Origin: Pseudoxanthomonas daejeonensis
GTDB lineage: Bacteria; Pseudomonadota; Gammaproteobacteria; Xanthomonadales; Xanthomonadaceae
DNA length: 64,000 bases
Reading direction: 5' to 3'
Assembly: GCF_010093205.1 (NCBI RefSeq)
Contig: NZ_PDWN01000007.1
Location: 124,001 to 188,000, forward strand
This document shows positions 1 to 64,000 of the stretch, piece after piece; position 1 is the first letter of the stretch; the number at the start of each line of letters is the position of its first letter. A program made the translations under genes and the position numbers. The notes under the pieces were generated by a model. The model saw only the letters and a list, made by a program, of their open reading frames with translations, searched no databases and was not told the DNA's origin.

Positions 1-167
<167 letters not shown>

Positions 168-364
168 ACCTGATCGGCCGGGCGGCCCGCACCTGCTCAG
201 GGCCCGCGACCCCGCCGCGCAAACGCGCGCACGCAACGCCGCGCCCTTGCAGTCGTGTCCCCCACGCCGCCCCCTTGGCGTTATCCGACGGAGAGACGCC
301 GACCCGCCCTGCACGCCGCATCCACCGGCGCCGGCTAAGCTCGATCCAACCCCGGGGAAAGGAC

Positions 365-1510
365 ATGCCCATGCGCCCTATCCGTTGCCTGCTGCTGGCG
401 GCATTGATGCTGCCGGGAACCGCGATGGCCAACGGCGTCGAGGTCTGCGACGTGCCGCCACGCTTCGGGGTCGAAGCGACCGCCACGGCGATCGTGCGTA
501 CCGCCTGCCAGGAACACCGGATGTGGCTGCGCCCCTTCATCGAGGCCGACGGCCGGCTGGCCTCGCTGGGCGTGACCGAAGCCGAGCGTGCGCCTCTTTT
601 CGACGAGGTCACGCCCGCCTGGCAACGCGTGGCGCAGTACTGGCGCGAGAGCGGCACCCTGTCGTCGATGGCCGCCGGCGGCACGGCCGGCGCGGCCAGC
701 TGCATGTATCCGGGCGGCGGCCGCGAAGTCGACAACGACTGCCGCGCCTTCCTCGTCGACAATCCCTGGTCGGCCGCTTTCATTTCCTGGGTGATGGGGC
801 GGGCACCGCTCCCGGGTTTCATCGGATCACCGCGCCACCTGGATTACATCGCCCGCGCCTGGCGCAATCCGGAAACCAGCCCCTACCTGTTCGCGGATCC
901 GTTCACCGGCAAGGCCGTGCCGGGCGACATGCTGTGCTTCCTGCGCGCCGACGACGAGGGCCTGGGTCCGGCCGGGCTGCGCGCGGCGCTGTCCGGGCAA
1001 GGCCGGCTGCCGACCCGTTCGCACTGCGAGATCGTGGTCGCCGCCAATGTCGGCGGGGACCGCACCCTCTACCTGATCGGCGGCAACGTGCTCAATTCGG
1101 TGGTGATGCGCAAGCTGCCGCTGGATCGCAGCGGACGGCTGGACCCGGCCGCGCTGGGCCAGGCCATGGCCGGCGTTCCCGGCGCGCAGGCCGGTGCGCC
1201 GGACGCGGGCCCGGTGCAGGCAGCCGCCGCGGCACAACCGGCATCGGGTGCGACGCCATCACATGCCGCCATCCCCGCCGTGTCCGCCGGCGCAGCGGAG
1301 GCGGAGGATTCGGCCACCCCGATCAACGCCGCCGCCTGCCGTCCGGGAAACGCCGCGGCGTGCAGCTTCAACCGGCGCGATTGGGCGGTGCTGCTCAAGC
1401 TCAAACCGCAGGCGCAGCTGGGTGGGATCCTGTCGCTTGCAGGGGCGCCGATGGCCGCGCCTGCCGCGCCGCCGGCACCGGCGCACAACACCCCCGAGCC
1501 GGCGCACTAG
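365..1510 (+). CDS. secreted DUF2272-domain protein
   Basis: A 381-residue protein. The ATG at 365 follows a GGGGAAAGG ribosome site and opens a clear signal peptide (about residues 1-22, cleavage after AMA); a longer in-frame start at 275 would bury it. The mature part matches DUF2272 proteins of Xanthomonads: an EHRMWLRPF segment, an NPWSAAFISWVM segment, a GDMLCFLRA strand, a histidine in SHCEIVV, and a YLIGGN strand. This order resembles CHAP/amidase-like folds, but no enzymatic role is established. Residues about 270-340 are an Ala/Pro-rich linker before a short tail with two cysteines and a CSFNRRDW motif. Function is unknown; export to the periplasm or beyond is inferred from the signal. 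Confidence 0.8.
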   Translation: MPMRPIRCLLLAALMLPGTAMANGVEVCDVPPRFGVEATATAIVRTACQEHRMWLRPFIEADGRLASLGVTEAERAPLFDEVTPAWQRVAQYWRESGTLSSMAAGGTAGAASCMYPGGGREVDNDCRAFLVDNPWSAAFISWVMGRAPLPGFIGSPRHLDYIARAWRNPETSPYLFADPFTGKAVPGDMLCFLRADDEGLGPAGLRAALSGQGRLPTRSHCEIVVAANVGGDRTLYLIGGNVLNSVVMRKLPLDRSGRLDPAALGQAMAGVPGAQAGAPDAGPVQAAAAAQPASGATPSHAAIPAVSAGAAEAEDSATPINAAACRPGNAAACSFNRRDWAVLLKLKPQAQLGGILSLAGAPMAAPAAPPAPAHNTPEPAH

Positions 1511-1581
1511 CGAGCTCTTGCGTACAGGCGCGGCAGGACAGCGTTCCACCCGGACGCGGGTGCGCGCACAACCACTTCCGC

Positions 1582-1587
1582 TACGAT
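1582..1587 (+). promoter_or_regulatory. candidate -10 element (TACGAT) six bases before the DUF3301 start
   Basis: TACGAT at 1582-1587 is followed by GCGCGC and then ATG at 1594. A -10 this close to the start codon would give a transcript with no 5' leader. No convincing -35 is visible, so this is a weak inference that gains weight only from similar spacing at four other genes in the window. Confidence 0.3.
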
Positions 1588-1593
1588 GCGCGC

Positions 1594-1935
1594 ATGCCCA
1601 CCGTCATCCTGCTCATGATCGCCGGCGCCGCCGTGTTCGCCTGGTGGAACGCCGCGCGCGCGGCGGCCGAACGCGCCGAATCGCTCGGGCGCGACGCCTG
1701 CATCGCGGCGGACGTGCAGTGGCTGGACCAGAGCGTGCAGGCCTCCGGCGTCCGTCCGTACCGGCGCGAGGACGGCTGGCTGGGGCTGGAGCGTAGCTTC
1801 CGTTTCGACTATTCGCACGACGGGGTCGAACGAATGGTCGGCCGGCTCGTGCTGCGCGGCGATCGCCTGGTGTCGTTCGTGGGTCCTTCCGCGGGCTCGC
1901 GGGTGATTCCGTTCGACCGCACGCGCAACGACTGA
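1594..1935 (+). CDS. DUF3301 domain-containing membrane-anchored protein
   Basis: A 113-residue protein with one N-terminal membrane segment (about residues 3-20) followed by a soluble domain containing CIAADVQWLDQSV and the LERSFRFDYSHDG strand pair typical of DUF3301. The family is common in Gammaproteobacteria and has no assigned function. It is convergent with sspB, 27 bases away. The ATG at 1594 has no Shine-Dalgarno sequence but lies six bases after a TACGAT hexamer. Confidence 0.8.
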   Translation: MPTVILLMIAGAAVFAWWNAARAAAERAESLGRDACIAADVQWLDQSVQASGVRPYRREDGWLGLERSFRFDYSHDGVERMVGRLVLRGDRLVSFVGPSAGSRVIPFDRTRND

Positions 1936-1963
1936 CCCGGCGCCGGCAAAAGCCGCTCCGGGT
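1935..1963. terminator. possible bidirectional terminator between convergent DUF3301 and sspB genes
   Basis: ACCCGG at 1935-1940 pairs with CCGGGT at 1958-1963, and inside it GCCGGC-AAAA-GCCG can form a nested hairpin. It overlaps the ends of both convergent genes. There is no long T tract, so confidence is low. Confidence 0.35.
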
Positions 1964-2430
1964 TACTTCACCACGCGCAGGTGCGGGCGCTTGCCCGGTG
2001 ACGGATTGGCCGGCCCATCGGGCGGCGTGTCGGGGCCCTCGGTGTCGGGGCCTCCGGTTTCCGTCCCTTCCTCGTCGCCGTGCGCATGTGCCCCACCCGC
2101 GGCTTCCTCGGGCAGGACCATGCCCTGCCCCGTCTCGCGCGCATAGACCGCCAGCACCGCGCCGATCGGCACGTGCACCGGCTGGCTGACGCCGCCGAAA
2201 CGCGCGGTGAAACCGATCCACTCGTTGTCCATCTGCAGCCCGACCACCGCGCGGTCGGCGATGTTGAGCACGACCCTGCCCTCGCGCACCGTGCCCGGCG
2301 GCACGCGCACGCCGGGCATCCCCGCATCCACGAGGATGTGCGGGGTCATGCCGTTGTCGTTGATCCACTCGGTCAGCGCCCGCAGCAGGTACGGGCGGTA
2401 GCTGGTCATGGGCGTCGCGTCGTCACTCAT
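1963..2430 (-). CDS. sspB: ClpXP protease specificity-enhancing factor SspB
   Basis: A 155-residue adaptor that tethers ssrA-tagged peptides to ClpXP. Residues about 8-115 match the SspB fold (RPYLLRALTEWINDN, then TPHILVDA, then a strand with NEWIGFTARFGG). A Gly/Asp/Glu-rich flexible tail follows, ending HLRVVK, which resembles the ClpX-docking tail of E. coli SspB. It lies 51 bases downstream of sspA on the same strand, the usual sspA-sspB pair. An alternative start at 2409 would remove seven residues. TAGACT on the minus strand at 2442-2437 lies six bases before the 2430 ATG and could be an internal promoter. Confidence 0.93.
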   Translation of the reverse strand: MSDDATPMTSYRPYLLRALTEWINDNGMTPHILVDAGMPGVRVPPGTVREGRVVLNIADRAVVGLQMDNEWIGFTARFGGVSQPVHVPIGAVLAVYARETGQGMVLPEEAAGGAHAHGDEEGTETGGPDTEGPDTPPDGPANPSPGKRPHLRVVK

Positions 2431-2481
2431 GCGGTCAGTCTACGCCGCCATGGCGGGTATTGCCGACGCCATGGCCGCCGG

Positions 2482-3117
2482 TCAGGCCGGCATGTCGCGC
2501 AGTTTCCTTTCCTGGTCGGTCAGGCTGCGCAGGAAACCGGGATTGCGGAAGATCCGGTTGCCGTAGTCCTCGATGGCCTTGCCGTCCTTGGGCAACGGCA
2601 CGTCCAGCGCATTGAGGCGCCAGATGATCGGCGCCATCGCGCAGTCGGCCAGGCTCATTTCCGGATTGAGGAAGAACTTGCTGGCCTTGAACAACGGCAA
2701 CGACTCGGTCAGGAGTTCCTTCAGGCGCTTGCGTCCGGCCTCGGCCTGCTGCTTGTTGCCGAGCTGGATCGCCTGCACCTGCGGGACCCAGTCGTGCTCG
2801 ATGCGCAGCATCGCCAGGCGCAGGCGCGCGCGGGAAAGCGGATCGACCGGCATCAGTGGCGGATGCGGGTAGCGCTCGTCCAGGTATTCGCTCACCACGG
2901 AGGCGGCGTAGAGCACCAGCTCGCGCTCGACCAGGGTCGGCACCGAGTGGTACGGATTGAGGTGGATCAGGTCCTCGGGCGGATTCTGCGCGTCCACGGG
3001 GACCAGGTCGTAGCTGACGCCCTTGGCCGCCAGGACCAGGCGCACGCGATGACAGAGCACGTCATCGACGGAGGAGAACAACGTCAGGGTATTGCGCATG
3101 CGCACGCTCGCTGCCAT
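2482..3117 (-). CDS. sspA: stringent starvation protein A
   Basis: A 211-residue protein of the glutathione S-transferase fold that in E. coli binds RNA polymerase and affects transcription in stationary phase. The N-terminal thioredoxin-like part (residues about 10-85) contains DVLCHRVRLVLAAKG and the HSVPTLVERELVLYAA turn; the helical C-terminal domain covers residues 95-205 and includes NPEMSLADCAMAPIIWRL. SspA lacks GST activity in characterised members. It is the first gene of the sspA-sspB pair and is separated from petC by a hairpin. Confidence 0.95.
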   Translation of the reverse strand: MAASVRMRNTLTLFSSVDDVLCHRVRLVLAAKGVSYDLVPVDAQNPPEDLIHLNPYHSVPTLVERELVLYAASVVSEYLDERYPHPPLMPVDPLSRARLRLAMLRIEHDWVPQVQAIQLGNKQQAEAGRKRLKELLTESLPLFKASKFFLNPEMSLADCAMAPIIWRLNALDVPLPKDGKAIEDYGNRIFRNPGFLRSLTDQERKLRDMPA

Positions 3118-3225
3118 CTAGGCCTCCGACGGCCGGACTCCGCCGACCGCATCGACGCCGCCAGGCCCCTCGCCGGCAGTCGCCACATTCCCCCGAGTGT
3201 GCCGGGGTGCGCCGGAAAAGCGCAA

Positions 3226-3244
3226 GGCCGGGATGAACCCGGCC
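3226..3244 (-). terminator. rho-independent-type terminator after petABC
   Basis: GGCCGGG (3226-3232), loop ATGAA, CCCGGCC (3238-3244) forms a perfect 7-bp stem about 40 bases past the petC stop on the minus strand. It is followed on that strand by TTGCGCTTTT. This fits an intrinsic terminator ending the petABC transcript before sspA. Confidence 0.6.
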
Positions 3245-3284
3245 CCGGCATCACGCACGCACGCGCCCGTCCGGGCGCGTCGTG

Positions 3285-4028
3285 TCAGTGGACGTCCGTC
3301 CAGTACTCCTGCTTGAGCAGGTAGCCCAGGAAGGTCAACAGCACCAGGAACAGGATCACCCAGACCCCCAGCGCCTGCCGCTTCAGCGCGGCCGGTTCGC
3401 CGGCGTACTCGAGGAAATTGGTGATGTCGCGCACGGTCTGGTCGAACTCGACCGCCGACAGCCGCCCGGTCCCGGCGACCACCAGCCGCTCCGGATGCCG
3501 GGTGCCGGCCGCGTCGGGTTCGCCGAACTCGGCATGCTGCAGGCCCTGCAGCTCCCACAGCGGGTTGGGCATCGAGGCGTTCGGGAACAGCTGGTTGTTC
3601 CAGCCCAGCGGACGCGACTCGTCCAGGTAGAAGGACTTGAGGTAGGTGTAGATCCAGTTGCTGCCACGGACACGCGAGATCAGGCTCAGGTCCGGCGGCA
3701 TCTTGCCGAACCAGGCGGTGCCGTCGGCGTTGTGCATGGTGACCTGGATCTGCTCGCCGAACTTGGCGCCGGTGAAGTTCAGGTTGCCCATCACTTCTTC
3801 TTCGGTCAGCCCCAGGTCCTCGGCCATGCGCGAATAGCGCAGGAACTTCAGCGAGTGGCAGCTGGAGCAGTAGTTCATGTACAGCGCCGCGCCGCGCTGG
3901 AGCGAAGCACGATCAGACAGGTCGTTCCCCGCCTGCTGCACGGGGCCTCCGGCGGCGGCCATCGCGGCGGCGGAGAACAGCAGTCCGGCGGCGGCCGAGG
4001 CCAGCAGGGCAATCCACTTCTTAGTCAT
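3285..4028 (-). CDS. petC: ubiquinol-cytochrome c reductase, cytochrome c1 subunit
   Basis: A 247-residue cytochrome c1. It has an N-terminal signal/anchor (residues about 5-26), the haem c site CSSCH at residues 54-58, a body domain with FGKMPPDLSLI and a C-terminal membrane helix (about residues 225-243) that anchors the haem domain on the periplasmic face. It passes electrons from the Rieske centre to soluble cytochrome c. The start overlaps the end of petB by 8 bases, so it is the last gene of petABC. Confidence 0.96.
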   Translation of the reverse strand: MTKKWIALLASAAAGLLFSAAAMAAAGGPVQQAGNDLSDRASLQRGAALYMNYCSSCHSLKFLRYSRMAEDLGLTEEEVMGNLNFTGAKFGEQIQVTMHNADGTAWFGKMPPDLSLISRVRGSNWIYTYLKSFYLDESRPLGWNNQLFPNASMPNPLWELQGLQHAEFGEPDAAGTRHPERLVVAGTGRLSAVEFDQTVRDITNFLEYAGEPAALKRQALGVWVILFLVLLTFLGYLLKQEYWTDVH

Positions 4029-5280
4029 GCGTCGTCACCCGTTCCGGCACCGGCTTGGTCTTGTCCAGCTTGGTCCACAGCGGCATGGTCAGGAAGAAAA
4101 GGAAGTAATAGGCGGTCAGGAAGCGACCGATGATCGTCTCCACCGGATCGGTGCCCGGACCAGCGCCGATCTTGCCCAGCCACACGAAGGTGAAGGCGAA
4201 GGCCAGCAGCAGCGTCCAGGACAGCTTGCCGCGATAGCGGTACGACTTGACCTTGGCCCGGTCCAGCCAGGGCAGGAAGAACAGGACCACGATCGCGCCG
4301 AACATCACCAGCACGCCGCCCAGCTTGTCCGGCACTACGCGCAACATCGCGTAGAACGGGGTGTAGTACCACACCGGCTTGATGTGCTCGGGCGTCACCA
4401 GGCGGTTGGCCTCGGTGAAGTTGTCGTGCTCGAGGAACCAGCCGCCAAAGGCGGGGGCGAAGAAGATGATGAAGGCGGCGATGATCAGCATCGCGAACAC
4501 GTAGAACGTGTCCTTCACCGTGTAGTACGGGTGGAACGGCACGCCGTCGGCCGGCGCGGTCGGCGACCAGCGGTTGCCCTTCGGCCCCTTCTTGATCTCC
4601 ACGCCATCCGGGTTGTTGGAACCCACTTCGTGCAGCGCGCCCAGGTGCAGGACGACCAGCAGCAGCAGGACCAGCGGCAGGGCGATGACGTGCAGGGCGA
4701 AGAAGCGGCCCAGGGTGGCGTCGGAGGGCAGGTAGTCGCCCATGATCCACTCGGTCAGGCCGCTGCCGATCACCGGCACCGCGCCGAACAGCGAGATGAT
4801 CACCTTGGCGCCCCAGAACGACATCTGGCCCCACGGCAGCACGTAGCCCATGAAGGCCTCGGCCATCAGGACCAGGTAGATAAGCATGCCCAGGATCCAC
4901 ACCAGCTCGCGCGGCTTCTGGTACGAGCCGTACATCAGGCCGCGGAACATGTGCAGGTAGACGACGATGAAGAACAGCGAGGCGCCGGTGCTGTGCATGT
5001 AGCGGATCAGCCAGCCCCACTCCACGTCGCGCATGATGTATTCGACCGAGGCGAAGGCTTCCGCCGCGCTCGGCTTGTAGTGCATCGTCAGGAAGATGCC
5101 GGTCACGATCTGGTTGACCAGGACCACCATCGACAGCACGCCGAAGATGTACCAGATGTTGAAGTTCTTGGGCGCGTAGTACTCGGACATGTGCTTCCGG
5201 TACATCGGCGCCAGCGCCGGCGCGCGCGCGTCGACCCAGTCCATCACACCGGTGGCGGTGCGGGTGAAGATGTTCGACAT
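4021..5280 (-). CDS. petB: ubiquinol-cytochrome c reductase, cytochrome b subunit
   Basis: A 419-residue integral membrane subunit holding two b haems and both quinone sites. The expected haem ligand histidines are present at about H96, H110, H197 and H212. The Qo-site motif is PVWY (residues 302-305) instead of the PEWY of mitochondria and Alphaproteobacteria; PVWY is a known variant in Beta- and Gammaproteobacteria. The C-terminus extends with added helices to about residue 410. It lies between petA (3-base gap) and petC (8-base overlap). Confidence 0.96.
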   Translation of the reverse strand: MSNIFTRTATGVMDWVDARAPALAPMYRKHMSEYYAPKNFNIWYIFGVLSMVVLVNQIVTGIFLTMHYKPSAAEAFASVEYIMRDVEWGWLIRYMHSTGASLFFIVVYLHMFRGLMYGSYQKPRELVWILGMLIYLVLMAEAFMGYVLPWGQMSFWGAKVIISLFGAVPVIGSGLTEWIMGDYLPSDATLGRFFALHVIALPLVLLLLVVLHLGALHEVGSNNPDGVEIKKGPKGNRWSPTAPADGVPFHPYYTVKDTFYVFAMLIIAAFIIFFAPAFGGWFLEHDNFTEANRLVTPEHIKPVWYYTPFYAMLRVVPDKLGGVLVMFGAIVVLFFLPWLDRAKVKSYRYRGKLSWTLLLAFAFTFVWLGKIGAGPGTDPVETIIGRFLTAYYFLFFLTMPLWTKLDKTKPVPERVTTHD

Positions 5281-5283
5281 CGC

Positions 5284-5901
5284 TTACGCCCCCTGCGGAT
5301 CGACGCCCACGACAATCGTGTTGTCGTCGGCGTAGTAGTGCGGCGGCACGACCAGGTTGGTCGGCGCCGGCACACCCTGGAACACACGCCCGGCCATGTC
5401 GAACTTCGACTTGTGGCAGGGGCAGAAGTAACCGCCCTTCCATTCCGGATCGAACGGCTCGGGACGGATCTCGGCGGCCATTTCCGGCGAGCAGCCCAGG
5501 TGGGTGCACAGGCCGACCAGGACCGAGATCTCGGGCTTGAGCGAGCGCAGTTCCCGGTTCGCGGCCAGCACGTAGGCCGGCTGCTGGTCCGCGTTATTCG
5601 ACTCGGGGTCGCGCAGGTGGCCGTCCAGGGTCGGCAAGGCCTCGAGGATCGCCTTGGAGCGCTTGACGATCCAGATCGGCTGGCCGCGCCACTCCAGGAT
5701 CAGGCGCTGGCCTTCCTGCAGGGCACTGATGTCGGCGGTCACAGGCGCGCCGGCAAGCCGGGCACGGGCACTGGGGTTCCACGACTTGATGAACGGTACT
5801 GCGGCGAAACCTGCTCCGACGGCGCCAACCACTGCGGTGGTCGCGGTCAGGAACCGGCGTCGGCCCGTGTTAACGGGCTGGTGGACCTCATCGTTGGCCA
5901 T
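5284..5901 (-). CDS. petA: ubiquinol-cytochrome c reductase, Rieske iron-sulfur subunit
   Basis: A 205-residue protein. The N-terminus has a twin-arginine-type signal anchor (RRRFLTA at residues 14-20, then a hydrophobic stretch). The 2Fe-2S ligands are seen in CTHLGC (132-137) and CPCHKS (160-165), with the two cysteines and two histidines of a Rieske cluster. It takes electrons from ubiquinol at the Qo site of cytochrome b. It is first in petABC; a CGGAGTG ribosome site precedes the ATG at 5901. Confidence 0.96.
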   Translation of the reverse strand: MANDEVHQPVNTGRRRFLTATTAVVGAVGAGFAAVPFIKSWNPSARARLAGAPVTADISALQEGQRLILEWRGQPIWIVKRSKAILEALPTLDGHLRDPESNNADQQPAYVLAANRELRSLKPEISVLVGLCTHLGCSPEMAAEIRPEPFDPEWKGGYFCPCHKSKFDMAGRVFQGVPAPTNLVVPPHYYADDNTIVVGVDPQGA

Positions 5902-6049
5902 CCGGCACTCCGAAAATCTTTCTACTGGTAGCGTTGGCTGCCTGCGGCACGGAAACCACCCGTTACCAGGCGGTCCAGCCGCAAAAGACGGGGAAGTGTA
6001 ACGGAAGCCTTAACAGGCCGACAATGGCGACGCTGCTCGGGGCTGCACA

Positions 6050-6973
6050 TCAGCGCGCCGCCTGCACGCCGCGGTAGCGCTCGGCCAGTATCCCGACCCG
6101 CTGTACATACCGCTGGGTCTCGCTGTAGGGCGGCACGCCCTTGTGACGGTCCACCGCACCCTCGCCGGCGTTGTAGCCAGCCGCCGCCAGGGTCAGGTCG
6201 CCGTTGAACCGCTTGAGCAGCCAGGCCAGGTACTGCACCCCGCCGCGGATGTTCTGGGTCGCGTCGTAGCTGTCGACCACCCCGAACCGGCGCGCGGTCG
6301 GCGGCATCAGCTGCATCAGTCCCTGCGCGCCGGCGTGCGAAAGCGCCAGCGGGTTGTAGGCCGACTCGGCATGGATGACCGCGCGCACGACCGCCTCTTC
6401 CACCCCGAACTCGCGCGCCGCGGCAGCGATCTCGGCCTGGTAGGCGCTGGTGTTCAGGCGCACCGTGGCGAAGCTGACCCCCGGATTGACTGCGCAGGCG
6501 TAGCAGGTCTCGATGTAGCTGTAGGCGATCGTGCGGACCTGGGCCGCTCCAGCTCCGCGCCCCGGCGGGCGGCTGCTGAAGTGGCGCACGCCGTCCTTCA
6601 TGTAGGAATAGACCTGCCCGCTGACCCGACGCTGCGGCGTGGCGCCCCCCGGCGCTGGCAGCGCGGCCGGCACGATGGCGTCGGAGCGGTGCGATGCGGG
6701 AGTCATGACCGCAGTGGCCGGCATCGCGCCGGCCACCGGGGCCGACGCCAGGCTCGCGGCCGGTGCGGGAGCGGGCGTTGCCGCAGGCCGGTACGCCCGC
6801 CGCCGATCCGGCGTGTACTGGCTGAAGACCTTGCATTGGGCGCCGGGGATACGCTTGCTGACGTAGCTGGACACGCCGTCGGCACCGACGCAGCGGTACA
6901 GCGTGCCGGCACTGGCCGGCACGGCGACCAGCGCCAGCAGCAAGGCGCCCACTTTCCCCAACATCCCCTTCAT
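6050..6973 (-). CDS. lytic transglycosylase (SLT domain) with DUF4124-like N-terminal segment
   Basis: A 307-residue secreted protein that should cleave peptidoglycan glycan strands to 1,6-anhydromuropeptides. The ATG at 6973 is chosen because it opens a signal peptide (MKGMLGK then a hydrophobic core ending ASA); a longer frame to 7024 does not. The mature N-terminus has a YRC...DGV...S segment and a later [13 protein letters not shown] segment, both DUF4124-like, separated by a Pro/Ala linker. The SLT domain carries the catalytic Glu (about residue 203) in HAESAYNP, then [13 protein letters not shown] and NIRGGVQYL. It is divergent from miaB. Confidence 0.88.
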
Positions 6974-7115
6974 GGCGCGGAGTATCCCGGCTTCCCGGAC
7001 CATTGCCAACCCATTGTCCGACAAGCGGAAAAACGTGGCCGGCGTCGCGGATCGGACGCCAGCGGGCGATCGGCGCCGTTACAATGCGCAGCCCTGCCCG
7101 CCTGGATTAACCGCC

Positions 7116-8588
7116 ATGACCGGGATGAAAGCCTCGCCGGACGCCCGTCCGGACGCCGCCATCGCGCCAACCGCCCCCGCCACCCTGCTCCCGCTGCCGG
7201 GCGCCGCGCCGCGCGCCATTCCGGGCGGCGCGCGCGGCAAGCTCTTCATCAAGACCCACGGCTGCCAGATGAACGAGTACGACTCGGCCAAGATGGCCGA
7301 CGTGCTTGCCGAGCACGAGGGCCTGGAGTTGACCGACGACCCGGCCGAGGCCGACGTCGTCCTGGTCAACACCTGCTCGATCCGGGAGAAGGCGCAGGAG
7401 AAGGTGTTCAGCCAGCTCGGCCGCTGGAAGGCCCTGAAGGGCAACGGCCGCGAGGTGATCATCGGCGTGGGCGGCTGCGTGGCCTCGCAGGAAGGCGAAG
7501 CCATCGTCAAGCGCGCCCCCTATGTGGACCTGGTATTCGGCCCACAGACCCTGCACCGCCTGCCCGAGCTGATCCGCGCCCGCCGCGAACAGAACCGGCC
7601 GCAGGTCGACATCAGCTTCCCGGAGATCGAGAAGTTCGACCGCCTGCCCGAGCCGCGCGCGGAAGGACCGAGCGCGTTCGTCTCGATCATGGAAGGCTGC
7701 TCCAAGTACTGCTCGTTCTGCGTGGTGCCCTACACCCGCGGCACCGAGGTCAGCCGGCCGTTCGAGGACGTGCTGGTCGAGGTGGCGCAGCTGGCCGCGC
7801 AGGGCGTGCGCGAGATCAACCTGCTGGGCCAGAACGTCAACGCCTATCGCGGCCCCATGGAAGAAGACGGTGATGGCGCCGAAGTCGCCGACCTCGGCCT
7901 GCTGATCCGCACCATCGCCCAGATCGAAGGCATCGGCCGGATCCGCTTCACCACCTCGCATCCGCTGGAGTTCTCCGACTCGCTGGTGGAGGCGTATCGA
8001 GACGTGCCGCAGCTGGCCAACTACCTGCACCTGCCCGTTCAGGCCGGCAGCGACCGGGTGCTGTCGGCGATGAAGCGCGGCTACACGGCACTGGAGTTCA
8101 AGCAGAAGATCCGCAAGCTGCGCGCGGTGCGTCCGGACATCTCGATCTCGTCGGACTTCATCGTCGGCTTTCCAGGCGAAACCGACGCGGATTTCGACAA
8201 GACCATGAAACTGATCGAGGACGTGGGCTTCGACCAGTCGTTCTCCTTCATCTATTCGCGCCGACCCGGCACCCCGGCGGCCGACCTCGAGGACGACACG
8301 CCTGATGCGGTCAAGCATGCGCGCCTGGAGCGATTGCAGGCGCACATCAACGGGCATGCGGCCGGCATCTCGCAGCGGATGGTCGGCACGGTACAGACGG
8401 TGCTGGTCGAAGGTCCGTCGAAGAAGAATCCGGACGAGCTGACCGGCAAGACCGAGAACATGCGCCCGGTGAACTTTCCCGGACACCCGCGCCTGGTGGG
8501 GCAATTCGTGGACGTGCTGGTCACCGGTGCGTTGACCAACTCGCTGCGTGGCCGGATATCCACCCGCGACGAGGCCGATCCGGCCTGA
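7116..8588 (+). CDS. miaB: tRNA-2-methylthio-N6-dimethylallyladenosine synthase MiaB
   Basis: A 490-residue radical-SAM methylthiotransferase that converts i6A37 to ms2i6A37 in tRNAs reading UNN codons. The N-terminal UPF0004 domain has cluster cysteines at about C50, C87 and C121; the radical-SAM cysteines are C195, C199 and C202 (CSKYCSFC); a TRAM domain ends the protein. About 40 residues precede the first conserved strand, longer than E. coli MiaB, so a start at 7125 is also possible. Its substrate is made by MiaA, also in this window. In many Gammaproteobacteria miaB is followed directly by phoH; here an opposite-strand exporter operon lies between. Confidence 0.96.
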
Positions 8589-8649
8589 CACCGCCGTCCG
8601 TCGAGCGGGCTCGCCCCATTGCCCCGCTGTCCTCGCCAGCTCCAACAGC

Positions 8650-8667
8650 AGCGGGGCCAGCCCCGCT
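8650..8667. repeat. REP-like palindrome between convergent genes
   Basis: AGCGGGGC-CA-GCCCCGCT is a perfect 18-base palindrome midway between the miaB stop (8588) and the permease stop (8696). Near-identical elements occur at 20545-20562 and 48059-48076, all outside coding sequence. It may serve as a bidirectional terminator or as a member of a dispersed repeat family. Confidence 0.6.
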
Positions 8668-8695
8668 CAAGACGGCGGTTACGTTGCCGCGCCGC

Positions 8696-9802
8696 TCAAT
8701 CGAGCCGCTTGCGGAAACGCAGGATCGCCGCGGACATCATCACCGTGGTGAAGGCGACCAGCGCCAGCACGTCCGGCCACAGTTCCCACAGGCTGGCGCC
8801 GCGCAGCATGATGCCGCGCACCAGGCGCAGGAAATGGGTCAGCGGCAACAGCTCGGCGATCCACTGCACGACCTGCGGCATGCCTGCGAACGGGAACATG
8901 AATCCCGACAGCAGGATCGAAGGCAGGAAGACGAAGAACGTGATCTGCATCGCCTGGAACTGCGACTTCGCCTGGGTCGAGATCAGCAGGCCCAGGGCCA
9001 GGTTCGCCACGATCAGCAGCATCGCCGCCACGTAGACATGCATCACGCTGCCATTGACCGGCACCTGGAACAGCCACACCCCGAGCAGCAGTACCAGCGT
9101 GGTCTGGACCAGGCCGATCACGATGTAGGGCAGCACCTTGCCCGCCATCAGCTCGGTGCGGCTGACCGGCGTGACGATCAGCAGCTCCATGTTGCCCCGC
9201 TCGCGCTCACGGACGATGGACACGCCGGTGAACAGGACCATGGTCATGGTGAGGATCACGCCGATCAGGCCGGGCACGATGTTCACCGCCGAGCGCCGCT
9301 CCGGATTGAAGAACGCGACCACGCTGATCGGCTGTGCGGCGAGCATGCGGGTGGCCGGCGACGCGGTACCGGTTGCATCCTGGACCGGCACCTGCGCCAG
9401 CTGCACGGCGGCGCCCTGCATCGCGTTGTCGCTGCCATCGACCAGCACCTGCACCTGCTCGCGCCCTTCGGCGCGGCGTCGCTCGAAGTCGGGCGGAACC
9501 ACGATGCCGATGCCGATCTCGCCGCGGCGGATGGCATCCATCAGCTGCTGCGGACTTTGCTTGAAGCGCACCGGCCTGACCACGGTGGTGGCGACCATGT
9601 CCATCACCAGCGCGCGCGATGCAGCGGTGTTGGCCTGGTCGACGATGCCCGCCGGCAGGTCGCGCAGGTTGGTGTTGATCGCATAGCCGAACAGCAGCAG
9701 CTGCATCACGGGAATCGCGACGATCATCGCCAGGGTGATGCGGTCGCGCCGCATCTGCCGCAGCTCCTTGAACATCACCGCCCACAGGCGGCGCCCGCTC
9801 AT
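8696..9802 (-). CDS. ABC transporter permease, ABC-2 family (YbhR/YhhJ-like)
   Basis: A 368-residue permease. One N-terminal helix follows MFKELRQMRRDR, then a large periplasmic region (about residues 45-175, including DQANTAASRALV and VPPDFERR), then five helices from about residue 175 to the end. This is the layout of drug-export permeases YbhR/YhhJ. Its ATG overlaps the ATPase stop by four bases. Only one permease is present, so the exporter is either a homodimer or lacks the second subunit found in the E. coli YbhFSR system. Confidence 0.9.
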   Translation of the reverse strand: MSGRRLWAVMFKELRQMRRDRITLAMIVAIPVMQLLLFGYAINTNLRDLPAGIVDQANTAASRALVMDMVATTVVRPVRFKQSPQQLMDAIRRGEIGIGIVVPPDFERRRAEGREQVQVLVDGSDNAMQGAAVQLAQVPVQDATGTASPATRMLAAQPISVVAFFNPERRSAVNIVPGLIGVILTMTMVLFTGVSIVRERERGNMELLIVTPVSRTELMAGKVLPYIVIGLVQTTLVLLLGVWLFQVPVNGSVMHVYVAAMLLIVANLALGLLISTQAKSQFQAMQITFFVFLPSILLSGFMFPFAGMPQVVQWIAELLPLTHFLRLVRGIMLRGASLWELWPDVLALVAFTTVMMSAAILRFRKRLD

Positions 9803-10791
9803 GCCGCCTCCCCGGCAGGCGCGCGCGCGCGCGTGGCCGCAACGAAGACATCCTCCAGGCTCGGCACGCTCGTTTCCACCTGCGCCGGCAGGCGTGCCGC
9901 GTGCAGCGCCTCCTCCACGCGGGCCCGAACGTCATCGCCACCATCCAGCAGGACGCGCAAGCTGTTGCCGATCTGGGCGACGCTGACCACGCCAGGCACG
10001 TCCGACAGCGCCTGCTTGGCGCGGCGCGGTTCGGGCGCCTCGACCAGCAGCGTGCGGCCCGCCAGGGCGCCGGTCAGTTCGTCCGGCGAGCCGTCCGCCA
10101 CCAGGGCGCCGTGGTCGAGGATGGCCAGCCGGTGGCAGCGTTCGGCTTCGTCCATGTAGTGGGTCGAGACCAGCAGCGTGGTCCCGGCGTCGGCCAGCTC
10201 GAACAGCTTCTCCCAGAAGTCGCGCCGCGATTCGGGGTCGACCGCGCTGGTGGGCTCGTCCAGGAACAGGAACTCGGGCTCGTGGATCACCGCGCCCGCC
10301 AGCGCGAGGCGCTGCTTCTGCCCGCCGCTCATCGTGCCCGCCAGCTGGTTCTGCCGGTCGCCGAAACGGTACTGCCCGATCAGCTCGTCGATGCGCCGGC
10401 GCGCCCTGGCCCTGGGCAGGTCCTGCACGGCGGCGAGGAATTCCAGGTTCTCGCGCACGCTCAGGTCCTCGAACAGCGAGAACTTCTGGGTCATGTAGCC
10501 GATCCGGCTGCGCAGCGCCTCGGCCTGTTCTGGAATGCGCAGCCCGAGCACTTCGATCTCGCCTTCGCTGGGAGTGAGCAATCCGCACAGCATGCGGATG
10601 GCGGTGGACTTGCCCGAACCGTTGGGGCCGAGGAAACCGTAGACGGCGCGCCGCGGCACCTGCAGGTCGACATGGTCGACCGCGACCAGGGCACCGAAGC
10701 GCTTGGTCATGCCGCGCGCGCGGATCGCTATGCCATCGCCCGGCTCATCGGCCACGATCGCCGCACGCGCGGCGTGCTCAGGGGGATGCAT
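9799..10791 (-). CDS. ABC transporter ATP-binding protein (drug-export type)
   Basis: A 330-residue ATPase. Walker A is GPNGSGKST (residues 55-63), the signature is SGGQKQR, and Walker B is FLFLDEPT followed by SAVDPESRR. The C-terminal ~90 residues form the extension seen in multidrug or lantibiotic exporter ATPases. The single nucleotide-binding domain contrasts with the double-domain YbhF of E. coli. The ATG at 10791 overlaps the end of the HlyD gene; a longer frame to 10836 is less likely. The operon context assigns it to the adjacent permease and HlyD subunit. Confidence 0.92.
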   Translation of the reverse strand: MHPPEHAARAAIVADEPGDGIAIRARGMTKRFGALVAVDHVDLQVPRRAVYGFLGPNGSGKSTAIRMLCGLLTPSEGEIEVLGLRIPEQAEALRSRIGYMTQKFSLFEDLSVRENLEFLAAVQDLPRARARRRIDELIGQYRFGDRQNQLAGTMSGGQKQRLALAGAVIHEPEFLFLDEPTSAVDPESRRDFWEKLFELADAGTTLLVSTHYMDEAERCHRLAILDHGALVADGSPDELTGALAGRTLLVEAPEPRRAKQALSDVPGVVSVAQIGNSLRVLLDGGDDVRARVEEALHAARLPAQVETSVPSLEDVFVAATRARAPAGEAA

Positions 10792-11755
10792 CGAACTCGA
10801 CCCGGGCAGGCAGGCCGGCGGGCAGGCCGGCCGCATCGGCTTCGAGCGAGACTTCGGCCAGGTAGCTCAGGCGCGCCGCGTCGCGACCGGTGAGCGCGTA
10901 GTAGGGGGTGAACACCGGCTCGCTGCGGATCATGCGCACGCGGCCGGCGTAGTCGGCCGGCTGGCCGCCCTCCACGTGCACGCGCACCGCGTCCCCCACC
11001 TTCACCCGTGCGCGCAGCGGCTCGGGCACGTAGATGCGTGCGTGCGGAGCGTCGCCCACGAGCAGTACGGCCAGCGGAGCGCCCACCGGAGCCTGGTCAC
11101 CGAGCCGGTACGGCAGGGTGTCCAGATGGCCCGCCCGTGGCGCGGTCACTTCGAGCTTCTCCAGCAGTGCGGCCAGGTCGGCTTCGTGGGCCCGGGCCGC
11201 CGCCAGCGCGGCCTCGCCCTGGGCTACCTGCTCCTCGCGGGTGCCGCGTTCGAGTTCGAGCAGCGCTTCGCGCGCGGCAGCGACCTGCGCCTGCGCGTTG
11301 TCCGCATCGGCGCGCGCGCGGTCGACCGCCGCGGCGGCCACCAGCTGCCGCTGCCCCAGTGGTCGCAGGCGCGCGTAGTAGGTGCTGGCGTCTTCCGCGT
11401 GCGCCTGCACCGCCACCAGGTCGGCGCGCGCGCGCGCGATCGCTTCGCTGCGCGGTCCCGCCTGCAGTTCGGCCAGCGCCTCGCCGCTCTGCCGCGCCTG
11501 GGCCCGTGCGACCTCGAGCTGGGCCTGGGTGCGCACCGGATCCAGTCGCAGCAGGACATCGCCTGCCTCGACCGCCTGGCCCTCGCGCACCTGGACTTCG
11601 ACGATCCGCTCGGCCACCGGCGCAGGCAGGGTGATGCGGTCCCATTCCAGCGTGCCCAGCGCCTGTGGCGACGGGGCTGCGCATCCGGCCAGGAACGAAG
11701 AGAACCCCAGCACCGCGCCCGGCACCAGTCGCCGTCGAGCGTTACGCATTCCCAT
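10778..11755 (-). CDS. HlyD-family periplasmic adaptor, probable lipoprotein (YbhG/YhiI-like)
   Basis: A 325-residue membrane-fusion protein. The ATG at 11755 opens a signal with lipobox LAGC at about residue 23, so it is probably lipid-anchored; the longer frame to 11863 lacks a sensible N-terminus. A barrel-sandwich half (VEVQVREGQAVEAGDVLLRLD) is followed by a long Ala/Arg-rich coiled-coil hairpin (about 65-200), then the second half and the EPVFTPYYALTGRDAARLSY region typical of YbhG-like adaptors. It links the inner-membrane exporter to an outer-membrane channel. Its start overlaps the tetR stop. Confidence 0.9.
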   Translation of the reverse strand: MGMRNARRRLVPGAVLGFSSFLAGCAAPSPQALGTLEWDRITLPAPVAERIVEVQVREGQAVEAGDVLLRLDPVRTQAQLEVARAQARQSGEALAELQAGPRSEAIARARADLVAVQAHAEDASTYYARLRPLGQRQLVAAAAVDRARADADNAQAQVAAAREALLELERGTREEQVAQGEAALAAARAHEADLAALLEKLEVTAPRAGHLDTLPYRLGDQAPVGAPLAVLLVGDAPHARIYVPEPLRARVKVGDAVRVHVEGGQPADYAGRVRMIRSEPVFTPYYALTGRDAARLSYLAEVSLEADAAGLPAGLPARVEFDASP

Positions 11756-12446
11756 GTCGATCCTCCAGCTCCAGTCCACGCTCGAGCAGCACCCGTGCAT
11801 GCCGACGCACGTCATCCATTCCCAGCTCCTGCGCATCGAACAGCCGCCGCCAGATCGGCGCACCGGCTGCGGGAAACATCGTCAAGCCGATCAGCGAGAC
11901 CATCAGCAGGCGCGGGTCCAGGTCTGGATTGAGCTCGCCCCGCGCCTGCGCGAGCGCGAAGCGCCCCGCCATCAGCTGCGCGATCGGCGGTGCGATGCGC
12001 TCGGTGAGCAGGTCGCGCAGGCCGCCGCCTTCGCTGACCACCTCGCGGACCCACAGCGCCGGCAACCAGGGATTGCGCGCGATCACCTCGGCGATGCCGT
12101 CGATGAATGCCGCCACCAGCGCGGCGGCGCCGCCGTCGGCGCGCTGGATCGATTCGCGCAGCGGTGCGATCGCCGGCAGCAGGCGCTCGGCCACTACCGC
12201 GTCCAGCAGCTGGGCGCGGTCGCCGAAGTAGTAGTGCAGCAATGCCGGCGTCACCCCCGCGTGCCGGGCGATGTCGCGCAGGGACGCGGCAGCGATGCCG
12301 TGGCTGCCGTAGCAGGCCAGCGCGGCATCGAGCAGGCGTGGTCGCAGGTCGGGGGCGTCCGCGCCGGGGCGTCCGCGGCCCCGGCGCGGCGGCGCCGTGC
12401 TGGCAACGGGTTTCCTGCGGGAAGCGGGGCGCACCGGGTCGGTCAC
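11742..12446 (-). CDS. TetR/AcrR-family transcriptional regulator of the ABC exporter operon
   Basis: A 234-residue regulator starting at GTG 12446. The HTH lies at about residues 33-80 (ALACYGSHGIAAASLRDIARHAG, then ALLHYYFGDRAQLLDAV), and the C-terminal ligand domain resembles CecR/YbiH-type proteins. It is the first gene of tetR-hlyD-ATPase-permease, the same order as E. coli ybiH-ybhG-ybhF-ybhSR. A strong promoter with a palindrome in its spacer lies directly upstream, which fits autorepression. The ligand is unknown. Confidence 0.9.
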   Translation of the reverse strand: MTDPVRPASRRKPVASTAPPRRGRGRPGADAPDLRPRLLDAALACYGSHGIAAASLRDIARHAGVTPALLHYYFGDRAQLLDAVVAERLLPAIAPLRESIQRADGGAAALVAAFIDGIAEVIARNPWLPALWVREVVSEGGGLRDLLTERIAPPIAQLMAGRFALAQARGELNPDLDPRLLMVSLIGLTMFPAAGAPIWRRLFDAQELGMDDVRRHARVLLERGLELEDRHGNA

Positions 12447-12452
12447 GGCCCG

Positions 12453-12481
12453 TATTTAACCCCGTGATTAATTAATTGCAA
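12453..12481 (-). promoter_or_regulatory. sigma-70 promoter of the tetR-exporter operon with embedded palindrome
   Basis: On the minus strand TTGCAA (12481-12476) and TAAATA (12458-12453) are separated by exactly 17 bases. ATTAATTAAT, a perfect 10-base palindrome at 12467-12476, sits in the spacer and touches the -35, the usual place for an autoregulating TetR operator. The -10 ends six bases before the GTG start at 12446, so initiation at normal spacing would give a leaderless mRNA. Confidence 0.65.
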
Positions 12482-12581
12482 GCCACCGCAGTCCAGCGCC
12501 GGCGTTTGGACCCGCGCCGGACATCGCGCTAACCTCTCCGATCCTGACTTCCGACATCCGCACGGCCCCCGCGTGCGCCCC

Positions 12582-13565
12582 ATGCCTGCCTCTGCACAAC
12601 GCGATTTCCTGCTCGAGCCCGCCGACACCGAACGCCTGGCCAACCTGGCCGGCCCGTTCGACCAGCACCTGCGCCAGATCGAACTGCGCCTGGGCGTGGA
12701 GATCGCCAATCGCGGCAACGTGTTCCGCATCAAGGGCGACGACGAGGCAGCGACCAGCGCCGAACACCTGCTGCGTGCGCTGTATGCCGAATCGGCCGAG
12801 ACCACGTTCGACAGCCATGCCATCCACCTGCGCCTGAACGAGGCCAACGTCGACCAGCTCGACGACGAGGGCTACCAGCCGCAGGAGGTCGCGGTGAAGG
12901 TCCGCCGCGGCACCATCCGCGGCCGCGGTGCCAACCAGGCGCGCTACCTGCACGCCATCGCCACCCACGACATCAACTTCGGCATCGGCCCGGCCGGCAC
13001 CGGCAAGACGTTCCTGGCCGTGGCCATGGCCGTGGACGCGCTCAACGAATCGCGGGTGCAGCGCCTGATCCTGGTGCGCCCGGCGGTGGAAGCCGGCGAG
13101 AAGCTCGGCTTCCTGCCCGGCGACCTGAGCCAGAAGGTCGACCCCTACCTGCGCCCGCTGTACGACGCGCTCTACGAGATGCTCGGCGTGGAGAAGGTGG
13201 TCAAGCTGCTGGAGAAGAACGTCATCGAGATCGCCCCGCTGGCCTACATGCGCGGTCGCACGCTCAACGACGCGTTCGTGATCCTGGACGAGGCGCAGAA
13301 CACCACCATCGAACAGATGAAGATGTTCCTGACCCGGCTGGGCTACGGCTCCACCGCGGTGGTCACCGGCGACATGACCCAGGTCGACCTGCCCAAGCAC
13401 GTGAAGTCGGGCCTGCGCGACGCGATCGACGTGCTGCGCGACGTCGAAGGCGTGAGCTTCACCTTCTTCGAGGCGCGCGACGTGGTCCGCCACCCGCTGG
13501 TGGCGAAGATCGTCAATGCATACGACCGCCGCGACGCGCAGGACAGGGAGACCGGGCCGGCATGA
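12582..13565 (+). CDS. ybeZ: PhoH family ATPase (YbeZ)
   Basis: A 327-residue PhoH-type protein: an N-terminal RNA-binding-like region (residues 1-115), then a P-loop ATPase with Walker A GPAGTGKT (136-143) and Walker B in [10 protein letters not shown]. It is a partner of YbeY in RNA metabolism in many bacteria. The ATG at 12582 is preferred to GTG 12573. It starts the phoH-ybeY-corC group found after miaB in Gammaproteobacteria. Its TGA overlaps the ATG of a 15-codon mini-ORF leading to ybeY. Confidence 0.93.
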
Positions 13566-13609
13566 GCACGCACGCATCGACCGCGCACACGCTGCGGGGC
13601 AGGCCATGA
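13562..13609 (+). other. 15-codon mini-ORF bridging phoH and ybeY through two ATGA overlaps
   Basis: ATG 13562-13564 overlaps the phoH TGA (13563-13565). The frame runs 15 codons ([15 protein letters not shown]) to TGA 13607-13609, which overlaps the ybeY ATG (13606-13608). Both junctions are the four-base ATGA used for translational coupling. Whether ribosomes use it as a relay is inference; the overlaps themselves are seen directly. Confidence 0.5.
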
Positions 13610-14076
13610 CCCGCGGCCCGGTGCGACTGGACGTCTCGGTCAGCTATGCGGCGCCGCGCGCCGGCGTGCCGTCCGCGGTGAGCTTCCGCAAGTGGGTCGC
13701 GGCCGCGCTCAAGAGCCGGATCCGCGAGGCCGACCTGGCGATCCGCATCGTCGATGCACGTGAAGGACGCGCGCTCAACCGGCATTACCGCGGCAAGGAC
13801 TACGCCACCAACGTGCTCAGCTTCCCGGCCGAGCTGCCCGAAGGCGTGAAACTGCCATTGCTGGGCGACCTGGTCATTTGCGCGCCGGTGGTGGCGCGCG
13901 AGGCCAAGGAGCAGCGCAAACCGGTCGTGGCGCACTACGCGCACCTGACCGTGCACGGCGTGCTGCACCTGCTCGGCTGGGACCACGAGGACGACAAGGA
14001 AGCCGAATCGATGGAACAGCTCGAACGCGAGATCCTGGCCGGCCTCGGCCTGCCCGACCCCTATGCGGAGGAATGA
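13606..14076 (+). CDS. ybeY: rRNA maturation endoribonuclease YbeY
   Basis: A 156-residue metal-dependent RNase involved in 16S rRNA 3'-end maturation and ribosome quality control. The zinc triad is in [13 protein letters not shown], with H117, H121 and H127; the conserved [16 protein letters not shown] segment is present. The N-terminus carries about 10 residues more than the shortest members. The ATG at 13606 has no obvious Shine-Dalgarno but is joined by an ATGA overlap to the mini-ORF upstream, suggesting coupled translation from phoH. Confidence 0.95.
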
Positions 14077-14083
14077 CCTGTCC

Positions 14084-14713
14084 ATGCCGTGCACCCGCCC
14101 GCCTCGCCACAACACGCGCGCCGCCCTGCTCCTGCTTGCCCTGCCCCCCCTGGCGGCGCTGGCGCAGGATTCCGGCGCTGCTTCGGACAATGCGCTTCCG
14201 GAGTTGTCGGCCCTGCTTGAATGCCGCTCGGGCTACGAAGGCTTCATGGCCTACGTGCCGGTGCTGCGCGACCCGCTTCGCGCCGTTGCGCTGGGCTGGC
14301 GTCCGCAGCCGCAGACCAATCCGTTCATGGTCGAGTACCGCCTGAATGCGCCGGTGACCGTCTTCGGCCGGCAAAGCGACCACATCGCCTTCGCCGGCGA
14401 CGGCGTGGTCGCGGTGTTGGACCTGGCCGACCCGCGCACGCTGGCACGCGAACTCCAGCTGGAAACCGGGGTGGACACCCCGGAGAAGGCGATCTTCGGC
14501 CGCGAGGCGCGTGCCAGCGAGGTGACGGGTCCGGACGGGACCACGGGCTGGATCGAGTCGGCGATCATCAACGTCTCCAACGTCGATTCGCACCCGGGCA
14601 AGACCCTGGCCGGCTGCAGCTACAGCCTCGACGCGCCAGAACCGGCCGAACCGGCCGTGTCCGACCCGGTCGCGCCGGCCACCGCCTCGCCCGCCACTGC
14701 CCAACCGCGCTAG
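14084..14713 (+). CDS. exported protein of unknown function between ybeY and corC
   Basis: A 209-residue protein not recognised as a named family. The ATG at 14084 is followed by a signal peptide (RAALLLLALPPLAALA, cleavage near residue 27). The mature part has two cysteines that could pair (in LECRSGYEG and LAGCSYSLD), a WRPQPQTNPFMVEYRL segment and an acidic, Ala/Pro-rich tail. GGAGG at 14066-14070 is 13 bases upstream; an alternative ATG at 14063 would overlap the ybeY end. E. coli lacks a gene here, so this is lineage-specific. Confidence 0.7.
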   Translation: MPCTRPPRHNTRAALLLLALPPLAALAQDSGAASDNALPELSALLECRSGYEGFMAYVPVLRDPLRAVALGWRPQPQTNPFMVEYRLNAPVTVFGRQSDHIAFAGDGVVAVLDLADPRTLARELQLETGVDTPEKAIFGREARASEVTGPDGTTGWIESAIINVSNVDSHPGKTLAGCSYSLDAPEPAEPAVSDPVAPATASPATAQPR

Positions 14714-14723
14714 ACTTCCCGCA

Positions 14724-14741
14724 CGCCCGGATCGCCGGGCG
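14724..14741 (+). terminator. hairpin between the exported protein gene and corC
   Basis: CGCCCGG (14724-14730), ATCG, CCGGGCG (14735-14741) forms a perfect 7-bp stem followed by CCCGCTTCTT. It could attenuate or end the phoH-ybeY transcript ahead of corC. It lacks a proper T tract. Confidence 0.35.
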
Positions 14742-14771
14742 CCCGCTTCTTACACGCGCCATTTCCCCCGA

Positions 14772-15653
14772 ATGTCCGAAGACGACAGTAGTCGCACCGC
14801 GCCGGAGTCGCACGAACGACGGCGCTCCTGGCTGGAGCGGATCAGTTCCGCCTTCTCCAGCGAACCCGACACGCGCGAAGAGCTCGTCGCGATCATGCGC
14901 GATGCGCAGGCCGATGGCCTGATCGACGCCGATACGCTGCGCATGATGGAAGGCGCCCTGTCCGTCTCCCAGCTCACCGTGGGCGACGTGATGGTGTCGC
15001 GGTCGCAGATGGTCTCGCTGCCGGCCCATGCGCGCTTCCTGGACCTGATGAAGCAGGTGGTCGAATCGGGCCACTCGCGCTTCCCGGTGCACGGCGAGGA
15101 TCGCGACGAGATCCTCGGCATCCTCCTGGCCAAGGACCTGCTGCGCGGCGTGGTCGCCGACAACGGACCCGGCGACATCCATTCGCTGCTGCGTCCGGCG
15201 GTGCTGATCCCCGAATCCAAGAAGCTCAACCTGCTGCTGAAGGAATTCCGGCTGTCGCGCAACCACATGGCGATCGTCGTGGACGAATACGGCGGCGTGG
15301 CCGGGCTGGTCACCATCGAGGACGTGCTCGAGCAGATCGTCGGCAAGATCGACGACGAGCACGACGATGCCGAGGACGCCAGCGCGCTGATCGCCGCGCA
15401 GGCCGACGGCCAGTACGTGGTCGACGCGCTGACCCCGATCGGCGATTTCAACGAACGCTTCGGCGCCTCGTTCCCGGACGACGAGTACGACACCATCGGC
15501 GGACTGGTCACCGAGGCGATCGGGCACCTGCCCGAGGTCGGCGAGGAGCTGACCCTGGACCGCTTCGAATTCCGGGTGATCCGCGCCGACGCACGCCGGG
15601 TGCGCGCCTTCCAGGTCGCGGTGCTGGCGCTGGACCCGCAGGACGGGGACTGA
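14772..15653 (+). CDS. corC: CorC/HlyC family transporter-associated CBS-domain protein (YbeX)
   Basis: A 293-residue soluble protein. After a polar N-terminus come two CBS motifs (about residues 70-200: VGDVMVSRSQMVSLP and RNHMAIVVDEYGGVAG) and the CorC/HlyC domain at the C-terminus (about 215-290). CorC has been tied to Mg/Co efflux with CorA and, as YbeX, to ribosome assembly. The corA gene lies two genes downstream. Its TGA shares one base with the ATG of the next gene, so the two are probably translated together. Confidence 0.93.
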   Translation: MSEDDSSRTAPESHERRRSWLERISSAFSSEPDTREELVAIMRDAQADGLIDADTLRMMEGALSVSQLTVGDVMVSRSQMVSLPAHARFLDLMKQVVESGHSRFPVHGEDRDEILGILLAKDLLRGVVADNGPGDIHSLLRPAVLIPESKKLNLLLKEFRLSRNHMAIVVDEYGGVAGLVTIEDVLEQIVGKIDDEHDDAEDASALIAAQADGQYVVDALTPIGDFNERFGASFPDDEYDTIGGLVTEAIGHLPEVGEELTLDRFEFRVIRADARRVRAFQVAVLALDPQDGD

Positions 15654-16864
15654 TGGGCCTCCGGCAACGCCGGCTGCGATGGCCGGCCGTGATCCTCGCC
15701 TGCCTGCTGGTGCTGCTGCCGGGCTGGGCGTTCGCCAGCGACGCCGCGACCGCACCGCGGATCGGGGTGATGACGATGCAGCCGGGCGAAGTGTTCTTCG
15801 AACGCTTCGGCCATGACGCCATCGTCGTCGTCGATCCCGATACCGGCGCCGCCACCTCCTACAACTTCGGCTTCTTCGACCCGTCCGAGCCGGATTTCCT
15901 GTCGCGCTTCATCCGTGGCGAGATGATGTACCACCTGGTGGCGATGCCGGCCATGCAGGACCTGGCCCAGTACCGCGAGGCGGGACGCGGGGTGCGGATC
16001 CAGTGGCTGGACCTGGAGCCGGCACAGGCCCATGCGCTTTCCGCCGCCCTGGCCGAACGCGCCAGGCCCGAGAATTCCCGCTACCGCTACGACTATTTCA
16101 CCGCCAACTGCGCCACCCAGGTCCGCGACATGCTGGACACGGCGATGGGCGGCGCGCTGCAGTCGCAACTGGCCGGTCGCTCGCGCGGCAACACCTATCG
16201 CAGTGAAGCGGTGCGGCTGGCACGACCGGCGCCCTGGATGTGGCTGGGCTTCGACGTGGGCCTGGGGCCGTACGCCGACCGCCCGCTGTCGCGATGGGAA
16301 GAAGCCTTCGTGCCGATGCGGCTGGCTGACAGCCTGCGCGAGGCACGCAACAGCGCGGGACGACCGCTGGTGCAGGCCGAGGACGAACTGCTGCCGCACC
16401 GGATCGCACCCGAACCGCTCGACGCGCCGCGCCGCTGGTGGCCCTGGCTCCTTGCCGGCCTGGCCTGCGCAGCCGGTATCGGCGCCGCGCGCCGGCGCCC
16501 GCGCGCGCTGGCCGCCTTCGCGCTTCCGCTGTGGCTGCTGAGCGGCCTGGCCGGGCTGCTGCTGGCTTTCCTCTGGTCCTCCACCGCGCACCAGGCCGGA
16601 TGGGCCAACCGCAACCTGTTCCTGCTCAACCCGCTGTGCCTGTTGCTGCTGCCGGGGGCCATCGCCCTGCTGCGCAGGCGCGTGCCCGGACGCATGTTCC
16701 AGCCGCTGCTGTGGACCGTCGCCGCGATCGCGGCACTGGGCTGGGTACTGCAATGGCTGAGCCTGCAGCCGCAGTACAACCTGCCGTGGATCGCGCTGCT
16801 GCTGCCGGTGCACGTGGCGTTGGCCTTGGCGCTGGCCCGCACGACCGCACGGCCTGCGCGGTAA
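15653..16864 (+). CDS. DUF4105/Lnb-type membrane protein, candidate lipoprotein N-acyltransferase
   Basis: A 403-residue protein with an N-terminal signal/anchor (residues about 11-28), a periplasmic DUF4105 domain (about 35-250) and a C-terminal membrane part of four or five helices (about 263-395). Conserved H54 in ERFGHDAI and C153 in FTANCATQ are the expected catalytic pair of the DUF4105 (Lnb N-terminal periplasmic) fold. Bacteroidetes Lnb is a noncanonical lipoprotein N-acyltransferase with this same two-part layout. It overlaps corC by one base, occupying the position of lnt after corC in E. coli. The domain assignment is firm; the enzymatic role here is inference. Confidence 0.8.
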   Translation: MGLRQRRLRWPAVILACLLVLLPGWAFASDAATAPRIGVMTMQPGEVFFERFGHDAIVVVDPDTGAATSYNFGFFDPSEPDFLSRFIRGEMMYHLVAMPAMQDLAQYREAGRGVRIQWLDLEPAQAHALSAALAERARPENSRYRYDYFTANCATQVRDMLDTAMGGALQSQLAGRSRGNTYRSEAVRLARPAPWMWLGFDVGLGPYADRPLSRWEEAFVPMRLADSLREARNSAGRPLVQAEDELLPHRIAPEPLDAPRRWWPWLLAGLACAAGIGAARRRPRALAAFALPLWLLSGLAGLLLAFLWSSTAHQAGWANRNLFLLNPLCLLLLPGAIALLRRRVPGRMFQPLLWTVAAIAALGWVLQWLSLQPQYNLPWIALLLPVHVALALALARTTARPAR

Positions 16865-16909
16865 GGACCGGCCTTGCCGGTTGCGCCAGCGCAGCGCAGG
16901 ATGCGGCGC

Positions 16910-17920
16910 ATGGATACAGCCGCACATACCGTCAATCCCGCCTGCGTCGTCAATTGCGTCTGGTACGACGGCGAAGGGCGCCGCCAGGACCTGCCGCTGG
17001 ACCAGCTCAGCGAGAAGCTGGCGGAAGGGGCCCCGGGCTTCGCCTGGGTCGGCCTCTACGAACCCGCCGACGCGGTGCTGCTGCAACTCCAGCAGGAACT
17101 CGGCCTGCACCCGCTGGCGGTGGAGGACGCGCGCAACGCGCACCAGCGGCCGAAGGTCGAGGCCTATGGCGACACGCTGTTCCTTGCGGTGCATACCGCA
17201 CAGATGGTCGAGGGCCAGATCCGTTACGGCGAGACCCACGCCTTCCTCGGTGCGCGCTTCCTGTTGACCGTGCGCCATGGCGGCTCGCTTTCCTACGCGC
17301 CGGCGCGCAGCCGCATGGAGCGCGAACCGGAACTGCTCACGCTGGGACCGGCGATGGGCCTTTACGCCGTGCTCGACCTGATCGTGGACAACTACGCGCC
17401 GATCGTCGACGAGCACCGCGACACCCTGCACACCCTTGAACGCGACATCTTCTCCGACACCTACCGGCGCGCCATCGTCGTGCGCCTGTACGACCTCAAG
17501 CGCGACCTCACCTACATGCGCGTGGCGGTCTCGCCGCTGCAGGACGTCCTGGCGCAGGTGATGCGCAGCCAGGTGGCCCAGGGACTGCTGATCCGCGAGG
17601 AAGTGCGCGTCTACCTGCGCGACGTGCACGACCACGTGCTGCGCATCAACGACACGATCGACACCATGCGCGACATGCTCGGCACCGCGTTGAGCGTGAA
17701 CCTGTCGCTGGTCACCCTGGCGCAGGGCGAAACGGTGAAGCGCCTGGGCGCCTGGGCAGCCCTGCTCGCCGCGCCCACGCTGGTGACCAGCTGGTACGGG
17801 ATGAACTTCGCGCACATGCCCGAGCTCGATCCCCGGTGGGCCTACCCGCTCCTGATCGTGGTGGTGGCGGGAATCTGCATCGGCCTCTACCGCCTGTTCA
17901 AGCGCGCGCGCTGGCTGTGA
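16910..17920 (+). CDS. corA: magnesium/cobalt transporter CorA
   Basis: A 336-residue CorA-family channel. The N-terminal cytoplasmic domain runs to about residue 250, with a long helix around DTLHTLERDIFSD; two C-terminal helices follow, with the signature YGMNFAHMPEL (the GMN filter) between them and the basic tail FKRARWL. The ATG at 16910 is preferred to the upstream 16874 start. It sits just after corC-DUF4105, giving CorC and CorA proximity, though the 45-base gap could hold its own promoter. Confidence 0.93.
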   Translation: MDTAAHTVNPACVVNCVWYDGEGRRQDLPLDQLSEKLAEGAPGFAWVGLYEPADAVLLQLQQELGLHPLAVEDARNAHQRPKVEAYGDTLFLAVHTAQMVEGQIRYGETHAFLGARFLLTVRHGGSLSYAPARSRMEREPELLTLGPAMGLYAVLDLIVDNYAPIVDEHRDTLHTLERDIFSDTYRRAIVVRLYDLKRDLTYMRVAVSPLQDVLAQVMRSQVAQGLLIREEVRVYLRDVHDHVLRINDTIDTMRDMLGTALSVNLSLVTLAQGETVKRLGAWAALLAAPTLVTSWYGMNFAHMPELDPRWAYPLLIVVVAGICIGLYRLFKRARWL

Positions 17921-18081
17921 ATACGCTCGCGCGGACATGAACGTGACTGCATTCACGCCGCACCCGATGCTGCGTTCGCACATGCGACGAAAGTCTTAGC
18001 GGATCGACCGCACTGCGCATTGACCTGCGCGGCCCACGGGACGACCCTTGTCCGGTCACCTGACCCGTAGTGAAGGCTCCC

Positions 18082-20169
18082 ATGAAAACACTCTCGCACG
18101 TCGGCTGGGCCGCGCTCGCACTGCTTGGCGCGTTCTGCCTGGGCACCGTGGCGCTGCGCCAGGGCGAACAGATCAGCGCGTTGTGGATCGTGGTCGCCGC
18201 GGTTTCGATCTACCTGGTCGCCTACCGCTACTACAGCCTGTACATCGCCACCAACGTGATGGGGCTCGACCCGCGCCGGTCCACGCCCGCGCACATCCAC
18301 AACGATGGCCTGGACTATGTGCCAACCAACAAGCACGTGCTGTTCGGCCACCATTTCGCCGCGATCGCCGGCGCCGGCCCGCTGGTCGGCCCGGTGCTGG
18401 CCGCGCAGATGGGCTACCTGCCGGGCATGCTCTGGCTGATCGCCGGCGTGGTCCTGGCCGGTGCGGTGCAGGACTTCATGGTCCTGTTCATCTCCAGCCG
18501 CCGCGACGGCCGCTCGCTGGGTGACCTGGTCCGCGAGGAGATGGGGCCGGTGGCCGGCACCATCGCGCTGTTCGGCGCGTTCCTGATCATGATCATCATC
18601 CTGGCCGTGCTGGCGATGATCGTGGTGAAGGCACTGGCCGAGAGCCCGTGGGGCATGTTCACCGTGATCGCGACGATGCCCATCGCGATCTTCATGGGCA
18701 TCTACATGCGCTACATCCGGCCCGGCAAGATCGGCGAGATCTCGGTGGTCGGCATCGTCCTCCTGCTGCTGGCGATCTGGTTCGGCGGCAAGGTCGGCGC
18801 GCACCCGACCTGGGGCCCGGCCTTCACCTTCACCGGCACCCAGATCACCTGGATGCTGATCGGTTATGGATTTGTCGCCGCGGTGCTGCCGGTATGGCTG
18901 CTGCTGGCGCCGCGCGACTACCTGTCGACCTTCCTCAAGATCGGCGTGATCGTGGCGCTGGCGATCGGGATAGTGATAGCCAGCCCGGAAGTCACCTCGC
19001 TGAAGATGCCGGCGCTGACCCAGTTCGCCAGCACCGGCGACGGCCCGGTGTGGAAGGGCGGACTGTTCCCGTTCCTGTTCATCACCATCGCCTGTGGCGC
19101 GGTATCGGGCTTCCACGCGCTGATCGCCTCGGGCACGACCCCGAAGCTGCTGGCCAACGAGACCCACGCGCGCTACATCGGCTACGGCGGCATGCTGATG
19201 GAATCGTTCGTGGCGATCATGGCGCTGGTTGCGGCCTCGATCATCGAGCCGGGCGTGTACTTCGCGATGAACAGCCCCGCCGCGGCGATCGGCACCGACG
19301 TGGTCGACGTGGCCGCCAAGGTCAGCAGCTGGGGCTTTGTGGTGACACCCGAGGTACTGACCCAGACCGCCAAGGACATCGGCGAGCACACGATCATCTC
19401 GCGCGCCGGCGGCGCACCGACGCTGGCGGTCGGCATCGCGGTGATCCTGCACGACGCCCTGCCCGGCGGCGATGCGATGATGGCGTTCTGGTACCACTTC
19501 GCGATCCTGTTCGAGGCGCTGTTCATCCTGACCGCAGTCGACGCGGGCACCCGCGCGGGCCGCTTCATGCTGCAGGACCTGCTGGGCAGCTTCGTGCCGG
19601 CGCTGCGCCGCACCGAATCGTGGAGCGCCAACGTGATCGGCACCGCCGGCTGCGTCGCATTGTGGGGCTACTTCCTCTACCAGGGCGTGGTCGATCCGCT
19701 GGGCGGCATCAACACCCTGTGGCCGCTGTTCGGCATCGCCAACCAGATGCTGGCGGGCATCGCGCTGATGCTGTGCACCGTGGTGCTGTTCAAGATGAAG
19801 CGCGACCGCTACGCGTGGGTCACGATCGTGCCGACCATCTGGCTGCTGATCTGCACCACCTATGCCGGCCTGATCAAGATCTTCGACAGCAACCCGGCGA
19901 TCGGCTTCGTCGCCCAGGCCCGCAAGTACCAGCAGGCGATCGCCGACGGCCAGCTGCTGGGCACGGCCAAGACCGTGGGCCAGATGAACCAGGTGGTGAT
20001 CAACAGCTACGTCAACACCGCGCTGACCGTGCTGTTCCTGTTCGTGGTGGCCAGCGTGCTGGTGTACGCGGTCCGCGCCATCGCCAAGGCGCGCCGGACC
20101 ACCCAGCGCACCGACCGCGAGACCCCGTTCGTCGCCCTCAGCGACGAGCAGGTCAAGGCCTGGCTGTAA
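18082..20169 (+). CDS. cstA: carbon starvation protein A, pyruvate/peptide transporter family
   Basis: A 695-residue polytopic membrane protein with the family's YRYYSLYIATNVMGLD, HHFAAIAGAGPLVGPVLAAQ and GVVLAGAVQDFM motifs and about 16 predicted helices. CstA/BtsT proteins take up pyruvate (and in some reports peptides) under nutrient limitation. The ATG at 18082 is chosen over GTG 18070. It is followed after six bases by ybdD, the usual cstA-ybdD pair. I see no clear CRP site in the 160-base leader. Confidence 0.94.
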   Translation: MKTLSHVGWAALALLGAFCLGTVALRQGEQISALWIVVAAVSIYLVAYRYYSLYIATNVMGLDPRRSTPAHIHNDGLDYVPTNKHVLFGHHFAAIAGAGPLVGPVLAAQMGYLPGMLWLIAGVVLAGAVQDFMVLFISSRRDGRSLGDLVREEMGPVAGTIALFGAFLIMIIILAVLAMIVVKALAESPWGMFTVIATMPIAIFMGIYMRYIRPGKIGEISVVGIVLLLLAIWFGGKVGAHPTWGPAFTFTGTQITWMLIGYGFVAAVLPVWLLLAPRDYLSTFLKIGVIVALAIGIVIASPEVTSLKMPALTQFASTGDGPVWKGGLFPFLFITIACGAVSGFHALIASGTTPKLLANETHARYIGYGGMLMESFVAIMALVAASIIEPGVYFAMNSPAAAIGTDVVDVAAKVSSWGFVVTPEVLTQTAKDIGEHTIISRAGGAPTLAVGIAVILHDALPGGDAMMAFWYHFAILFEALFILTAVDAGTRAGRFMLQDLLGSFVPALRRTESWSANVIGTAGCVALWGYFLYQGVVDPLGGINTLWPLFGIANQMLAGIALMLCTVVLFKMKRDRYAWVTIVPTIWLLICTTYAGLIKIFDSNPAIGFVAQARKYQQAIADGQLLGTAKTVGQMNQVVINSYVNTALTVLFLFVVASVLVYAVRAIAKARRTTQRTDRETPFVALSDEQVKAWL

Positions 20170-20175
20170 GCCGCC

Positions 20176-20400
20176 ATGGGCAACCAGCTCGTTCCGCTGG
20201 AACACTTCGCCACGCACAAGCGTGTGTGGCGGAGGCTGGTCCAGACCGCGCGGTTGTGCTGCGGCGTACCGGACTACGACAACTACGTCCGGCACGTGCT
20301 TGAAAAGCATCCGGACCGCGAACCGATGGACTACAAGACGTTCTTCAGGGAGCGCCAGGAGGCCCGCTTCGGCGGGCGCTCGGGATTCCGCTGCTGCTGA
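20176..20400 (+). CDS. YbdD/YjiX family small protein
   Basis: A 74-residue protein with the family's RLVQTARLCCGVPDYDNYVRHVLEKHP core and the MDYKTFFRERQEARFGG box near the C-terminus. Members are almost always encoded next to cstA or btsT; YjiX/YbdD is needed for transport activity in characterised E. coli pairs. It overlaps nothing, is six bases from cstA, and is followed by a strong terminator. Confidence 0.92.
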   Translation: MGNQLVPLEHFATHKRVWRRLVQTARLCCGVPDYDNYVRHVLEKHPDREPMDYKTFFRERQEARFGGRSGFRCC

Positions 20401-20426
20401 AGGGCGCGATCGGAAGTGGAAACGCG

Positions 20427-20453
20427 AAGGGCGAAGCCGATGGCTTCGCCCTT
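20427..20453 (+). terminator. strong intrinsic terminator of cstA-ybdD
   Basis: A perfect 12-bp stem: AAGGGCGAAGCC (20427-20438), loop GAT, GGCTTCGCCCTT (20442-20453), then TCTCTTTG. It lies 27 bases after the ybdD stop. Confidence 0.85.
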
Positions 20454-20454
20454 T

Positions 20455-20570
20455 CTCTTTGTGGAGCGGCGTTGCCCGGCGTTCCCGCATGGCTCTCGTA
20501 CAGCGGGGCTCGCCCTGGTGCTTCTTGCGCGTGCGACCGGGAGCAGCGGGGCAAGCCCCGCTCGACGGAA
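20455..20570. repeat. REP-like repeat pair in the ybdD-DUF819 intergenic region
   Basis: TTTGTGGAGCGG starts one unit at about 20458, and the perfect palindrome AGCGGGGC-AA-GCCCCGCT lies at 20545-20562 in the opposite sense; between them is a diverged ACAGCGGGGCTCGCCC copy. The 12-base TTTGTGGAGCGG recurs at about 48053. The two arms may be a bimodule of a dispersed noncoding repeat. Otherwise the 228-base gap between these convergent genes holds only the terminator. Confidence 0.55.
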
Positions 20571-20628
20571 AACCGATGCGACGGAGCGTGCCTGGCTTCG
20601 TAAGCCGGGGTAGCGGCGAGGGCTGCTC

Positions 20629-21891
20629 TCAGCCCTGCCCGGCCATCGACCTCAGCACCACGCCAACGATGTACGCGGCCACCGTGCCGGTCGCATAGCC
20701 CAGCGCCCCGAGCAAGGCGCCGACCGGCGCCAGCGAGGGATGGAACACCGATGCCACCACCGGCGCCGAGGCCGGTCCGCCGATGTTGCTCTGCGAACCC
20801 ATCGCGAAATAGAAGAACGGCACGCGCAGCAGCTTGGCCAGGCCCGCCAGCAGCACGATGTGCACGGCGATCCAGATGAAGCCCAGGGCCAGCAGCCAGG
20901 GCTTGTCGGCCAGCGATCCGATATCCATCTGCATGCCGATGCAGGCGATCAGGATGTAGAGGAACAGCGAGCCGACCTTCGAGGCACCGGCACCATCAAG
21001 CGCACGGGCGCGGGTCAGGCTCAGCGCCAGGCCGATGAACGTGGACAGCACCACCACCCACACGAACGGCTCATGCAGGCTGACCTGCCTGGACCACGGC
21101 GCGTTCTGCGCGAACCACGACGAAGCCGGGCCGGCGATGGCGTGCGACAGGCCGACCGCGCCGAAGGCGATGCCGGAGATCACCATCAGGTCGGTCAGCG
21201 AGGTCACCCGCTCGTGCTGCTTCTGGTAGCTGGCCAGCCGCTCCTGGAGTTCCTCGATGGCGCGCGTGTCGGCGCCGGTGCGCGCATCGATCGCCGAGGC
21301 GCGGTTGGCCAGGAAGATCAGCACCGCCATCCACACATAGCCGACGCCGACGTCCACCACCACGAACTGGCCGAACGTGGTTTCGTCGACGGCGAAGATC
21401 TCCTTCATCGCCAGCATGTTGGCGCCGCCACCGATCCAGCTGCCGGCCAGCGCGGCCATGCCGCCCCAGGTATCGCCGGCCACGGTCTCCGGATGGACCA
21501 GGTCCATCACCCAGAACGCGACGAAGGCGCCGAGCATGATGCTGAGCGAGGCCCCGACATACATCGCCAGCAGCTTCGGCCCCAGCCGGAGCACGCCCTT
21601 GAGGTCGATGGTCATCGTCAGCAGGACCAGCGCGGCGGGCAGCAGCACGCGGCTGGCGACCGGGTTGTAGAGCCTGCTGGCGTTGCCGTCGATCAGGCCG
21701 ACGCTGTTGTAGATGCCCGGGATGAAATAGCACAGCAGCAGCGCCGGCACCCAGGTGAAGAACTTCTTCCAGAAGGGCGTGGGTCCGCTGGCAAGCCAGA
21801 AGATCAGGCCCAGCGTGGCGGCGATCAGGCCGAACAGGACGATGTCGTTCTGGATCAGCGCGGTGGACGGTTCGGTGGCTTCGATCGCCAT
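20629..21891 (-). CDS. DUF819 family integral membrane protein (YjcL-like)
   Basis: A 420-residue membrane protein with about 11 helices and the DUF819 hallmarks: PGIYNSVGLID, SWIGGGANMLAMKE and GSQSNIGGPASAPVVA. A charged cytoplasmic stretch (about residues 205-240, EELQERLASYQKQHERV) splits the two halves. The family resembles 2-keto-gluconate/sodium-type symporters in fold, but no substrate is known. The ATG at 21891 follows AGGAGA; the longer frame to 22305 lies antisense-shifted inside the S9 peptidase gene and is not real. Confidence 0.88.
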   Translation of the reverse strand: MAIEATEPSTALIQNDIVLFGLIAATLGLIFWLASGPTPFWKKFFTWVPALLLCYFIPGIYNSVGLIDGNASRLYNPVASRVLLPAALVLLTMTIDLKGVLRLGPKLLAMYVGASLSIMLGAFVAFWVMDLVHPETVAGDTWGGMAALAGSWIGGGANMLAMKEIFAVDETTFGQFVVVDVGVGYVWMAVLIFLANRASAIDARTGADTRAIEELQERLASYQKQHERVTSLTDLMVISGIAFGAVGLSHAIAGPASSWFAQNAPWSRQVSLHEPFVWVVVLSTFIGLALSLTRARALDGAGASKVGSLFLYILIACIGMQMDIGSLADKPWLLALGFIWIAVHIVLLAGLAKLLRVPFFYFAMGSQSNIGGPASAPVVASVFHPSLAPVGALLGALGYATGTVAAYIVGVVLRSMAGQG

Positions 21892-21941
21892 CGGCGACGT
21901 CTCCTGTTGCCGGTGCGGACGCCTGCCCGCGGAAACGCGAT

Positions 21942-21994
21942 GGCCGGCGTGGTGCCGGCCCACGGAATGAGATGGCCGGCATTGAGCCGGCCAT
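21942..21994 (-). terminator. two tandem hairpins after the S9 peptidase gene
   Basis: ATGGCCGGC-ATTGA-GCCGGCCAT (21972-21994) and GGCCGGC-GTGGT-GCCGGCC (21942-21960) are two similar stem-loops in the 113-base gap between the peptidase stop and the DUF819 start. They share the unit GATGGCCGGC, so one probably arose by duplication. Together they fit a terminator for the upstream peptidase transcript. Confidence 0.55.
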
Positions 21995-22004
21995 CGGGCG
22001 GGAC

Positions 22005-24164
22005 TTACTGGCCGATGTGCTGCTTCAGCCAGGCGTTGACGGTGTCGTGCCAGAGCACGCTGTTGGCCGGCTTGAGCACCCAGTGGTTCTCGTCCGGGAA
22101 GTACAGCAGCTTCGATTCGACGCCCTTGCGCTGCAGCGCGGTGAAGGTCGACAGGCCCTGGTCCACCGGCACGCGGTAGTCCTTCTCGCCCTGCACCACC
22201 AGCATCGGCACCTTCCAGTTGGCGACGTGGTTGACCGGGTTGAACTTCTCGTAGTTCTGCGGCTTGCCGAACGGCGTGCCGCCGTTCTCCCACTCGGTGA
22301 ACCACAGCTCCTCGGTCACGTAGCCCATCGAGCGCGTGTCGAACACGCCGTCATGGTTGACCAGGCACTTGAACGGCGAATTGCCCTGCTTGTCGAACCA
22401 GTTGCCGGCGATCCAGTTGATCATGTAGCCGCCGTAGCTGGCGCCCAGGGCGCAGGCACGGTCGCCATCCAGGAACGGGAACTTCGCCTGCGCCGCGGCC
22501 CAGCCCTTCTGCAGGTCGACCAGCGGCTTGCCGCCCCAGTCGCCGCTGATCGCGTCGGTGAAGGCCTGGCCATAACCGGTCGAGCCGTGGAAATCGATCA
22601 TCACCACTGCGTAGCCCTGGCCCGCGTAGGTCTGCGGATTCCAGCGATAGCTCCAGCCGTCGCCGAAGCTGCCCTGCGGGCCACCGTGGATCAGGAACGC
22701 GACCGGATAGGTCTTGCCTTCCTCGTAGTTCCACGGCTTGACCACGTAGCCGTGCACGGTCTCGCCGTTCCAGCCGGGGAAACTGAACTGCTCGTACGCG
22801 CCGAAGGTCACGTCCGGCAGCACCTCGCCGGCGGCCGGCGTGATCGCGCGCTGCGTGGCCGGATCGGACAACGAGGTGGCGAACAGCTGGTCGCCGCTCT
22901 TGAGCGTATTGCGGGTGAACACCAGCGTGTCGCCGGCGATCTCGAACGCGGAGATGCTGCCGTCGCCGACCAGCTTCTCGACCTTGCCGGTGGCGATGTC
23001 GACCGCGAACAGCGGGTGCGCGCCCGTGTCCTGGGCGGTGGTGTAGATGGTGCGGCCATCGGCCGACAGGACGATGCCGTCGGCGCTGCGGTCCCAGTCC
23101 GGCGCGATCTCGCGGGTCGCGCCGGTCGCCACGTCGCGCGCCATCAGGCCGAAGCGGTCGGCCTCGAAACCCGGGCGCTTCATCGCGCGGTAGTACAGGG
23201 TCTTGCCGTCGGCGCTGAACACCGGGCCGGTATCCCAGGCGCGGTTTTCGCCCAGTGGTCCGGGCGACGCCACGCCGGCTTCGGTGCGACCGTCGAACGT
23301 CAGGTTCTGCATCGGCTGGCCGACGCCGTAGCGGTACAGGTCGAAGTCGGTCGACCAGGCTTCCTGGCGGTCGGCGCGGCGCATGGAGAACACGATCGAC
23401 TCGCCATCGGGCGACCAGGTGTATTCGTCGTTGCCGCCGAACGGCTTGGAGGGGACGTTGCCCGGGCCCGGCGAACCGGTCGACGAATCGACCAGGCGAG
23501 CGGGATTCGGCCTGTTCTTGCCGGTCGAGGGGGTGGTCACGAACAGGCGGTTGTGGCGCCCGTCCTCCCAGGTGTCCCAATGCCGCACGAACAGCTTGTC
23601 GTAGACCACGCCGCTGGCCTTGGACGCCTTGCGCTCATCCAGCCGCTTGACCGTGCAGTCGATGTCCGCGCCGCAGTCAGGGAACACCTCCATGCTCACC
23701 GCCAGGCGCTGGCCATCGGGCGAGACCTTGAAGCTGCCGATATCCAGCGGATAGTGCGTGGCCTGCTTGGGTGCGCCTCCGGTGGCCGGCATCACGTACA
23801 CCTGCTGCGTGCCCGACTGTGCGCTGAGGAAATACAGCCACTTGCCATCCGCGGAGAACGCAGGCGAGTTGACGTTCCAGCCGGCCGGAGTGAGGCGCTT
23901 CGGCGGCGCCTGGTCGCGAGTACGCAGGTCGCGGGTCCACAACGCGGTCGACGCCTTGCCCAGGTCCTCCCCACTGGCACCGGTCATCTCGCGCCTGGCG
24001 AAGACCACCAGGCCGCCGTCGGGCGACAGCACCGGCGAGGACACCCGGTCCAGCTTCTGCAGGTCGCGCACGTCCAGGCCGCGGGCGGCCTGTGCGTCAT
24101 GGGCGGCGGCAAGGCCGAGCAGGCCGGCCACGGCCAGCGCGAGGGGCGAACAGACAGACTTCAT
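22005..24164 (-). CDS. S9 family peptidase (prolyl oligopeptidase/dipeptidyl aminopeptidase type)
   Basis: A 719-residue exported serine peptidase. A signal peptide (about residues 1-26, DAQA) precedes a beta-propeller of WD/TolB-like repeats (for example SPDGGLVVFAR, SADGKWLYFLSA, SPDGESIVFS) to about residue 440, then an alpha/beta-hydrolase domain with nucleophile Ser in GASYGGYM, the acid in EKDYRVP and the His in PDENHW. It should release dipeptides or acyl-amino acids in the periplasm. An OPT peptide transporter gene lies just upstream on the same strand, suggesting joint peptide scavenging, though a terminator separates them. Confidence 0.93.
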   Translation of the reverse strand: MKSVCSPLALAVAGLLGLAAAHDAQAARGLDVRDLQKLDRVSSPVLSPDGGLVVFARREMTGASGEDLGKASTALWTRDLRTRDQAPPKRLTPAGWNVNSPAFSADGKWLYFLSAQSGTQQVYVMPATGGAPKQATHYPLDIGSFKVSPDGQRLAVSMEVFPDCGADIDCTVKRLDERKASKASGVVYDKLFVRHWDTWEDGRHNRLFVTTPSTGKNRPNPARLVDSSTGSPGPGNVPSKPFGGNDEYTWSPDGESIVFSMRRADRQEAWSTDFDLYRYGVGQPMQNLTFDGRTEAGVASPGPLGENRAWDTGPVFSADGKTLYYRAMKRPGFEADRFGLMARDVATGATREIAPDWDRSADGIVLSADGRTIYTTAQDTGAHPLFAVDIATGKVEKLVGDGSISAFEIAGDTLVFTRNTLKSGDQLFATSLSDPATQRAITPAAGEVLPDVTFGAYEQFSFPGWNGETVHGYVVKPWNYEEGKTYPVAFLIHGGPQGSFGDGWSYRWNPQTYAGQGYAVVMIDFHGSTGYGQAFTDAISGDWGGKPLVDLQKGWAAAQAKFPFLDGDRACALGASYGGYMINWIAGNWFDKQGNSPFKCLVNHDGVFDTRSMGYVTEELWFTEWENGGTPFGKPQNYEKFNPVNHVANWKVPMLVVQGEKDYRVPVDQGLSTFTALQRKGVESKLLYFPDENHWVLKPANSVLWHDTVNAWLKQHIGQ

Positions 24165-24222
24165 CCGGAACTCCTGGAGAGATGATCCCGGATGCTAGGC
24201 AGCGCCGCCGGGCCAGCGCAAA

Positions 24223-24245
24223 GGCGGAAGGTCATGCCTTCCGCC
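24223..24245 (-). terminator. terminator of the OPT transporter gene
   Basis: A perfect 9-bp stem GGCGGAAGG (24223-24231), loop TCATG, CCTTCCGCC (24237-24245), followed on the minus strand by TTTGCGC. It lies 16 bases past the OPT stop and upstream of the S9 peptidase start. Confidence 0.7.
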
Positions 24246-24260
24246 CCGTTCGTCACGGGA

Positions 24261-26210
24261 TCACGCGGCCTGCTCGCCGCGCTTGCCCACCCGGTACAGC
24301 AGCCAGCCGACCGCGCCCAGCACCAGCAGGCCGATCCACTGCGCCCAGGCACCCAGGCTAATCGGCAGGGCCAGCACTTCCGGGTTCTGGGTGATCACGA
24401 TCGGCAGGGCAATCGCAATACCCATCAGGGCCTCGCCCGTGATCAGGCCGGCGGAGAACAGCACGCCCGGGCGGTGCACGCGGTCGAGCGCGGCCTCGTC
24501 GTCGTCGCGCACCTTGTGGAAGCGCTGGACCAGGTGCGCGATGAGGCCACCAAGGAAGATCGGCACCATCAGTTCCAGCGGCAGGTAGATGCCGATGGCC
24601 GCGGCCAGCACCGGCACACGGAAGCGCGAACCGCGCGCCTTCAGCCAGCCGTCCAGGGCGATGGTCAGCGCGCCGACCACGCCGCCGATGGCGATCATCG
24701 TCCACGGCAACTGGCCGCCGAACAGGCCCTTGGCCACCGAGGCCATCAGGTTGGCCTGCGGCGCCGGCAGGGTCTTGGAGCCGATCCCGTACGCTTCCTG
24801 CAGCAGGTTCAGTACCGGCGCCATGATCAGCGCGCAGGAGAACGCGCCGATGCCCAGCATCAGCTGCTGCTTCCACGGCGTGGCGCCGACCAGGTAGCCG
24901 GTCTTGAGGTCCTGCAGGTTGTCGCCACCGACCGCCGCCGCGCAGCAGACCACCGCGCCGATCATGATCGCGGCCACCGCGCCCAGCGGCGCACCGTTGA
25001 CCTGCTTCTGGCCATCGGCGCCGAGCAGCATCAGCAGCACCACCGAAGCGAACAGGATGGTGGCGATGGTGATGCCCGAGACCGGGTTGTTCGAGGAACC
25101 GACCAGGCCGGCCAGGTAACCGGACACCGAAACGAACAGGAAGCCCGCGACGATCATGATGATCGTCATCGGAATGCTGACGTGCCACTGGCCGACGATG
25201 GCCTGGTACAGCGCCAGCAACGGCAGCACGAACAGGACCAGCGCCACCAGCATCCACTTCATCGGAAGGTCGCGATCGGTCTCGCTGGTGACTTCCCCGC
25301 CCGCGCTCTTGCGCGCGGCGGCGAACCCGCTGCGGATGCCGGCCAGCAGCGAGTTGCGCAGCGAGAACAGCGTCCAGACGCCGCCGACCAGCATCGCGCC
25401 GACGCCGAGGAAGCGGATCTTGGCCGACCAGATCGCGAATGCCGCATCGGCCGCTGGCGCGCCGGCGATCGAAGCGGCCAGGGCCGGGTCGCTGCCGAGG
25501 AAGAAGGCGTTGTACAGCGGGATGGCGATGTGCCAGGACAGGATCGCGCCCGACAGCACGACGATGCCCACGTTGAGGCCGACGATGTAACCCACGCCGA
25601 GCAGCGCCGGCGACAGGCCGGTACCGAGGTAGGCGATGATCTTGTTGTTGGCGAAGTAGCCGGCCACCGCCCAGCTGTCGGGGATGGCACGCAGGCCGTT
25701 GGCCGCCGACAGCTTGACCAGCGCGCCGATCGCCGCCGAGATGCCCAGGATCTTCAGGCCCGGACCCGGGTTCTCGCCGGCCTTGAGCACTTCGGCCGCG
25801 GCCTTGCCCTCGGGGAACGGCAGCGGTTCTTCGACGATCATCGTGCGCCGCAGGGGCACGGAGAACAGCACGCCGAGCAGGCCGCCCAGGCCGGCGATGC
25901 CCAGCACCCACCAGTAGTCGAAGTTCGGCCAGTAGCCCATCAGCACCAGTGCCGGGATCGTGAAGATGACGCCGGCGGCGATCGAAGAACCGGCCGAGGC
26001 GCCGGTCTGGACGATGTTGTTCTCCAGGATCGTGCCGCCGCCAAGCAGGCGCAGCACGCCCATCGACACGACGGCCGCCGGGATCGCGGTGGCCACGGTC
26101 AGGCCGGCGAACAGGCCCAGGTAGGCGTTGGCGGCCGACAGCACCACCGCCAGGACAATGGCGAGGACGACGGCGCGGAAAGTGAGCTGCGGTGGGCCGG
26201 ACTGGGCCAT
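24261..26210 (-). CDS. OPT family oligopeptide transporter
   Basis: A 649-residue polytopic transporter of the OPT superfamily, with about 16 helices. Recognisable segments are the N-terminal LTFRAVVLAIVLAVVLSAANAYLGLFAGLTV stretch, GASAGSSIAAGVIFTIPALV, the GNNLQDLKTGYLVGATPWKQQ-type loop (here GDNLQDLKTG) and the end-loop near ITQNPEVLALPISL. Bacterial members import short peptides. Its ATG follows a good AGGGGAAA site. It lies upstream of the S9 peptidase and downstream of a decayed S9 peptidase remnant. Confidence 0.92.
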   Translation of the reverse strand: MAQSGPPQLTFRAVVLAIVLAVVLSAANAYLGLFAGLTVATAIPAAVVSMGVLRLLGGGTILENNIVQTGASAGSSIAAGVIFTIPALVLMGYWPNFDYWWVLGIAGLGGLLGVLFSVPLRRTMIVEEPLPFPEGKAAAEVLKAGENPGPGLKILGISAAIGALVKLSAANGLRAIPDSWAVAGYFANNKIIAYLGTGLSPALLGVGYIVGLNVGIVVLSGAILSWHIAIPLYNAFFLGSDPALAASIAGAPAADAAFAIWSAKIRFLGVGAMLVGGVWTLFSLRNSLLAGIRSGFAAARKSAGGEVTSETDRDLPMKWMLVALVLFVLPLLALYQAIVGQWHVSIPMTIIMIVAGFLFVSVSGYLAGLVGSSNNPVSGITIATILFASVVLLMLLGADGQKQVNGAPLGAVAAIMIGAVVCCAAAVGGDNLQDLKTGYLVGATPWKQQLMLGIGAFSCALIMAPVLNLLQEAYGIGSKTLPAPQANLMASVAKGLFGGQLPWTMIAIGGVVGALTIALDGWLKARGSRFRVPVLAAAIGIYLPLELMVPIFLGGLIAHLVQRFHKVRDDDEAALDRVHRPGVLFSAGLITGEALMGIAIALPIVITQNPEVLALPISLGAWAQWIGLLVLGAVGWLLYRVGKRGEQAA

Positions 26211-26309
26211 GCGGTTTCCCCTGCAAACATGAAGCCGGACACGCTATCGGCCGGGCGCGGGCAAGTCCAGCCCTGCCCGGCCCGGCCCTTTGCCGTCAGG
26301 GCTTTGCGC

Positions 26310-26550
26310 CCACGCCGATGTGGCGATCGCGGACAGCAGGCGGTTTTAGTACTCGCGCTGGTGCGGCCGGTGTAGAAACCGTGGCCTTCGGTCGGGTAGT
26401 ACCGCGATTCCACCGGCACCCCGGCGCCCTTCGGCGCCGCCTTCACTATCCGCGTGTGCTCGCGCGGCGTGATCTGGTCCTCGCCACCAGCGGCCCGTAA
26501 TACAGGGACGCGGATCCGCGCCGCCTGGCGCTTGTTGACACGGCCCGCTC
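26310..26550 (-). pseudogene. decayed C-terminal fragment of an S9 prolyl oligopeptidase
   Basis: Minus-strand translation gives, in one frame, RIRVPVLRAAGGEDQITPRE, then AGVPVESRYYPTEGHGFYT, and after a one-base frame change RPHQREY, a stop, and NRLL. These are the last ~75 residues of an S9 peptidase, including the catalytic acid (GGED) and His (TEGHGFY). There is no N-terminal domain, no start codon, a frameshift and an in-frame stop where the family has Tyr (REYYTRLL). It fills most of the 383-base gap between the OPT start and the ssb stop. It is a relic, not an active gene. Confidence 0.75.
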
Positions 26551-26593
26551 CACGGACGACAAGGATCGGGCCGGAACCGGCCCGCAGCCACGA

Positions 26594-27100
26594 TCAGAAC
26601 GGAATATCGTCGTCCGCGAAATCGTCGTTGAAGCCGCCACCCGCCTGCGGTGCCGCGGCAGCTGCCGCCGGTGCGCTGCGCGGGGGCGCATCGCGACGCG
26701 GAGGTGCGCTGCGCTGCGGACGCTCGCCGCGGTCGGCATAGCCTTCGCCACCACCGCCGCCACCGGCACGACCGCCGAGCATCTGCATCTCGTCGGCGAC
26801 GATCTCGGTGATGTAGCGGTCCTGCCCGTCCTGGCCGGTGAACTTGTCGTAGCGGATGCTGCCCTCGACATAGCACTGCGAGCCCTTGCGCAGGTACTCG
26901 CCGGCGATCTCGCCGAGCTTGCCGAAGAACTTCACCCGGTGCCACTCGGTGCGCTCCTGGGTGTTGCCGTCGCGATCCTTGCGCACGCTGGTGGTCGCCA
27001 GGCGGACGATGGTCACTGCCATGCCGGACTGGGTGTACTTGGTTTCGGGATCGTCGCCGAGGTTGCCGACCAGGATCACCTTGTTGATGCCGCGCGCCAT
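26594..27100 (-). CDS. ssb: single-stranded DNA-binding protein
   Basis: A 168-residue SSB. The OB fold is residues 1-110 ([47 protein letters not shown]). A Gly/Arg/Pro/Ala-rich linker follows and the protein ends with the conserved acidic tip DDDIPF that binds partner proteins. The start MARGIN at 27100 is the family start; the longer frame to 27175 is not needed. It is divergent from ispB, sharing a 150-base intergenic region. Confidence 0.96.
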
Positions 27101-27222
27101 AGTTTTGGATTCCGTTTCAGGTCCGGCGAAGCCCGGACATGGAGACATTGGAGTATACCGGCGGCATCCCGGCAATCACCGGAATACCCGTCCCGGGGTA
27201 GGGTTTGCCCGTGTCTGACCCT

Positions 27223-27228
27223 TATAAT
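27223..27228 (+). promoter_or_regulatory. consensus -10 hexamer upstream of the polyprenyl synthase gene
   Basis: A perfect TATAAT at 27223-27228 lies 26 bases before the ATG at 27254, in the AT-richest part of the ssb-ispB gap. No good -35 lies 16-18 bases upstream (the nearest TTGCCC gives a 12-base spacer). It is a candidate promoter only. Confidence 0.4.
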
Positions 27229-27253
27229 TCAGTGACTTTCCCAGGCGGCACGC

Positions 27254-28252
27254 ATGGCAGACCTCCCCAACCCCTCCACCTACGCCCCCCTGCCACGGAT
27301 CCAGGCGCTGGCCGCGCCGGACATGGCCGCCGTCGATGCACTGATCCGCACCCGCCTGGCCTCGGATGTCGTCCTGATCAACCAGATCGCCGAACACATC
27401 GTCTCGGCCGGCGGCAAGCGCCTGCGGCCGATGCTGGTGGTGCTGGCCGGACAGGCGACCGGCGGGACCGGTGCCGACCACCACCAGCTGGCGGCGATCG
27501 TCGAGTTCATCCACACCTCGACCCTGCTCCACGACGACGTGGTCGACGAATCCGACCTGCGCCGCGGCCGCCGCACCGCCAATGCGATATGGGGCAACGC
27601 GGCCAGCGTGCTGGTCGGCGACTTCCTCTACTCCCGCAGCTTCCAGCTGATGGTCGAACTGGACCGGATGGAGGTCATGCAGATCCTCGCCGACACCACC
27701 AACCGCATCGCCGAGGGCGAGGTGCTGCAGCTGCTGCACGTGCGCAACCCGGACACCGACGAGGCTGCGTACCTGCGCGTGATCGAACGCAAGACCGCGG
27801 TGCTGTTCGCCGCCGGAACGCAGCTCGGCGCGCTGGCGTCGGGCGCGGACGCCCGCACCCAGCAGGCGCTGTACGACTACGGGATGAACCTGGGCTACGC
27901 CTTCCAGATCGCCGATGACGTACTCGACTACACCGCCGACGCCGGCGACCTGGGCAAGAACCTCGGCGACGACCTGGCCGAGGGCAAGGCGACGCTGCCG
28001 CTGATCCATGCGATGGCCCATTCGGACGCTGCCACCCGCGATCGCCTGCGCGCGATCATCCAGGACGGCGACAGCGAGGCGATGCCCGAAGCGCTCGCTG
28101 CGATCCACGCCACCGGCGGACTGGAATACAGCCGCCGGCTCGCGCTCGACTATGCGGTCGCGGCCGAGGCTGCACTGGCGGGATTGCCCGATTCGGAAGC
28201 CCTCGCCGCGCTGCGGGGACTGGCCCGCTACGCGGTCGAACGCTCGCACTGA
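27254..28252 (+). CDS. ispB: polyprenyl (octaprenyl-type) diphosphate synthase
   Basis: A 332-residue trans-prenyltransferase that builds the ubiquinone side chain. It has GGKRLRP, the first Asp-rich motif DDVVD (residues 94-98) followed by LRRGRRTAN, and the second motif DDVLDYT. Length and motif spacing match IspB of Gammaproteobacteria. Chain length cannot be read from sequence, but Xanthomonads use Q-8. The gene is divergent from ssb and convergent with the dienelactone hydrolase gene. Confidence 0.94.
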   Translation: MADLPNPSTYAPLPRIQALAAPDMAAVDALIRTRLASDVVLINQIAEHIVSAGGKRLRPMLVVLAGQATGGTGADHHQLAAIVEFIHTSTLLHDDVVDESDLRRGRRTANAIWGNAASVLVGDFLYSRSFQLMVELDRMEVMQILADTTNRIAEGEVLQLLHVRNPDTDEAAYLRVIERKTAVLFAAGTQLGALASGADARTQQALYDYGMNLGYAFQIADDVLDYTADAGDLGKNLGDDLAEGKATLPLIHAMAHSDAATRDRLRAIIQDGDSEAMPEALAAIHATGGLEYSRRLALDYAVAAEAALAGLPDSEALAALRGLARYAVERSH

Positions 28253-28367
28253 GTGCGCGCCGTCGTCCGCGCAGCGGCTGGTTTCGCACCCGCGCCGTGA
28301 TCCCTCGAGAACCAGGCGCAACCGCAAGGCGACGCGCCGACGCGCATCGCCCTCGCCGCCAACCGGC

Positions 28368-29168
28368 TCAGTCGCCGAAGCGCTCCTCGAAGAAATTGTC
28401 GAGCATGATGAAGGCGCGCCGCGCCGCGCGCGCGTCGTAACGGCAGTTGCTGGCCGGATCGTTGCCGGCGCTCTCCTCGGCGAAGCAGTGCACCGCGCCG
28501 CTGAAGTTGACGAACTGCCAGTCCGCGCCGGCCGCGTCCATTTCCTTGCCGAAGGCGACGATGTCCTCCTGGCTCACCGCCTTGTCGGCGGCGCCGTTGA
28601 GGACCAGCACCGGCGCCTTGACCGTATTCCCCGCGACCGCCGGGGTCGACGTGCCGAGCCCACCATGCAGGCTGGCCACGCCGGCCAGCGGCACGCCCGC
28701 GCGCGCCAGTTCCAGGACTGCGGTGCCGCCGAAGCAGAAACCGACTGCACCGACCCGGCCCGCGTCCACGGGTACCTTGCCTGCCTGCGCCTTGAGCGCC
28801 TCCACCGCCGCGAGTCCGCGGGCGCGCAGCACGGCACGGTCTTCGCGCAGGGCGCCGGCGATCTTGCCGGCCTCGCTGCTGTCCTTCGGCCGCACCTTGC
28901 TGCCGTACACGTCCGCCACCAGCACCACGTAGTCGTCGCCGGCGATGCGGCGCGCGGTTTCGACCGAGGCATCGGTCACGCCCATCCAGTTGGGCACCAT
29001 CACCAGGCCGGGGCGGCGTTCGCTGTCTTCGTCGTCGTAGACCAGCACGCCGCTGAAGCGGTCCTTGCCGATCGTCCATTCCAGCTTTTCGGTGCGCGGC
29101 TTGGCCGCGGCAGGCGACGACAGCACGACGGCGAACAAGGCGCACGCCGCGATCAGGGAACTGCGCAT
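28368..29168 (-). CDS. dienelactone hydrolase family protein, exported
   Basis: A 266-residue alpha/beta-hydrolase. The ATG at 29168 opens a signal peptide (MRSSLIAACALFAVVLSSPAAA); the longer frame to 29285 lacks one. The nucleophile is the cysteine in GFCFGG, as in dienelactone hydrolases, with the acid in LNGAADKAV and the His in AVHCF. The natural substrate is unknown; periplasmic location makes a role in chlorocatechol catabolism unlikely. TACACT about 30 bases upstream of the ATG on the minus strand could be a -10. Confidence 0.87.
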   Translation of the reverse strand: MRSSLIAACALFAVVLSSPAAAKPRTEKLEWTIGKDRFSGVLVYDDEDSERRPGLVMVPNWMGVTDASVETARRIAGDDYVVLVADVYGSKVRPKDSSEAGKIAGALREDRAVLRARGLAAVEALKAQAGKVPVDAGRVGAVGFCFGGTAVLELARAGVPLAGVASLHGGLGTSTPAVAGNTVKAPVLVLNGAADKAVSQEDIVAFGKEMDAAGADWQFVNFSGAVHCFAEESAGNDPASNCRYDARAARRAFIMLDNFFEERFGD

Positions 29169-29336
29169 GGTCGATTCTCCGGGGTCGGGAGCGGCGAGTG
29201 TAGTCCGCGGACCCTCGCTGGCGGCGTGACGTGTGCACGCGAAACCCGAGGCGGCCCCGCCCTGCCGCATGACGCCAGCGCGCACGCGACCGGTTGCGTG
29301 CCGGCATTGCGGGACAGGCGCCGGCGATCCGCCCTG

Positions 29337-30725
29337 CTACGGGGCGATGCCCAGTCCCGGGATCGCGCTGATGCTGTCCGGATCGAAACCGGCCAGCGCG
29401 GCGAAATGGCGGCCGCGCTCGGTGTAGTCGCGATAGGCACCGAAGCTGGGAGCACCCGGCGAAAGCAGCACCACGCCCTCGCCACCGAGCAAACCGCGCG
29501 CGCGTGACACCGCATCGGCCAGGTCGCCCGCTGCTTCCAGCGTGAAGTGCCCCGCGGCTGCGAGCGGCGCGAGCAACGCGTGGATCCGGGGCCCGTTGCC
29601 ACCCATGGTCACGACACCCAGCGGCGCCGATTCCCCCATGCGCGCGGCAAACTCCGACCAGTCCAGCCCGCGGTCGTGCCCGCCGAGCAGGATCACCACC
29701 CGGCACGCCCGGTGGCAATCCAGCGCCGCCAGGCTGGCGTGCGGGGTCGTGCTGATCGAATCATTGACCCATGCGAGCCCGTCGCGCTCGCCCAGCCACT
29801 GCAGCCGGTGCGGCAGCGGGCGGAAGTCCAGCGCTGCCGGCGCCAGCGGCGCGGCATCCACGCCCAGCGCCTCGATCGCCGCCAGCACCGCGCACAGGTT
29901 GCCGCGGTTGTGCCGGCCCGGCAGGGGCACGGCCAGGGTGTCGAAGACGAAGGCGTCGCCGCGGTAGAGCGCGTCGCCGCGCAGGTGCCAGCCGTCCTCG
30001 CGGTTGAACCAGGCGACCCGGCTTCCGGGCAGGTCCAGTGCCGCCAGGCGCGGGTCGGCCGCGTTGAGCACCGCTATGCGCGGTCGCGCCGCGATGACCA
30101 GGGCCAGCTTGTCCTCGACATAGCGCGCCTCGCTGCCGTGCCAGTCCAGGTGCTCGGGAAACAGGTTGAGCACGACCGCCACCTCCGGGCGCACGCCGCT
30201 GGCCGCCACGTCGCCGGTCTGGTAGCTGGACAGTTCGATCGCCCAGAATTCCGGCGCAGGATCTTCGGCGACCTCCAGCAGGGGCAGGCCGATGTTGCCG
30301 GCCAGCGCGGTGCGGTGCCCGCCTGCGCGCAGCAGGTGCGCCAGCAGCGAAGTGGTGGTGCTCTTGCCCTTCGTGCCGGTGACGCAGACCGTGCGCGCAT
30401 CGGGGTGCGCGGCGAACCACAACGCGGTGCCACCGATGAAGCGGGTGCCGCGCGCGGACGCGGCCAGGGCCTCGGGCCGGTACGGGCTGATGCCCGGCGA
30501 CTTCACCACCACGTCGAAGGCCGCGAGCAGGTCGGCATCCATCCGCACATCGGGCGTGAGCAGCGGGTCGCCGAGCGCAGCCGCTTCGGTCGCTTCGGCC
30601 TCGTTGCAGAACAGGGTCAGCGGCAGCGCCGGAAGCGAGCTACGCAGGGCGCGCCAGGCGGCGCGGCCCTCGCGCCCCCATCCCCACAGTGCGACGCGGC
30701 GCCCTTCAAGCTGCGAAACGCGCAC
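29337..30725 (-). CDS. murD2: UDP-N-acetylmuramoyl-L-alanine--L-glutamate ligase (MurD2)
   Basis: A 462-residue Mur ligase with Walker-type TGTKGKST (residues 116-123), [12 protein letters not shown], and the C-terminal [15 protein letters not shown] and [10 protein letters not shown] segments. In Xanthomonas the ligase in this position, next to murL, adds L-glutamate, and MurL then epimerises it, replacing the usual D-Glu-adding MurD and racemase MurI. Assignment as MurD2 and not MurD rests on the murL overlap: its first 20 bases overlap the murL 3' end. A standard murD would be expected in the dcw cluster, outside this window. Confidence 0.88.
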
Positions 30726-32094
30726 TCACCCGCTCCCATACGGCGGCAGGCACGCGATGTTCGCCGTCGATCACGAGCAGCGCATCGACCGCCAGTTCGC
30801 GCGCATCCAGCTGAGGCTGGATCTCGCGGACGAAGCGCGCCACGAGGACGTCCTCGCGCCAGTCCGCGCGCGCGGCCAGCGCGGCCATCGCCGCGCGCGA
30901 CTCGCGCCCCTCGCCCACGCACTCGAACGGCTTGTGGTCCTGGAACTCCAGCAGCGCATCGAAACCCGGCGCCTGCGAAACGTCGTCAAGCAGGTTGCGG
31001 CCGAAGATCCGCACCAGCCGCGTCTTGGGCATGAACGGCGCCAGCGCCAGGAACACGAAGTGGCATTTCGGGCACAGCCCGCACCAGCGTTGCGCGGGCT
31101 TCTCGCCGAGGATGTGGAAATTGCGGTTGCAGCTGGAAAAGTACGCGTCGTAGTGGTCGCTCTTCGTGAACTGCCGGGCTACCGCCAGTTCCGAAAGGGG
31201 TCGCAGCAGCGAGTAGTAATGCAGGTCGGCCGCGACCGTGGCTTCGACGTGCTCGCCGAATGCCCGTTCGAAGGCCCAGCCCTTGGACCACTGGTGGTTC
31301 ACCTCGCCGGTGACGGTGCCGTCGGCGGCCACGATCAGGCTGCCGTAGCTGGCCGAGCGCTCGTTGGAGAAGACCACCTGGCCGGCCCCGGTCAGCAGCG
31401 CGGCCAGCACCAGGATCGCCGAATTCACCGCGGTCACCGGGATGTGGCCGTTCCACGCACCCTGCCGGTTGATCTCGAACAGCGCTGGCGCCAGGGCGCG
31501 GCCGATGTTCAGGGTCGGCAGGCCGGTGCGTTCGGCGCAGGTGCGGATCAGCTGCGAACCGCCGATCCAGGTCACGACCTGGTCCACGCCGGCCGCGCGC
31601 AGGGCCTCGATGCTGACCAGCGAATCCTTGCCGCCGCCGATGGCGACCAGCGCGCGCGCAGCCAGGCCCAGCGCAGGCGCGGCCGATGCAGGCGCGACAG
31701 CCTCGTCGGCCAGGACGCCCACGGGGAAACGGATCCGTCCGTGCAGGTCCAGGCCGTTGCGATAGGCGAACTCGCCCAGTCCGTTGAGGTAGACCTGTTC
31801 CAGCAACGCCGCGGTTGCGGCATCGATCGCGTAACCGTCGATGCGGATCTGTTCGGGCACCGCGGCCTTGTAGTAGCTGACGCCGGCGATGAGGTGCAGC
31901 AGGCGCAACGCACGCTCGACGGCGGCTGCGCGCTGGTCGTCGAGCACGAACGGCGCACCGGGCACGGTGACGGTCTCCACCAGGTCCGGGCCATCATCGA
32001 AGGCGTAGGCGAGCTCCGCCACGCCGGTGGCGGCATCGAAGCCGCAGCGCACGAAGCGGAAGGTCCGGATGGCGTCTCGATCGAAACTGGTCAT
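30706..32094 (-). CDS. murL: UDP-N-acetylmuramoyl-L-alanyl-L-glutamate epimerase (MurL)
   Basis: A 462-residue cytosolic enzyme that inverts the terminal L-Glu of UDP-MurNAc-L-Ala-L-Glu to D-Glu in an ATP-dependent way, as characterised in Xanthomonas. Visible features are a PP-loop-like GGGKDS (residues 153-158), an [10 protein letters not shown] segment, and a cysteine cluster C338-x2-C341-x2-C344-H. The ATG at 32094 overlaps the stop of the upstream membrane gene as ATGA, and the 3' end overlaps murD2 by 20 bases, so the three should be cotranslated. The longer frame to 32457 is an artefact of high GC. Confidence 0.9.
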
Positions 32095-32588
32095 GCAATA
32101 TCCGTGGTGGAACCTGCCAGCCGTCGCAGGTAGCGACGGCCGAGCATGAAGGCGATGGCGAACGCCGGCAGCGTCCCGATCAGCAGGGCCGCGAGCGTAG
32201 CGCCGAACACGATGGAAGGCACCCAGTCCGCCAGCTCGCGAAGCGGCATGCCGGTGGTGGCGAACTGCTGGTCGAGCAAGCCGGTGAACAGCACCCAGCA
32301 GGCGACCGCGAGCGGGTACAGCAGGAGTGCCAGTAGCGTCGCGCGCAGGGCCAGGCCCGGGGTGCGCCACCGGTGTCCCGCCCTGCCCCGACGCCCGTGC
32401 CACGCGGTCACGATCCAGGCAGCACCCAGCGCAGCCAGGCCGCCGGTGGGACTCCATCGCGCACCCATGCGCAGCGCCTCGCCCAGCGGCTGCTCGAACA
32501 CGAAGCTCGAGGCGAGCAGGTATCCCAGCACCGCGACCACGATGCCGGCCAGCGTCGCCAGGGCGATGAACTCAGCCCGCGGACTCAT
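32091..32588 (-). CDS. four-helix integral membrane protein of unknown function, lysAC-murL operon
   Basis: A 165-residue protein I do not recognise. It has four hydrophobic helices at about residues 6-30, 49-62, 82-106 and 126-149, with a basic loop (HGRRGRAGHRWR) between helices 2 and 3 and a short polar tail. Its start overlaps the lysAC 3' end by 17 bases and its stop overlaps the murL ATG by four bases, so it is embedded in a cotranslated run of wall-precursor genes. No function can be given; position suggests a link to envelope precursor metabolism. Confidence 0.75.
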   Translation of the reverse strand: MSPRAEFIALATLAGIVVAVLGYLLASSFVFEQPLGEALRMGARWSPTGGLAALGAAWIVTAWHGRRGRAGHRWRTPGLALRATLLALLLYPLAVACWVLFTGLLDQQFATTGMPLRELADWVPSIVFGATLAALLIGTLPAFAIAFMLGRRYLRRLAGSTTDIA

Positions 32589-35196
32589 CGATCACGTCCT
32601 CGGCGGGCAGCTCGCGCTGGTTGTAGGTGCTGGCCATCGCGTGGCCGTAGGCGCCCGCGTCGGCGATCAGCATCACGTCGCCCGGCGCGGTGGCCGCCGG
32701 CAGGGGGCGCTGCCTGCCGAAGATGTCGCTGGATTCGCAGATCGGGCCGACGATGTCGAACATCGCCTCGGCCGCCTCGTCCAGGCGCTGCAGGTTCACG
32801 ATGTCGTGCCAGGCGTCGTACAGCGCGGGCCGCACCAGGGCGTTCATGCCCGCGTCCAGGCCTACGCGCAGCACACCATCCTTCTCGATCACCTGGGTGG
32901 CATGGGCCAGCAGCACGCCGCACTCGGCGACCAGGTAGCGGCCCGGCTCGATCACCAGCCCGAACGCCGGGTGTACCGCACGCACCTCCGCCAGGCTGGC
33001 CGCCCACGCGTCCAGGTCGAACGGCTCGTCGTCGGCGCTGTAGGGAATCGGCAAGCCGCCGCCGATGTCGAGCGTGGACACGGTGCCGATGCGGCGGGCG
33101 AAGCCGGCCAGCTCGTCGCACATCTGCCGCCAGTGGCCCGCGTTCTCCACCCCGCTGCCCAGGTGCGCATGCAGGCCGGTGATGGTGGTGCCCAGCGCGC
33201 GCGCCGCGTCGACGAACTCGTCCACGCGCTGCGCCGACAGGCCGAACTTGGAATCCTTGCCGCCGGTGTTGACCTTCTGGTGGTGGCCGTCGCCGTGGCC
33301 CAGGTCGATGCGCAGCCAGACCTGGCGGCCGCGGAACAGCTCCGGCCAGCGCCGCAGCGCCTCGACGTTGTCCACGGTGACGGTGACGCCCAGGGCGAAG
33401 CCCTGCTCGTACTCGTGCATCGGCGCGAAGCTGGGCGTGAACAGCACCCGGCGCGGATCCAGGCCCGGCACCGACGCGAACACGTGCCGGAGCTCGCCCA
33501 ACGACACGCACTCCAGGCCGAAGCCCTCGTCCACCAGTGCACGCAGGATCGCCGGGTGCGAATTTGCCTTGATCGCGTAGTAGCGCTGGTCGACGGGGGC
33601 CACCGCCTTCAGTGCGCGCGCACGCGCACGCACGGTGGGCAGGTGATAGACGTAGCGCGGCGTGCCGGCCGCGGCCATCTGCAACAGGCGCGGTCGCTCG
33701 CGATGCCACCACGGCACCGGCCGCGGCCGCACCGCGCCATCGAGCTCGCGCCAGCGCGGCCCGAAGACTTCCTTCTCCAGCACCGGCATCGCGCCACTGT
33801 CGATCAGCGCGCCGTGCAGTTCCGGCAGCAGGCCGTCGGCATCGGCCTCGTCGATCACGAAGGTCAGGTTAAGGTCGTTGGACGATTGCGAGATCATGTG
33901 CACGCGTTCGTGGCCGAAGCTCGAGAACACCTCCGACAACTTGTGCAGCAGCGAGCGCATGCCCCGGCCGACCAGCGTGATCGCCGCGCACGGAACAATC
34001 ACCTTGACCCGGCCGATCTTCTCCAGGTCGGTGGCCAGTGCGGCCAGCACGTTCTCGCTGAGCAGGTTCTCGCTCGGGTCCAGCGACACGGTGACGTTGG
34101 TCTGCGAGGTGCCGATCATGTCCACCGACAGGCCGTGCTTGCGGAACAGGGCGAACACTTCGGCCAGGTAGCCGACCTGCTGCCACATGCCGATGTCTTC
34201 CACCGACACCAGCACCACGCCGTTGCGGCGGCTGATCGCCTTGACCCCTGGCACCGTCGCCGCGCTGCGGTCGATGGTGGTGCCGGGCAGTTCCGGGCGT
34301 TCGGTGTCGAGGATCGCCATGGGCACGCCCGAATCGCGGCACGGCTTGATCGAGCGCGGATGCAGCACCTTGGCGCCGGTGGTGGTGATCTCCTGCGCCT
34401 CGGCATAGCCGAGCCGCTTGAGCAGGCGCGCGTCGGGTACTTCGCGTGGGTTGGCGCTGAACATGCCCGGCACGTCGGTCCAGATTTCCACGCGGTTGGC
34501 GCCGAGCAATGCACCGAAGTAGGCGGCCGAGGTGTCCGAACCGCCGCGCCCGAGGATCGCGGTGCCGCCCTCGGGGTGGCGTGCGATGAAACCCTGGGTG
34601 ATCAGCAGGCGCGTGGGCTGTGCATCGAAACGCGCATGCCAGGCCGCGTCGGCCTGCCACTGGCAGCTCACCGACAGCCGTCGCGACCAGTCGCTCTGGT
34701 TGGCCTGCGGCGGCAACGCGTCGAGCCAGTCGCGCGCATCGGTCCAGCCCATGTCCAGGCCCTGCGTGCGCAGGTACGCGGCACCGAGCGTGGATGACAG
34801 CAGCTCGCCCTGGCCGAGCACTTCGGCCTGCCAGTCCAGCGGCCGCGTGGCCGCGCGCGGGTCGTCGAGCAGGCCGCGCAGCGCCGCCAGGCGCGCGCCG
34901 AGCACCGCTTCGGCGTCCAGCCCGAGCTCGGCGACGAAATCCAGGTGCCTCTGCACAAGTCCTTGCACGCGCTGCGCGCTGTCGCTTGCACCATCGGCGA
35001 TGGCCGTCAGTTCGTTGGTCACGCCCGAAAGCGCGGACACCACGACCAGCACGCGCGCGCCGGTCTCTTCCGCCCGTTTTTTCGCCAGCCGGCCGATCGT
35101 GTCCCAGCGATGGCGCCGCGACACCGAGGTACCACCGAACTTGAGGACGATCCATCCGCCCGTGGCGGAGTCTTGCTTGGGCGAAGCTGGGGACAT
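32572..35196 (-). CDS. lysAC: bifunctional aspartate kinase/diaminopimelate decarboxylase
   Basis: An 874-residue fusion. Residues 1-480 are aspartokinase: VLKFGGTSV (17-25), GRGGSDTSAA (216-225), and two ACT-like regulatory segments around VVLVSVEDIGMW and AAITLVGRGM. Residues 500-874 are PLP-dependent diaminopimelate decarboxylase: K543 in YAIKANSHPA, HLGSGVENAG, and the SSDIFGRQRPLP active-site segment with no free cysteine. It thus catalyses the first step from aspartate and the last step to lysine. The fusion is typical of Xanthomonads. The ATG at 35196 is the last plausible start; the frame upstream is noncoding. Confidence 0.95.
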   Translation of the reverse strand: MSPASPKQDSATGGWIVLKFGGTSVSRRHRWDTIGRLAKKRAEETGARVLVVVSALSGVTNELTAIADGASDSAQRVQGLVQRHLDFVAELGLDAEAVLGARLAALRGLLDDPRAATRPLDWQAEVLGQGELLSSTLGAAYLRTQGLDMGWTDARDWLDALPPQANQSDWSRRLSVSCQWQADAAWHARFDAQPTRLLITQGFIARHPEGGTAILGRGGSDTSAAYFGALLGANRVEIWTDVPGMFSANPREVPDARLLKRLGYAEAQEITTTGAKVLHPRSIKPCRDSGVPMAILDTERPELPGTTIDRSAATVPGVKAISRRNGVVLVSVEDIGMWQQVGYLAEVFALFRKHGLSVDMIGTSQTNVTVSLDPSENLLSENVLAALATDLEKIGRVKVIVPCAAITLVGRGMRSLLHKLSEVFSSFGHERVHMISQSSNDLNLTFVIDEADADGLLPELHGALIDSGAMPVLEKEVFGPRWRELDGAVRPRPVPWWHRERPRLLQMAAAGTPRYVYHLPTVRARARALKAVAPVDQRYYAIKANSHPAILRALVDEGFGLECVSLGELRHVFASVPGLDPRRVLFTPSFAPMHEYEQGFALGVTVTVDNVEALRRWPELFRGRQVWLRIDLGHGDGHHQKVNTGGKDSKFGLSAQRVDEFVDAARALGTTITGLHAHLGSGVENAGHWRQMCDELAGFARRIGTVSTLDIGGGLPIPYSADDEPFDLDAWAASLAEVRAVHPAFGLVIEPGRYLVAECGVLLAHATQVIEKDGVLRVGLDAGMNALVRPALYDAWHDIVNLQRLDEAAEAMFDIVGPICESSDIFGRQRPLPAATAPGDVMLIADAGAYGHAMASTYNQRELPAEDVIDESAG

Positions 35197-35234
35197 GGAG
35201 TGCGCTGGGGGACCACCCGACCACCGGGCATGAA

Positions 35235-35260
35235 CCGTCGATTCTAAGCCGAATCGACGG
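35235..35260 (-). promoter_or_regulatory. perfect 10-6-10 inverted repeat in the lysAC leader
   Basis: CCGTCGATTC (35235-35244), TAAGCC, GAATCGACGG (35251-35260) is a perfect dyad starting 39 bases upstream of the lysAC ATG. On the minus strand it covers TAGAAT (35246-35241), a -10-like hexamer. It could be an operator over the promoter or an attenuator stem in the leader. I saw no lysine-riboswitch-like fold. Confidence 0.55.
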
Positions 35261-35399
35261 CCCGGAACCCGCTGCCGGCAGGCGGCGGGCACCGCCTTGG
35301 CGCGCTTCGCTGCGGCAGCCGTCGACCCGGCCCCGCGCGGGCGCCACCGCGGCTCCATACTTCGCCCCTGCCACGTGCACTCCCGCCAGGATTCCGCGC

Positions 35400-36263
35400 A
35401 TGCAAACCCGCCGTTACATCCAGCTCGACGTGTTCGCCCCCCGCCCCGGCGCCGGTAATCCGCTGGCGGTGGTCTACGACGCCGGCGACATCGACGATGC
35501 GGCCATGCAGGCATTCGCGGCCTGGACCAACCTGTCCGAAACCGTGTTCTTCCTGCCGCCCACCGCGGCGCAGGCCGATTACCGGATCCGCATCTTCACC
35601 CCGCGGATGGAACTGCCCTTCGCTGGCCACCCCAGCGTCGGCGCTGCCTGGGCCGCGCTCGACGCCGGCCTGGCGCGCGAACGCGACGGCCGGCTCGTGC
35701 AGGAATGTGCCGCGGGCCTGCTGCCGGTGCGGATCGACCGCGACGGCGACGACGTGCAGCCATCGGTACGCAGCCCGCAGGCGCGCGTCCGCGAAGACGT
35801 GGCCGCGCCCGCCTGGCTGGTTGCCGACACCGTCTGGGGCGCCGCGCGCGGCGCGCTTGCCCCGGCGCTCTGGAACAACGGCCCGGACTGGTGGCTGCTG
35901 GAGCTGGCCGACGAGGCCGCTGTGCGCGGCCTGCGGCCGGATCTCACCGCCATCGCCGGCCTGCCCGGCAGCGGCAAGCTGGCCGTATTCGCGCGCGGCG
36001 AAAGCGACTCGGACCTGGTGGTTCGCGCATTCGCTCCCGCGGTCGGCATCGCCGAGGACCCGGCAACCGGCAGCGTCAACGCCAGCATCGCCGCCCTGCT
36101 GCACCGGCATGGGCGGTTGCCGGGCCGGGGTCGCCGCTACATCGCCAACCAGGGCCGCGAGATCGGCCGCGATGCGCGGCTGGCGCTGGAAGTCGACGAC
36201 GAGGACGGCGTCTGGGTCGGCGGCCGGGTGCACGCGGTGATCCGTGGCACGGTGGACTGGTAA
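35400..36263 (+). CDS. PhzF family isomerase, first of a tandem pair
   Basis: A 287-residue PhzF/YddE-type protein of the diaminopimelate-epimerase fold. The conserved QLDVFAPRPGAGNPLAVV opening, the catalytic Glu in LSETVFFLPP, FAGHPSVGAAWAAL and EDPATGSVNASIAALL are present. Family members are isomerases; few substrates are known. It is divergent from lysAC and 32 bases upstream of a close paralogue. No phenazine genes are nearby, so a role in phenazine synthesis is not supported. Confidence 0.9.
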   Translation: MQTRRYIQLDVFAPRPGAGNPLAVVYDAGDIDDAAMQAFAAWTNLSETVFFLPPTAAQADYRIRIFTPRMELPFAGHPSVGAAWAALDAGLARERDGRLVQECAAGLLPVRIDRDGDDVQPSVRSPQARVREDVAAPAWLVADTVWGAARGALAPALWNNGPDWWLLELADEAAVRGLRPDLTAIAGLPGSGKLAVFARGESDSDLVVRAFAPAVGIAEDPATGSVNASIAALLHRHGRLPGRGRRYIANQGREIGRDARLALEVDDEDGVWVGGRVHAVIRGTVDW

Positions 36264-36295
36264 CCTCGGCCGCCTCCCCCGACAGGATCGTCGCC

Positions 36296-37174
36296 ATGGC
36301 CACGCGCCCCTTCGTCCAGGTGGACGTGTTCGCCGACCGTCCCGGCGCCGGAAATCCGCTGGCGGTGGTGCTTGAAGCCGCCGGCCTGGACGACGCGACG
36401 ATGCAGGCGATCGCCCGCTGGACCCGGCTGCCGGAAACCACCTTCGTATTCCCGCCGACGCGGCCTGGCGCCAGTTACGGCATCCGCATGTTCAGCCCCA
36501 AGCGCGAAGTCCCCTTCGCCGGCCACCCCAGCGTCGGCACCGCGCACGTGGTGCTGGATGCAGGGATCGCCGAAGCGCAGGACGGCATGCTCCTGCAGGA
36601 AGGCATCGCCGGCCTGCTGCCGTTGCGGGTCGACGCATCCGGCGGCGTGCGCCGGATCGCCATCCGCACGCCGCGCTCGCGCCTGGTGGAGACCGCCGAT
36701 GGCCGCGGCTCGCGCATGACAGAAGCCCTGGACTGGCTGCCACTGGGCGAACTGCCGCCGGCGCTGATGGACGGCGGCCGTCGCTGGTGGCTCGCCGAAG
36801 CACGCGACGAGGCCACCCTGCGCAACGCCATGCCCGACTGGGAAGCGATCGCCGCCCTGGCGCGGGCCACCGAAAGCATGGGCGTGCTCGCCTTCGCCCG
36901 CTGCACGGGCGGCGACTACCAGGTCGCCGCGCGCGCGTTCGTCGGCGGTCCGGCGATGTTCGAGGATGCCGCCTCCGGGGCGGCCAACGCCACGCTGGCC
37001 GCGTGGCTGGCGCAGCGCGATGCGCTGCCGGGAAACGACGGCCGCTACCGGGTCAGCCAGGGCCGCGAAGTCGGCTACGACGCCCGCCTGGAAATGCAGG
37101 TGGATGGAGAAGGCGAAGTCTGGTCGGGTGGCCGCGTGGTGAGCGTGGTCCGCGGCACGATCGACTGGCCGTAG
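36296..37174 (+). CDS. PhzF family isomerase, second of a tandem pair
   Basis: A 292-residue paralogue of the upstream gene, with QVDVFADRPGAGNPLAVV, catalytic Glu in LPETTFVFPP, FAGHPSVGTAHVVL and a GxxxANATLAAWLA stretch in place of GSVNASIAALL. The shared block GAGNPLAVV and matching length show tandem duplication, but they have diverged in the middle. The start codon lies 32 bases past the first copy's stop, so they are likely cotranscribed. Confidence 0.9.
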   Translation: MATRPFVQVDVFADRPGAGNPLAVVLEAAGLDDATMQAIARWTRLPETTFVFPPTRPGASYGIRMFSPKREVPFAGHPSVGTAHVVLDAGIAEAQDGMLLQEGIAGLLPLRVDASGGVRRIAIRTPRSRLVETADGRGSRMTEALDWLPLGELPPALMDGGRRWWLAEARDEATLRNAMPDWEAIAALARATESMGVLAFARCTGGDYQVAARAFVGGPAMFEDAASGAANATLAAWLAQRDALPGNDGRYRVSQGREVGYDARLEMQVDGEGEVWSGGRVVSVVRGTIDWP

Positions 37175-37228
37175 CGGCAGCGGGGCGACGCGATCGCGGT
37201 CGCGACGACCCCGGTGCGCGGCCCTGCC

Positions 37229-37244
37229 CGCTCCTATCGGAGCG
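37229..37244. terminator. hairpin between convergent PhzF and DUF2065 genes
   Basis: CGCTCC (37229-37234), TATC, GGAGCG (37239-37244) forms a perfect 6-bp stem in the 93-base gap between convergent genes. It is short and without a T tract, so it is a modest bidirectional terminator candidate. Confidence 0.4.
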
Positions 37245-37267
37245 GAGAGGCGATGGTGGGGCGGGAC

Positions 37268-37459
37268 TCAGCCCGCCCGCACGAACCACAGCGACGCCAA
37301 GCCGCCGATGAGGACCACGGCCCCGAGACGCCGCAAGGCGGCGTCCGGGTTGGCCAGCAGCTGTTCCATGGTCCGCCGCCACAGGCCCGGCGCAGCGAAC
37401 AGGAACAGCCCTTCGAGCACCGCCACCAGGCACAGGGCCTGGACGAGCGCGGCGGGCAT
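37268..37459 (-). CDS. DUF2065 family small membrane protein (YjeT)
   Basis: A 63-residue protein with two hydrophobic helices (about residues 7-24 and 44-60) flanking the polar WRRTMEQLLANPDAALRRLGA loop. This matches YjeT/DUF2065 proteins that follow hflC in E. coli. Its ATG shares one base with the hflC stop, so it is translationally coupled to hflKC. Function unknown. Confidence 0.85.
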   Translation of the reverse strand: MPAALVQALCLVAVLEGLFLFAAPGLWRRTMEQLLANPDAALRRLGAVVLIGGLASLWFVRAG

Positions 37460-38322
37460 CAGCGCTCGTTCTTGAAGTACTGCAGGAACGGATCGTCGCG
37501 ATCGAGCACGATCACGCCCTGTCCGTCGGCGAACGCGGCGCGGTAGGCCTGCAGGCTGCGGTGGAACGCGAAGAAGCCCGGGTCGCCTTCAGCGGCCTGC
37601 GCGAACAGGCGCGCGGCCTGTGCATCGCCTTCGCCGCGGAACCGCTGCGCATCGCGCTCGGCTTCCGCCACGAGCACTGCCTGGTCGCGATCGGCCTGCG
37701 CACGCACGGTGCGCGCCTGCTCCTCGCCCTCGGCGCGCAGCGCACTGGCCACCTGCTTGCGCTCGGCGCGCATGCGGTCGTAGACCTGCTTGATCACGTC
37801 ACTGTCTGTGGGCAGGTCGATCTGCTTGAGGCGGATGTCGACGATGCGCATGCCCAGCGTCTCGGCGCCCTTGTTGATCCCCTCCAGCTGCTTGGCGATC
37901 ACCTCGCTGCGGTCGCCGGACACCAGCTGGGTCAGCGTGCGCGAGTTGATCTCGTTGCGCAGCGAGTCCTTGATGATCGGCGCCAGGCGGTCGGCCGCGG
38001 CCGACTCGATGCCGCCGGTGGCGCGGTAGAACGCACGCGCATCGTTGATGTAGCCGATCGCCACGAAGTCGACACTGACGTCCTTGCGCTCGGAGGTCAG
38101 GTAACGCTCCGGCGAGAAATCGATCAGGGCGAAGCGGCTGTCGAAGGTGCGCACGGTCTCGACCAGCGGCCACTTGAAGTGCAGGCCGGGACCGATGTCC
38201 GTGCGGGCCACGCGGCCCAGGTTGAGGACCAGGCCCACCTGGCCCTCGCGGACCACGTAGACCGAGCCGAGCAGGCCCAGCAGGGCAGCGACCGCAAGGG
38301 CGATCCAGAGCGTGTATTTCAT
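37459..38322 (-). CDS. hflC: FtsH protease modulator HflC
   Basis: A 287-residue SPFH/stomatin-family protein with one N-terminal membrane helix (about residues 5-22), the SPFH domain (VYVVREGQVGLVLNLGRV to about 190) and a coiled coil (EGEEQARTVRAQADRDQAVLVAEAERDAQ). HflC forms with HflK the large periplasmic cage around FtsH that tunes its proteolysis. It overlaps hflK by four bases. The target protease gene ftsH is also in this window, 6 kb away. Confidence 0.95.
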   Translation of the reverse strand: MKYTLWIALAVAALLGLLGSVYVVREGQVGLVLNLGRVARTDIGPGLHFKWPLVETVRTFDSRFALIDFSPERYLTSERKDVSVDFVAIGYINDARAFYRATGGIESAAADRLAPIIKDSLRNEINSRTLTQLVSGDRSEVIAKQLEGINKGAETLGMRIVDIRLKQIDLPTDSDVIKQVYDRMRAERKQVASALRAEGEEQARTVRAQADRDQAVLVAEAERDAQRFRGEGDAQAARLFAQAAEGDPGFFAFHRSLQAYRAAFADGQGVIVLDRDDPFLQYFKNER

Positions 38323-39473
38323 CGGGTAGGCTCCTCGCGTCCGGTGCGCACGGGATCACGCACGCCGCTGCGTGCCGGTTCGGGGCTGCTTTCGATCGCC
38401 GGCAGCAGCGCCTCGGGGGGCGGTGTCGACATCGCCGGCGCCGCGGCGGCACCCGCGGCGGGCATCGGCACGTAGATCAGCTGGCGACTGTCGGCACCCA
38501 CCACCTTGCGGTTCTGCGAGAGCACGTCCTGGACGGTCTCCAGCCACAGGCGCTTGCGGGTGACCTCGGGCGCGTTGCGGTACTCGTCGCGCAGCAGGCT
38601 GAAGCGGGCTGCGTCGCCCTCGGCCTGGGCGATCTTGGCGGCCTTGTAGCCTTCGGCCACAGTGCGCCTGCGTGCCGCCTCGCCTCGCGCCTCGGGCACG
38701 ACGCGGGCCGCATAGGCGCGGGCTTCGCTGATCAGCTGGTCCTTGATCTGCTGGGCGCTGTTGACCTCGTCGAAGGCCGGCTTGACCTCCTCCGGCGGGC
38801 GGGCGTCCTGCAGGTTCAACTCGGTGACCACCAGGCCGGTGCGGTAGGCATCCAGCGAGGCCTGCAGCTGCTTGGCGGCGCTCGCCGACAACGGGCCGCG
38901 TGCGCCGAGGACGGTATCCAGGTTGGCGCGGCCGACCTGTTCGCGAACCACGCTCTGCGACACCTGCTCCAGCATCCGGTCGGCATCGCGCGAGCCGAAC
39001 AGGTACAGGCGCGGGTCGCCGACCCGGTACTGCACGTTCATGGTCACGCTGACGATGTTCTCGTCCCGGGTGAGCACCGGCACGGTGTTGCTGAAGGTCT
39101 TGATCTGGGTCGCATTGACCTTGATCACCCGCTCCACCGGCCACGGCCACTTCAGGTTCGGGCCGGGCTCCATGACGCGTGCGAACTGGCCGAAGCGCAG
39201 GACGACGCCGCGCTGCTGCTCGCCAACCAGCTGGAAGCTGCTCAGCAGCACCAGCAGGGCCGCGCCCAGCAGGATCCAGCGACCGAAGCCGGCACCATTG
39301 CCACCGCCAAACAGGTCGCGCAGCTTCGCCAGCACGCCGTCAAGGCCGCTTCCGCCATTGTTCGAGGGCCGCCGCGGCGGCCACGGGTTGCGCGGCGGGT
39401 TGTCGGGGGAATCCCCGCCCTTGCCGGGGCCGCCGCTGCCGGGGCCGCCGCTACCAGGGGTGTTCCAGACCAT
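38319..39473 (-). CDS. hflK: FtsH protease modulator HflK
   Basis: A 384-residue SPFH protein. A Gly/Pro-rich cytoplasmic N-terminus (residues 1-65, NTPGSGGPGSGGPG) precedes the membrane helix (about 68-85), then the SPFH domain (GEQQRGVVLRFGQF, NVQYRVGDPRLYL) and a helical coil. It partners HflC in the complex with FtsH. The C-terminal tail is Ala/Pro/Arg-rich. It is transcribed after hflX across a 164-base gap that has a TAGAAT on the minus strand (39538-39533), a possible internal promoter. Confidence 0.95.
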   Translation of the reverse strand: MVWNTPGSGGPGSGGPGKGGDSPDNPPRNPWPPRRPSNNGGSGLDGVLAKLRDLFGGGNGAGFGRWILLGAALLVLLSSFQLVGEQQRGVVLRFGQFARVMEPGPNLKWPWPVERVIKVNATQIKTFSNTVPVLTRDENIVSVTMNVQYRVGDPRLYLFGSRDADRMLEQVSQSVVREQVGRANLDTVLGARGPLSASAAKQLQASLDAYRTGLVVTELNLQDARPPEEVKPAFDEVNSAQQIKDQLISEARAYAARVVPEARGEAARRRTVAEGYKAAKIAQAEGDAARFSLLRDEYRNAPEVTRKRLWLETVQDVLSQNRKVVGADSRQLIYVPMPAAGAAAAPAMSTPPPEALLPAIESSPEPARSGVRDPVRTGREEPTR

Positions 39474-39637
39474 GAAAACTCCGTTTCTTAGGGGCCGGTC
39501 CTACGCCGGGGCGGCGGACAGGTCAGGGCCCGATTCTAGCAAGACCGCGCCGGCGCTCCCCCGGCCATTGGTATGGCCTGGCCGGGACGACGCGTTCCAG
39601 GCATCGGAACGTGCCGCCTCCAGGCCAAGGCATGCGC

Positions 39638-40954
39638 TCAATCTTCTTCGTTCGGCGGCGGCAGCAATGCGCGCAGCGGCTCGCCGTCGGCACGCGCGGC
39701 CAGTCGCTCGGCCTCGCCACGCGGCAGGTCCACGTGCAGCAGCCAGCCGTGTTCGTCGCCCTGCTCGGCGCGCACGGCTTCGAGCTGGTGCAGGCGCGCG
39801 CGCAGGCGCCCGGCCTGCGGCGGCAGGCGCAGTTCGCCGAACACGCGCTGCAAGTCGAGCCGGCGCGCCAGCGCGGCCTGCAGCAGCTCCATGCCGCGGC
39901 CATCGCGGGCCGAAAGCCAGACCCGTTCGCGGTGGCCCGGATCGTCGGATTCGCCGCCGTTGTGGTCGTGGCGCGGCTCGGCGCCCTCGATCCGGTCGAT
40001 CTTGTTGAACACCAGCAACTGCGGCAGCTCGCCGGCGCCCACTTCGGCCAGCACCGCGTCGACCTGGGCGATGCGGTCCTCGCGCAGCGGATCGGCCGCA
40101 TCGATCACGTGCAGCAGCAGGTCGGCCTCGCGCGCCTCCGAGAGGGTCGAACGGAACGCGGCGACCAGCTCGTGCGGCAGGTCGCGGACGAAGCCGACGG
40201 TGTCGGCCAGGACCACGCTGCCGCCCGGCAGGGCGATCCGGCGCACGGTCGGATCGAGCGTGGCGAACAGCTGGTCGGCGGCGTAGGCGTCCGCGCCGGT
40301 CAGTGCATTGAACAGGGTCGACTTGCCGGCATTGGTGTACCCGACCAGGGCCACCCGCGGCAGTTCGCTGCGCACCCGCGCGCGGCGCATCTGCGCGTGC
40401 TGCACCTCGACCTTCTCCAGCCGGCGCTGCAACTGCTCCAGGCGCTTCTGCAAAAGCCGGCGGTCGGTCTCCAGCTGGGTTTCGCCGGGGCCGCGCAGGC
40501 CGATCGAACCGCCGCGCTGGCGTTCCAGGTGGGTCCAGCCGCGGACCAGCCGCGTGGCCATGTGCTTGAGCTGCGCCAGTTCGACCTGCAGCTTGCCTTC
40601 GTGGCTGCGCGCGCGCTGGGCGAAGATGTCCAGGATCAGCCCGGTACGGTCGACCACGCGCCGCTCCAGCGCCTTTTCCAGGTTGCGCTCCTGGCCGGGG
40701 CTGAGCGGATGGTTGACCAGGATCAGGTCGGCGCCGGTGGCATCGGCCGCGGCCTTGACCTCTTCCAGCTTGCCGCTGCCGATCAGGGTCGCCGGATTGG
40801 GCTTGTCGATGCGCGCGGTCAGGGTCGCCGCGACGCTGGCACCCGCCGAGCGGGCCAGGTCGGCGAACTCCTCGAGCACATCCTCGGGCACGGCCCCACC
40901 GGCGTGGGGCTGGATCAGCAGCGCGTTTTCACCCTTGCGGGAACGTTCGAACAA
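39638..40954 (-). CDS. hflX: ribosome-associated GTPase HflX
   Basis: A 438-residue GTPase that splits stalled ribosomes. The N-terminal HflX domain (about residues 1-200) holds HPLSPGQERNLEKAL and GPGETQLETDRR; the G domain has G1 GYTNAGKST, G3 DTVGF and G4 NKID. It sits between hfq and hflK as in the E. coli miaA-hfq-hflX-hflK-hflC run. The tail (about 400-438) is a divergent C-terminal extension. Confidence 0.95.
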   Translation of the reverse strand: MFERSRKGENALLIQPHAGGAVPEDVLEEFADLARSAGASVAATLTARIDKPNPATLIGSGKLEEVKAAADATGADLILVNHPLSPGQERNLEKALERRVVDRTGLILDIFAQRARSHEGKLQVELAQLKHMATRLVRGWTHLERQRGGSIGLRGPGETQLETDRRLLQKRLEQLQRRLEKVEVQHAQMRRARVRSELPRVALVGYTNAGKSTLFNALTGADAYAADQLFATLDPTVRRIALPGGSVVLADTVGFVRDLPHELVAAFRSTLSEAREADLLLHVIDAADPLREDRIAQVDAVLAEVGAGELPQLLVFNKIDRIEGAEPRHDHNGGESDDPGHRERVWLSARDGRGMELLQAALARRLDLQRVFGELRLPPQAGRLRARLHQLEAVRAEQGDEHGWLLHVDLPRGEAERLAARADGEPLRALLPPPNEED

Positions 40955-40977
40955 TCAGGACTCCAACAACTTCAGCT

Positions 40978-41265
40978 TCACTCCGCCTCGTCGCCACCGT
41001 CGATATCGCCGTCAGCGGACTCGCCCGGCTGCTGGACATAGCCGCCGCCGGGTCCGACCCGGACGTTGCGCGACGGCACGACGGTGGAAATGGCGTGCTT
41101 GTAGACCATCTGGCTCACGGTGCTGCGCAGCAGCACGACGAACTGGTCGAAGGATTCGATCGTACCCTGCAGCTTGATGCCGTTCACCAGGTAGACCGAT
41201 ACCGGCACGCGTTCGCGACGCAGTGCGTTCAGGAAAGGATCCTGCAGCGATTGCCCCTTGGACAT
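40978..41265 (-). CDS. hfq: RNA chaperone Hfq
   Basis: A 95-residue Hfq. The Sm1 motif ([25 protein letters not shown]) and Sm2 motif ([10 protein letters not shown]) are intact and the N-terminal [18 protein letters not shown] is standard. The C-terminal tail is short, Gly- and Asp/Glu-rich. A good AAGGGGAAC site precedes the ATG. It promotes sRNA-mRNA pairing. It is preceded by miaA with a 75-base gap, whose AT-rich part may carry an hfq promoter. Confidence 0.97.
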
Positions 41266-41340
41266 CGTTGTTCCCCTTGTTCTTCTTATGGGTGTTCTTT
41301 GTGGGACGTACTGGGGCCTCCCCCGGCCCGTGCGGGCATG

Positions 41341-42324
41341 TTACACAAGCCCGCGCCCCCGGGTCGGGCCCGGCGCGCCGAGGAAACCGGAAACGGCGCC
41401 TGCGAGTTGATCGCCGTCACGTTCCGGATCGAACCAGCGCGCGTCCAGCTCGCCGCGCAGCCAGGTCAGCTGGCGCTTGGCGAGCTGCCGGGTGGCGAAG
41501 ATCCCGCGGTCGCGGAACTCTGCGGCCGTGCTCGCCCCCGCCAGGTGTTCCCAGGCCTGGCGGTAGCCCACCGCACGCAGCGCCGGCAGGTCCAGCGGAG
41601 CCGGATGCCCGCCCAGCTGCGGCAGCGCCCGCAGTCCACGCACTTCGTCGAGGAAGCCGGCGGCCAGCATCGCGTCGAAGCGCTTTTCGATGCGGGCGTG
41701 CAGGGTCGCGCGCTCGCGCGGCGCCAGCACCAGCCGGAGCACCCGCAGCGGCAGGCGTGGCGGCGGCGGATCGCGCTGCCATTCGCTGATCGGCCGGCCG
41801 CTGAGGCGGAACACTTCCAGGGCGCGCTGGATGCGCTGCGCGTCGGCGCTGCCGATCCGCGCCGCGGCAATCGGATCCACGCGTGCCAGTTCCGCATGCA
41901 GCGCGGCCCATCCGCGCACCTGCCCTTCGGCGGTGATGGCCTCGCGCAAGGCGGGATCGGCCTCCGGCATGGCCGCCAGCCCACGCAGCAGGGCGCGGAA
42001 GTACAACCCGGTGCCACCGGCCAGCACCGGCAGGCCGCCGCGCGCGACGATACCTTCGATGGCCGCGCGTGCATCGGCGGCGAATTCGGCCGCCGAATAC
42101 GGCTGCCACGGCTCACGCACGTCGAGCAGGTGGTGCGGCACCCCGCGGCGCTCGGCCGTGTCCGGCTTGGCCGCGCCGATGTCCAGGCCGCGGTAGACCA
42201 GCGCCGAGTCGACGCTGACGATCTCGCCCCCGAACCGCCTCGCCACGTCGATCGCGAATGCGGTCTTGCCCGACGCGGTCGGGCCCATCACCGCGATCGC
42301 CAGGGGCCGCGTGTCTATGCCCAT
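41341..42324 (-). CDS. miaA: tRNA dimethylallyltransferase MiaA
   Basis: A 327-residue prenyltransferase that adds dimethylallyl to A37 of UNN-reading tRNAs, making the substrate of MiaB (also in this window). The P-loop GPTASGKT lies at about residues 13-20, followed by [19 protein letters not shown]. The ATG at 42324 precedes the P-loop at the normal distance; the longer frame to 42363 adds an Arg-rich stretch unlikely to be translated. Confidence 0.95.
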
Positions 42325-42467
42325 GTGCCGGCCGACGCTCGGTTGCCGGTCGCCCAGGCGCACGCGGCCGGACGGCGGTGGTTTCGGGGCACGAGTTCAC
42401 TCACGCGCTGGCTTTCCGCGGCAAAGGTAGGCGCAAAGCTTACCGGAGCCCCACGCTGGCCCCGCCC

Positions 42468-43292
42468 TCACTGCGAAACCAGGAACGCGTGCAGCGCGTC
42501 GATCTCCTCGTCGGTCATGGACTTGAACCGGTAACGCGCCACTGCGCTCATCAATCCGGTGGGCTTGCTATCGCCGCCGGCCAGGGTGGTGCCCTCGCGC
42601 ATCAGCCGGCGGAACGCCTCCGGACTGTAGGCCTTGGCCACCACCAGCAGCGAGGGCGCCGGGTCGCCCTCCCAACCCTTGAGGTCCCAGCCGTGGCATT
42701 CGCTGCAGGTAGTGAACGCCAGGTGCCGGCCCAGCGCAGCGCCGCCGGCGGGACGTGCGGCCGGCGGGCGATTGCCCGGATCAGGCTTCATGTCGTCGAG
42801 ATAGGGAAAGGTGCCCTCCGCCAGTTGCGCCACAACCGTGGCATCGAGGGCGGTGGTGGGCAGTTCCGGGTTCTCCGCGGCCGGAAGCGCGCGCAGCCAG
42901 GCGGTGATGTCGCGCACCTCCTGGTCGCTGAGGTGCTGGAACATCTTGATCGGCATGGCGAACGGGAGGTGGCCGTCGTGGGTCCGCCCGTGCCGGAGCA
43001 GCGCCTCCAGGCCGGCATCGTCGTATAGCGCGCGGCGCTGGGTCAGGTTCGGCGCCACGACCCGGCCGAGCCCGGGCCGCTCCATGAATATTTCGCCGCG
43101 GCCACCGGGACCGTGGCAGCCATTGCAACCGACCCGGGTGGCGATACGTTCACCCTCGATCAGATCTCCGGCGGCAACCGCGACAACCGGCACGTCCGGC
43201 GGCTTGCCGGCAGGAGGCGCCCCCGGATCGGGCGCGCGCGAACAGGCTGCGGCCACGAGCAGCAGCACTGCAATCGTTGCGTGTCGACGCAT
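42468..43292 (-). CDS. diheme cytochrome c lipoprotein
   Basis: A 274-residue protein. The start at 43292 opens a lipoprotein signal (MRRHATIAVLLLVAAACS, lipid-modified Cys at about residue 17). Two haem c sites follow, CNGCH (about residue 57) and CSECH, with Met-rich segments (FAMPIKMFQ) that can supply axial ligands. It is probably a periplasmic electron carrier. It occupies the place of glmM downstream of folP in E. coli. The partner oxidase or reductase is not in the window. Confidence 0.88.
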   Translation of the reverse strand: MRRHATIAVLLLVAAACSRAPDPGAPPAGKPPDVPVVAVAAGDLIEGERIATRVGCNGCHGPGGRGEIFMERPGLGRVVAPNLTQRRALYDDAGLEALLRHGRTHDGHLPFAMPIKMFQHLSDQEVRDITAWLRALPAAENPELPTTALDATVVAQLAEGTFPYLDDMKPDPGNRPPAARPAGGAALGRHLAFTTCSECHGWDLKGWEGDPAPSLLVVAKAYSPEAFRRLMREGTTLAGGDSKPTGLMSAVARYRFKSMTDEEIDALHAFLVSQ

Positions 43293-43325
43293 CGGCTTCC
43301 CCAGCACCGGTTTGGAGGGGGAAAC

Positions 43326-43341
43326 GCAGCGGCGCCGCTGC
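43326..43341. terminator. 16-base palindrome between folP and the cytochrome gene
   Basis: GCAGCGGC|GCCGCTGC is a perfect palindrome in the 86-base gap after the folP stop on the minus strand. It may be part of a terminator or only a GC-rich chance event, since no T tract follows. Confidence 0.3.
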
Positions 43342-43378
43342 ACCGGACAGCCGGTGCCAGCTCCGGCGCGAGACGACG

Positions 43379-44272
43379 CTATTCGTCGGGCCAGCGGATC
43401 GCCGGGGTCGCGTCGCGCCGGGGGGACGGCACGGCCGCCACTGCTTCCAGTACCTTCAACGCGTCCACCGTCGCGGCGACGTCGTGCACCCGCACGATCC
43501 GCGCGCCACGTTGCGCGGCGATCACGTGGGCCGCGACGGAACCGGCGACGCGCTCGACCGGATCCTGGCGCCCGGTCAGCTCGCCGATGCTGCGCTTGCG
43601 CGACAGGCCCGCCAGTACCGGCACGCCCAATTCCGTGAAGCGCTCGAGCTGCGCCAGAAGGACCAGGTTGTGGGCAAGGGCCTTGCCGAAGCCGAAACCC
43701 GGATCCACGACGAGGTTCTTCTTTGAGATCCCCGCCAGCTCGGCGGCGAAAATGCGCTCGGCGAGGAAACGATGCACTTCTGCGACGACATCGTCGTACT
43801 GCGGATCGTCCTGCATCGAGCGCGGTTCGCCCTGCATGTGCATCAGCACCACGGGCACGCCCAGCGCAGCCGCCGCTTCCAGCGCACCCTCGGCACGCAG
43901 CGCGCGGACGTCGTTGATCATGCCCGCGCCCGCAGCCACCGCGGCGCGCATGACGTCCGGCTTGCAGGTGTCCACGCTTACCGGCAAGGAGGTCTCGCGG
44001 ACCAGGCGCTCGATCACCGGGACGACCCGGCGGAGCTCCTCTTCGAGCGGCACTTCACTGGCACCGGGACGTGTCGATTCACCGCCCACGTCCAGGATGT
44101 CGGCGCCCTCGGCGGCCAGCTTCAGGCCATGCGCGACCGCGGCACCGGTGTCCGCGTGGGCGCCACCATCGGAGAAGGAATCGGGGGTCACGTTGACGAT
44201 GCCCATCACCCGGGCGCGATCGAGCTTCAGCACCCGGCCGGCGCAGTCCAGCTGCGGCGAAATATCGAACAT
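43379..44272 (-). CDS. folP: dihydropteroate synthase
   Basis: A 297-residue TIM-barrel enzyme that joins p-aminobenzoate to dihydropterin pyrophosphate in folate synthesis. The motifs run in order: GIVNVTPDSFSDGG, DVGGESTRPGA, SVDTCKPDVM, NDVRAL, MHMQG, DPGFGFGKALAHN, GLSRKRSIGEL and RVHDVAAT. It follows ftsH as in E. coli, but with a small membrane gene between. The ATG at 44272 gives the family's usual N-terminus. Confidence 0.96.
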   Translation of the reverse strand: MFDISPQLDCAGRVLKLDRARVMGIVNVTPDSFSDGGAHADTGAAVAHGLKLAAEGADILDVGGESTRPGASEVPLEEELRRVVPVIERLVRETSLPVSVDTCKPDVMRAAVAAGAGMINDVRALRAEGALEAAAALGVPVVLMHMQGEPRSMQDDPQYDDVVAEVHRFLAERIFAAELAGISKKNLVVDPGFGFGKALAHNLVLLAQLERFTELGVPVLAGLSRKRSIGELTGRQDPVERVAGSVAAHVIAAQRGARIVRVHDVAATVDALKVLEAVAAVPSPRRDATPAIRWPDE

Positions 44273-44291
44273 GGCGCTCCCCCTCGACGGA

Positions 44292-44552
44292 TCAGTGGCC
44301 CGGGCCGTTGCCCAGGTCGGCGTCGAAGCGCGCGGCGCGACGGCGCGCATACAGGCCGAAGCCGAACGCGCCCATCGCCAGCAGCACCGAGATGCCGACC
44401 AGCGGCAGCGGCAGCCGCCCGAGCGCGTAGAAGATGGCGGTGATCGTCAGCATCATCGAGGCGCCAGCAAAACAACCCGTGGCGCGGGTGCGCCACGGGT
44501 TGTTCACGTAATAGCTGGGCCGCGGAAGTGGCTGGTCAGGCAGGTCGGCCAT
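44292..44552 (-). CDS. small membrane protein of unknown function between ftsH and folP
   Basis: An 86-residue protein not recognised as a family. A polar, Pro-rich N-terminus (MADLPDQPLPRPSYYVNNPW) precedes two hydrophobic helices (about 28-43 and 47-68) and a basic tail YARRRAARFDADLGNG. The start lies 12 bases past the ftsH stop, so it is probably in the same transcript. It could be a short-lived membrane factor or a transmembrane adaptor; nothing is shown. Confidence 0.65.
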   Translation of the reverse strand: MADLPDQPLPRPSYYVNNPWRTRATGCFAGASMMLTITAIFYALGRLPLPLVGISVLLAMGAFGFGLYARRRAARFDADLGNGPGH

Positions 44553-44564
44553 GCGCCGCCCGTC

Positions 44565-46505
<1,941 letters not shown>

Positions 46506-46584
46506 CGGCTCCGCATTTCCCTGTGTATGGCGTGTCGCACTGGCTGTGGGGGTGGATCTGGCTGGGGTTGTTGCTGGGTCGAGC

Positions 46585-47214
46585 TTATCTGATCAGGGCG
46601 CGCTTGCCCTGCGCCAGGGCATAGACTTCCGGCGAACGCTTGCGCGAGGCCGCCGGCTTGCGGATCGCCACCTTTTCGTAGCGGCGGCGCAGTTCCCGCA
46701 CGTAGTCGTCGAAACCGACCCCCTGGAACAGCTTGATCAGGAAGGCGCCGCCCGTACGCAGGTGGCCGTCGGCGAACTCCACCGCCAGCTCGGCGAGATG
46801 CATCGCCCGGGCCTGGTCGACGACATCCACCCCACTCATATTGGGGGCCATGTCCGACAGCACAAGGTCGACGGCCTGGCCGCCCAGCAGCGTCTCCAGC
46901 TCCGATAAGACCGCTTCTTCCCTGAAGTCGCCATGAAGGAATTCGACGCCGGCCAGCGGCGGCATCTCCAGGATGTCCAGCGCCACGACGCGGCCTCCGT
47001 CACCCATCGCCTGGCGCACGAACTGCGACCAGCCACCCGGCGCCGCGCCCAGATCGACCACGACCATGCCCGGCTTCAGCAGCCGGTCTCGCTCGATCAG
47101 TTCTTCCAGTTTGTACGCTGCGCGCGAACGCAGGCCCTCGGCCTGCGCCTTCTTCACATAGGGATCGGCGAAATGCTCGCGGAGCCAGCGTTGGCTGCTC
47201 TTGCTGCGGGTCAT
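46585..47214 (-). CDS. rlmE: 23S rRNA (uridine-2'-O)-methyltransferase RlmE
   Basis: A 209-residue FtsJ/RrmJ methyltransferase that modifies U2552 of 23S rRNA. The SAM site is [12 protein letters not shown]; the catalytic K-D-K-E set is represented in SDMAPNMSG and IKLFQG. The start at 47214 gives [15 protein letters not shown], the family N-terminus. It precedes ftsH and is divergent from yhbY, the conserved yhbY-rlmE-ftsH-folP arrangement. Confidence 0.96.
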
Positions 47215-47298
47215 GCGGGGGCCGGGCGGAGAACGCCCGCGGCGGTATGGGCGGCCATGATACCCTGAACAACCCATTGCCCTGCCCCGGTAACCCCG

Positions 47299-47604
47299 AT
47301 GTCCGTTGTCCTGACCGCCGCCCAGAACCGCTTTCTCCGCGGCCAGGCCCACGGCCTCAAGGCCCTGATGCAGGTCGGGGGCAAGGGCATCACCCCGGCT
47401 TTGCTGGCCGAGCTGGACGAGGTGCTGGAGCGCCACGAGCTGGTCAAGGTCAAGGTCGGCGCCGAGGATCGCGACGCCCGCGACGCCATGATCGACACCC
47501 TGGCCAAGCAGACCGGAGCCGCGCTCGTGCAGCGAATCGGGCATACCGCCACCCTGTTCCGTCCGTCCCGGGAAATGCCCGCGATCGTCCTGCCCCGCGC
47601 CTGA
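47299..47604 (+). CDS. yhbY: ribosome assembly RNA-binding protein YhbY
   Basis: A 101-residue CRM-domain protein with the ALMQVGGKGITPALLAELDEVL core and the GHTATLFRPSR end that mark YhbY. It associates with pre-50S particles. It is divergent from rlmE, as in E. coli. TAACCC lies only two bases before the ATG, so no promoter is called. Confidence 0.95.
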   Translation: MSVVLTAAQNRFLRGQAHGLKALMQVGGKGITPALLAELDEVLERHELVKVKVGAEDRDARDAMIDTLAKQTGAALVQRIGHTATLFRPSREMPAIVLPRA

Positions 47605-47622
47605 GCGCAGGAGCCTGGCGCC

Positions 47623-47997
47623 ATGCAGCTGAGCCACGAACGCCCCGACTACGCCTGGGTCCTGCGCGGCGCCGATGGCCAGCAGGCCCGGGTCAACGAC
47701 CGGATCCTCAACCGAAGCTTCGCCCTGGCACCGGATCGCCTGGTCGAGGACTGGCCGGCACCCGCCGCGTCCACGGCACTGGAGCCGGCACATCTCGAAC
47801 CCCTGCTGGCGCTGGAGCCGGAACTGGTGGTCCTGGGTACCGGCGGCCGACAGGTGTTCCCGCCCGCCGCCGTGATGGCCGCCTGCCTGACCCGCGGCAT
47901 CGGGATCGAGGTCATGGACAACGCCGCCGCCGCCCGCACCTACAACGTGCTGGCCGGCGAAGGCCGGCGCGTCGTGGTGGCGCTGCTGCTGGGCTGA
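47623..47997 (+). CDS. Mth938-like domain protein (DUF498/NDUFAF3 type)
   Basis: A 124-residue protein with the fold core: LVEDWP, ELVVLGTGGRQVFPP and GIGIEVMDNAAAARTYNVLAGEGRRVVVALLLG. The family includes the mitochondrial complex I factor NDUFAF3; bacterial roles are not established. It lies 18 bases after yhbY and is probably cotranscribed. Confidence 0.88.
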   Translation: MQLSHERPDYAWVLRGADGQQARVNDRILNRSFALAPDRLVEDWPAPAASTALEPAHLEPLLALEPELVVLGTGGRQVFPPAAVMAACLTRGIGIEVMDNAAAARTYNVLAGEGRRVVVALLLG

Positions 47998-48290
47998 GGC
48001 TTGCCCGCCACACCGGCTCGCCGCCGGCTTCACCGCTCCGCGGTTACGTCATTTGTGGAGCGGGACTTGCCCCGCTGCTCTCAGCGCCGATCACGAGAGG
48101 CTGCGGCCCAAGGCCCAGCTCTACTGGACCGATCGCGCCGGTAGCCCCCTGAATTCCCCAGGTACTGCAACGGGCCATGGGAGGACGCTGCGGGGAGCGA
48201 GCCACGTGCCCTGCGATCCACCTGCCCGCCCTGAGCGCACGCCGGGCATCTGCGCCGCGTGCGGGTCACGCCTTCAGACGCAGCGCGCCC
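47998..48290. other. gene-free interval with one REP-like element
   Basis: This 293-base gap between convergent genes holds the near-palindrome AGCGGGAC-TT-GCCCCGCT at 48059-48076, preceded by TTTGTGGAG, matching the repeats at 8650 and 20545. The rest (48080-48290) shows no coding signature, tRNA fold or gene remnant that I can identify. In many Gammaproteobacteria rpoS follows nlpD; it is absent here. Confidence 0.55.
48059..48076. repeat. REP-like palindrome, third copy
   Basis: AGCGGGAC-TT-GCCCCGCT differs by one base from a perfect palindrome and shares the TTTGTGGAGCGG left flank with the element near 20458. Confidence 0.55.
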
Positions 48291-49055
48291 CTATCGCTTC
48301 GGCAGGTACAGCAGCGGGTCGATGGGCTTGCCGTTGTAACGGATCTCGAAGTGCAGCTTCTCGCGATCGGTACCGCTGCGGCCCATCTCGGCGATCTGCT
48401 CGCCGGCTTTCACCTTCTGGCCCTCGGCCACCAGGCGCTTGCGGTTGTGGCCGTAGGCCGACAGCCACTGCTCGTTGTGCTTGATGATGATCAGTTCGCC
48501 GTAGCCGACCAGGCCCGCGCCCGAATACACCACCACGCCATCGGCGGCCGCGGTCACCGGCAGGCCGCTGCTGCCGCCGATGTCGATGCCCTGCCGGGTG
48601 TTGTCGCCGGGGACGAAGGTCGCCAGCAACACGCCCTGTGCCGGCCAGCGCCAGCTGAAGCCGCTGCTGGCGGGTGCGCTCGTCGGCTTGGGGGCCGGTT
48701 GCTGGCCGGCCGTGGTCGCTGGCTTGGGCGCGACCACGGTCCGCGTGGGCGCGGTCGCGCCGCGGCTCCCGCCCGCCTGGCCCAGCGACAGGCGCTGGCC
48801 CGGGTAGATCGTGTACGGCGGCTGCAGGCCGTTCCAGCGGGCCATGTCGGTGACCGCCACGCCGTTGCGCCTGGCGATCGAGTAAAGCGTATCGCCCTGC
48901 TGCACCACCACGGTCGCGCCACTGCGACCGGCGGACGCGGTCGAACCACTGCCTTCGCCCTGAGGGGTGCGCACCACGGTGCTGCTGCAGGCGGCCATCG
49001 CCATTGCCAGCACCATCGCAAGGACCACCCGCATCCGCCCACGTATTCCGGTCAT
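48291..49055 (-). CDS. nlpD: NlpD-type LysM/M23 lipoprotein, amidase activator
   Basis: A 254-residue outer-membrane lipoprotein (lipobox AAC, Cys at about residue 23). A LysM domain follows (about 48-92: VQQGDTLYSIARRNGV), then a Pro/Ala/Thr linker and a degenerate M23 domain (about 145-254). The metal site is broken: the His of HxxxD is replaced by Arg (RQGID) and the HxH pair reads KLH. E. coli NlpD is degenerate in the same way and activates AmiC instead of cutting peptidoglycan. It ends the surE-pcm-exoD-nlpD run. Confidence 0.93.
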   Translation of the reverse strand: MTGIRGRMRVVLAMVLAMAMAACSSTVVRTPQGEGSGSTASAGRSGATVVVQQGDTLYSIARRNGVAVTDMARWNGLQPPYTIYPGQRLSLGQAGGSRGATAPTRTVVAPKPATTAGQQPAPKPTSAPASSGFSWRWPAQGVLLATFVPGDNTRQGIDIGGSSGLPVTAAADGVVVYSGAGLVGYGELIIIKHNEQWLSAYGHNRKRLVAEGQKVKAGEQIAEMGRSGTDREKLHFEIRYNGKPIDPLLYLPKR

Positions 49056-49104
49056 TACTGCTCCATCCGTCGTGCCAGCCGGCTACGCGAAACCTGCGCA
49101 ACCG

Positions 49105-49755
49105 TCATCCGGTGAAATGCCGCAGCAACCCGTGCGCGGCCATGCCACCACCGCCGATCAGGATACCGAAGTAGATGATCGTACCGATGTTGGCCAGGTG
49201 CCCGAGCAGGATCGCGGTGCCATCGCGCTGGATCATGCCGATGGCGTAGAACAGCAGCGCCAGCGCGGGCAACGTGTTGCTGAAGGGAATGAAGCTGAAG
49301 GGCACCATCAGCAACAGCGCAGCGAGGATGAAGGCCAGGTTGTTGAAACTGCCTTGCGCGCGACCCTCGACCAGGCGACGCAGGCGGTAGGGGCGGCTGA
49401 TCTTCTCCAGCCGACGCACCCAGTGCAGGCCGCCAGTCAGGGCCGGGCGCAGTTTCACTGCCGGCAGCGGCCGGGTACGCAACTTCGCCGGCAGCCACAG
49501 CGGCCGACCGAGCAGGCGGCTGATCCCGACCAGCAGGATCGCGGCACCGAAGACCGTGCTCACGCCCGGGATCGACACCGGGATCAGGAATACCAGGGTC
49601 AGCAGGATGGTCAGCAGCAGCAGGCCTTCGTCGCCGAACACCTCCAGCAGTTCGCCCAGGCTGAGGTGGTCTTCCGGCAATTGCCCGATGATCGCCTCGA
49701 GCTGGTCGCCAAGCGATCCGGTGTCGTTGATGCGGGAAAGGTCCGGTCCGGTCAT
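49105..49755 (-). CDS. exoD: ExoD family membrane protein
   Basis: A 216-residue integral membrane protein of the ExoD family (exopolysaccharide synthesis, PF06055 type). An N-terminal helical stretch (DQLEAIIGQLPEDHLSLGELLEVFGDEGLLLLTILLTLVFLIP) precedes four further helices and a GRPLWLPAKLR loop. Rhizobial ExoD affects exopolysaccharide; its role here is not known. It stands between pcm and nlpD with short gaps, so it is likely cotranscribed. Confidence 0.8.
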   Translation of the reverse strand: MTGPDLSRINDTGSLGDQLEAIIGQLPEDHLSLGELLEVFGDEGLLLLTILLTLVFLIPVSIPGVSTVFGAAILLVGISRLLGRPLWLPAKLRTRPLPAVKLRPALTGGLHWVRRLEKISRPYRLRRLVEGRAQGSFNNLAFILAALLLMVPFSFIPFSNTLPALALLFYAIGMIQRDGTAILLGHLANIGTIIYFGILIGGGGMAAHGLLRHFTG

Positions 49756-49758
49756 GGT

Positions 49759-50451
49759 TCAGTCGATCATCCCGGACAGCAGCGGCACGAAGGTGACTGC
49801 CGCCAGGCGGGTCTCCTCCACGCTGCCGTCCTCGCGCCGGACCAGCCGGACCAGTGCCTGCGACCTGCTGCCGCCGACCGGCGCGCCCAGCCCCCCGCCG
49901 GTCCGCAACTGGTCGACCAGTGCCGGCACCAGCGCCGGCGCCGCGGCGGTGACGATGATCGCGTCGTACGGTCCGTGTTCGGGCCAGCCGATCCGGCCGT
50001 CGTCATGCTTGCTGCGGATGTTCATGCCCAGCGTGCGGAAACGCTTGCGCGCCTGCCGCAGGAGTTCGCCGATGCGCTCGACGGTATGCACTTCCAGGCC
50101 CAGGGCGGCCAGCACCGCGGCCTGGTAGCCCGAGCCGGTGCCGACCTCCAGCACCTTGGCCGGTGCGTTCTCAAGCAGCACCTCGGTCATCCGCGCGACC
50201 ACCCAGGGCTGGGAGATCGTCTGGCCATGGCCGATCGGCAGCGCGGTGTCCTCGTAGGCGCGGCTGGCAAGCGCTTCGTCGACGAACAGGTGCCGCGGCA
50301 GGGTGCGGATCACGTTGAGCACGCGCTCGTCGGCGATACCCTGGCCATTGCTGGCACCCTCGCGCAGGCGCTCGACCAGGCGGTCGCGCACGCGCTGGGA
50401 GGTCATGCCCTGCCCGATCGCTTGCGGTTGCATGCGCAGCCTGGGGTTCAT
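49759..50451 (-). CDS. pcm: protein-L-isoaspartate O-methyltransferase
   Basis: A 230-residue SAM-dependent enzyme that repairs isoaspartyl residues. Motif I is [16 protein letters not shown], the pre-motif is [16 protein letters not shown], and [13 protein letters not shown] follows. The [10 protein letters not shown] strand differs from the common GGRLVIPVG. The ATG at 50451 overlaps the surE stop region by four bases, as in the conserved surE-pcm pair. Confidence 0.94.
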
Positions 50452-51251
50452 GGCCCGGCCTCGCCGCTGTCGCCGGCCGGGGTGGCCAGCGCGGCCGAAA
50501 GCCCGCCGACCCAGCCGGCGACCTTCTCCAGCGCCTGGTAGCGGGTCAGGTCGACATGGATCGGGGTGATCGAGATGTGGCCGGTGCGCACCGCGTGGAA
50601 ATCGGTGCCGGGTCCGGCGTCCTGCTCCGGGCCAGCCGGGCCGATCCAGTAGACGGTGCGTCCGCGCGGATCCGGCTGCGGGATGCATGGCTCGGACCGA
50701 TGGCGGTTGCCCAGGCGCGAAACCTCGAAGCCGCGCACCTCGTGCCAGGCCAGGTCCGGCACGTTGACGTTGAGGATGGTGTCGGCCGGCAGCGGGTCGG
50801 TGAGCAGGCGCGCCACGATCTCCACCGCGGCGCGCGCGGCGGTCTCGTAGTGCTTGGCATCGTGGTTGCGCGTGGCCAGCGACACGGCCACCGCGGGCAG
50901 GCCCAGGAAGCGCCCCTCCATCGCCGCCGACACCGTGCCCGAATAGATCACGTCGTCGCCGAGGTTGGCGGTGTTGTTGATCCCCGACACCACGATGTCC
51001 GGCTCGAACTCGAACATGCCGGTCAGGGCCAGGTGCACGCAGTCGGTAGGCGTGCCGGCGACCGAGCAGGTGTAGTGGTCCAGCCGCTTGACCCGGATCG
51101 GCAGGTCCAGGGTCAGCGAATTGCTGGCGCCGGAGCGGTCGCGGTCCGGGGCTACGACATAGACCTCGTGTCCGGCGTCGCGCAGGCCCTGGGCCAGTGC
51201 ATGGATGCCGGGCGCGTCCACGCCATCATCGTTCGAAACAAGTACGCGCAT
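50448..51251 (-). CDS. surE: 5'/3'-nucleotidase SurE
   Basis: A 267-residue survival protein of the SurE phosphatase fold: [53 protein letters not shown], and VNVP. These motifs carry the metal-binding Asp and Asn residues. It hydrolyses nucleoside monophosphates. The 51251 ATG has a GAGGAAG site; an upstream ATG at 51269, four bases after TATCAT, would add six residues. It is divergent from the Smr gene. Confidence 0.94.
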
Positions 51252-51347
51252 GGGCTTCCTCGAAAACATCCGCATGATACCGGAAGCCTCCCCCGCGTTC
51301 GCGGCAGCCGCGCACATCGCGCCGACGGAAAGGCTTCGTGCCTGCGC

Positions 51348-51353
51348 TACCCT
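51348..51353 (+). promoter_or_regulatory. -10-like hexamer six bases before the Smr-protein start
   Basis: TACCCT (51348-51353), GTGGCG, ATG (51360). The spacing equals that at DUF3301, sspB and tetR. No good -35 was found. Confidence 0.25.
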
Positions 51354-51359
51354 GTGGCG

Positions 51360-51899
51360 ATGCACGATGACGAGGACGACGACGCCCGCCTGTTCCGGGC
51401 CGCGATCGGCAAAGTCGCGCCGCTGCGCGCGCCGGCTGCCGCGCCGCCTGTTCGTCCGAAGCCGCGGCCGGTGCCGCGCCGCCCGGTGGACGCCGACGAA
51501 GGCGGCCGCGGGCGCATCGCCAACGATCCGGAGTCGGCCCTGCTGCGCGGCGATGCGAGCGCATTCCGGCGCGAGCGGGTCCCGGCCCGCGCATGGCAGC
51601 GGTTGCGGCGCGGCGAATACTCGGCCCAGGACGAACTGGACCTGCACGGCGCCAACGCGCTGCAGGCCGAAACCCTGCTGGCCCGCTTCCTGGCCGAGGC
51701 CATCGATGCCGGACTGGGCTGCGTGCGGATCATCCATGGCAAGGGTGGCGGCAAGGACGGCGGCGGCGAAGGCGTGCCGGTGCTGAAAAACCTGGTCGAC
51801 CGGCTGCTGCGCCAGCGCGGCGACGTGCTCGCCTTCCACTCCGCACCGCCCGCGCAGGGCGGTACCGGCGCCCTGCTGGTCCTGCTCGCCCGCCGCTGA
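51360..51899 (+). CDS. Smr domain-containing protein
   Basis: A 179-residue protein. An acidic N-terminus and a Pro/Arg-rich linker are followed by a C-terminal Smr domain (about 92-178) with the signature [14 protein letters not shown] and [10 protein letters not shown]. Smr domains of this type (YdaL-like) act as nucleases on RNA or DNA in some characterised cases. It is divergent from surE and precedes the lipid A operon by 52 bases. Confidence 0.87.
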
Positions 51900-51938
51900 A
51901 TCCGTACGGTCCGGTCCGGTCCATCGGGGGTGTGAGGC

Positions 51939-51944
51939 TAGAAT
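51939..51944 (+). promoter_or_regulatory. candidate -10 (TAGAAT) of the lpxD operon
   Basis: TAGAAT at 51939-51944 is followed by GCGCGCC and ATG 51952. If it is the -10 the ATG at 51943 is excluded and the transcript would begin at or next to 51952. A matching -35 is not evident. Confidence 0.4.
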
Positions 51945-51951
51945 GCGCGCC

Positions 51952-52977
51952 ATGGACGCCCCCGCCTTCACCGCCGCCGAACTGGCCGAACGCTTCTCGC
52001 TGCAGTTGCATGGCGACGGCGGCGCGCGCGTGCACGGCGTGGCCACCCTGGCCGGCGCTGGCCCCGGGCAGCTGGCCTTCCTCGCCAATCCGCGCTACCG
52101 CTCGCAACTGGCGACCTCCAGCGCGGGCGTGGTCGTGCTGCGCGCCGACGACGTGCCCTCCGCGCCCGGTGCCGCGCTGGTCGCCAAGGATCCCTACGTC
52201 GCCTTCGCCCGCATCTCGGCCCTGTTCGAACGGGTGCCGGCGCGCGATCCGGGCATCCACCCCAGCGCCGTGGTCGATCCCACCGCCGAGGTGTCGCCGG
52301 ATGCGCACGTGGGTCCCTTCGTCAGCATCGGCGCGCGCTCGACGGTGGGTCCCGGCTGCGTGATCGGCCCGGGTTGCACCATCGGCGAGGACTGCGAGCT
52401 GGACGCGGGTTGCGAGCTGCAGGCGCGGGTCACGCTGGTGGCCCGGGTCCGGCTGGGCAAGCGCGTGCGGATCCTGCCCGGCGCGGTGCTCGGCGCGGCG
52501 GGCTTCGGCCTGGCGATGGACGCGGGCCGCTGGGTCAACGTCCCGCAGCTGGGCGGCGTGGTCATCGGCGATGACTGCGAGATCGGCGCCAACTCCTGCA
52601 TCGACCGCGGCGCACTCGACGACACGGTGCTTGAAGAAGACGTGCGCATCGACAACCTGGTCCAGATCGGCCACAACGTCCGGATCGGCGCGCATACCGC
52701 GATGGCCGGATGCTCGGCCGCCGCCGGCAGCGCGAAGATCGGTCGCTACTGCCTGGTCGGCGGCGGCGCCGGCGTGCTCGGCCACCTCGAAGTGGCCGAC
52801 CAGGTCCTGATCACCGCCATGTCACTGGTCACCCATTCCATCCGCGAGCCCGGCGAGTACTCGTCGGGCACGCCACTCACCGACAATCGCACCTGGCGCA
52901 AGAATGCCGCCCGGTTCAAGCAACTGGATGCACTGGCGCGCCGCGTCAACGCCTCCACCCAGGACAGCGCCGAATGA
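51952..52977 (+). CDS. lpxD: UDP-3-O-acylglucosamine N-acyltransferase
   Basis: A 341-residue left-handed beta-helix acyltransferase that adds the N-linked 3-hydroxyacyl chain in lipid A synthesis. The N-terminal uridine-binding domain ([16 protein letters not shown]) precedes hexapeptide repeats (about 105-300) and a C-terminal helix. The catalytic His is in [11 protein letters not shown]. The start at 51952 is preferred because it matches the family N-terminus; the annotated alternative at 51943 adds MRA. It overlaps fabZ (ATGA), so the operon is tightly coupled. bamA, which precedes lpxD in E. coli, is absent here. Confidence 0.95.
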
Positions 52978-53432
52978 ACGAAACCGTGAAGCTCCCCGTC
53001 GACGTCAATACCATCCGCCAGTTGATCCCGCACCGCTATCCGTTCCTGCTGATCGACAAGGTCGTCGACCTGGATATCGAGGCCAAGCGCATCGTCGGCG
53101 TGAAGAACGTGACCGTCAACGAGCCGTTCTTCCAGGGCCACTTCCCCGGCCAGCCGATCATGCCCGGCGTGCTGATCATCGAGGCCCTGGCCCAGGCCGG
53201 CGGCGTGCTGACCCAGCTGTCGCTGGGCCGCGACGCGCAGTCCAAGCTGTTCTACATGGTCAAGGTCGACAACGCGCGCTTCAGCAAGCAGGTCGTCCCC
53301 GGCGACGTGCTCGAACTGCACGTGCAGATCAAGCGCGTGATCCGCAACATGGCGGTGTACTACGGCGAGGCCAAGGTCGATGGCGAGATCGTCGCCTGCG
53401 CCGAAGTGCTGTGCGCCGGCACCCGCGAATAA
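52974..53432 (+). CDS. fabZ: 3-hydroxyacyl-ACP dehydratase FabZ
   Basis: A 152-residue hot-dog dehydratase of fatty acid synthesis. Catalytic residues are the His in [13 protein letters not shown] and the Glu in [10 protein letters not shown]. It overlaps lpxD by four bases (ATGA) and is followed by lpxA after 18 bases. FabZ competes with the Lpx acyltransferases for 3-hydroxyacyl-ACP, a reason the genes are clustered. Confidence 0.97.
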
Positions 53433-53450
53433 CGCCCTGACGGACCGCCC

Positions 53451-54239
53451 ATGAACGAAAACGCCCGCATCCACCCCACCGCCGTCATCGACCCGGGCGC
53501 GCGCCTGGGCGAAGGCGTGAGCGTGGGCGCCTTCACCCTGATCGGCCCGGACGTGGAGATCGGCGACGGCTGCCAGATCGGCCCGCACTGCAGTTTCGCC
53601 GGACCGACCCGGATCGGCCGCGACAACCGTTTCATCGGCCATGTCGCCGTCGGCGGCGAGCCGCAGGACAAGAAGTTCGCCGGCGAACGCACGGAGCTGG
53701 TGATCGGCGACCGGAATGTATTCCGCGAATTCGTCACCCTCAACCGCGGCACCGGGCACGGCGGCGGCATCACCCGCATCGGCGACGACAACTGGATGCT
53801 GGCCTACACCCACGTGGCCCACGACTGCATCGTCGGCAACCAGTGCATCTTCTCCAACAACACCACCCTGGCCGGCCACGTCACCGTCGGCGACTGGGTG
53901 ATCATCAGCGGCTTCGCCGGCGCCCACCAGTTCTGCCGGATCGGCGACCACGCCTTCCTGGGCATGGGTGCGCTGGCCAACGGCGACGTGACCCCGTTCA
54001 CCATGGTCGGCGGCAATTCGATCGGCCGGCCGCGCGGGATCAACAGCGAAGGGCTCAAGCGCCGCGGCTTCAGCCCCGAGCGCATCGCCGCGATCAAGCG
54101 CGCGTACCGCACGCTGTTCGTCGCCGGGCTTCCCCTGGCCGAAGCGCGCGAACAGCTGGTCCAGCAATCCGAGGGCAACGAGGACGTGCGCCTGCTGCTG
54201 GAGTTCATCGACGGCGGCGAACGCCCGCTGCTGCGCTGA
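53451..54239 (+). CDS. lpxA: UDP-N-acetylglucosamine acyltransferase
   Basis: A 262-residue hexapeptide-repeat enzyme that adds the O-linked 3-hydroxyacyl chain, the first lipid A step. Repeats such as [27 protein letters not shown] run from about residue 12 to 185, with the catalytic His in [12 protein letters not shown] and a C-terminal helical region ending GGERPLLR. It sits in the standard lpxD-fabZ-lpxA-lpxB order. Confidence 0.97.
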
Positions 54240-54273
54240 CGTCCATGCCGAACACGCCGGGGGACGCCGAACC

Positions 54274-55491
54274 GTGAACGAATCGATCCGGGGCCACGAG
54301 GCGTCGCAGCGCGTGGGCAAGGGCCCGCGCTTCATCCTGGTCGCCGGCGAAACCTCCGGCGACGCCCTGGGCGCGGGCCTGGTCGAAGAACTGCGCCGGC
54401 GATTCCCCGATGCCCGCTTTGCCGGCATCGGCGGCGACGCGATGCGCGCGGCCGGCGTGGAAACCTGGTACGACGCCAGCGAACTGGCGGTGATGGGGCT
54501 GTTCGAAGTGTTGCGCCACCTGCCGCGGCTGCTGAAGCTGCGCCGAGATTTCCGCGCGCGCGCGCTGGACTGGCAACCCGACGTGGTGGTCGGCATCGAC
54601 GCCCCCGACTTCAACCTCGGCGTGGAGCGCTGGTTCAAGCAGCGCGGCGTGCCGACCGTGCACTACGTCAGTCCTTCGGTCTGGGCCTGGCGCGAGAAGC
54701 GCGCCGAGAAGATCGGCGCCAGCGCCGACCGCGTGCTCTGCCTGTTCCCGATGGAGCCGGCGATCTACGCCCGCCACGGCGTGGACGCGCGCTTCGTCGG
54801 CCATCCGATGGCCGACGCGATGCCGCTGCACCCGGACCGCGACGCCGCGCGCGCGCAACTGGGCCTGCCCGCCGGCGCGCCAGTGCTGGCGGTGCTGCCC
54901 GGCAGCCGGCTGGGGGAGATCGAGCGGCTGGGCGAGGTCTTCTTCGAAGCAGCCTGGCACGTCTCCGAAACGCTGCCGGCACTGCACGTGGTGGTACCGG
55001 CGGCCAATGCGCGCTGCCGCGCCCTGCTGCAGGCGCAGCTGTCGCGCTCGGCACTGCCGGTGATGCATTCGCACCTGCTCGACGGCCAGGCCCGCACCGC
55101 GCTGGCCGCCGCCGACGTGGTCCTGCTCGCCTCAGGGACGGCGACCCTGGAGGCGATGCTTTCCAAACGCCCGATGGTGGTCGGATACCGGGTATCGCCA
55201 TTGACCTACCGCATCGTGCGTGCGCTGGGCATGCTCAAGGTCGACCGCTACGCCCTGCCCAACGTGCTGGCCGGCGAAGACCTCGCCCCCGAACTGATGC
55301 AGGACGATTGCACCCCCGAGCGCCTGGCCGGGGCGGTGCTGCGCTGGTTCCAGTCGCCGGGCGAGGTTGCCGCGTTGCAGCCCAAGTACCTGGCCCTGCA
55401 CGAACAGCTGCGCCGCAACGCCTCGGCGTCGGCGGCCGACGCGGTCGCCACGCTGCCGCGCCTGGCCCCGGCGCGGACCACCCGGGCATGA
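54274..55491 (+). CDS. lpxB: lipid-A-disaccharide synthase
   Basis: A 405-residue GT19 glycosyltransferase that joins UDP-diacylglucosamine to lipid X. Signature segments are [46 protein letters not shown] and [23 protein letters not shown]. It begins at GTG 54274 after a GGGGGA-rich site. Its stop overlaps the rnhB start (ATGA). Confidence 0.96.
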
Positions 55492-56159
55492 CCCGCCGCA
55501 AGGCCGTTGCGACGGACGCCGGTGCAGGCATGGACCTGTTCGTGGTCGATCGCGCGGGGCTGCGCGTGGCGGGGGTCGACGAAGCCGGTCGCGGCCCCCT
55601 GGCCGGCCCGGTGGCGGTCGCCGCGGTGGTCCTCGATCCGGCGCGCCGCATCGATGGCCTGGACGATTCCAAGAAGCTCAGCCATGCGCGCCGCGAGGCG
55701 CTTTACCCGTTGATCCTCGAGCGGGCGCTGGCCTGGCACATCGAAATGGTCGCGGTCGAGGAGATCGACCGGCTCAACATCCTGCACGCCACCCTGGAGG
55801 GCATGCGTCGCGCGATCGCCGCGCTCGGCCCGCAGGTGGAGCTGGCCCGGATCGACGGCAACACCCTGCCGCGCGGGCTGAACTGCATGGCCGAAGCCAT
55901 CGTCGGCGGCGATGCGCTGGAGCCGGCGATCATGGCCGCCTCGATCCTGGCCAAGGTCGCGCGCGACCGCCTGATGTGCGCCCTGCACGAGGAACATCCG
56001 CACTACGGGTTCGACGTGCACAAGGGTTACCCGACGCCGGTCCACCTGGCCGCGCTCGTCCAGCACGGCCCCTGCCCCCACCATCGCCGCAGTTTTGCGC
56101 CGGTCCGGGAGGCTTGGCTGCGGGTGGACACGATCGGCGCCGCCTTCGCTCCCGTCTGA
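55488..56159 (+). CDS. rnhB: ribonuclease HII
   Basis: A 223-residue RNase HII that removes single ribonucleotides from DNA. The first Asp-Glu pair is in [14 protein letters not shown], with later acidic residues in IDGN and [13 protein letters not shown]. Its ATG overlaps the lpxB stop. In E. coli dnaE follows; here a terminator and a convergent gene end the operon. Confidence 0.96.
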
Positions 56160-56206
56160 AACGCCACCCGGGCCACCCGCCCGCAATGCACGCCCCCGGA
56201 AAGCAC

Positions 56207-56228
56207 ACGGCCCGCCGAAGCGGGCCGT
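56207..56228. terminator. bidirectional terminator between rnhB and the SlyD-type gene
   Basis: A perfect 9-bp stem ACGGCCCGC (56207-56215), tetraloop CGAA, GCGGGCCGT (56220-56228). It lies 48 bases past rnhB and 24 bases beyond the convergent gene's stop. Confidence 0.75.
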
Positions 56229-56251
56229 CGCTGTTCCACCGGGAGGATGGC

Positions 56252-56731
56252 TCAGTGGTGGTGGCCACCGTCGCCATGCACGTGGCCGTGCTCGACTTCC
56301 TCGGCGCTGGCCTCGCGGACCTCGACGATCTCCACGTCGAAATGCAGGTCCTTGCCGGCCATCGGGTGGTTCAGGTCGACATCGACCACGCTGTGGCCGA
56401 CTTTCTCCACGGTCACCGCGCGCGGGCCGAAGTTGGTCTGCAGGACCACCTGCACGCCCGGCTGCAGCTTGGTGTTGCCGAAATGCTTCTTTGGGATGCG
56501 CTGGCCCATGCCCTCGCGGCGCTCGCCATAGGCGTCGGCCGCTGCAACGTCGACTTCGAAGCGATCGCCGGCGACCTTGTCCTGCATCGCAGCTTCCAGC
56601 CCGGGGATGATGTTGCCGTGGCCGATCAGGATCGCGATCGGCTCGCGCTCCTGCGAGCTCTCCAACGGCTCCTGGCCGACTTCGGAGACGGTGTAGTGGA
56701 AACGGACGACGCGGTCTTTTTCGATCTTCAT
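56252..56731 (-). CDS. slyD: FKBP-type peptidyl-prolyl isomerase, SlyD family
   Basis: A 159-residue protein. FKBP strands (VVRFHYTVSEV, LIGHGNIIPGLEAAM) surround the inserted IF domain (about 70-125, FEVDVAAADAYGERR, NHPMAGKDLHFDVEI). The His-rich end HGHVHGDGGHHH can bind nickel, as in SlyD. It is a chaperone-like isomerase. The start may be 56737 (MRMKIEK) or 56731 (MKIEK). It is convergent with rnhB and divergent from the first C40 peptidase gene. Confidence 0.92.
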   Translation of the reverse strand: MKIEKDRVVRFHYTVSEVGQEPLESSQEREPIAILIGHGNIIPGLEAAMQDKVAGDRFEVDVAAADAYGERREGMGQRIPKKHFGNTKLQPGVQVVLQTNFGPRAVTVEKVGHSVVDVDLNHPMAGKDLHFDVEIVEVREASAEEVEHGHVHGDGGHHH

Positions 56732-56801
56732 GCGCAACTCGGGCTAGCTGCCGGGGTGCGGCAGCGGGTGGGCGGCTTGTCGGCCGCGAGGAAGTGCGGC
56801 C

Positions 56802-57365
56802 ATGATGGCCGCCGTGATGACAGGTCCACATTATCCCGCCCCGCTCCCGGCCATGCCAGTTCCAGGTAGGGTCGCCATGGCGTTCGCGACGGTTCTGGTG
56901 GTGCTGCTGGCCGGCTGCGGGCGTGAAGCCACGCGTGCGGAAGCCCCGCCGGGCCGCCACTGGCCGCAGGTCGTCCCGGCCGACCCGGCCGCGGCCAATG
57001 CGGTCACCCTGCGCGCCCTGAGCCTGGTGGGCACGCCGTACCGTTATGGCGGCAATACCCCAGACTCGGGTTTCGACTGCAGCGGCCTGGTCAATTACGT
57101 CTACCGCGACATGCTCGACCTGCGCCTGCCGCGCAGTTCGCGCGACCTCGCGGCGGCCCAGGGGCCGCGCCTGGCCCCGGAAAAGCTGGCCAGCGGCGAC
57201 CTGGTGTTCTTCGGCAGCCGCGGCGACGTCAGCCACGTCGGCATCTACGTCGGAGAGGGCCGTTTCGTCCACGCGCCCAGTACCGGTGGCACGGTCCGCC
57301 TGGACCGGCTGGACGGCCCGTACTGGCGGGACCACTACAGCGGGGCCAAACGGGTTCTGCTCTGA
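56802..57365 (+). CDS. NlpC/P60 (C40) lipoprotein peptidase, first of a tandem pair
   Basis: A 187-residue lipoprotein. The start ATG 56802 is supported by GAGGAAG eight bases upstream. A lipobox LLAGC follows at about residue 39, after a long n-region. The C40 domain (about 65-187) has the catalytic Cys in SGFDCSGL, the His in DVSHVGIYVG and the final His in RFVHAPS. It probably cuts stem peptides between D-Glu and the diamino acid. It is divergent from slyD and directly precedes a second, larger member. Confidence 0.9.
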   Translation: MMAAVMTGPHYPAPLPAMPVPGRVAMAFATVLVVLLAGCGREATRAEAPPGRHWPQVVPADPAAANAVTLRALSLVGTPYRYGGNTPDSGFDCSGLVNYVYRDMLDLRLPRSSRDLAAAQGPRLAPEKLASGDLVFFGSRGDVSHVGIYVGEGRFVHAPSTGGTVRLDRLDGPYWRDHYSGAKRVLL

Positions 57366-57388
57366 AATGGGACACGCACCCACGTGAC

Positions 57389-57414
57389 TTCACGAAAATT
57401 TAACTTTTTGTGAA
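57389..57414. promoter_or_regulatory. AT-rich 10-6-10 dyad upstream of the second C40 peptidase gene
   Basis: TTCACGAAAA (57389-57398), TTTAAC, TTTTTGTGAA (57405-57414) matches its reverse complement at 9 of 10 arm positions. It is the AT-richest patch of the region and has the TTCAC-N-GTGAA layout common in repressor operators. No matching -35/-10 pair is obvious. Confidence 0.45.
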
Positions 57415-57437
57415 CATCAAGGAGCGGTGAAGGGGGC

Positions 57438-57458
57438 ATGATCGACCCATTGCCGTAA
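57438..57458 (+). other. six-codon upstream ORF in frame with the second C40 peptidase gene
   Basis: ATG (57438) is preceded by an AAGGGGG Shine-Dalgarno sequence and followed by MIDPLP and TAA (57456-57458). The frame continues, after TGT GAT CCC CGC, to the GTG at 57471 used as the start of the peptidase gene. So the well-placed start lies in the same frame but is cut off by a stop. Confidence 0.55.
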
Positions 57459-57470
57459 TGTGATCCCCGC

Positions 57471-58337
57471 GTGACGACCGACGACCTGCTTCCAGGCCAG
57501 CCCGCCGCCACTCCAGCGCCCCGCCCCCGGCGGACGCTGAGCCCCCTGCTCTCCCTGCTTCTGGCCCTGCCCGCCGTACCGGCGCTGGCGGCGCCCGAAC
57601 CCGCGCAGATCGTGCCCGAGGCCATTGCCCCGGCGGCGAGCGAGATCCTCGCCCCCGAACTCGACCTGCCTGTCGCGACCGTGGCCATCGCCGCTCCTCC
57701 GGCGGCGCCTGCAACGGCCCGCGCAGCCGCCCCGGGCAAGCCTGCCGCCGCACCTGCAGCGCCCGCGGGCCTGCGCCAGAAGGCCGATGCCGCCGCCAAC
57801 GCGACCCTGGCCGCGTTGCTGCCGCACCTGGCCGGCAACGACAGCATCCCTTTGCTGGACCGCTCGGCGATGTTCGCCGGCGACGTCAGCCGCCTGCTCG
57901 CCGCCTACGACCTGACCCAGGGCGTACCGGAACAGGCCACCACCGGCGGCGCCCAGGGCCGCGTGCAGCAGGTACTGAAAGCGGCCACGGCCCTGATCGG
58001 CACGCCGTACCGCTGGGGTGGCACCTCTACCGAAGGTTTCGACTGCAGCGGCCTGGTCGGCTACGTGTTCCGCAGCGCGCTGGGCATCGAGCTGCCGCGC
58101 GTGTCGCGCGAGATGGCGACCAAGTCCGACGCCGAACTGATCCGCGACCGCAGCATGCTCAACCCGGGCGACCTGGTGTTCTTCGGCCTGCGTGGCCGGG
58201 TCAACCATGTCGGCATCTACGTCGGCGAAGGCCAGTTCCTGCACGCGCCCAGCCGCGGCAAGGACGTGCGCGTGGACCGCATGGATACCGGCTACTGGGG
58301 CAACCGCTTCATGCAGGCCCGCCGCGTCGACCTCTGA
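57471..58337 (+). CDS. NlpC/P60 (C40) peptidase, exported, second of a tandem pair
   Basis: A 288-residue protein starting at GTG 57471. A signal peptide (about residues 20-40, PLLSLLLALPAVPALA) precedes an Ala/Pro linker and a C40 domain (about 165-285) with Cys in EGFDCSGL, His in VNHVGIYVG and His in FLHAPS, near-identical motifs to the upstream gene. There is no lipobox, so it should be periplasmic or secreted. The GTG has no good Shine-Dalgarno; see the in-frame six-codon ORF upstream. A very stable hairpin follows the stop. Confidence 0.88.
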   Translation: MTTDDLLPGQPAATPAPRPRRTLSPLLSLLLALPAVPALAAPEPAQIVPEAIAPAASEILAPELDLPVATVAIAAPPAAPATARAAAPGKPAAAPAAPAGLRQKADAAANATLAALLPHLAGNDSIPLLDRSAMFAGDVSRLLAAYDLTQGVPEQATTGGAQGRVQQVLKAATALIGTPYRWGGTSTEGFDCSGLVGYVFRSALGIELPRVSREMATKSDAELIRDRSMLNPGDLVFFGLRGRVNHVGIYVGEGQFLHAPSRGKDVRVDRMDTGYWGNRFMQARRVDL

Positions 58338-58358
58338 CGCAGCTCGCCGCAACGCATC

Positions 58359-58386
58359 CACGAGGCCGCCGCAAGGCGGCCTCGTG
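58359..58386 (+). terminator. very stable hairpin after the second C40 peptidase gene
   Basis: A perfect 12-bp stem CACGAGGCCGCC (58359-58370), loop GCAA, GGCGGCCTCGTG (58375-58386), followed by CGTTGG. Flanking AACGC/GCGTT bases can extend the pairing. It separates the gene from the convergent thioesterase gene. Confidence 0.7.
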
Positions 58387-58427
58387 CGTTGGCGGCCATG
58401 AACGGCCCGCCCCGGGCGAACCGGCGG

Positions 58428-58916
58428 TCAGGCCGCCGGTGACTGGTAGCGGGCGATCGTCTGTTCGATGCCCTTGCTCAGCTCCATCACCTGCAGCGCG
58501 TATTCGGCCATGCGCCGGTCCTCGTCGCACTGCGGTACCCAGGGCGGCACCGCGACCGGCCGGCCCTCGACCGCGTCCAGCGCCACGAACACGATCACGC
58601 AGTGCGTGCACAGCCGCCAGTCGCCCCCCATCGGGTCGCGGGCGCGCACTTCGATGGCGAAATGCATGCTGCTGTTGCCGGTGTAGACCAGCTTGGCCGA
58701 TACCGCGACCAGGTCGCTGATGCGCACCGGCGCCAGGAAGCGGATCCCGCCCACCGCGACAGTGACGCTGTAGCCCCCGCTCCAGCCGACCGCGGCGGCG
58801 TAGCCGGCCTGGTCGATCCACTTCATCACGACCCCGCCATGGACCTTGCCGCCGTAGTTCACGTCGGTGGGTTCGGCGAGGAAACGCAGGGTCAGTTCGC
58901 GCTGCTGTCCAGGCAT
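58428..58916 (-). CDS. acyl-CoA thioesterase (YciA-like hot-dog fold)
   Basis: A 162-residue hot-dog thioesterase. The NYGGKVHGGVVMKWIDQAGYAAAVGWS segment carries the usual helix and the Asp of the active site; VRARDPMGGDWRLCTHCVIVFVALD is the second strand block. The start MPGQQREL at 58916 is an ATG; a GTG start at 58937 would add seven residues. The substrate range is unknown. Confidence 0.85.
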   Translation of the reverse strand: MPGQQRELTLRFLAEPTDVNYGGKVHGGVVMKWIDQAGYAAAVGWSGGYSVTVAVGGIRFLAPVRISDLVAVSAKLVYTGNSSMHFAIEVRARDPMGGDWRLCTHCVIVFVALDAVEGRPVAVPPWVPQCDEDRRMAEYALQVMELSKGIEQTIARYQSPAA

Positions 58917-59053
58917 GTCGGCGTTCCGGTCTGGCACGTGGGGCCGAGACTACGCCGCCGGACGCACCGGCGCGTGCACGATGCCGCGCAGCAGCGTGAC
59001 CGCGGGCCGCACCTCGGCGATCTTGGGCTGACCTCGGGGAAGGGGATTGCACG

Positions 59054-59935
59054 ATGCAGGCGACACTGCTGACCAACCTGATGCTGCCACTGGCGCTGGG
59101 CGTGATCATGCTCGGGCTCGGCCTCGGGCTGACCGTCGAGGATTTCCGGCGGGTTGCGCGCTATCCGCGCGCGGTGCTGGTCGGCCTCGCCCTGCAGACG
59201 CTGCTGCTGCCGTGGGTCGCCTTCGCGCTGGCACTGGCCTTCCGCCTGCCGCCGGAGCTGGCCGTGGGGCTGATGCTGGTGGCCGCCTCGCCCGGTGGCG
59301 CCACCGCCAACATCTACAGCCACCTGGCGCGCGGCGATGTCGCCCTCAACATCACCCTGACCGCGATCAACAGCGTGTTGTGCCTGCTGACCCTGCCGGT
59401 GATCCTCGACCTGGCGCTGGAATATTTCCTCGGCGCAGGCCAGTTCGTGCCGCCGCCGACGCGCAAGATCATCGAGGTGGCGGTGATCATCCTGCTGCCG
59501 GTGCTGCTCGGCATGACCCTTCGCGGCCTGGCGCCCACGCTGGCCGCGCGCGCCGAAAAGCCCCTGCGGCTGCTTGCGGTGCTGGTGCTCGCCTTGCTGG
59601 TGGCGATAGCGGTGGCCCAGTCCTGGCAGGTGCTGGCGAGCTACTTCGCCGCCGTCGGCCTGGCCTGCCTGCTGTTCAACCTCGCGAGCATGGGCGCGGG
59701 CTATGCCGCGCCGCTGGCCTTGCGCCTGCCGCGCCGGCAGGCGATCGCCATCGCCATGGAGATCGGCATCCACAACGGCACCCTGGCGATCTTCGTCGCG
59801 CTCAACGTGCTGGAGAACGCCACCATCGCCGCCCCGGCGGCGGTCTACAGCCTGCTGATGTTCCTCACCGCGGCGGCATTCGCGTGGTGGCTGGTGCGCA
59901 GCGACGCGCAAAAACGGGAGGGCGCGGTGGCGTAA
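59054..59935 (+). CDS. bile acid:sodium symporter family (SBF) transporter
   Basis: A 293-residue membrane protein with about nine helices: LMLPLALGVIMLGLGLGL, then GLMLVAASPGGATANIYSHLARGDVALNITLTAINS, the SBF signature with the GGATAN motif. Bacterial members take up sodium with organic acids such as pantoate or bile acids; the substrate here is unknown. A strong GGGGAAGGGG site precedes the ATG. The amidohydrolase gene follows after 48 bases. Confidence 0.9.
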   Translation: MQATLLTNLMLPLALGVIMLGLGLGLTVEDFRRVARYPRAVLVGLALQTLLLPWVAFALALAFRLPPELAVGLMLVAASPGGATANIYSHLARGDVALNITLTAINSVLCLLTLPVILDLALEYFLGAGQFVPPPTRKIIEVAVIILLPVLLGMTLRGLAPTLAARAEKPLRLLAVLVLALLVAIAVAQSWQVLASYFAAVGLACLLFNLASMGAGYAAPLALRLPRRQAIAIAMEIGIHNGTLAIFVALNVLENATIAAPAAVYSLLMFLTAAAFAWWLVRSDAQKREGAVA

Positions 59936-59983
59936 GCGGACGCGGCGGGCGATGCTGCGCATCCCTCCCGACCGGATCGTGCG

Positions 59984-61327
59984 ATGCGCCGTGGCGTCCT
60001 GTGCTGTTGCCTGCTGCTGTCCCCGGTTGCGATCGCCGGGGAGGCGCCCCGCACCCTTTACCGCAACGCGGTGCTGATCGATGGAACCGGTGCCCCGGCA
60101 CGGCCGGGGACCAGCATCCTGGTCGAGGGCGAACGCATCGCCGCGGTGATGCCCGACGCGCAGGCACGCACCGCCGGTGCGACGGTCGTGGACCTGCGCG
60201 GCCGGTATGTCGTCCCCGGCCTGATCGATACCCACGTCCACCTGGCCACGCCACCGGATGCGGCCGAGGCGAAGAAGAACCTGCGACGCCAGCTCTACTC
60301 CGGCGTGACCGCCGTGCGCAGCATGGCCGACGACGTGCGCTCGGTCGGCGAGCTCTCGCGGCAGGCGCTGGTCGGCGAGATTCCGTCGCCCGACATCCAC
60401 TACGCCGCCTTGATGGCCGGACCGGGCTTCTTCAAGGATCCGCGCACCATCGCGGTGACGCGCGGCAGGAAGCCCGGGCAGACGCCGTGGATGCAGGCCA
60501 TCGACGAGCGCACCGACCTGGTCCTGGCCGTGGCGATGGCGCGCGGCACCTCGGCCGACGGGATCAAGCTCTACGCCGACATGCCCGGTCCGCTGCTGGC
60601 GAAGATCACCACCGAAGCGCACCGCCAGGGCATCCCGGTGTGGGCGCATGCGGCGGTATTCCCGGCGATGCCCGCCGACGACGTCGCCGCCGGCGTGGAC
60701 GTGATCTCGCACAGCTGCCCGCTCGCCTACGAGGCCTCGCCGCACAAGCCGGCCAGTTACCACGAGCGCACGCCGGTCGACGAGTCCGCGTTCAAGGACG
60801 GCGCGATGCCGGCGTCCATCACCGGCCTGTTCGCGTCGATGGCCGCGCGCGGGACCATCCTGGACGCGACCAACCTGGTGTACGTGCGCCATGTCGAGGA
60901 GTACGCGCGCGACAAGCAGGGCGCGCCGCCACGCTGCTCGGCCGGGCTGACCCTGCGCCTGACCGCGCAGGCCTTCCAGCAGGGCGTGGCCATTTCCAGC
61001 GGCACCGACGGCGACAATCCCGACGAGGCGCCGTTCCCTTCGCTGCACGACGAACTGGACCTGCTCGCCGGCCCGGTCGGGATGCCGCCAATGGAAGTGC
61101 TCCGCGCCGCGACTGCGACGGCGGCGCGCGCGCTGGGCCAGGAAAAGGCCATGGGCACGATCGAGCCGGGCAAGCTGGCCAACCTGGTCGTGCTCTCGGA
61201 AGATCCTCTCACCGACATCGATCACCTGCGCAGCGTGACCGAGACGGTGAAGCGCGGCGTGCGCTATCCGCGCAGCGCCTTCCACGCCGTGACGGAGAAG
61301 AAGGCCGGCGCGAGCGGTCGCGACTGA
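59984..61327 (+). CDS. exported amidohydrolase family protein
   Basis: A 447-residue metal-dependent hydrolase of the imidazolonepropionase-like group. A signal peptide (about residues 1-19, LLLSPVAIA) is followed by the HxH metal pair in IDTHVHLAT, a Lys-type segment GIKLYADMP, His residues in WAHAAVF and SHSCPL, and the Asp in GTDGDN. The imidazole/amide substrate is not known. It may work with the transporter gene upstream. Its stop overlaps an inverted repeat shared with the convergent symporter gene. Confidence 0.87.
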   Translation: MRRGVLCCCLLLSPVAIAGEAPRTLYRNAVLIDGTGAPARPGTSILVEGERIAAVMPDAQARTAGATVVDLRGRYVVPGLIDTHVHLATPPDAAEAKKNLRRQLYSGVTAVRSMADDVRSVGELSRQALVGEIPSPDIHYAALMAGPGFFKDPRTIAVTRGRKPGQTPWMQAIDERTDLVLAVAMARGTSADGIKLYADMPGPLLAKITTEAHRQGIPVWAHAAVFPAMPADDVAAGVDVISHSCPLAYEASPHKPASYHERTPVDESAFKDGAMPASITGLFASMAARGTILDATNLVYVRHVEEYARDKQGAPPRCSAGLTLRLTAQAFQQGVAISSGTDGDNPDEAPFPSLHDELDLLAGPVGMPPMEVLRAATATAARALGQEKAMGTIEPGKLANLVVLSEDPLTDIDHLRSVTETVKRGVRYPRSAFHAVTEKKAGASGRD

Positions 61328-61344
61328 GGCCGCCGGCTCAGTCG
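61321..61344. terminator. inverted repeat over the stop codons of two convergent genes
   Basis: CGACTGAG (61321-61328), GCCGCCGG, CTCAGTCG (61337-61344) is a perfect 8-bp inverted repeat. Each arm contains the GACTGA that ends one gene: the amidohydrolase on + and the symporter on -. It could act as a bidirectional terminator. Confidence 0.5.
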
Positions 61345-62612
61345 CCGACGCCCTCGTGTTCGAGGCCGATGTTGCTGGAAGCGCGATCGTAGATGTCGCG
61401 ATCCAGCAGGCCGGTTTCCTTGGCCACCAGCACCGGCACCAGCATCTGCCCGGTCACGTTGGTCATCGTCCGCATCATGTCGAGCACGCGGTCGATCGCC
61501 ACCAGCAGGCCGATGCCTTCCAGCGGCAGGCCGGCGGCGCTGAGCACCAGGGTCACCATCACGATCGCCGTGCCCGGCACGCCGGCGGTGCCGAAGCTGC
61601 CCAGCACCGACGCGAGCAGGATCACGAAGTACTGGTTCACCGACAGGTCCAGGCCGAAGTACTGGGCCACGAACACGCTGGTCAGCGCCGGGTAGATCGC
61701 GCCGCAACCATCCATCTTGATGCTCGCGCCCAGCGGCACGGCGAAGGCGGCGTAATCCCGGTCCACGCCCAGGTTGTGGGTGACGCTGCGCATCGCCACC
61801 GGCATCGAGGCGAAGCTCGAGGAACTGACGAACGCCACCTGCATGCCGGGCGCGGCGCCGCGGAAGAACTTCAGTGGATTGAGCCCGTGCGCCAGCAGCA
61901 GGCTTCCATAGACGAAGACGATGTGCAGCGCGCAGGCCAGGTACAGGGCGAACACGAAGTTGCCCAGCGGCAGCAGCTTCTCGAAGCCGTAACTGCCGAC
62001 CAGGCCGGCGATCAGACCGAAGGTGCCCAGCGGCGTGGTCTCCAGTACGAAACGGGTGACCTGGATCATGGTCTCGCTGGCTTCGCCGGCCAGCGCGCGC
62101 AGCCGCGCGGCGCGCTCGCCGAGCTTGACCAGGGCGAAGCCGACCAGGCCGGCGAAGAAGATCACCTGCAGGATCTTGCCCTCGGCCAGCGCCTTGAACG
62201 GATTGGCCGGGACCACGTCCAGCAGCACCTGCACCGGGGTGGGCACTTCGCGCACGGTGTAGTCCGGCGCCATCTCCAGCCCGGTCAGGCCGTGGCCGGG
62301 CTTGAGCACCAGCCCCACCACCAGGCCCACGCATACCGCCAGCGCGGCGGTGGCGGCGAACCAGAGGAAGGTGCGCCCGCCCAGCGCGGCCACCGACTTC
62401 TGCCCGTGCAGGGAGGCGACGGCATTGATCACCGCGAACAGCACCAGCGGCACCGCGATCATCCGGATCAGGGTCACGTAGATCGTGCCCAGCGGCCCGA
62501 ACCAGGTCTGCGCCGCGGGTCCCATCAGCCAGCCGGCGAGCGCGCCGAGGACGAAGCCGGCCAGCACGCGCTGCCAGAACGGGATGGCCAGCCAGGCCGA
62601 AACCAGTTTCAT
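61338..62612 (-). CDS. dicarboxylate/amino acid:cation symporter (DAACS family)
   Basis: A 424-residue transporter of the GltP/DctA fold with eight main helices and the two re-entrant loops: the serine-rich AFVSSSSFASMPVAMRSV and GTAGVPGTAIVMVTLVLSAAGLP, plus the metal-site sequence DRVLDMMRTMTNVTGQM. It imports acidic amino acids or C4-dicarboxylates with sodium or protons. The ATG at 62612 is preferred; frames beyond it are antisense artefacts. It is convergent with the amidohydrolase gene and divergent from the phosphatase gene. Confidence 0.92.
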   Translation of the reverse strand: MKLVSAWLAIPFWQRVLAGFVLGALAGWLMGPAAQTWFGPLGTIYVTLIRMIAVPLVLFAVINAVASLHGQKSVAALGGRTFLWFAATAALAVCVGLVVGLVLKPGHGLTGLEMAPDYTVREVPTPVQVLLDVVPANPFKALAEGKILQVIFFAGLVGFALVKLGERAARLRALAGEASETMIQVTRFVLETTPLGTFGLIAGLVGSYGFEKLLPLGNFVFALYLACALHIVFVYGSLLLAHGLNPLKFFRGAAPGMQVAFVSSSSFASMPVAMRSVTHNLGVDRDYAAFAVPLGASIKMDGCGAIYPALTSVFVAQYFGLDLSVNQYFVILLASVLGSFGTAGVPGTAIVMVTLVLSAAGLPLEGIGLLVAIDRVLDMMRTMTNVTGQMLVPVLVAKETGLLDRDIYDRASSNIGLEHEGVGD

Positions 62613-62700
62613 CGGAAGTCCGCACCATCGGCGCATGGATCGAACCGGCACGATAGCCCACCGGTACCAGCGGTGGCGATGACGGCAGTGGAACGCCGAC

Positions 62701-62718
62701 ATGTCATCGGCATGACAT
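62701..62718. promoter_or_regulatory. 18-base perfect palindrome upstream of the alkaline phosphatase gene
   Basis: ATGTCAT (62701-62707), CGGC, ATGACAT (62712-62718) is a perfect dyad between the divergent symporter and phosphatase genes, 112 bases before the phosphatase ATG. A CATAAT hexamer at 62730-62735 could be the -10. Pho boxes contain repeated TGTCA, and here TGTCA and TGACA lie 11 bases apart, so a degenerate PhoB site is possible but not clear. Confidence 0.4.
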
Positions 62719-62829
62719 TGCCACGGCGGCATAATGCGCCACCCTCCACTGCGCCACCGGCGCCGTGCCCTGGCGCCGCGCAGCGGCTTGCCATGGCGGC
62801 ACGGCCCGAGCGCCCATCCCGGACCCGTG

Positions 62830-64000
62830 ATGCAGCGTTCCAAGCCTGTCCTGCCCCTCGCCGCCTTCTGCGCCACCCTGCTCTGCGCCTGCGCTTCGCC
62901 GGACGTCTCGGGCAGCCGCACCACGCCTGTCGCAGTGAACGTGCCGGCGACGGTCCATCCGGGCGGTGAAACGGCCGACTGGTGGTACCGCAGCGGCGCG
63001 GCGCGCGCGGCGGGCAACGGCGCCATGTCGGGCAAGGCGAAGAACGTGATCGTGTTCCTGGGCGACGGCATGAGCCTGACCACGGTGGCCGCCGCGCGCA
63101 TCCTCGAAGGCCAGCGCAGGGGCCAGCCGGGCGAGGAGAACCAGCTGAGCTGGGAGCGCTTCCCGAATACCGCCCTTAGCAAGACCTACAACACCGACTC
63201 GCAGACCCCCGATTCGGCCGGCACGATGACCGCGATCAGCACCGGCGTGAAAACCCACATGGGCGCGATCGGTGTCTCCGCCGGGCATCGCGACGACTGC
63301 GCCGGCAGCCTGCGCAAGCATCGCCTCACCTGGCTGCAGCTGGCCGACAGCGCCGGCATGGCGACCGGGATCGTCTCCACCGCGCGGCTGACGCACGCAA
63401 CGCCGGCGGCGACTTGGGCGCATTCGCCGAACCGCGACTGGGAGAACGACACCGACCTGCCGCCGGAGGCGCTCGCGCAGGGCTGCACCGACATCGCGCG
63501 GCAGATGGTGGGCACGCCTTACGGCCGTGGCCCGCGCGTGCTGCTGGGCGGTGGACGCGGCGAATTCACCCCGGTGGGCCAGCGCGATCCGGAATACGAC
63601 GACAAGGTCGGCCAGCGCCTCGACGGGCGCGACCTTGTCGCCGACTGGAAAAGCGCGCATCCGCAGGGTCGCTATGTGTGGAATCGCGAGCAGATGCGGG
63701 CCGCGGCCGGCGCCCCGGCGCTGCTGGGCCTGTTCGAGCCCGACCACATGCAGTTCGACCACGACCGCAACCACGCCGCCGAGCCCTCGCTTGCGGAAAT
63801 GACCGCAACCGCGATCACGCACCTGTCGCAGGACCCCAACGGCTTCGTGCTGATGGTCGAGGGCGCGCGCATCGACCACGCCAACCACTACGGCAACGCG
63901 TTCCGCGCACTGGACGAAACCATCGCCCTGTCCGAAGCGGTCCGCACCGCGGTGGAGATGACATCGGCGCAGGACACGCTGGTCCTGGTCACCGCCGACC
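62830..64000 (+). CDS. alkaline phosphatase (PhoA superfamily), 3' end outside window
   Basis: The first 390 codons of an exported alkaline phosphatase. A lipoprotein-type signal ends with a weak lipobox (LCAC, Cys at residue 21). The first metal Asp is in FLGDGMSLTTV (residue 79) and the nucleophile Ser is S129 in TPDSAGTMTA; EGARIDHANHYGN supplies further metal ligands. It dephosphorylates phosphomonoesters in the periplasm. The window ends inside ...LVTAD, before the last metal ligands, so completeness cannot be judged. Confidence 0.9.
   Translation, partial: MQRSKPVLPLAAFCATLLCACASPDVSGSRTTPVAVNVPATVHPGGETADWWYRSGAARAAGNGAMSGKAKNVIVFLGDGMSLTTVAAARILEGQRRGQPGEENQLSWERFPNTALSKTYNTDSQTPDSAGTMTAISTGVKTHMGAIGVSAGHRDDCAGSLRKHRLTWLQLADSAGMATGIVSTARLTHATPAATWAHSPNRDWENDTDLPPEALAQGCTDIARQMVGTPYGRGPRVLLGGGRGEFTPVGQRDPEYDDKVGQRLDGRDLVADWKSAHPQGRYVWNREQMRAAAGAPALLGLFEPDHMQFDHDRNHAAEPSLAEMTATAITHLSQDPNGFVLMVEGARIDHANHYGNAFRALDETIALSEAVRTAVEMTSAQDTLVLVTAD

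Follow-up and report, generated by a model that had tools for sequence, protein, structure and literature searches.

Genes and features of the locus

The window, by which we mean the whole 64,000-nucleotide stretch of DNA analysed here, carries four minus-strand genes that overlap in succession by 17, 4, and 20 bases. A first-pass annotation had described these genes as lysAC, a membrane protein, murL, and murD2; the gene caller returned the same ends and overlaps, in agreement with the ends of the open reading frames (ORFs). The nearest named relatives belong to Pseudoxanthomonas, with best MurL segments up to 87% identical. In the direction of transcription, the features are as follows.

35197..35399, no strand assigned: divergent intergenic region, presumed from its position to be the site of the operon promoter
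32572..35196, minus strand: lysAC, bifunctional aspartate kinase/diaminopimelate decarboxylase; first gene of the operon, NF006515, ATG at 35194-35196
32091..32588, minus strand: orf3, 165-residue membrane protein with RRYLRR near its C-terminus; related proteins occupy the same position in Pseudoxanthomonas and Xanthomonas loci
30706..32094, minus strand: murL, NF041275; QueC/QatC-like predicted fold and profile match to QueC
31621..31638, minus strand: MurL GGGKDS, residues 153-158, a PP-loop-like motif invariant in 28/28 MurL rows and aligned to QueC SGGxDS
31063..31131, minus strand: MurL C322 ... C338-G-x-C341-P-K-C344, proposed zinc site; all four cysteines invariant in 28/28 rows
29337..30725, minus strand: murD2, TIGR01087; E191/R352, inside the MurD2 clade

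The identity of the enzymes is firm. LysAC scored 1451 bits against NF006515 (cut-off 802), as expected of the fused enzyme, and contains the Pfam domains AA_kinase, ACT_9, and Orn_Arg_deC. MurL, scored from a start nine residues in, reached 814 bits against NF041275 (E 3e-245, cut-off 700), and MurD2 reached 294.6 bits against TIGR01087 (cut-off 212). The last adjoins murL in a genome without a MurI match, as expected of a MurD2. The small gene between lysAC and murL, orf3, matched no NCBIfam or Pfam model, and crude hydropathy gave four transmembrane segments in one count and three in another. A role as membrane partner for the operon would be our guess.

Searches for regulatory signals returned little. 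A scan for sigma-70-like promoters gave no matches, the divergent intergenic region included, and Rfam at E values up to 1 identified no lysine riboswitch or other element near lysAC or in that region; the two Rfam matches elsewhere in the stretch lie far below gathering scores. The terminator scan found 2 candidates versus 1.9 in shuffled sequence; one is a minus-strand, 5-pair stem that falls within orf3. Across the intergenic region, at 35400-37174, two adjoining plus-strand genes resemble, by eye, tandem PhzF-type paralogs.

Linkage of lysAC and murL across the order

MurL was found in 191 of 200 genomes drawn from the order, and the LysAC fusion exceeded its cut-off in 174 of them. Among the matches listed, lysAC and murL were linked in 92 of the 129 genomes scorable for both places. 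Seven families showed the link. It was complete in f1, the window's own family (36/36), and in f12 (33/33), and it was present in every scorable genome of f3 (8/8; 10 in all), f11 (8/8; 9 in all), f2 (3/3), f5 (1/1), and f4 (1/1; 4 in all, where a second genome, G016, is also linked). Only 2 of 18 scorable f9 genomes (34 in all) were linked, and no link was seen in the scorable genomes of f7 (0/15; 34 in all), f8 (0/3; 33 in all), f6 (0/2), or f10 (0/1); genes on separate contigs of a fragmented assembly are not necessarily far apart. On one contig each in G037 and G104, the two genes lie ∼1.8 and 0.5 million bases apart. At the level of loci, the survey covered 142, some of which are overlapping copies of one place. 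Named loci were linked in 79 of 80 cases; the exception is L139, where 236 bases of contig lie upstream of the murL match. The gene order around murL that the first-pass annotation put forward holds throughout the window's family and is absent from the scorable genomes of f6, f7, f8, and f10 and from 16 of the 18 scorable f9 genomes. The opposite arrangement, murI plus a canonical murD with murL unlinked to lysAC, does not apply to f1. The operon is not peculiar to the window but characterizes a clade within the order, where it is conserved.

The overlaps are conserved along with the order of the genes. An RRYLRR-like end is present in 23 of the 26 named loci that contain an insert ORF. Among these 23 orf3-type inserts, the 17-base overlap with lysAC recurs in 22 (19 by the longest start and 3 by an inner start), and the 4-base overlap with murL recurs in all 23. 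This count leaves out L146 and L180, where the motif is absent, and L116 (Xanthomonas sp.), whose insert appears degraded: the spacer upstream of 4998 is roughly as long as orf3 but yielded no ORF carrying that motif at its end. Named Stenotrophomonas loci without the insert have 33 to 98 bases in its place. In G394, by eye, the spacer between lysAC and murL holds an endonuclease-like ORF (L206 9035-9415).

In three unlinked f9 genomes, murL-murD2 neighbors ispB-like and ssb-like genes (by eye), as it does in the window's family. This pattern suggests that the murL-murD2 place is older than the lysAC link, or that lysAC moved. In G011 (f11, L058), lysAC-murL is kept and murD2 is not next to murL. 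At two f8 loci (L047 and L049), the gene upstream of murL, by eye a PmbA/TldE-like protease, overlaps it and is a partner other than lysAC. Seven genomes (G042, G092, G132, G157, G166, G187, and G196) gave no MurL match and no MurD over cut-off, three of them with a partial MurD of 137-141 bits; this is most simply explained by missing or broken contigs.

What the link means is a separate matter. LysAC both supplies and drains diaminopimelate (DAP), the stem residue that follows Glu. Since no DAP decarboxylase (LysA) other than LysAC exceeds the cut-off in the window's genome, the idea put forward in the first-pass annotation, that the operon may coordinate stem positions 2 and 3, is reasonable and, judged from sequence, plausible. 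Likewise, because lysAC at the operon head is conserved in a large clade, regulation shared with murL-murD2 seems likely. It is nevertheless close to an even call, leaning slightly against, that the link is an old neighborhood kept by inertia or by its overlapping frames, with no regulatory purpose. On this view, MurD2 and MurL would function equally well when unlinked. Several families keep the pair elsewhere, the three f9 genomes carry it by the ispB-like and ssb-like genes without lysAC, and G119, described below, keeps lysAC beside murD2 though murL is gone. Mere inertia fits less well with a link that survives in every scorable f1 and f12 genome despite a match-to-match spacing that ranges from 7 to 1,198 bases, or with overlaps that are precise wherever orf3 is present.

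Predicted resemblance of MurL to QueC

The published description of Xanthomonas oryzae MurL (PMC8788868) reports that one ATP is used per turnover, that AMP is formed, and that the reaction runs from L to D only. Adenylation by MurL was proposed by its discoverers. Two papers present the protein as being without known conserved domains and leave its mechanism open.

An AlphaFold model and structure comparison give MurL a predicted QueC/QatC-like fold of the PP-loop Rossmann type. QatC, QueC, and Cap9 ranked above sulfurtransferase and argininosuccinate-synthase types, although no Foldseek match to the model reached E ≤ 0.001. Confidence in the model is low (pLDDT under 50) for residues 323-340 and for other stretches containing invariant residues, which makes the modeled metal site and active site tentative.

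Sequence profiles point the same way. With 28 MurL rows, of which the program kept 27, set against 10 QueC-type rows, the match between MurL and QueC is clear, and it aligns C322, C338, C341, and C344 with the zinc cysteines of QueC. An hhalign comparison of a shallow MurL alignment with one QueC gave a probability of only 4%, yet aligned the same loop. Two departures are evident. First, the MurL loop starts with G, versus S in the QueC SGGxDS. Second, the predicted metal site, which includes the poorly modeled 323-340 segment, is spaced C(x)15CGxCPKC in MurL versus C(x)8CxxCxxC in the QueC family. A QatC variant of the zinc motif, C(x)19CGxCxxRR, has been described (PMC13329287). Pfam PF06508 matched none of 44 MurL members, the window's included, nor any of 10 divergent rows, at E values up to 10, and sequence searches of Pfam, PADLOC, and PDB returned no convincing MurL relative and no link to QueC. 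Because PF06508 does not match, we call MurL QueC-like and do not file it as a member of the QueC family.

A PP-loop-like core could in principle belong to another HUP branch, of the sulfurtransferase or argininosuccinate-synthase type. We consider this assignment unlikely because QatC, QueC, and Cap9 outrank those types and because the zinc cysteines of QueC find counterparts in all four MurL cysteines.

Taken as QueC-like, MurL would act as a QueC-type PP-loop enzyme, distantly related to QueC and QatC. From orthology and conserved residues, we infer that it would invert the Glu residue at the cost of one ATP, releasing AMP. The GGGKDS loop would adenylate the α-carboxylate and so lower the pKa of the α-proton. 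A base and an acid in MurL would then invert the Glu center, and hydrolysis would free the product. The four-cysteine site would bind a structural zinc.

The D-glutamate route in the window's genome

In alignment, E191/R352 of the window's MurD2 correspond to E197/R358 of the X. oryzae enzyme. A review names four MurD2 positions for L-Glu recognition, E197/R358/P433/F435, and the P and F are also present in the window's protein. Escherichia coli MurD, aligned as a control, has D, K, A, and L at those four positions (D182/K348; published E. coli numbers run one below the translated sequence). Two genomes, G114 and G016 (L061 and L068), have D at the E197 position though MurL is kept alongside, which misfits a simple one-residue rule.

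The first-pass annotation noted that MurD2 and MurL are in Xanthomonas an alternative to MurI plus MurD, and suggested a genome search for murI and for a murD in the dcw cluster. The 3.56-Mb genome (37 contigs, 100% complete) contained neither. There was no MurI match, and no D-amino-acid transaminase exceeded its cut-off, the matches being 125 and 123 bits against 277. Six MurD matches were found, of which only the window's MurD2 was over cut-off; the other five, at 20-100 bits, resemble other Mur ligases by place and score. In the dcw stretch (L064), a mraY-like frame ends at 7295 and a murG-like frame begins at 5961. The 1.3 kb between them holds an FtsW-like frame (by eye), and beyond that one frame there is no room for murD, which in the E. 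coli control sits between mraY and ftsW. With no MurI match, a single MurD over cut-off, and the E/R specificity pair, MurD2-MurL as the likely sole D-Glu route is well supported. It is highly improbable that another racemase, such as DapF, supplies free D-Glu and leaves MurD2-MurL secondary: chlamydial DapF is reported to make D-Glu through a glutamate racemase activity (PMC5885031), and the window's genome has the transaminase-family matches below cut-off, but its sole ligase over the MurD cut-off bears the L-Glu residues E and R, so free D-Glu would lack a canonical ligase.

MurI elsewhere and a probable natural reversal

MurL is widespread in these genomes and MurI rare. Counted only over cut-off, MurI occurred in 4 of 397 genomes (3 of 200 in the smaller sample), namely G119, G121, G394, and G019; weak MurI-like matches at E ≤ 0.001 occurred in 57 of 200. 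Two of the four, G121 and G394, keep MurL. In G121, the MurI gene (L082 5615-6442) lies among ATP-grasp, methyltransferase, and glycosyltransferase-like genes that look by eye like polysaccharide synthesis, and it perhaps provides D-Glu for a surface polymer. The MurI-like protein of G394 (L205 3767-4564) scored 149 bits, just over the cut-off of 147, and has SNT for CNT, with S replacing the first catalytic Cys. G019 (f8; L207 and L084) might be read as a member of Xanthomonadales that has MurI and a canonical murD, but we reject this reading: its dcw genes look alphaproteobacterial by eye, it has no MurL, and its best LysAC match (E 1.1e-64) is not a full fusion. It is probably misplaced or mixed and is not used as an evolutionary case.

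The remaining genome, G119, is compared with G020, the two being genomes of one genus in f9; the case for reversal is a single genome. G020 (L062) has lysAC-murL-murD2 and no MurI match. In G119 (L063 5363-9415), lysAC is followed after 87 bases by murD2, with murL missing between them, and the whole genome gave no MurL match. Its MurI (L083 5972-6787), on a 492-kb contig, scored 219.8 bits against the cut-off of 147 and bears DSGVGG, CNT, and GCTHY, which we take to be the catalytic motifs of MurI. Contamination, estimated at 3%, is an unlikely explanation because the G+C contents of the two G119 stretches agree (0.499 and 0.495).

The G119 ligase itself groups with MurD2. It is sister to the G020 MurD2 within the MurD2 clade (support 100/99, 61% identity), keeps E197, has K at the R358 position, and reads FAEHLV versus FPEHLD in G020. 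Among 129 distinct aligned rows of more than 400 residues, the R358 position is K in 3 (E. coli, the G019 dcw MurD, and G119) and R in 126. According to the same review, R358K and E197D each alter MurD2 stereospecificity, and the double change switches the enzyme to D-Glu.

Discussion

We hold with good confidence that the lysAC-orf3-murL-murD2 operon is the only detected D-Glu route of this genome, with MurL working like a QueC-type PP-loop enzyme. Somewhat less firmly, we think it probable, as a joint reading, that MurL forms a new functional branch near QueC, QatC, and Cap9 and that the MurD2-MurL pair has been undone in G119, where R358K partly repeats a change already documented in the laboratory.

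The MurD2-MurL pathway is already known; the new leads are the QueC-like MurL and the G119 case. The QueC-like assignment makes the ATP-spending, one-way mechanism of MurL testable as that of a carboxylate-adenylating PP-loop with a metal site. If true, the QueC scaffold of tRNA modification and anti-phage defense would extend to peptidoglycan assembly. MurL and MurD2 have been proposed as narrow-spectrum drug targets (PMC8788868), and knowing the MurL fold therefore matters. G119, in turn, offers a natural experiment on changes in MurD stereospecificity, and the conserved lysAC link poses a simple question of regulation.

It is useful to contrast this locus with three known systems. The X. 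oryzae pathway (XOO_1320/XOO_1319) has the same two enzymes and the same specificity residues, and no MurI was found. The published descriptions, as cited here, cover two genes only; in the window these overlap and lie downstream of lysAC and orf3, in an operon that we trace across the order. The canonical E. coli system combines MurI with a dcw MurD that bears D182/K348 and is encoded between mraY and ftsW, neither of which was found in the window's genome. Finally, relative to the QueC family (PF06508: QueC, QatC, and Cap9), MurL differs in the G at the first position of its loop, its cysteine spacing, the lack of a Pfam match, and its nucleotide-linked peptide substrate, but shares the predicted fold, the PP-loop-like motif, and the C...CxxCxxC order.
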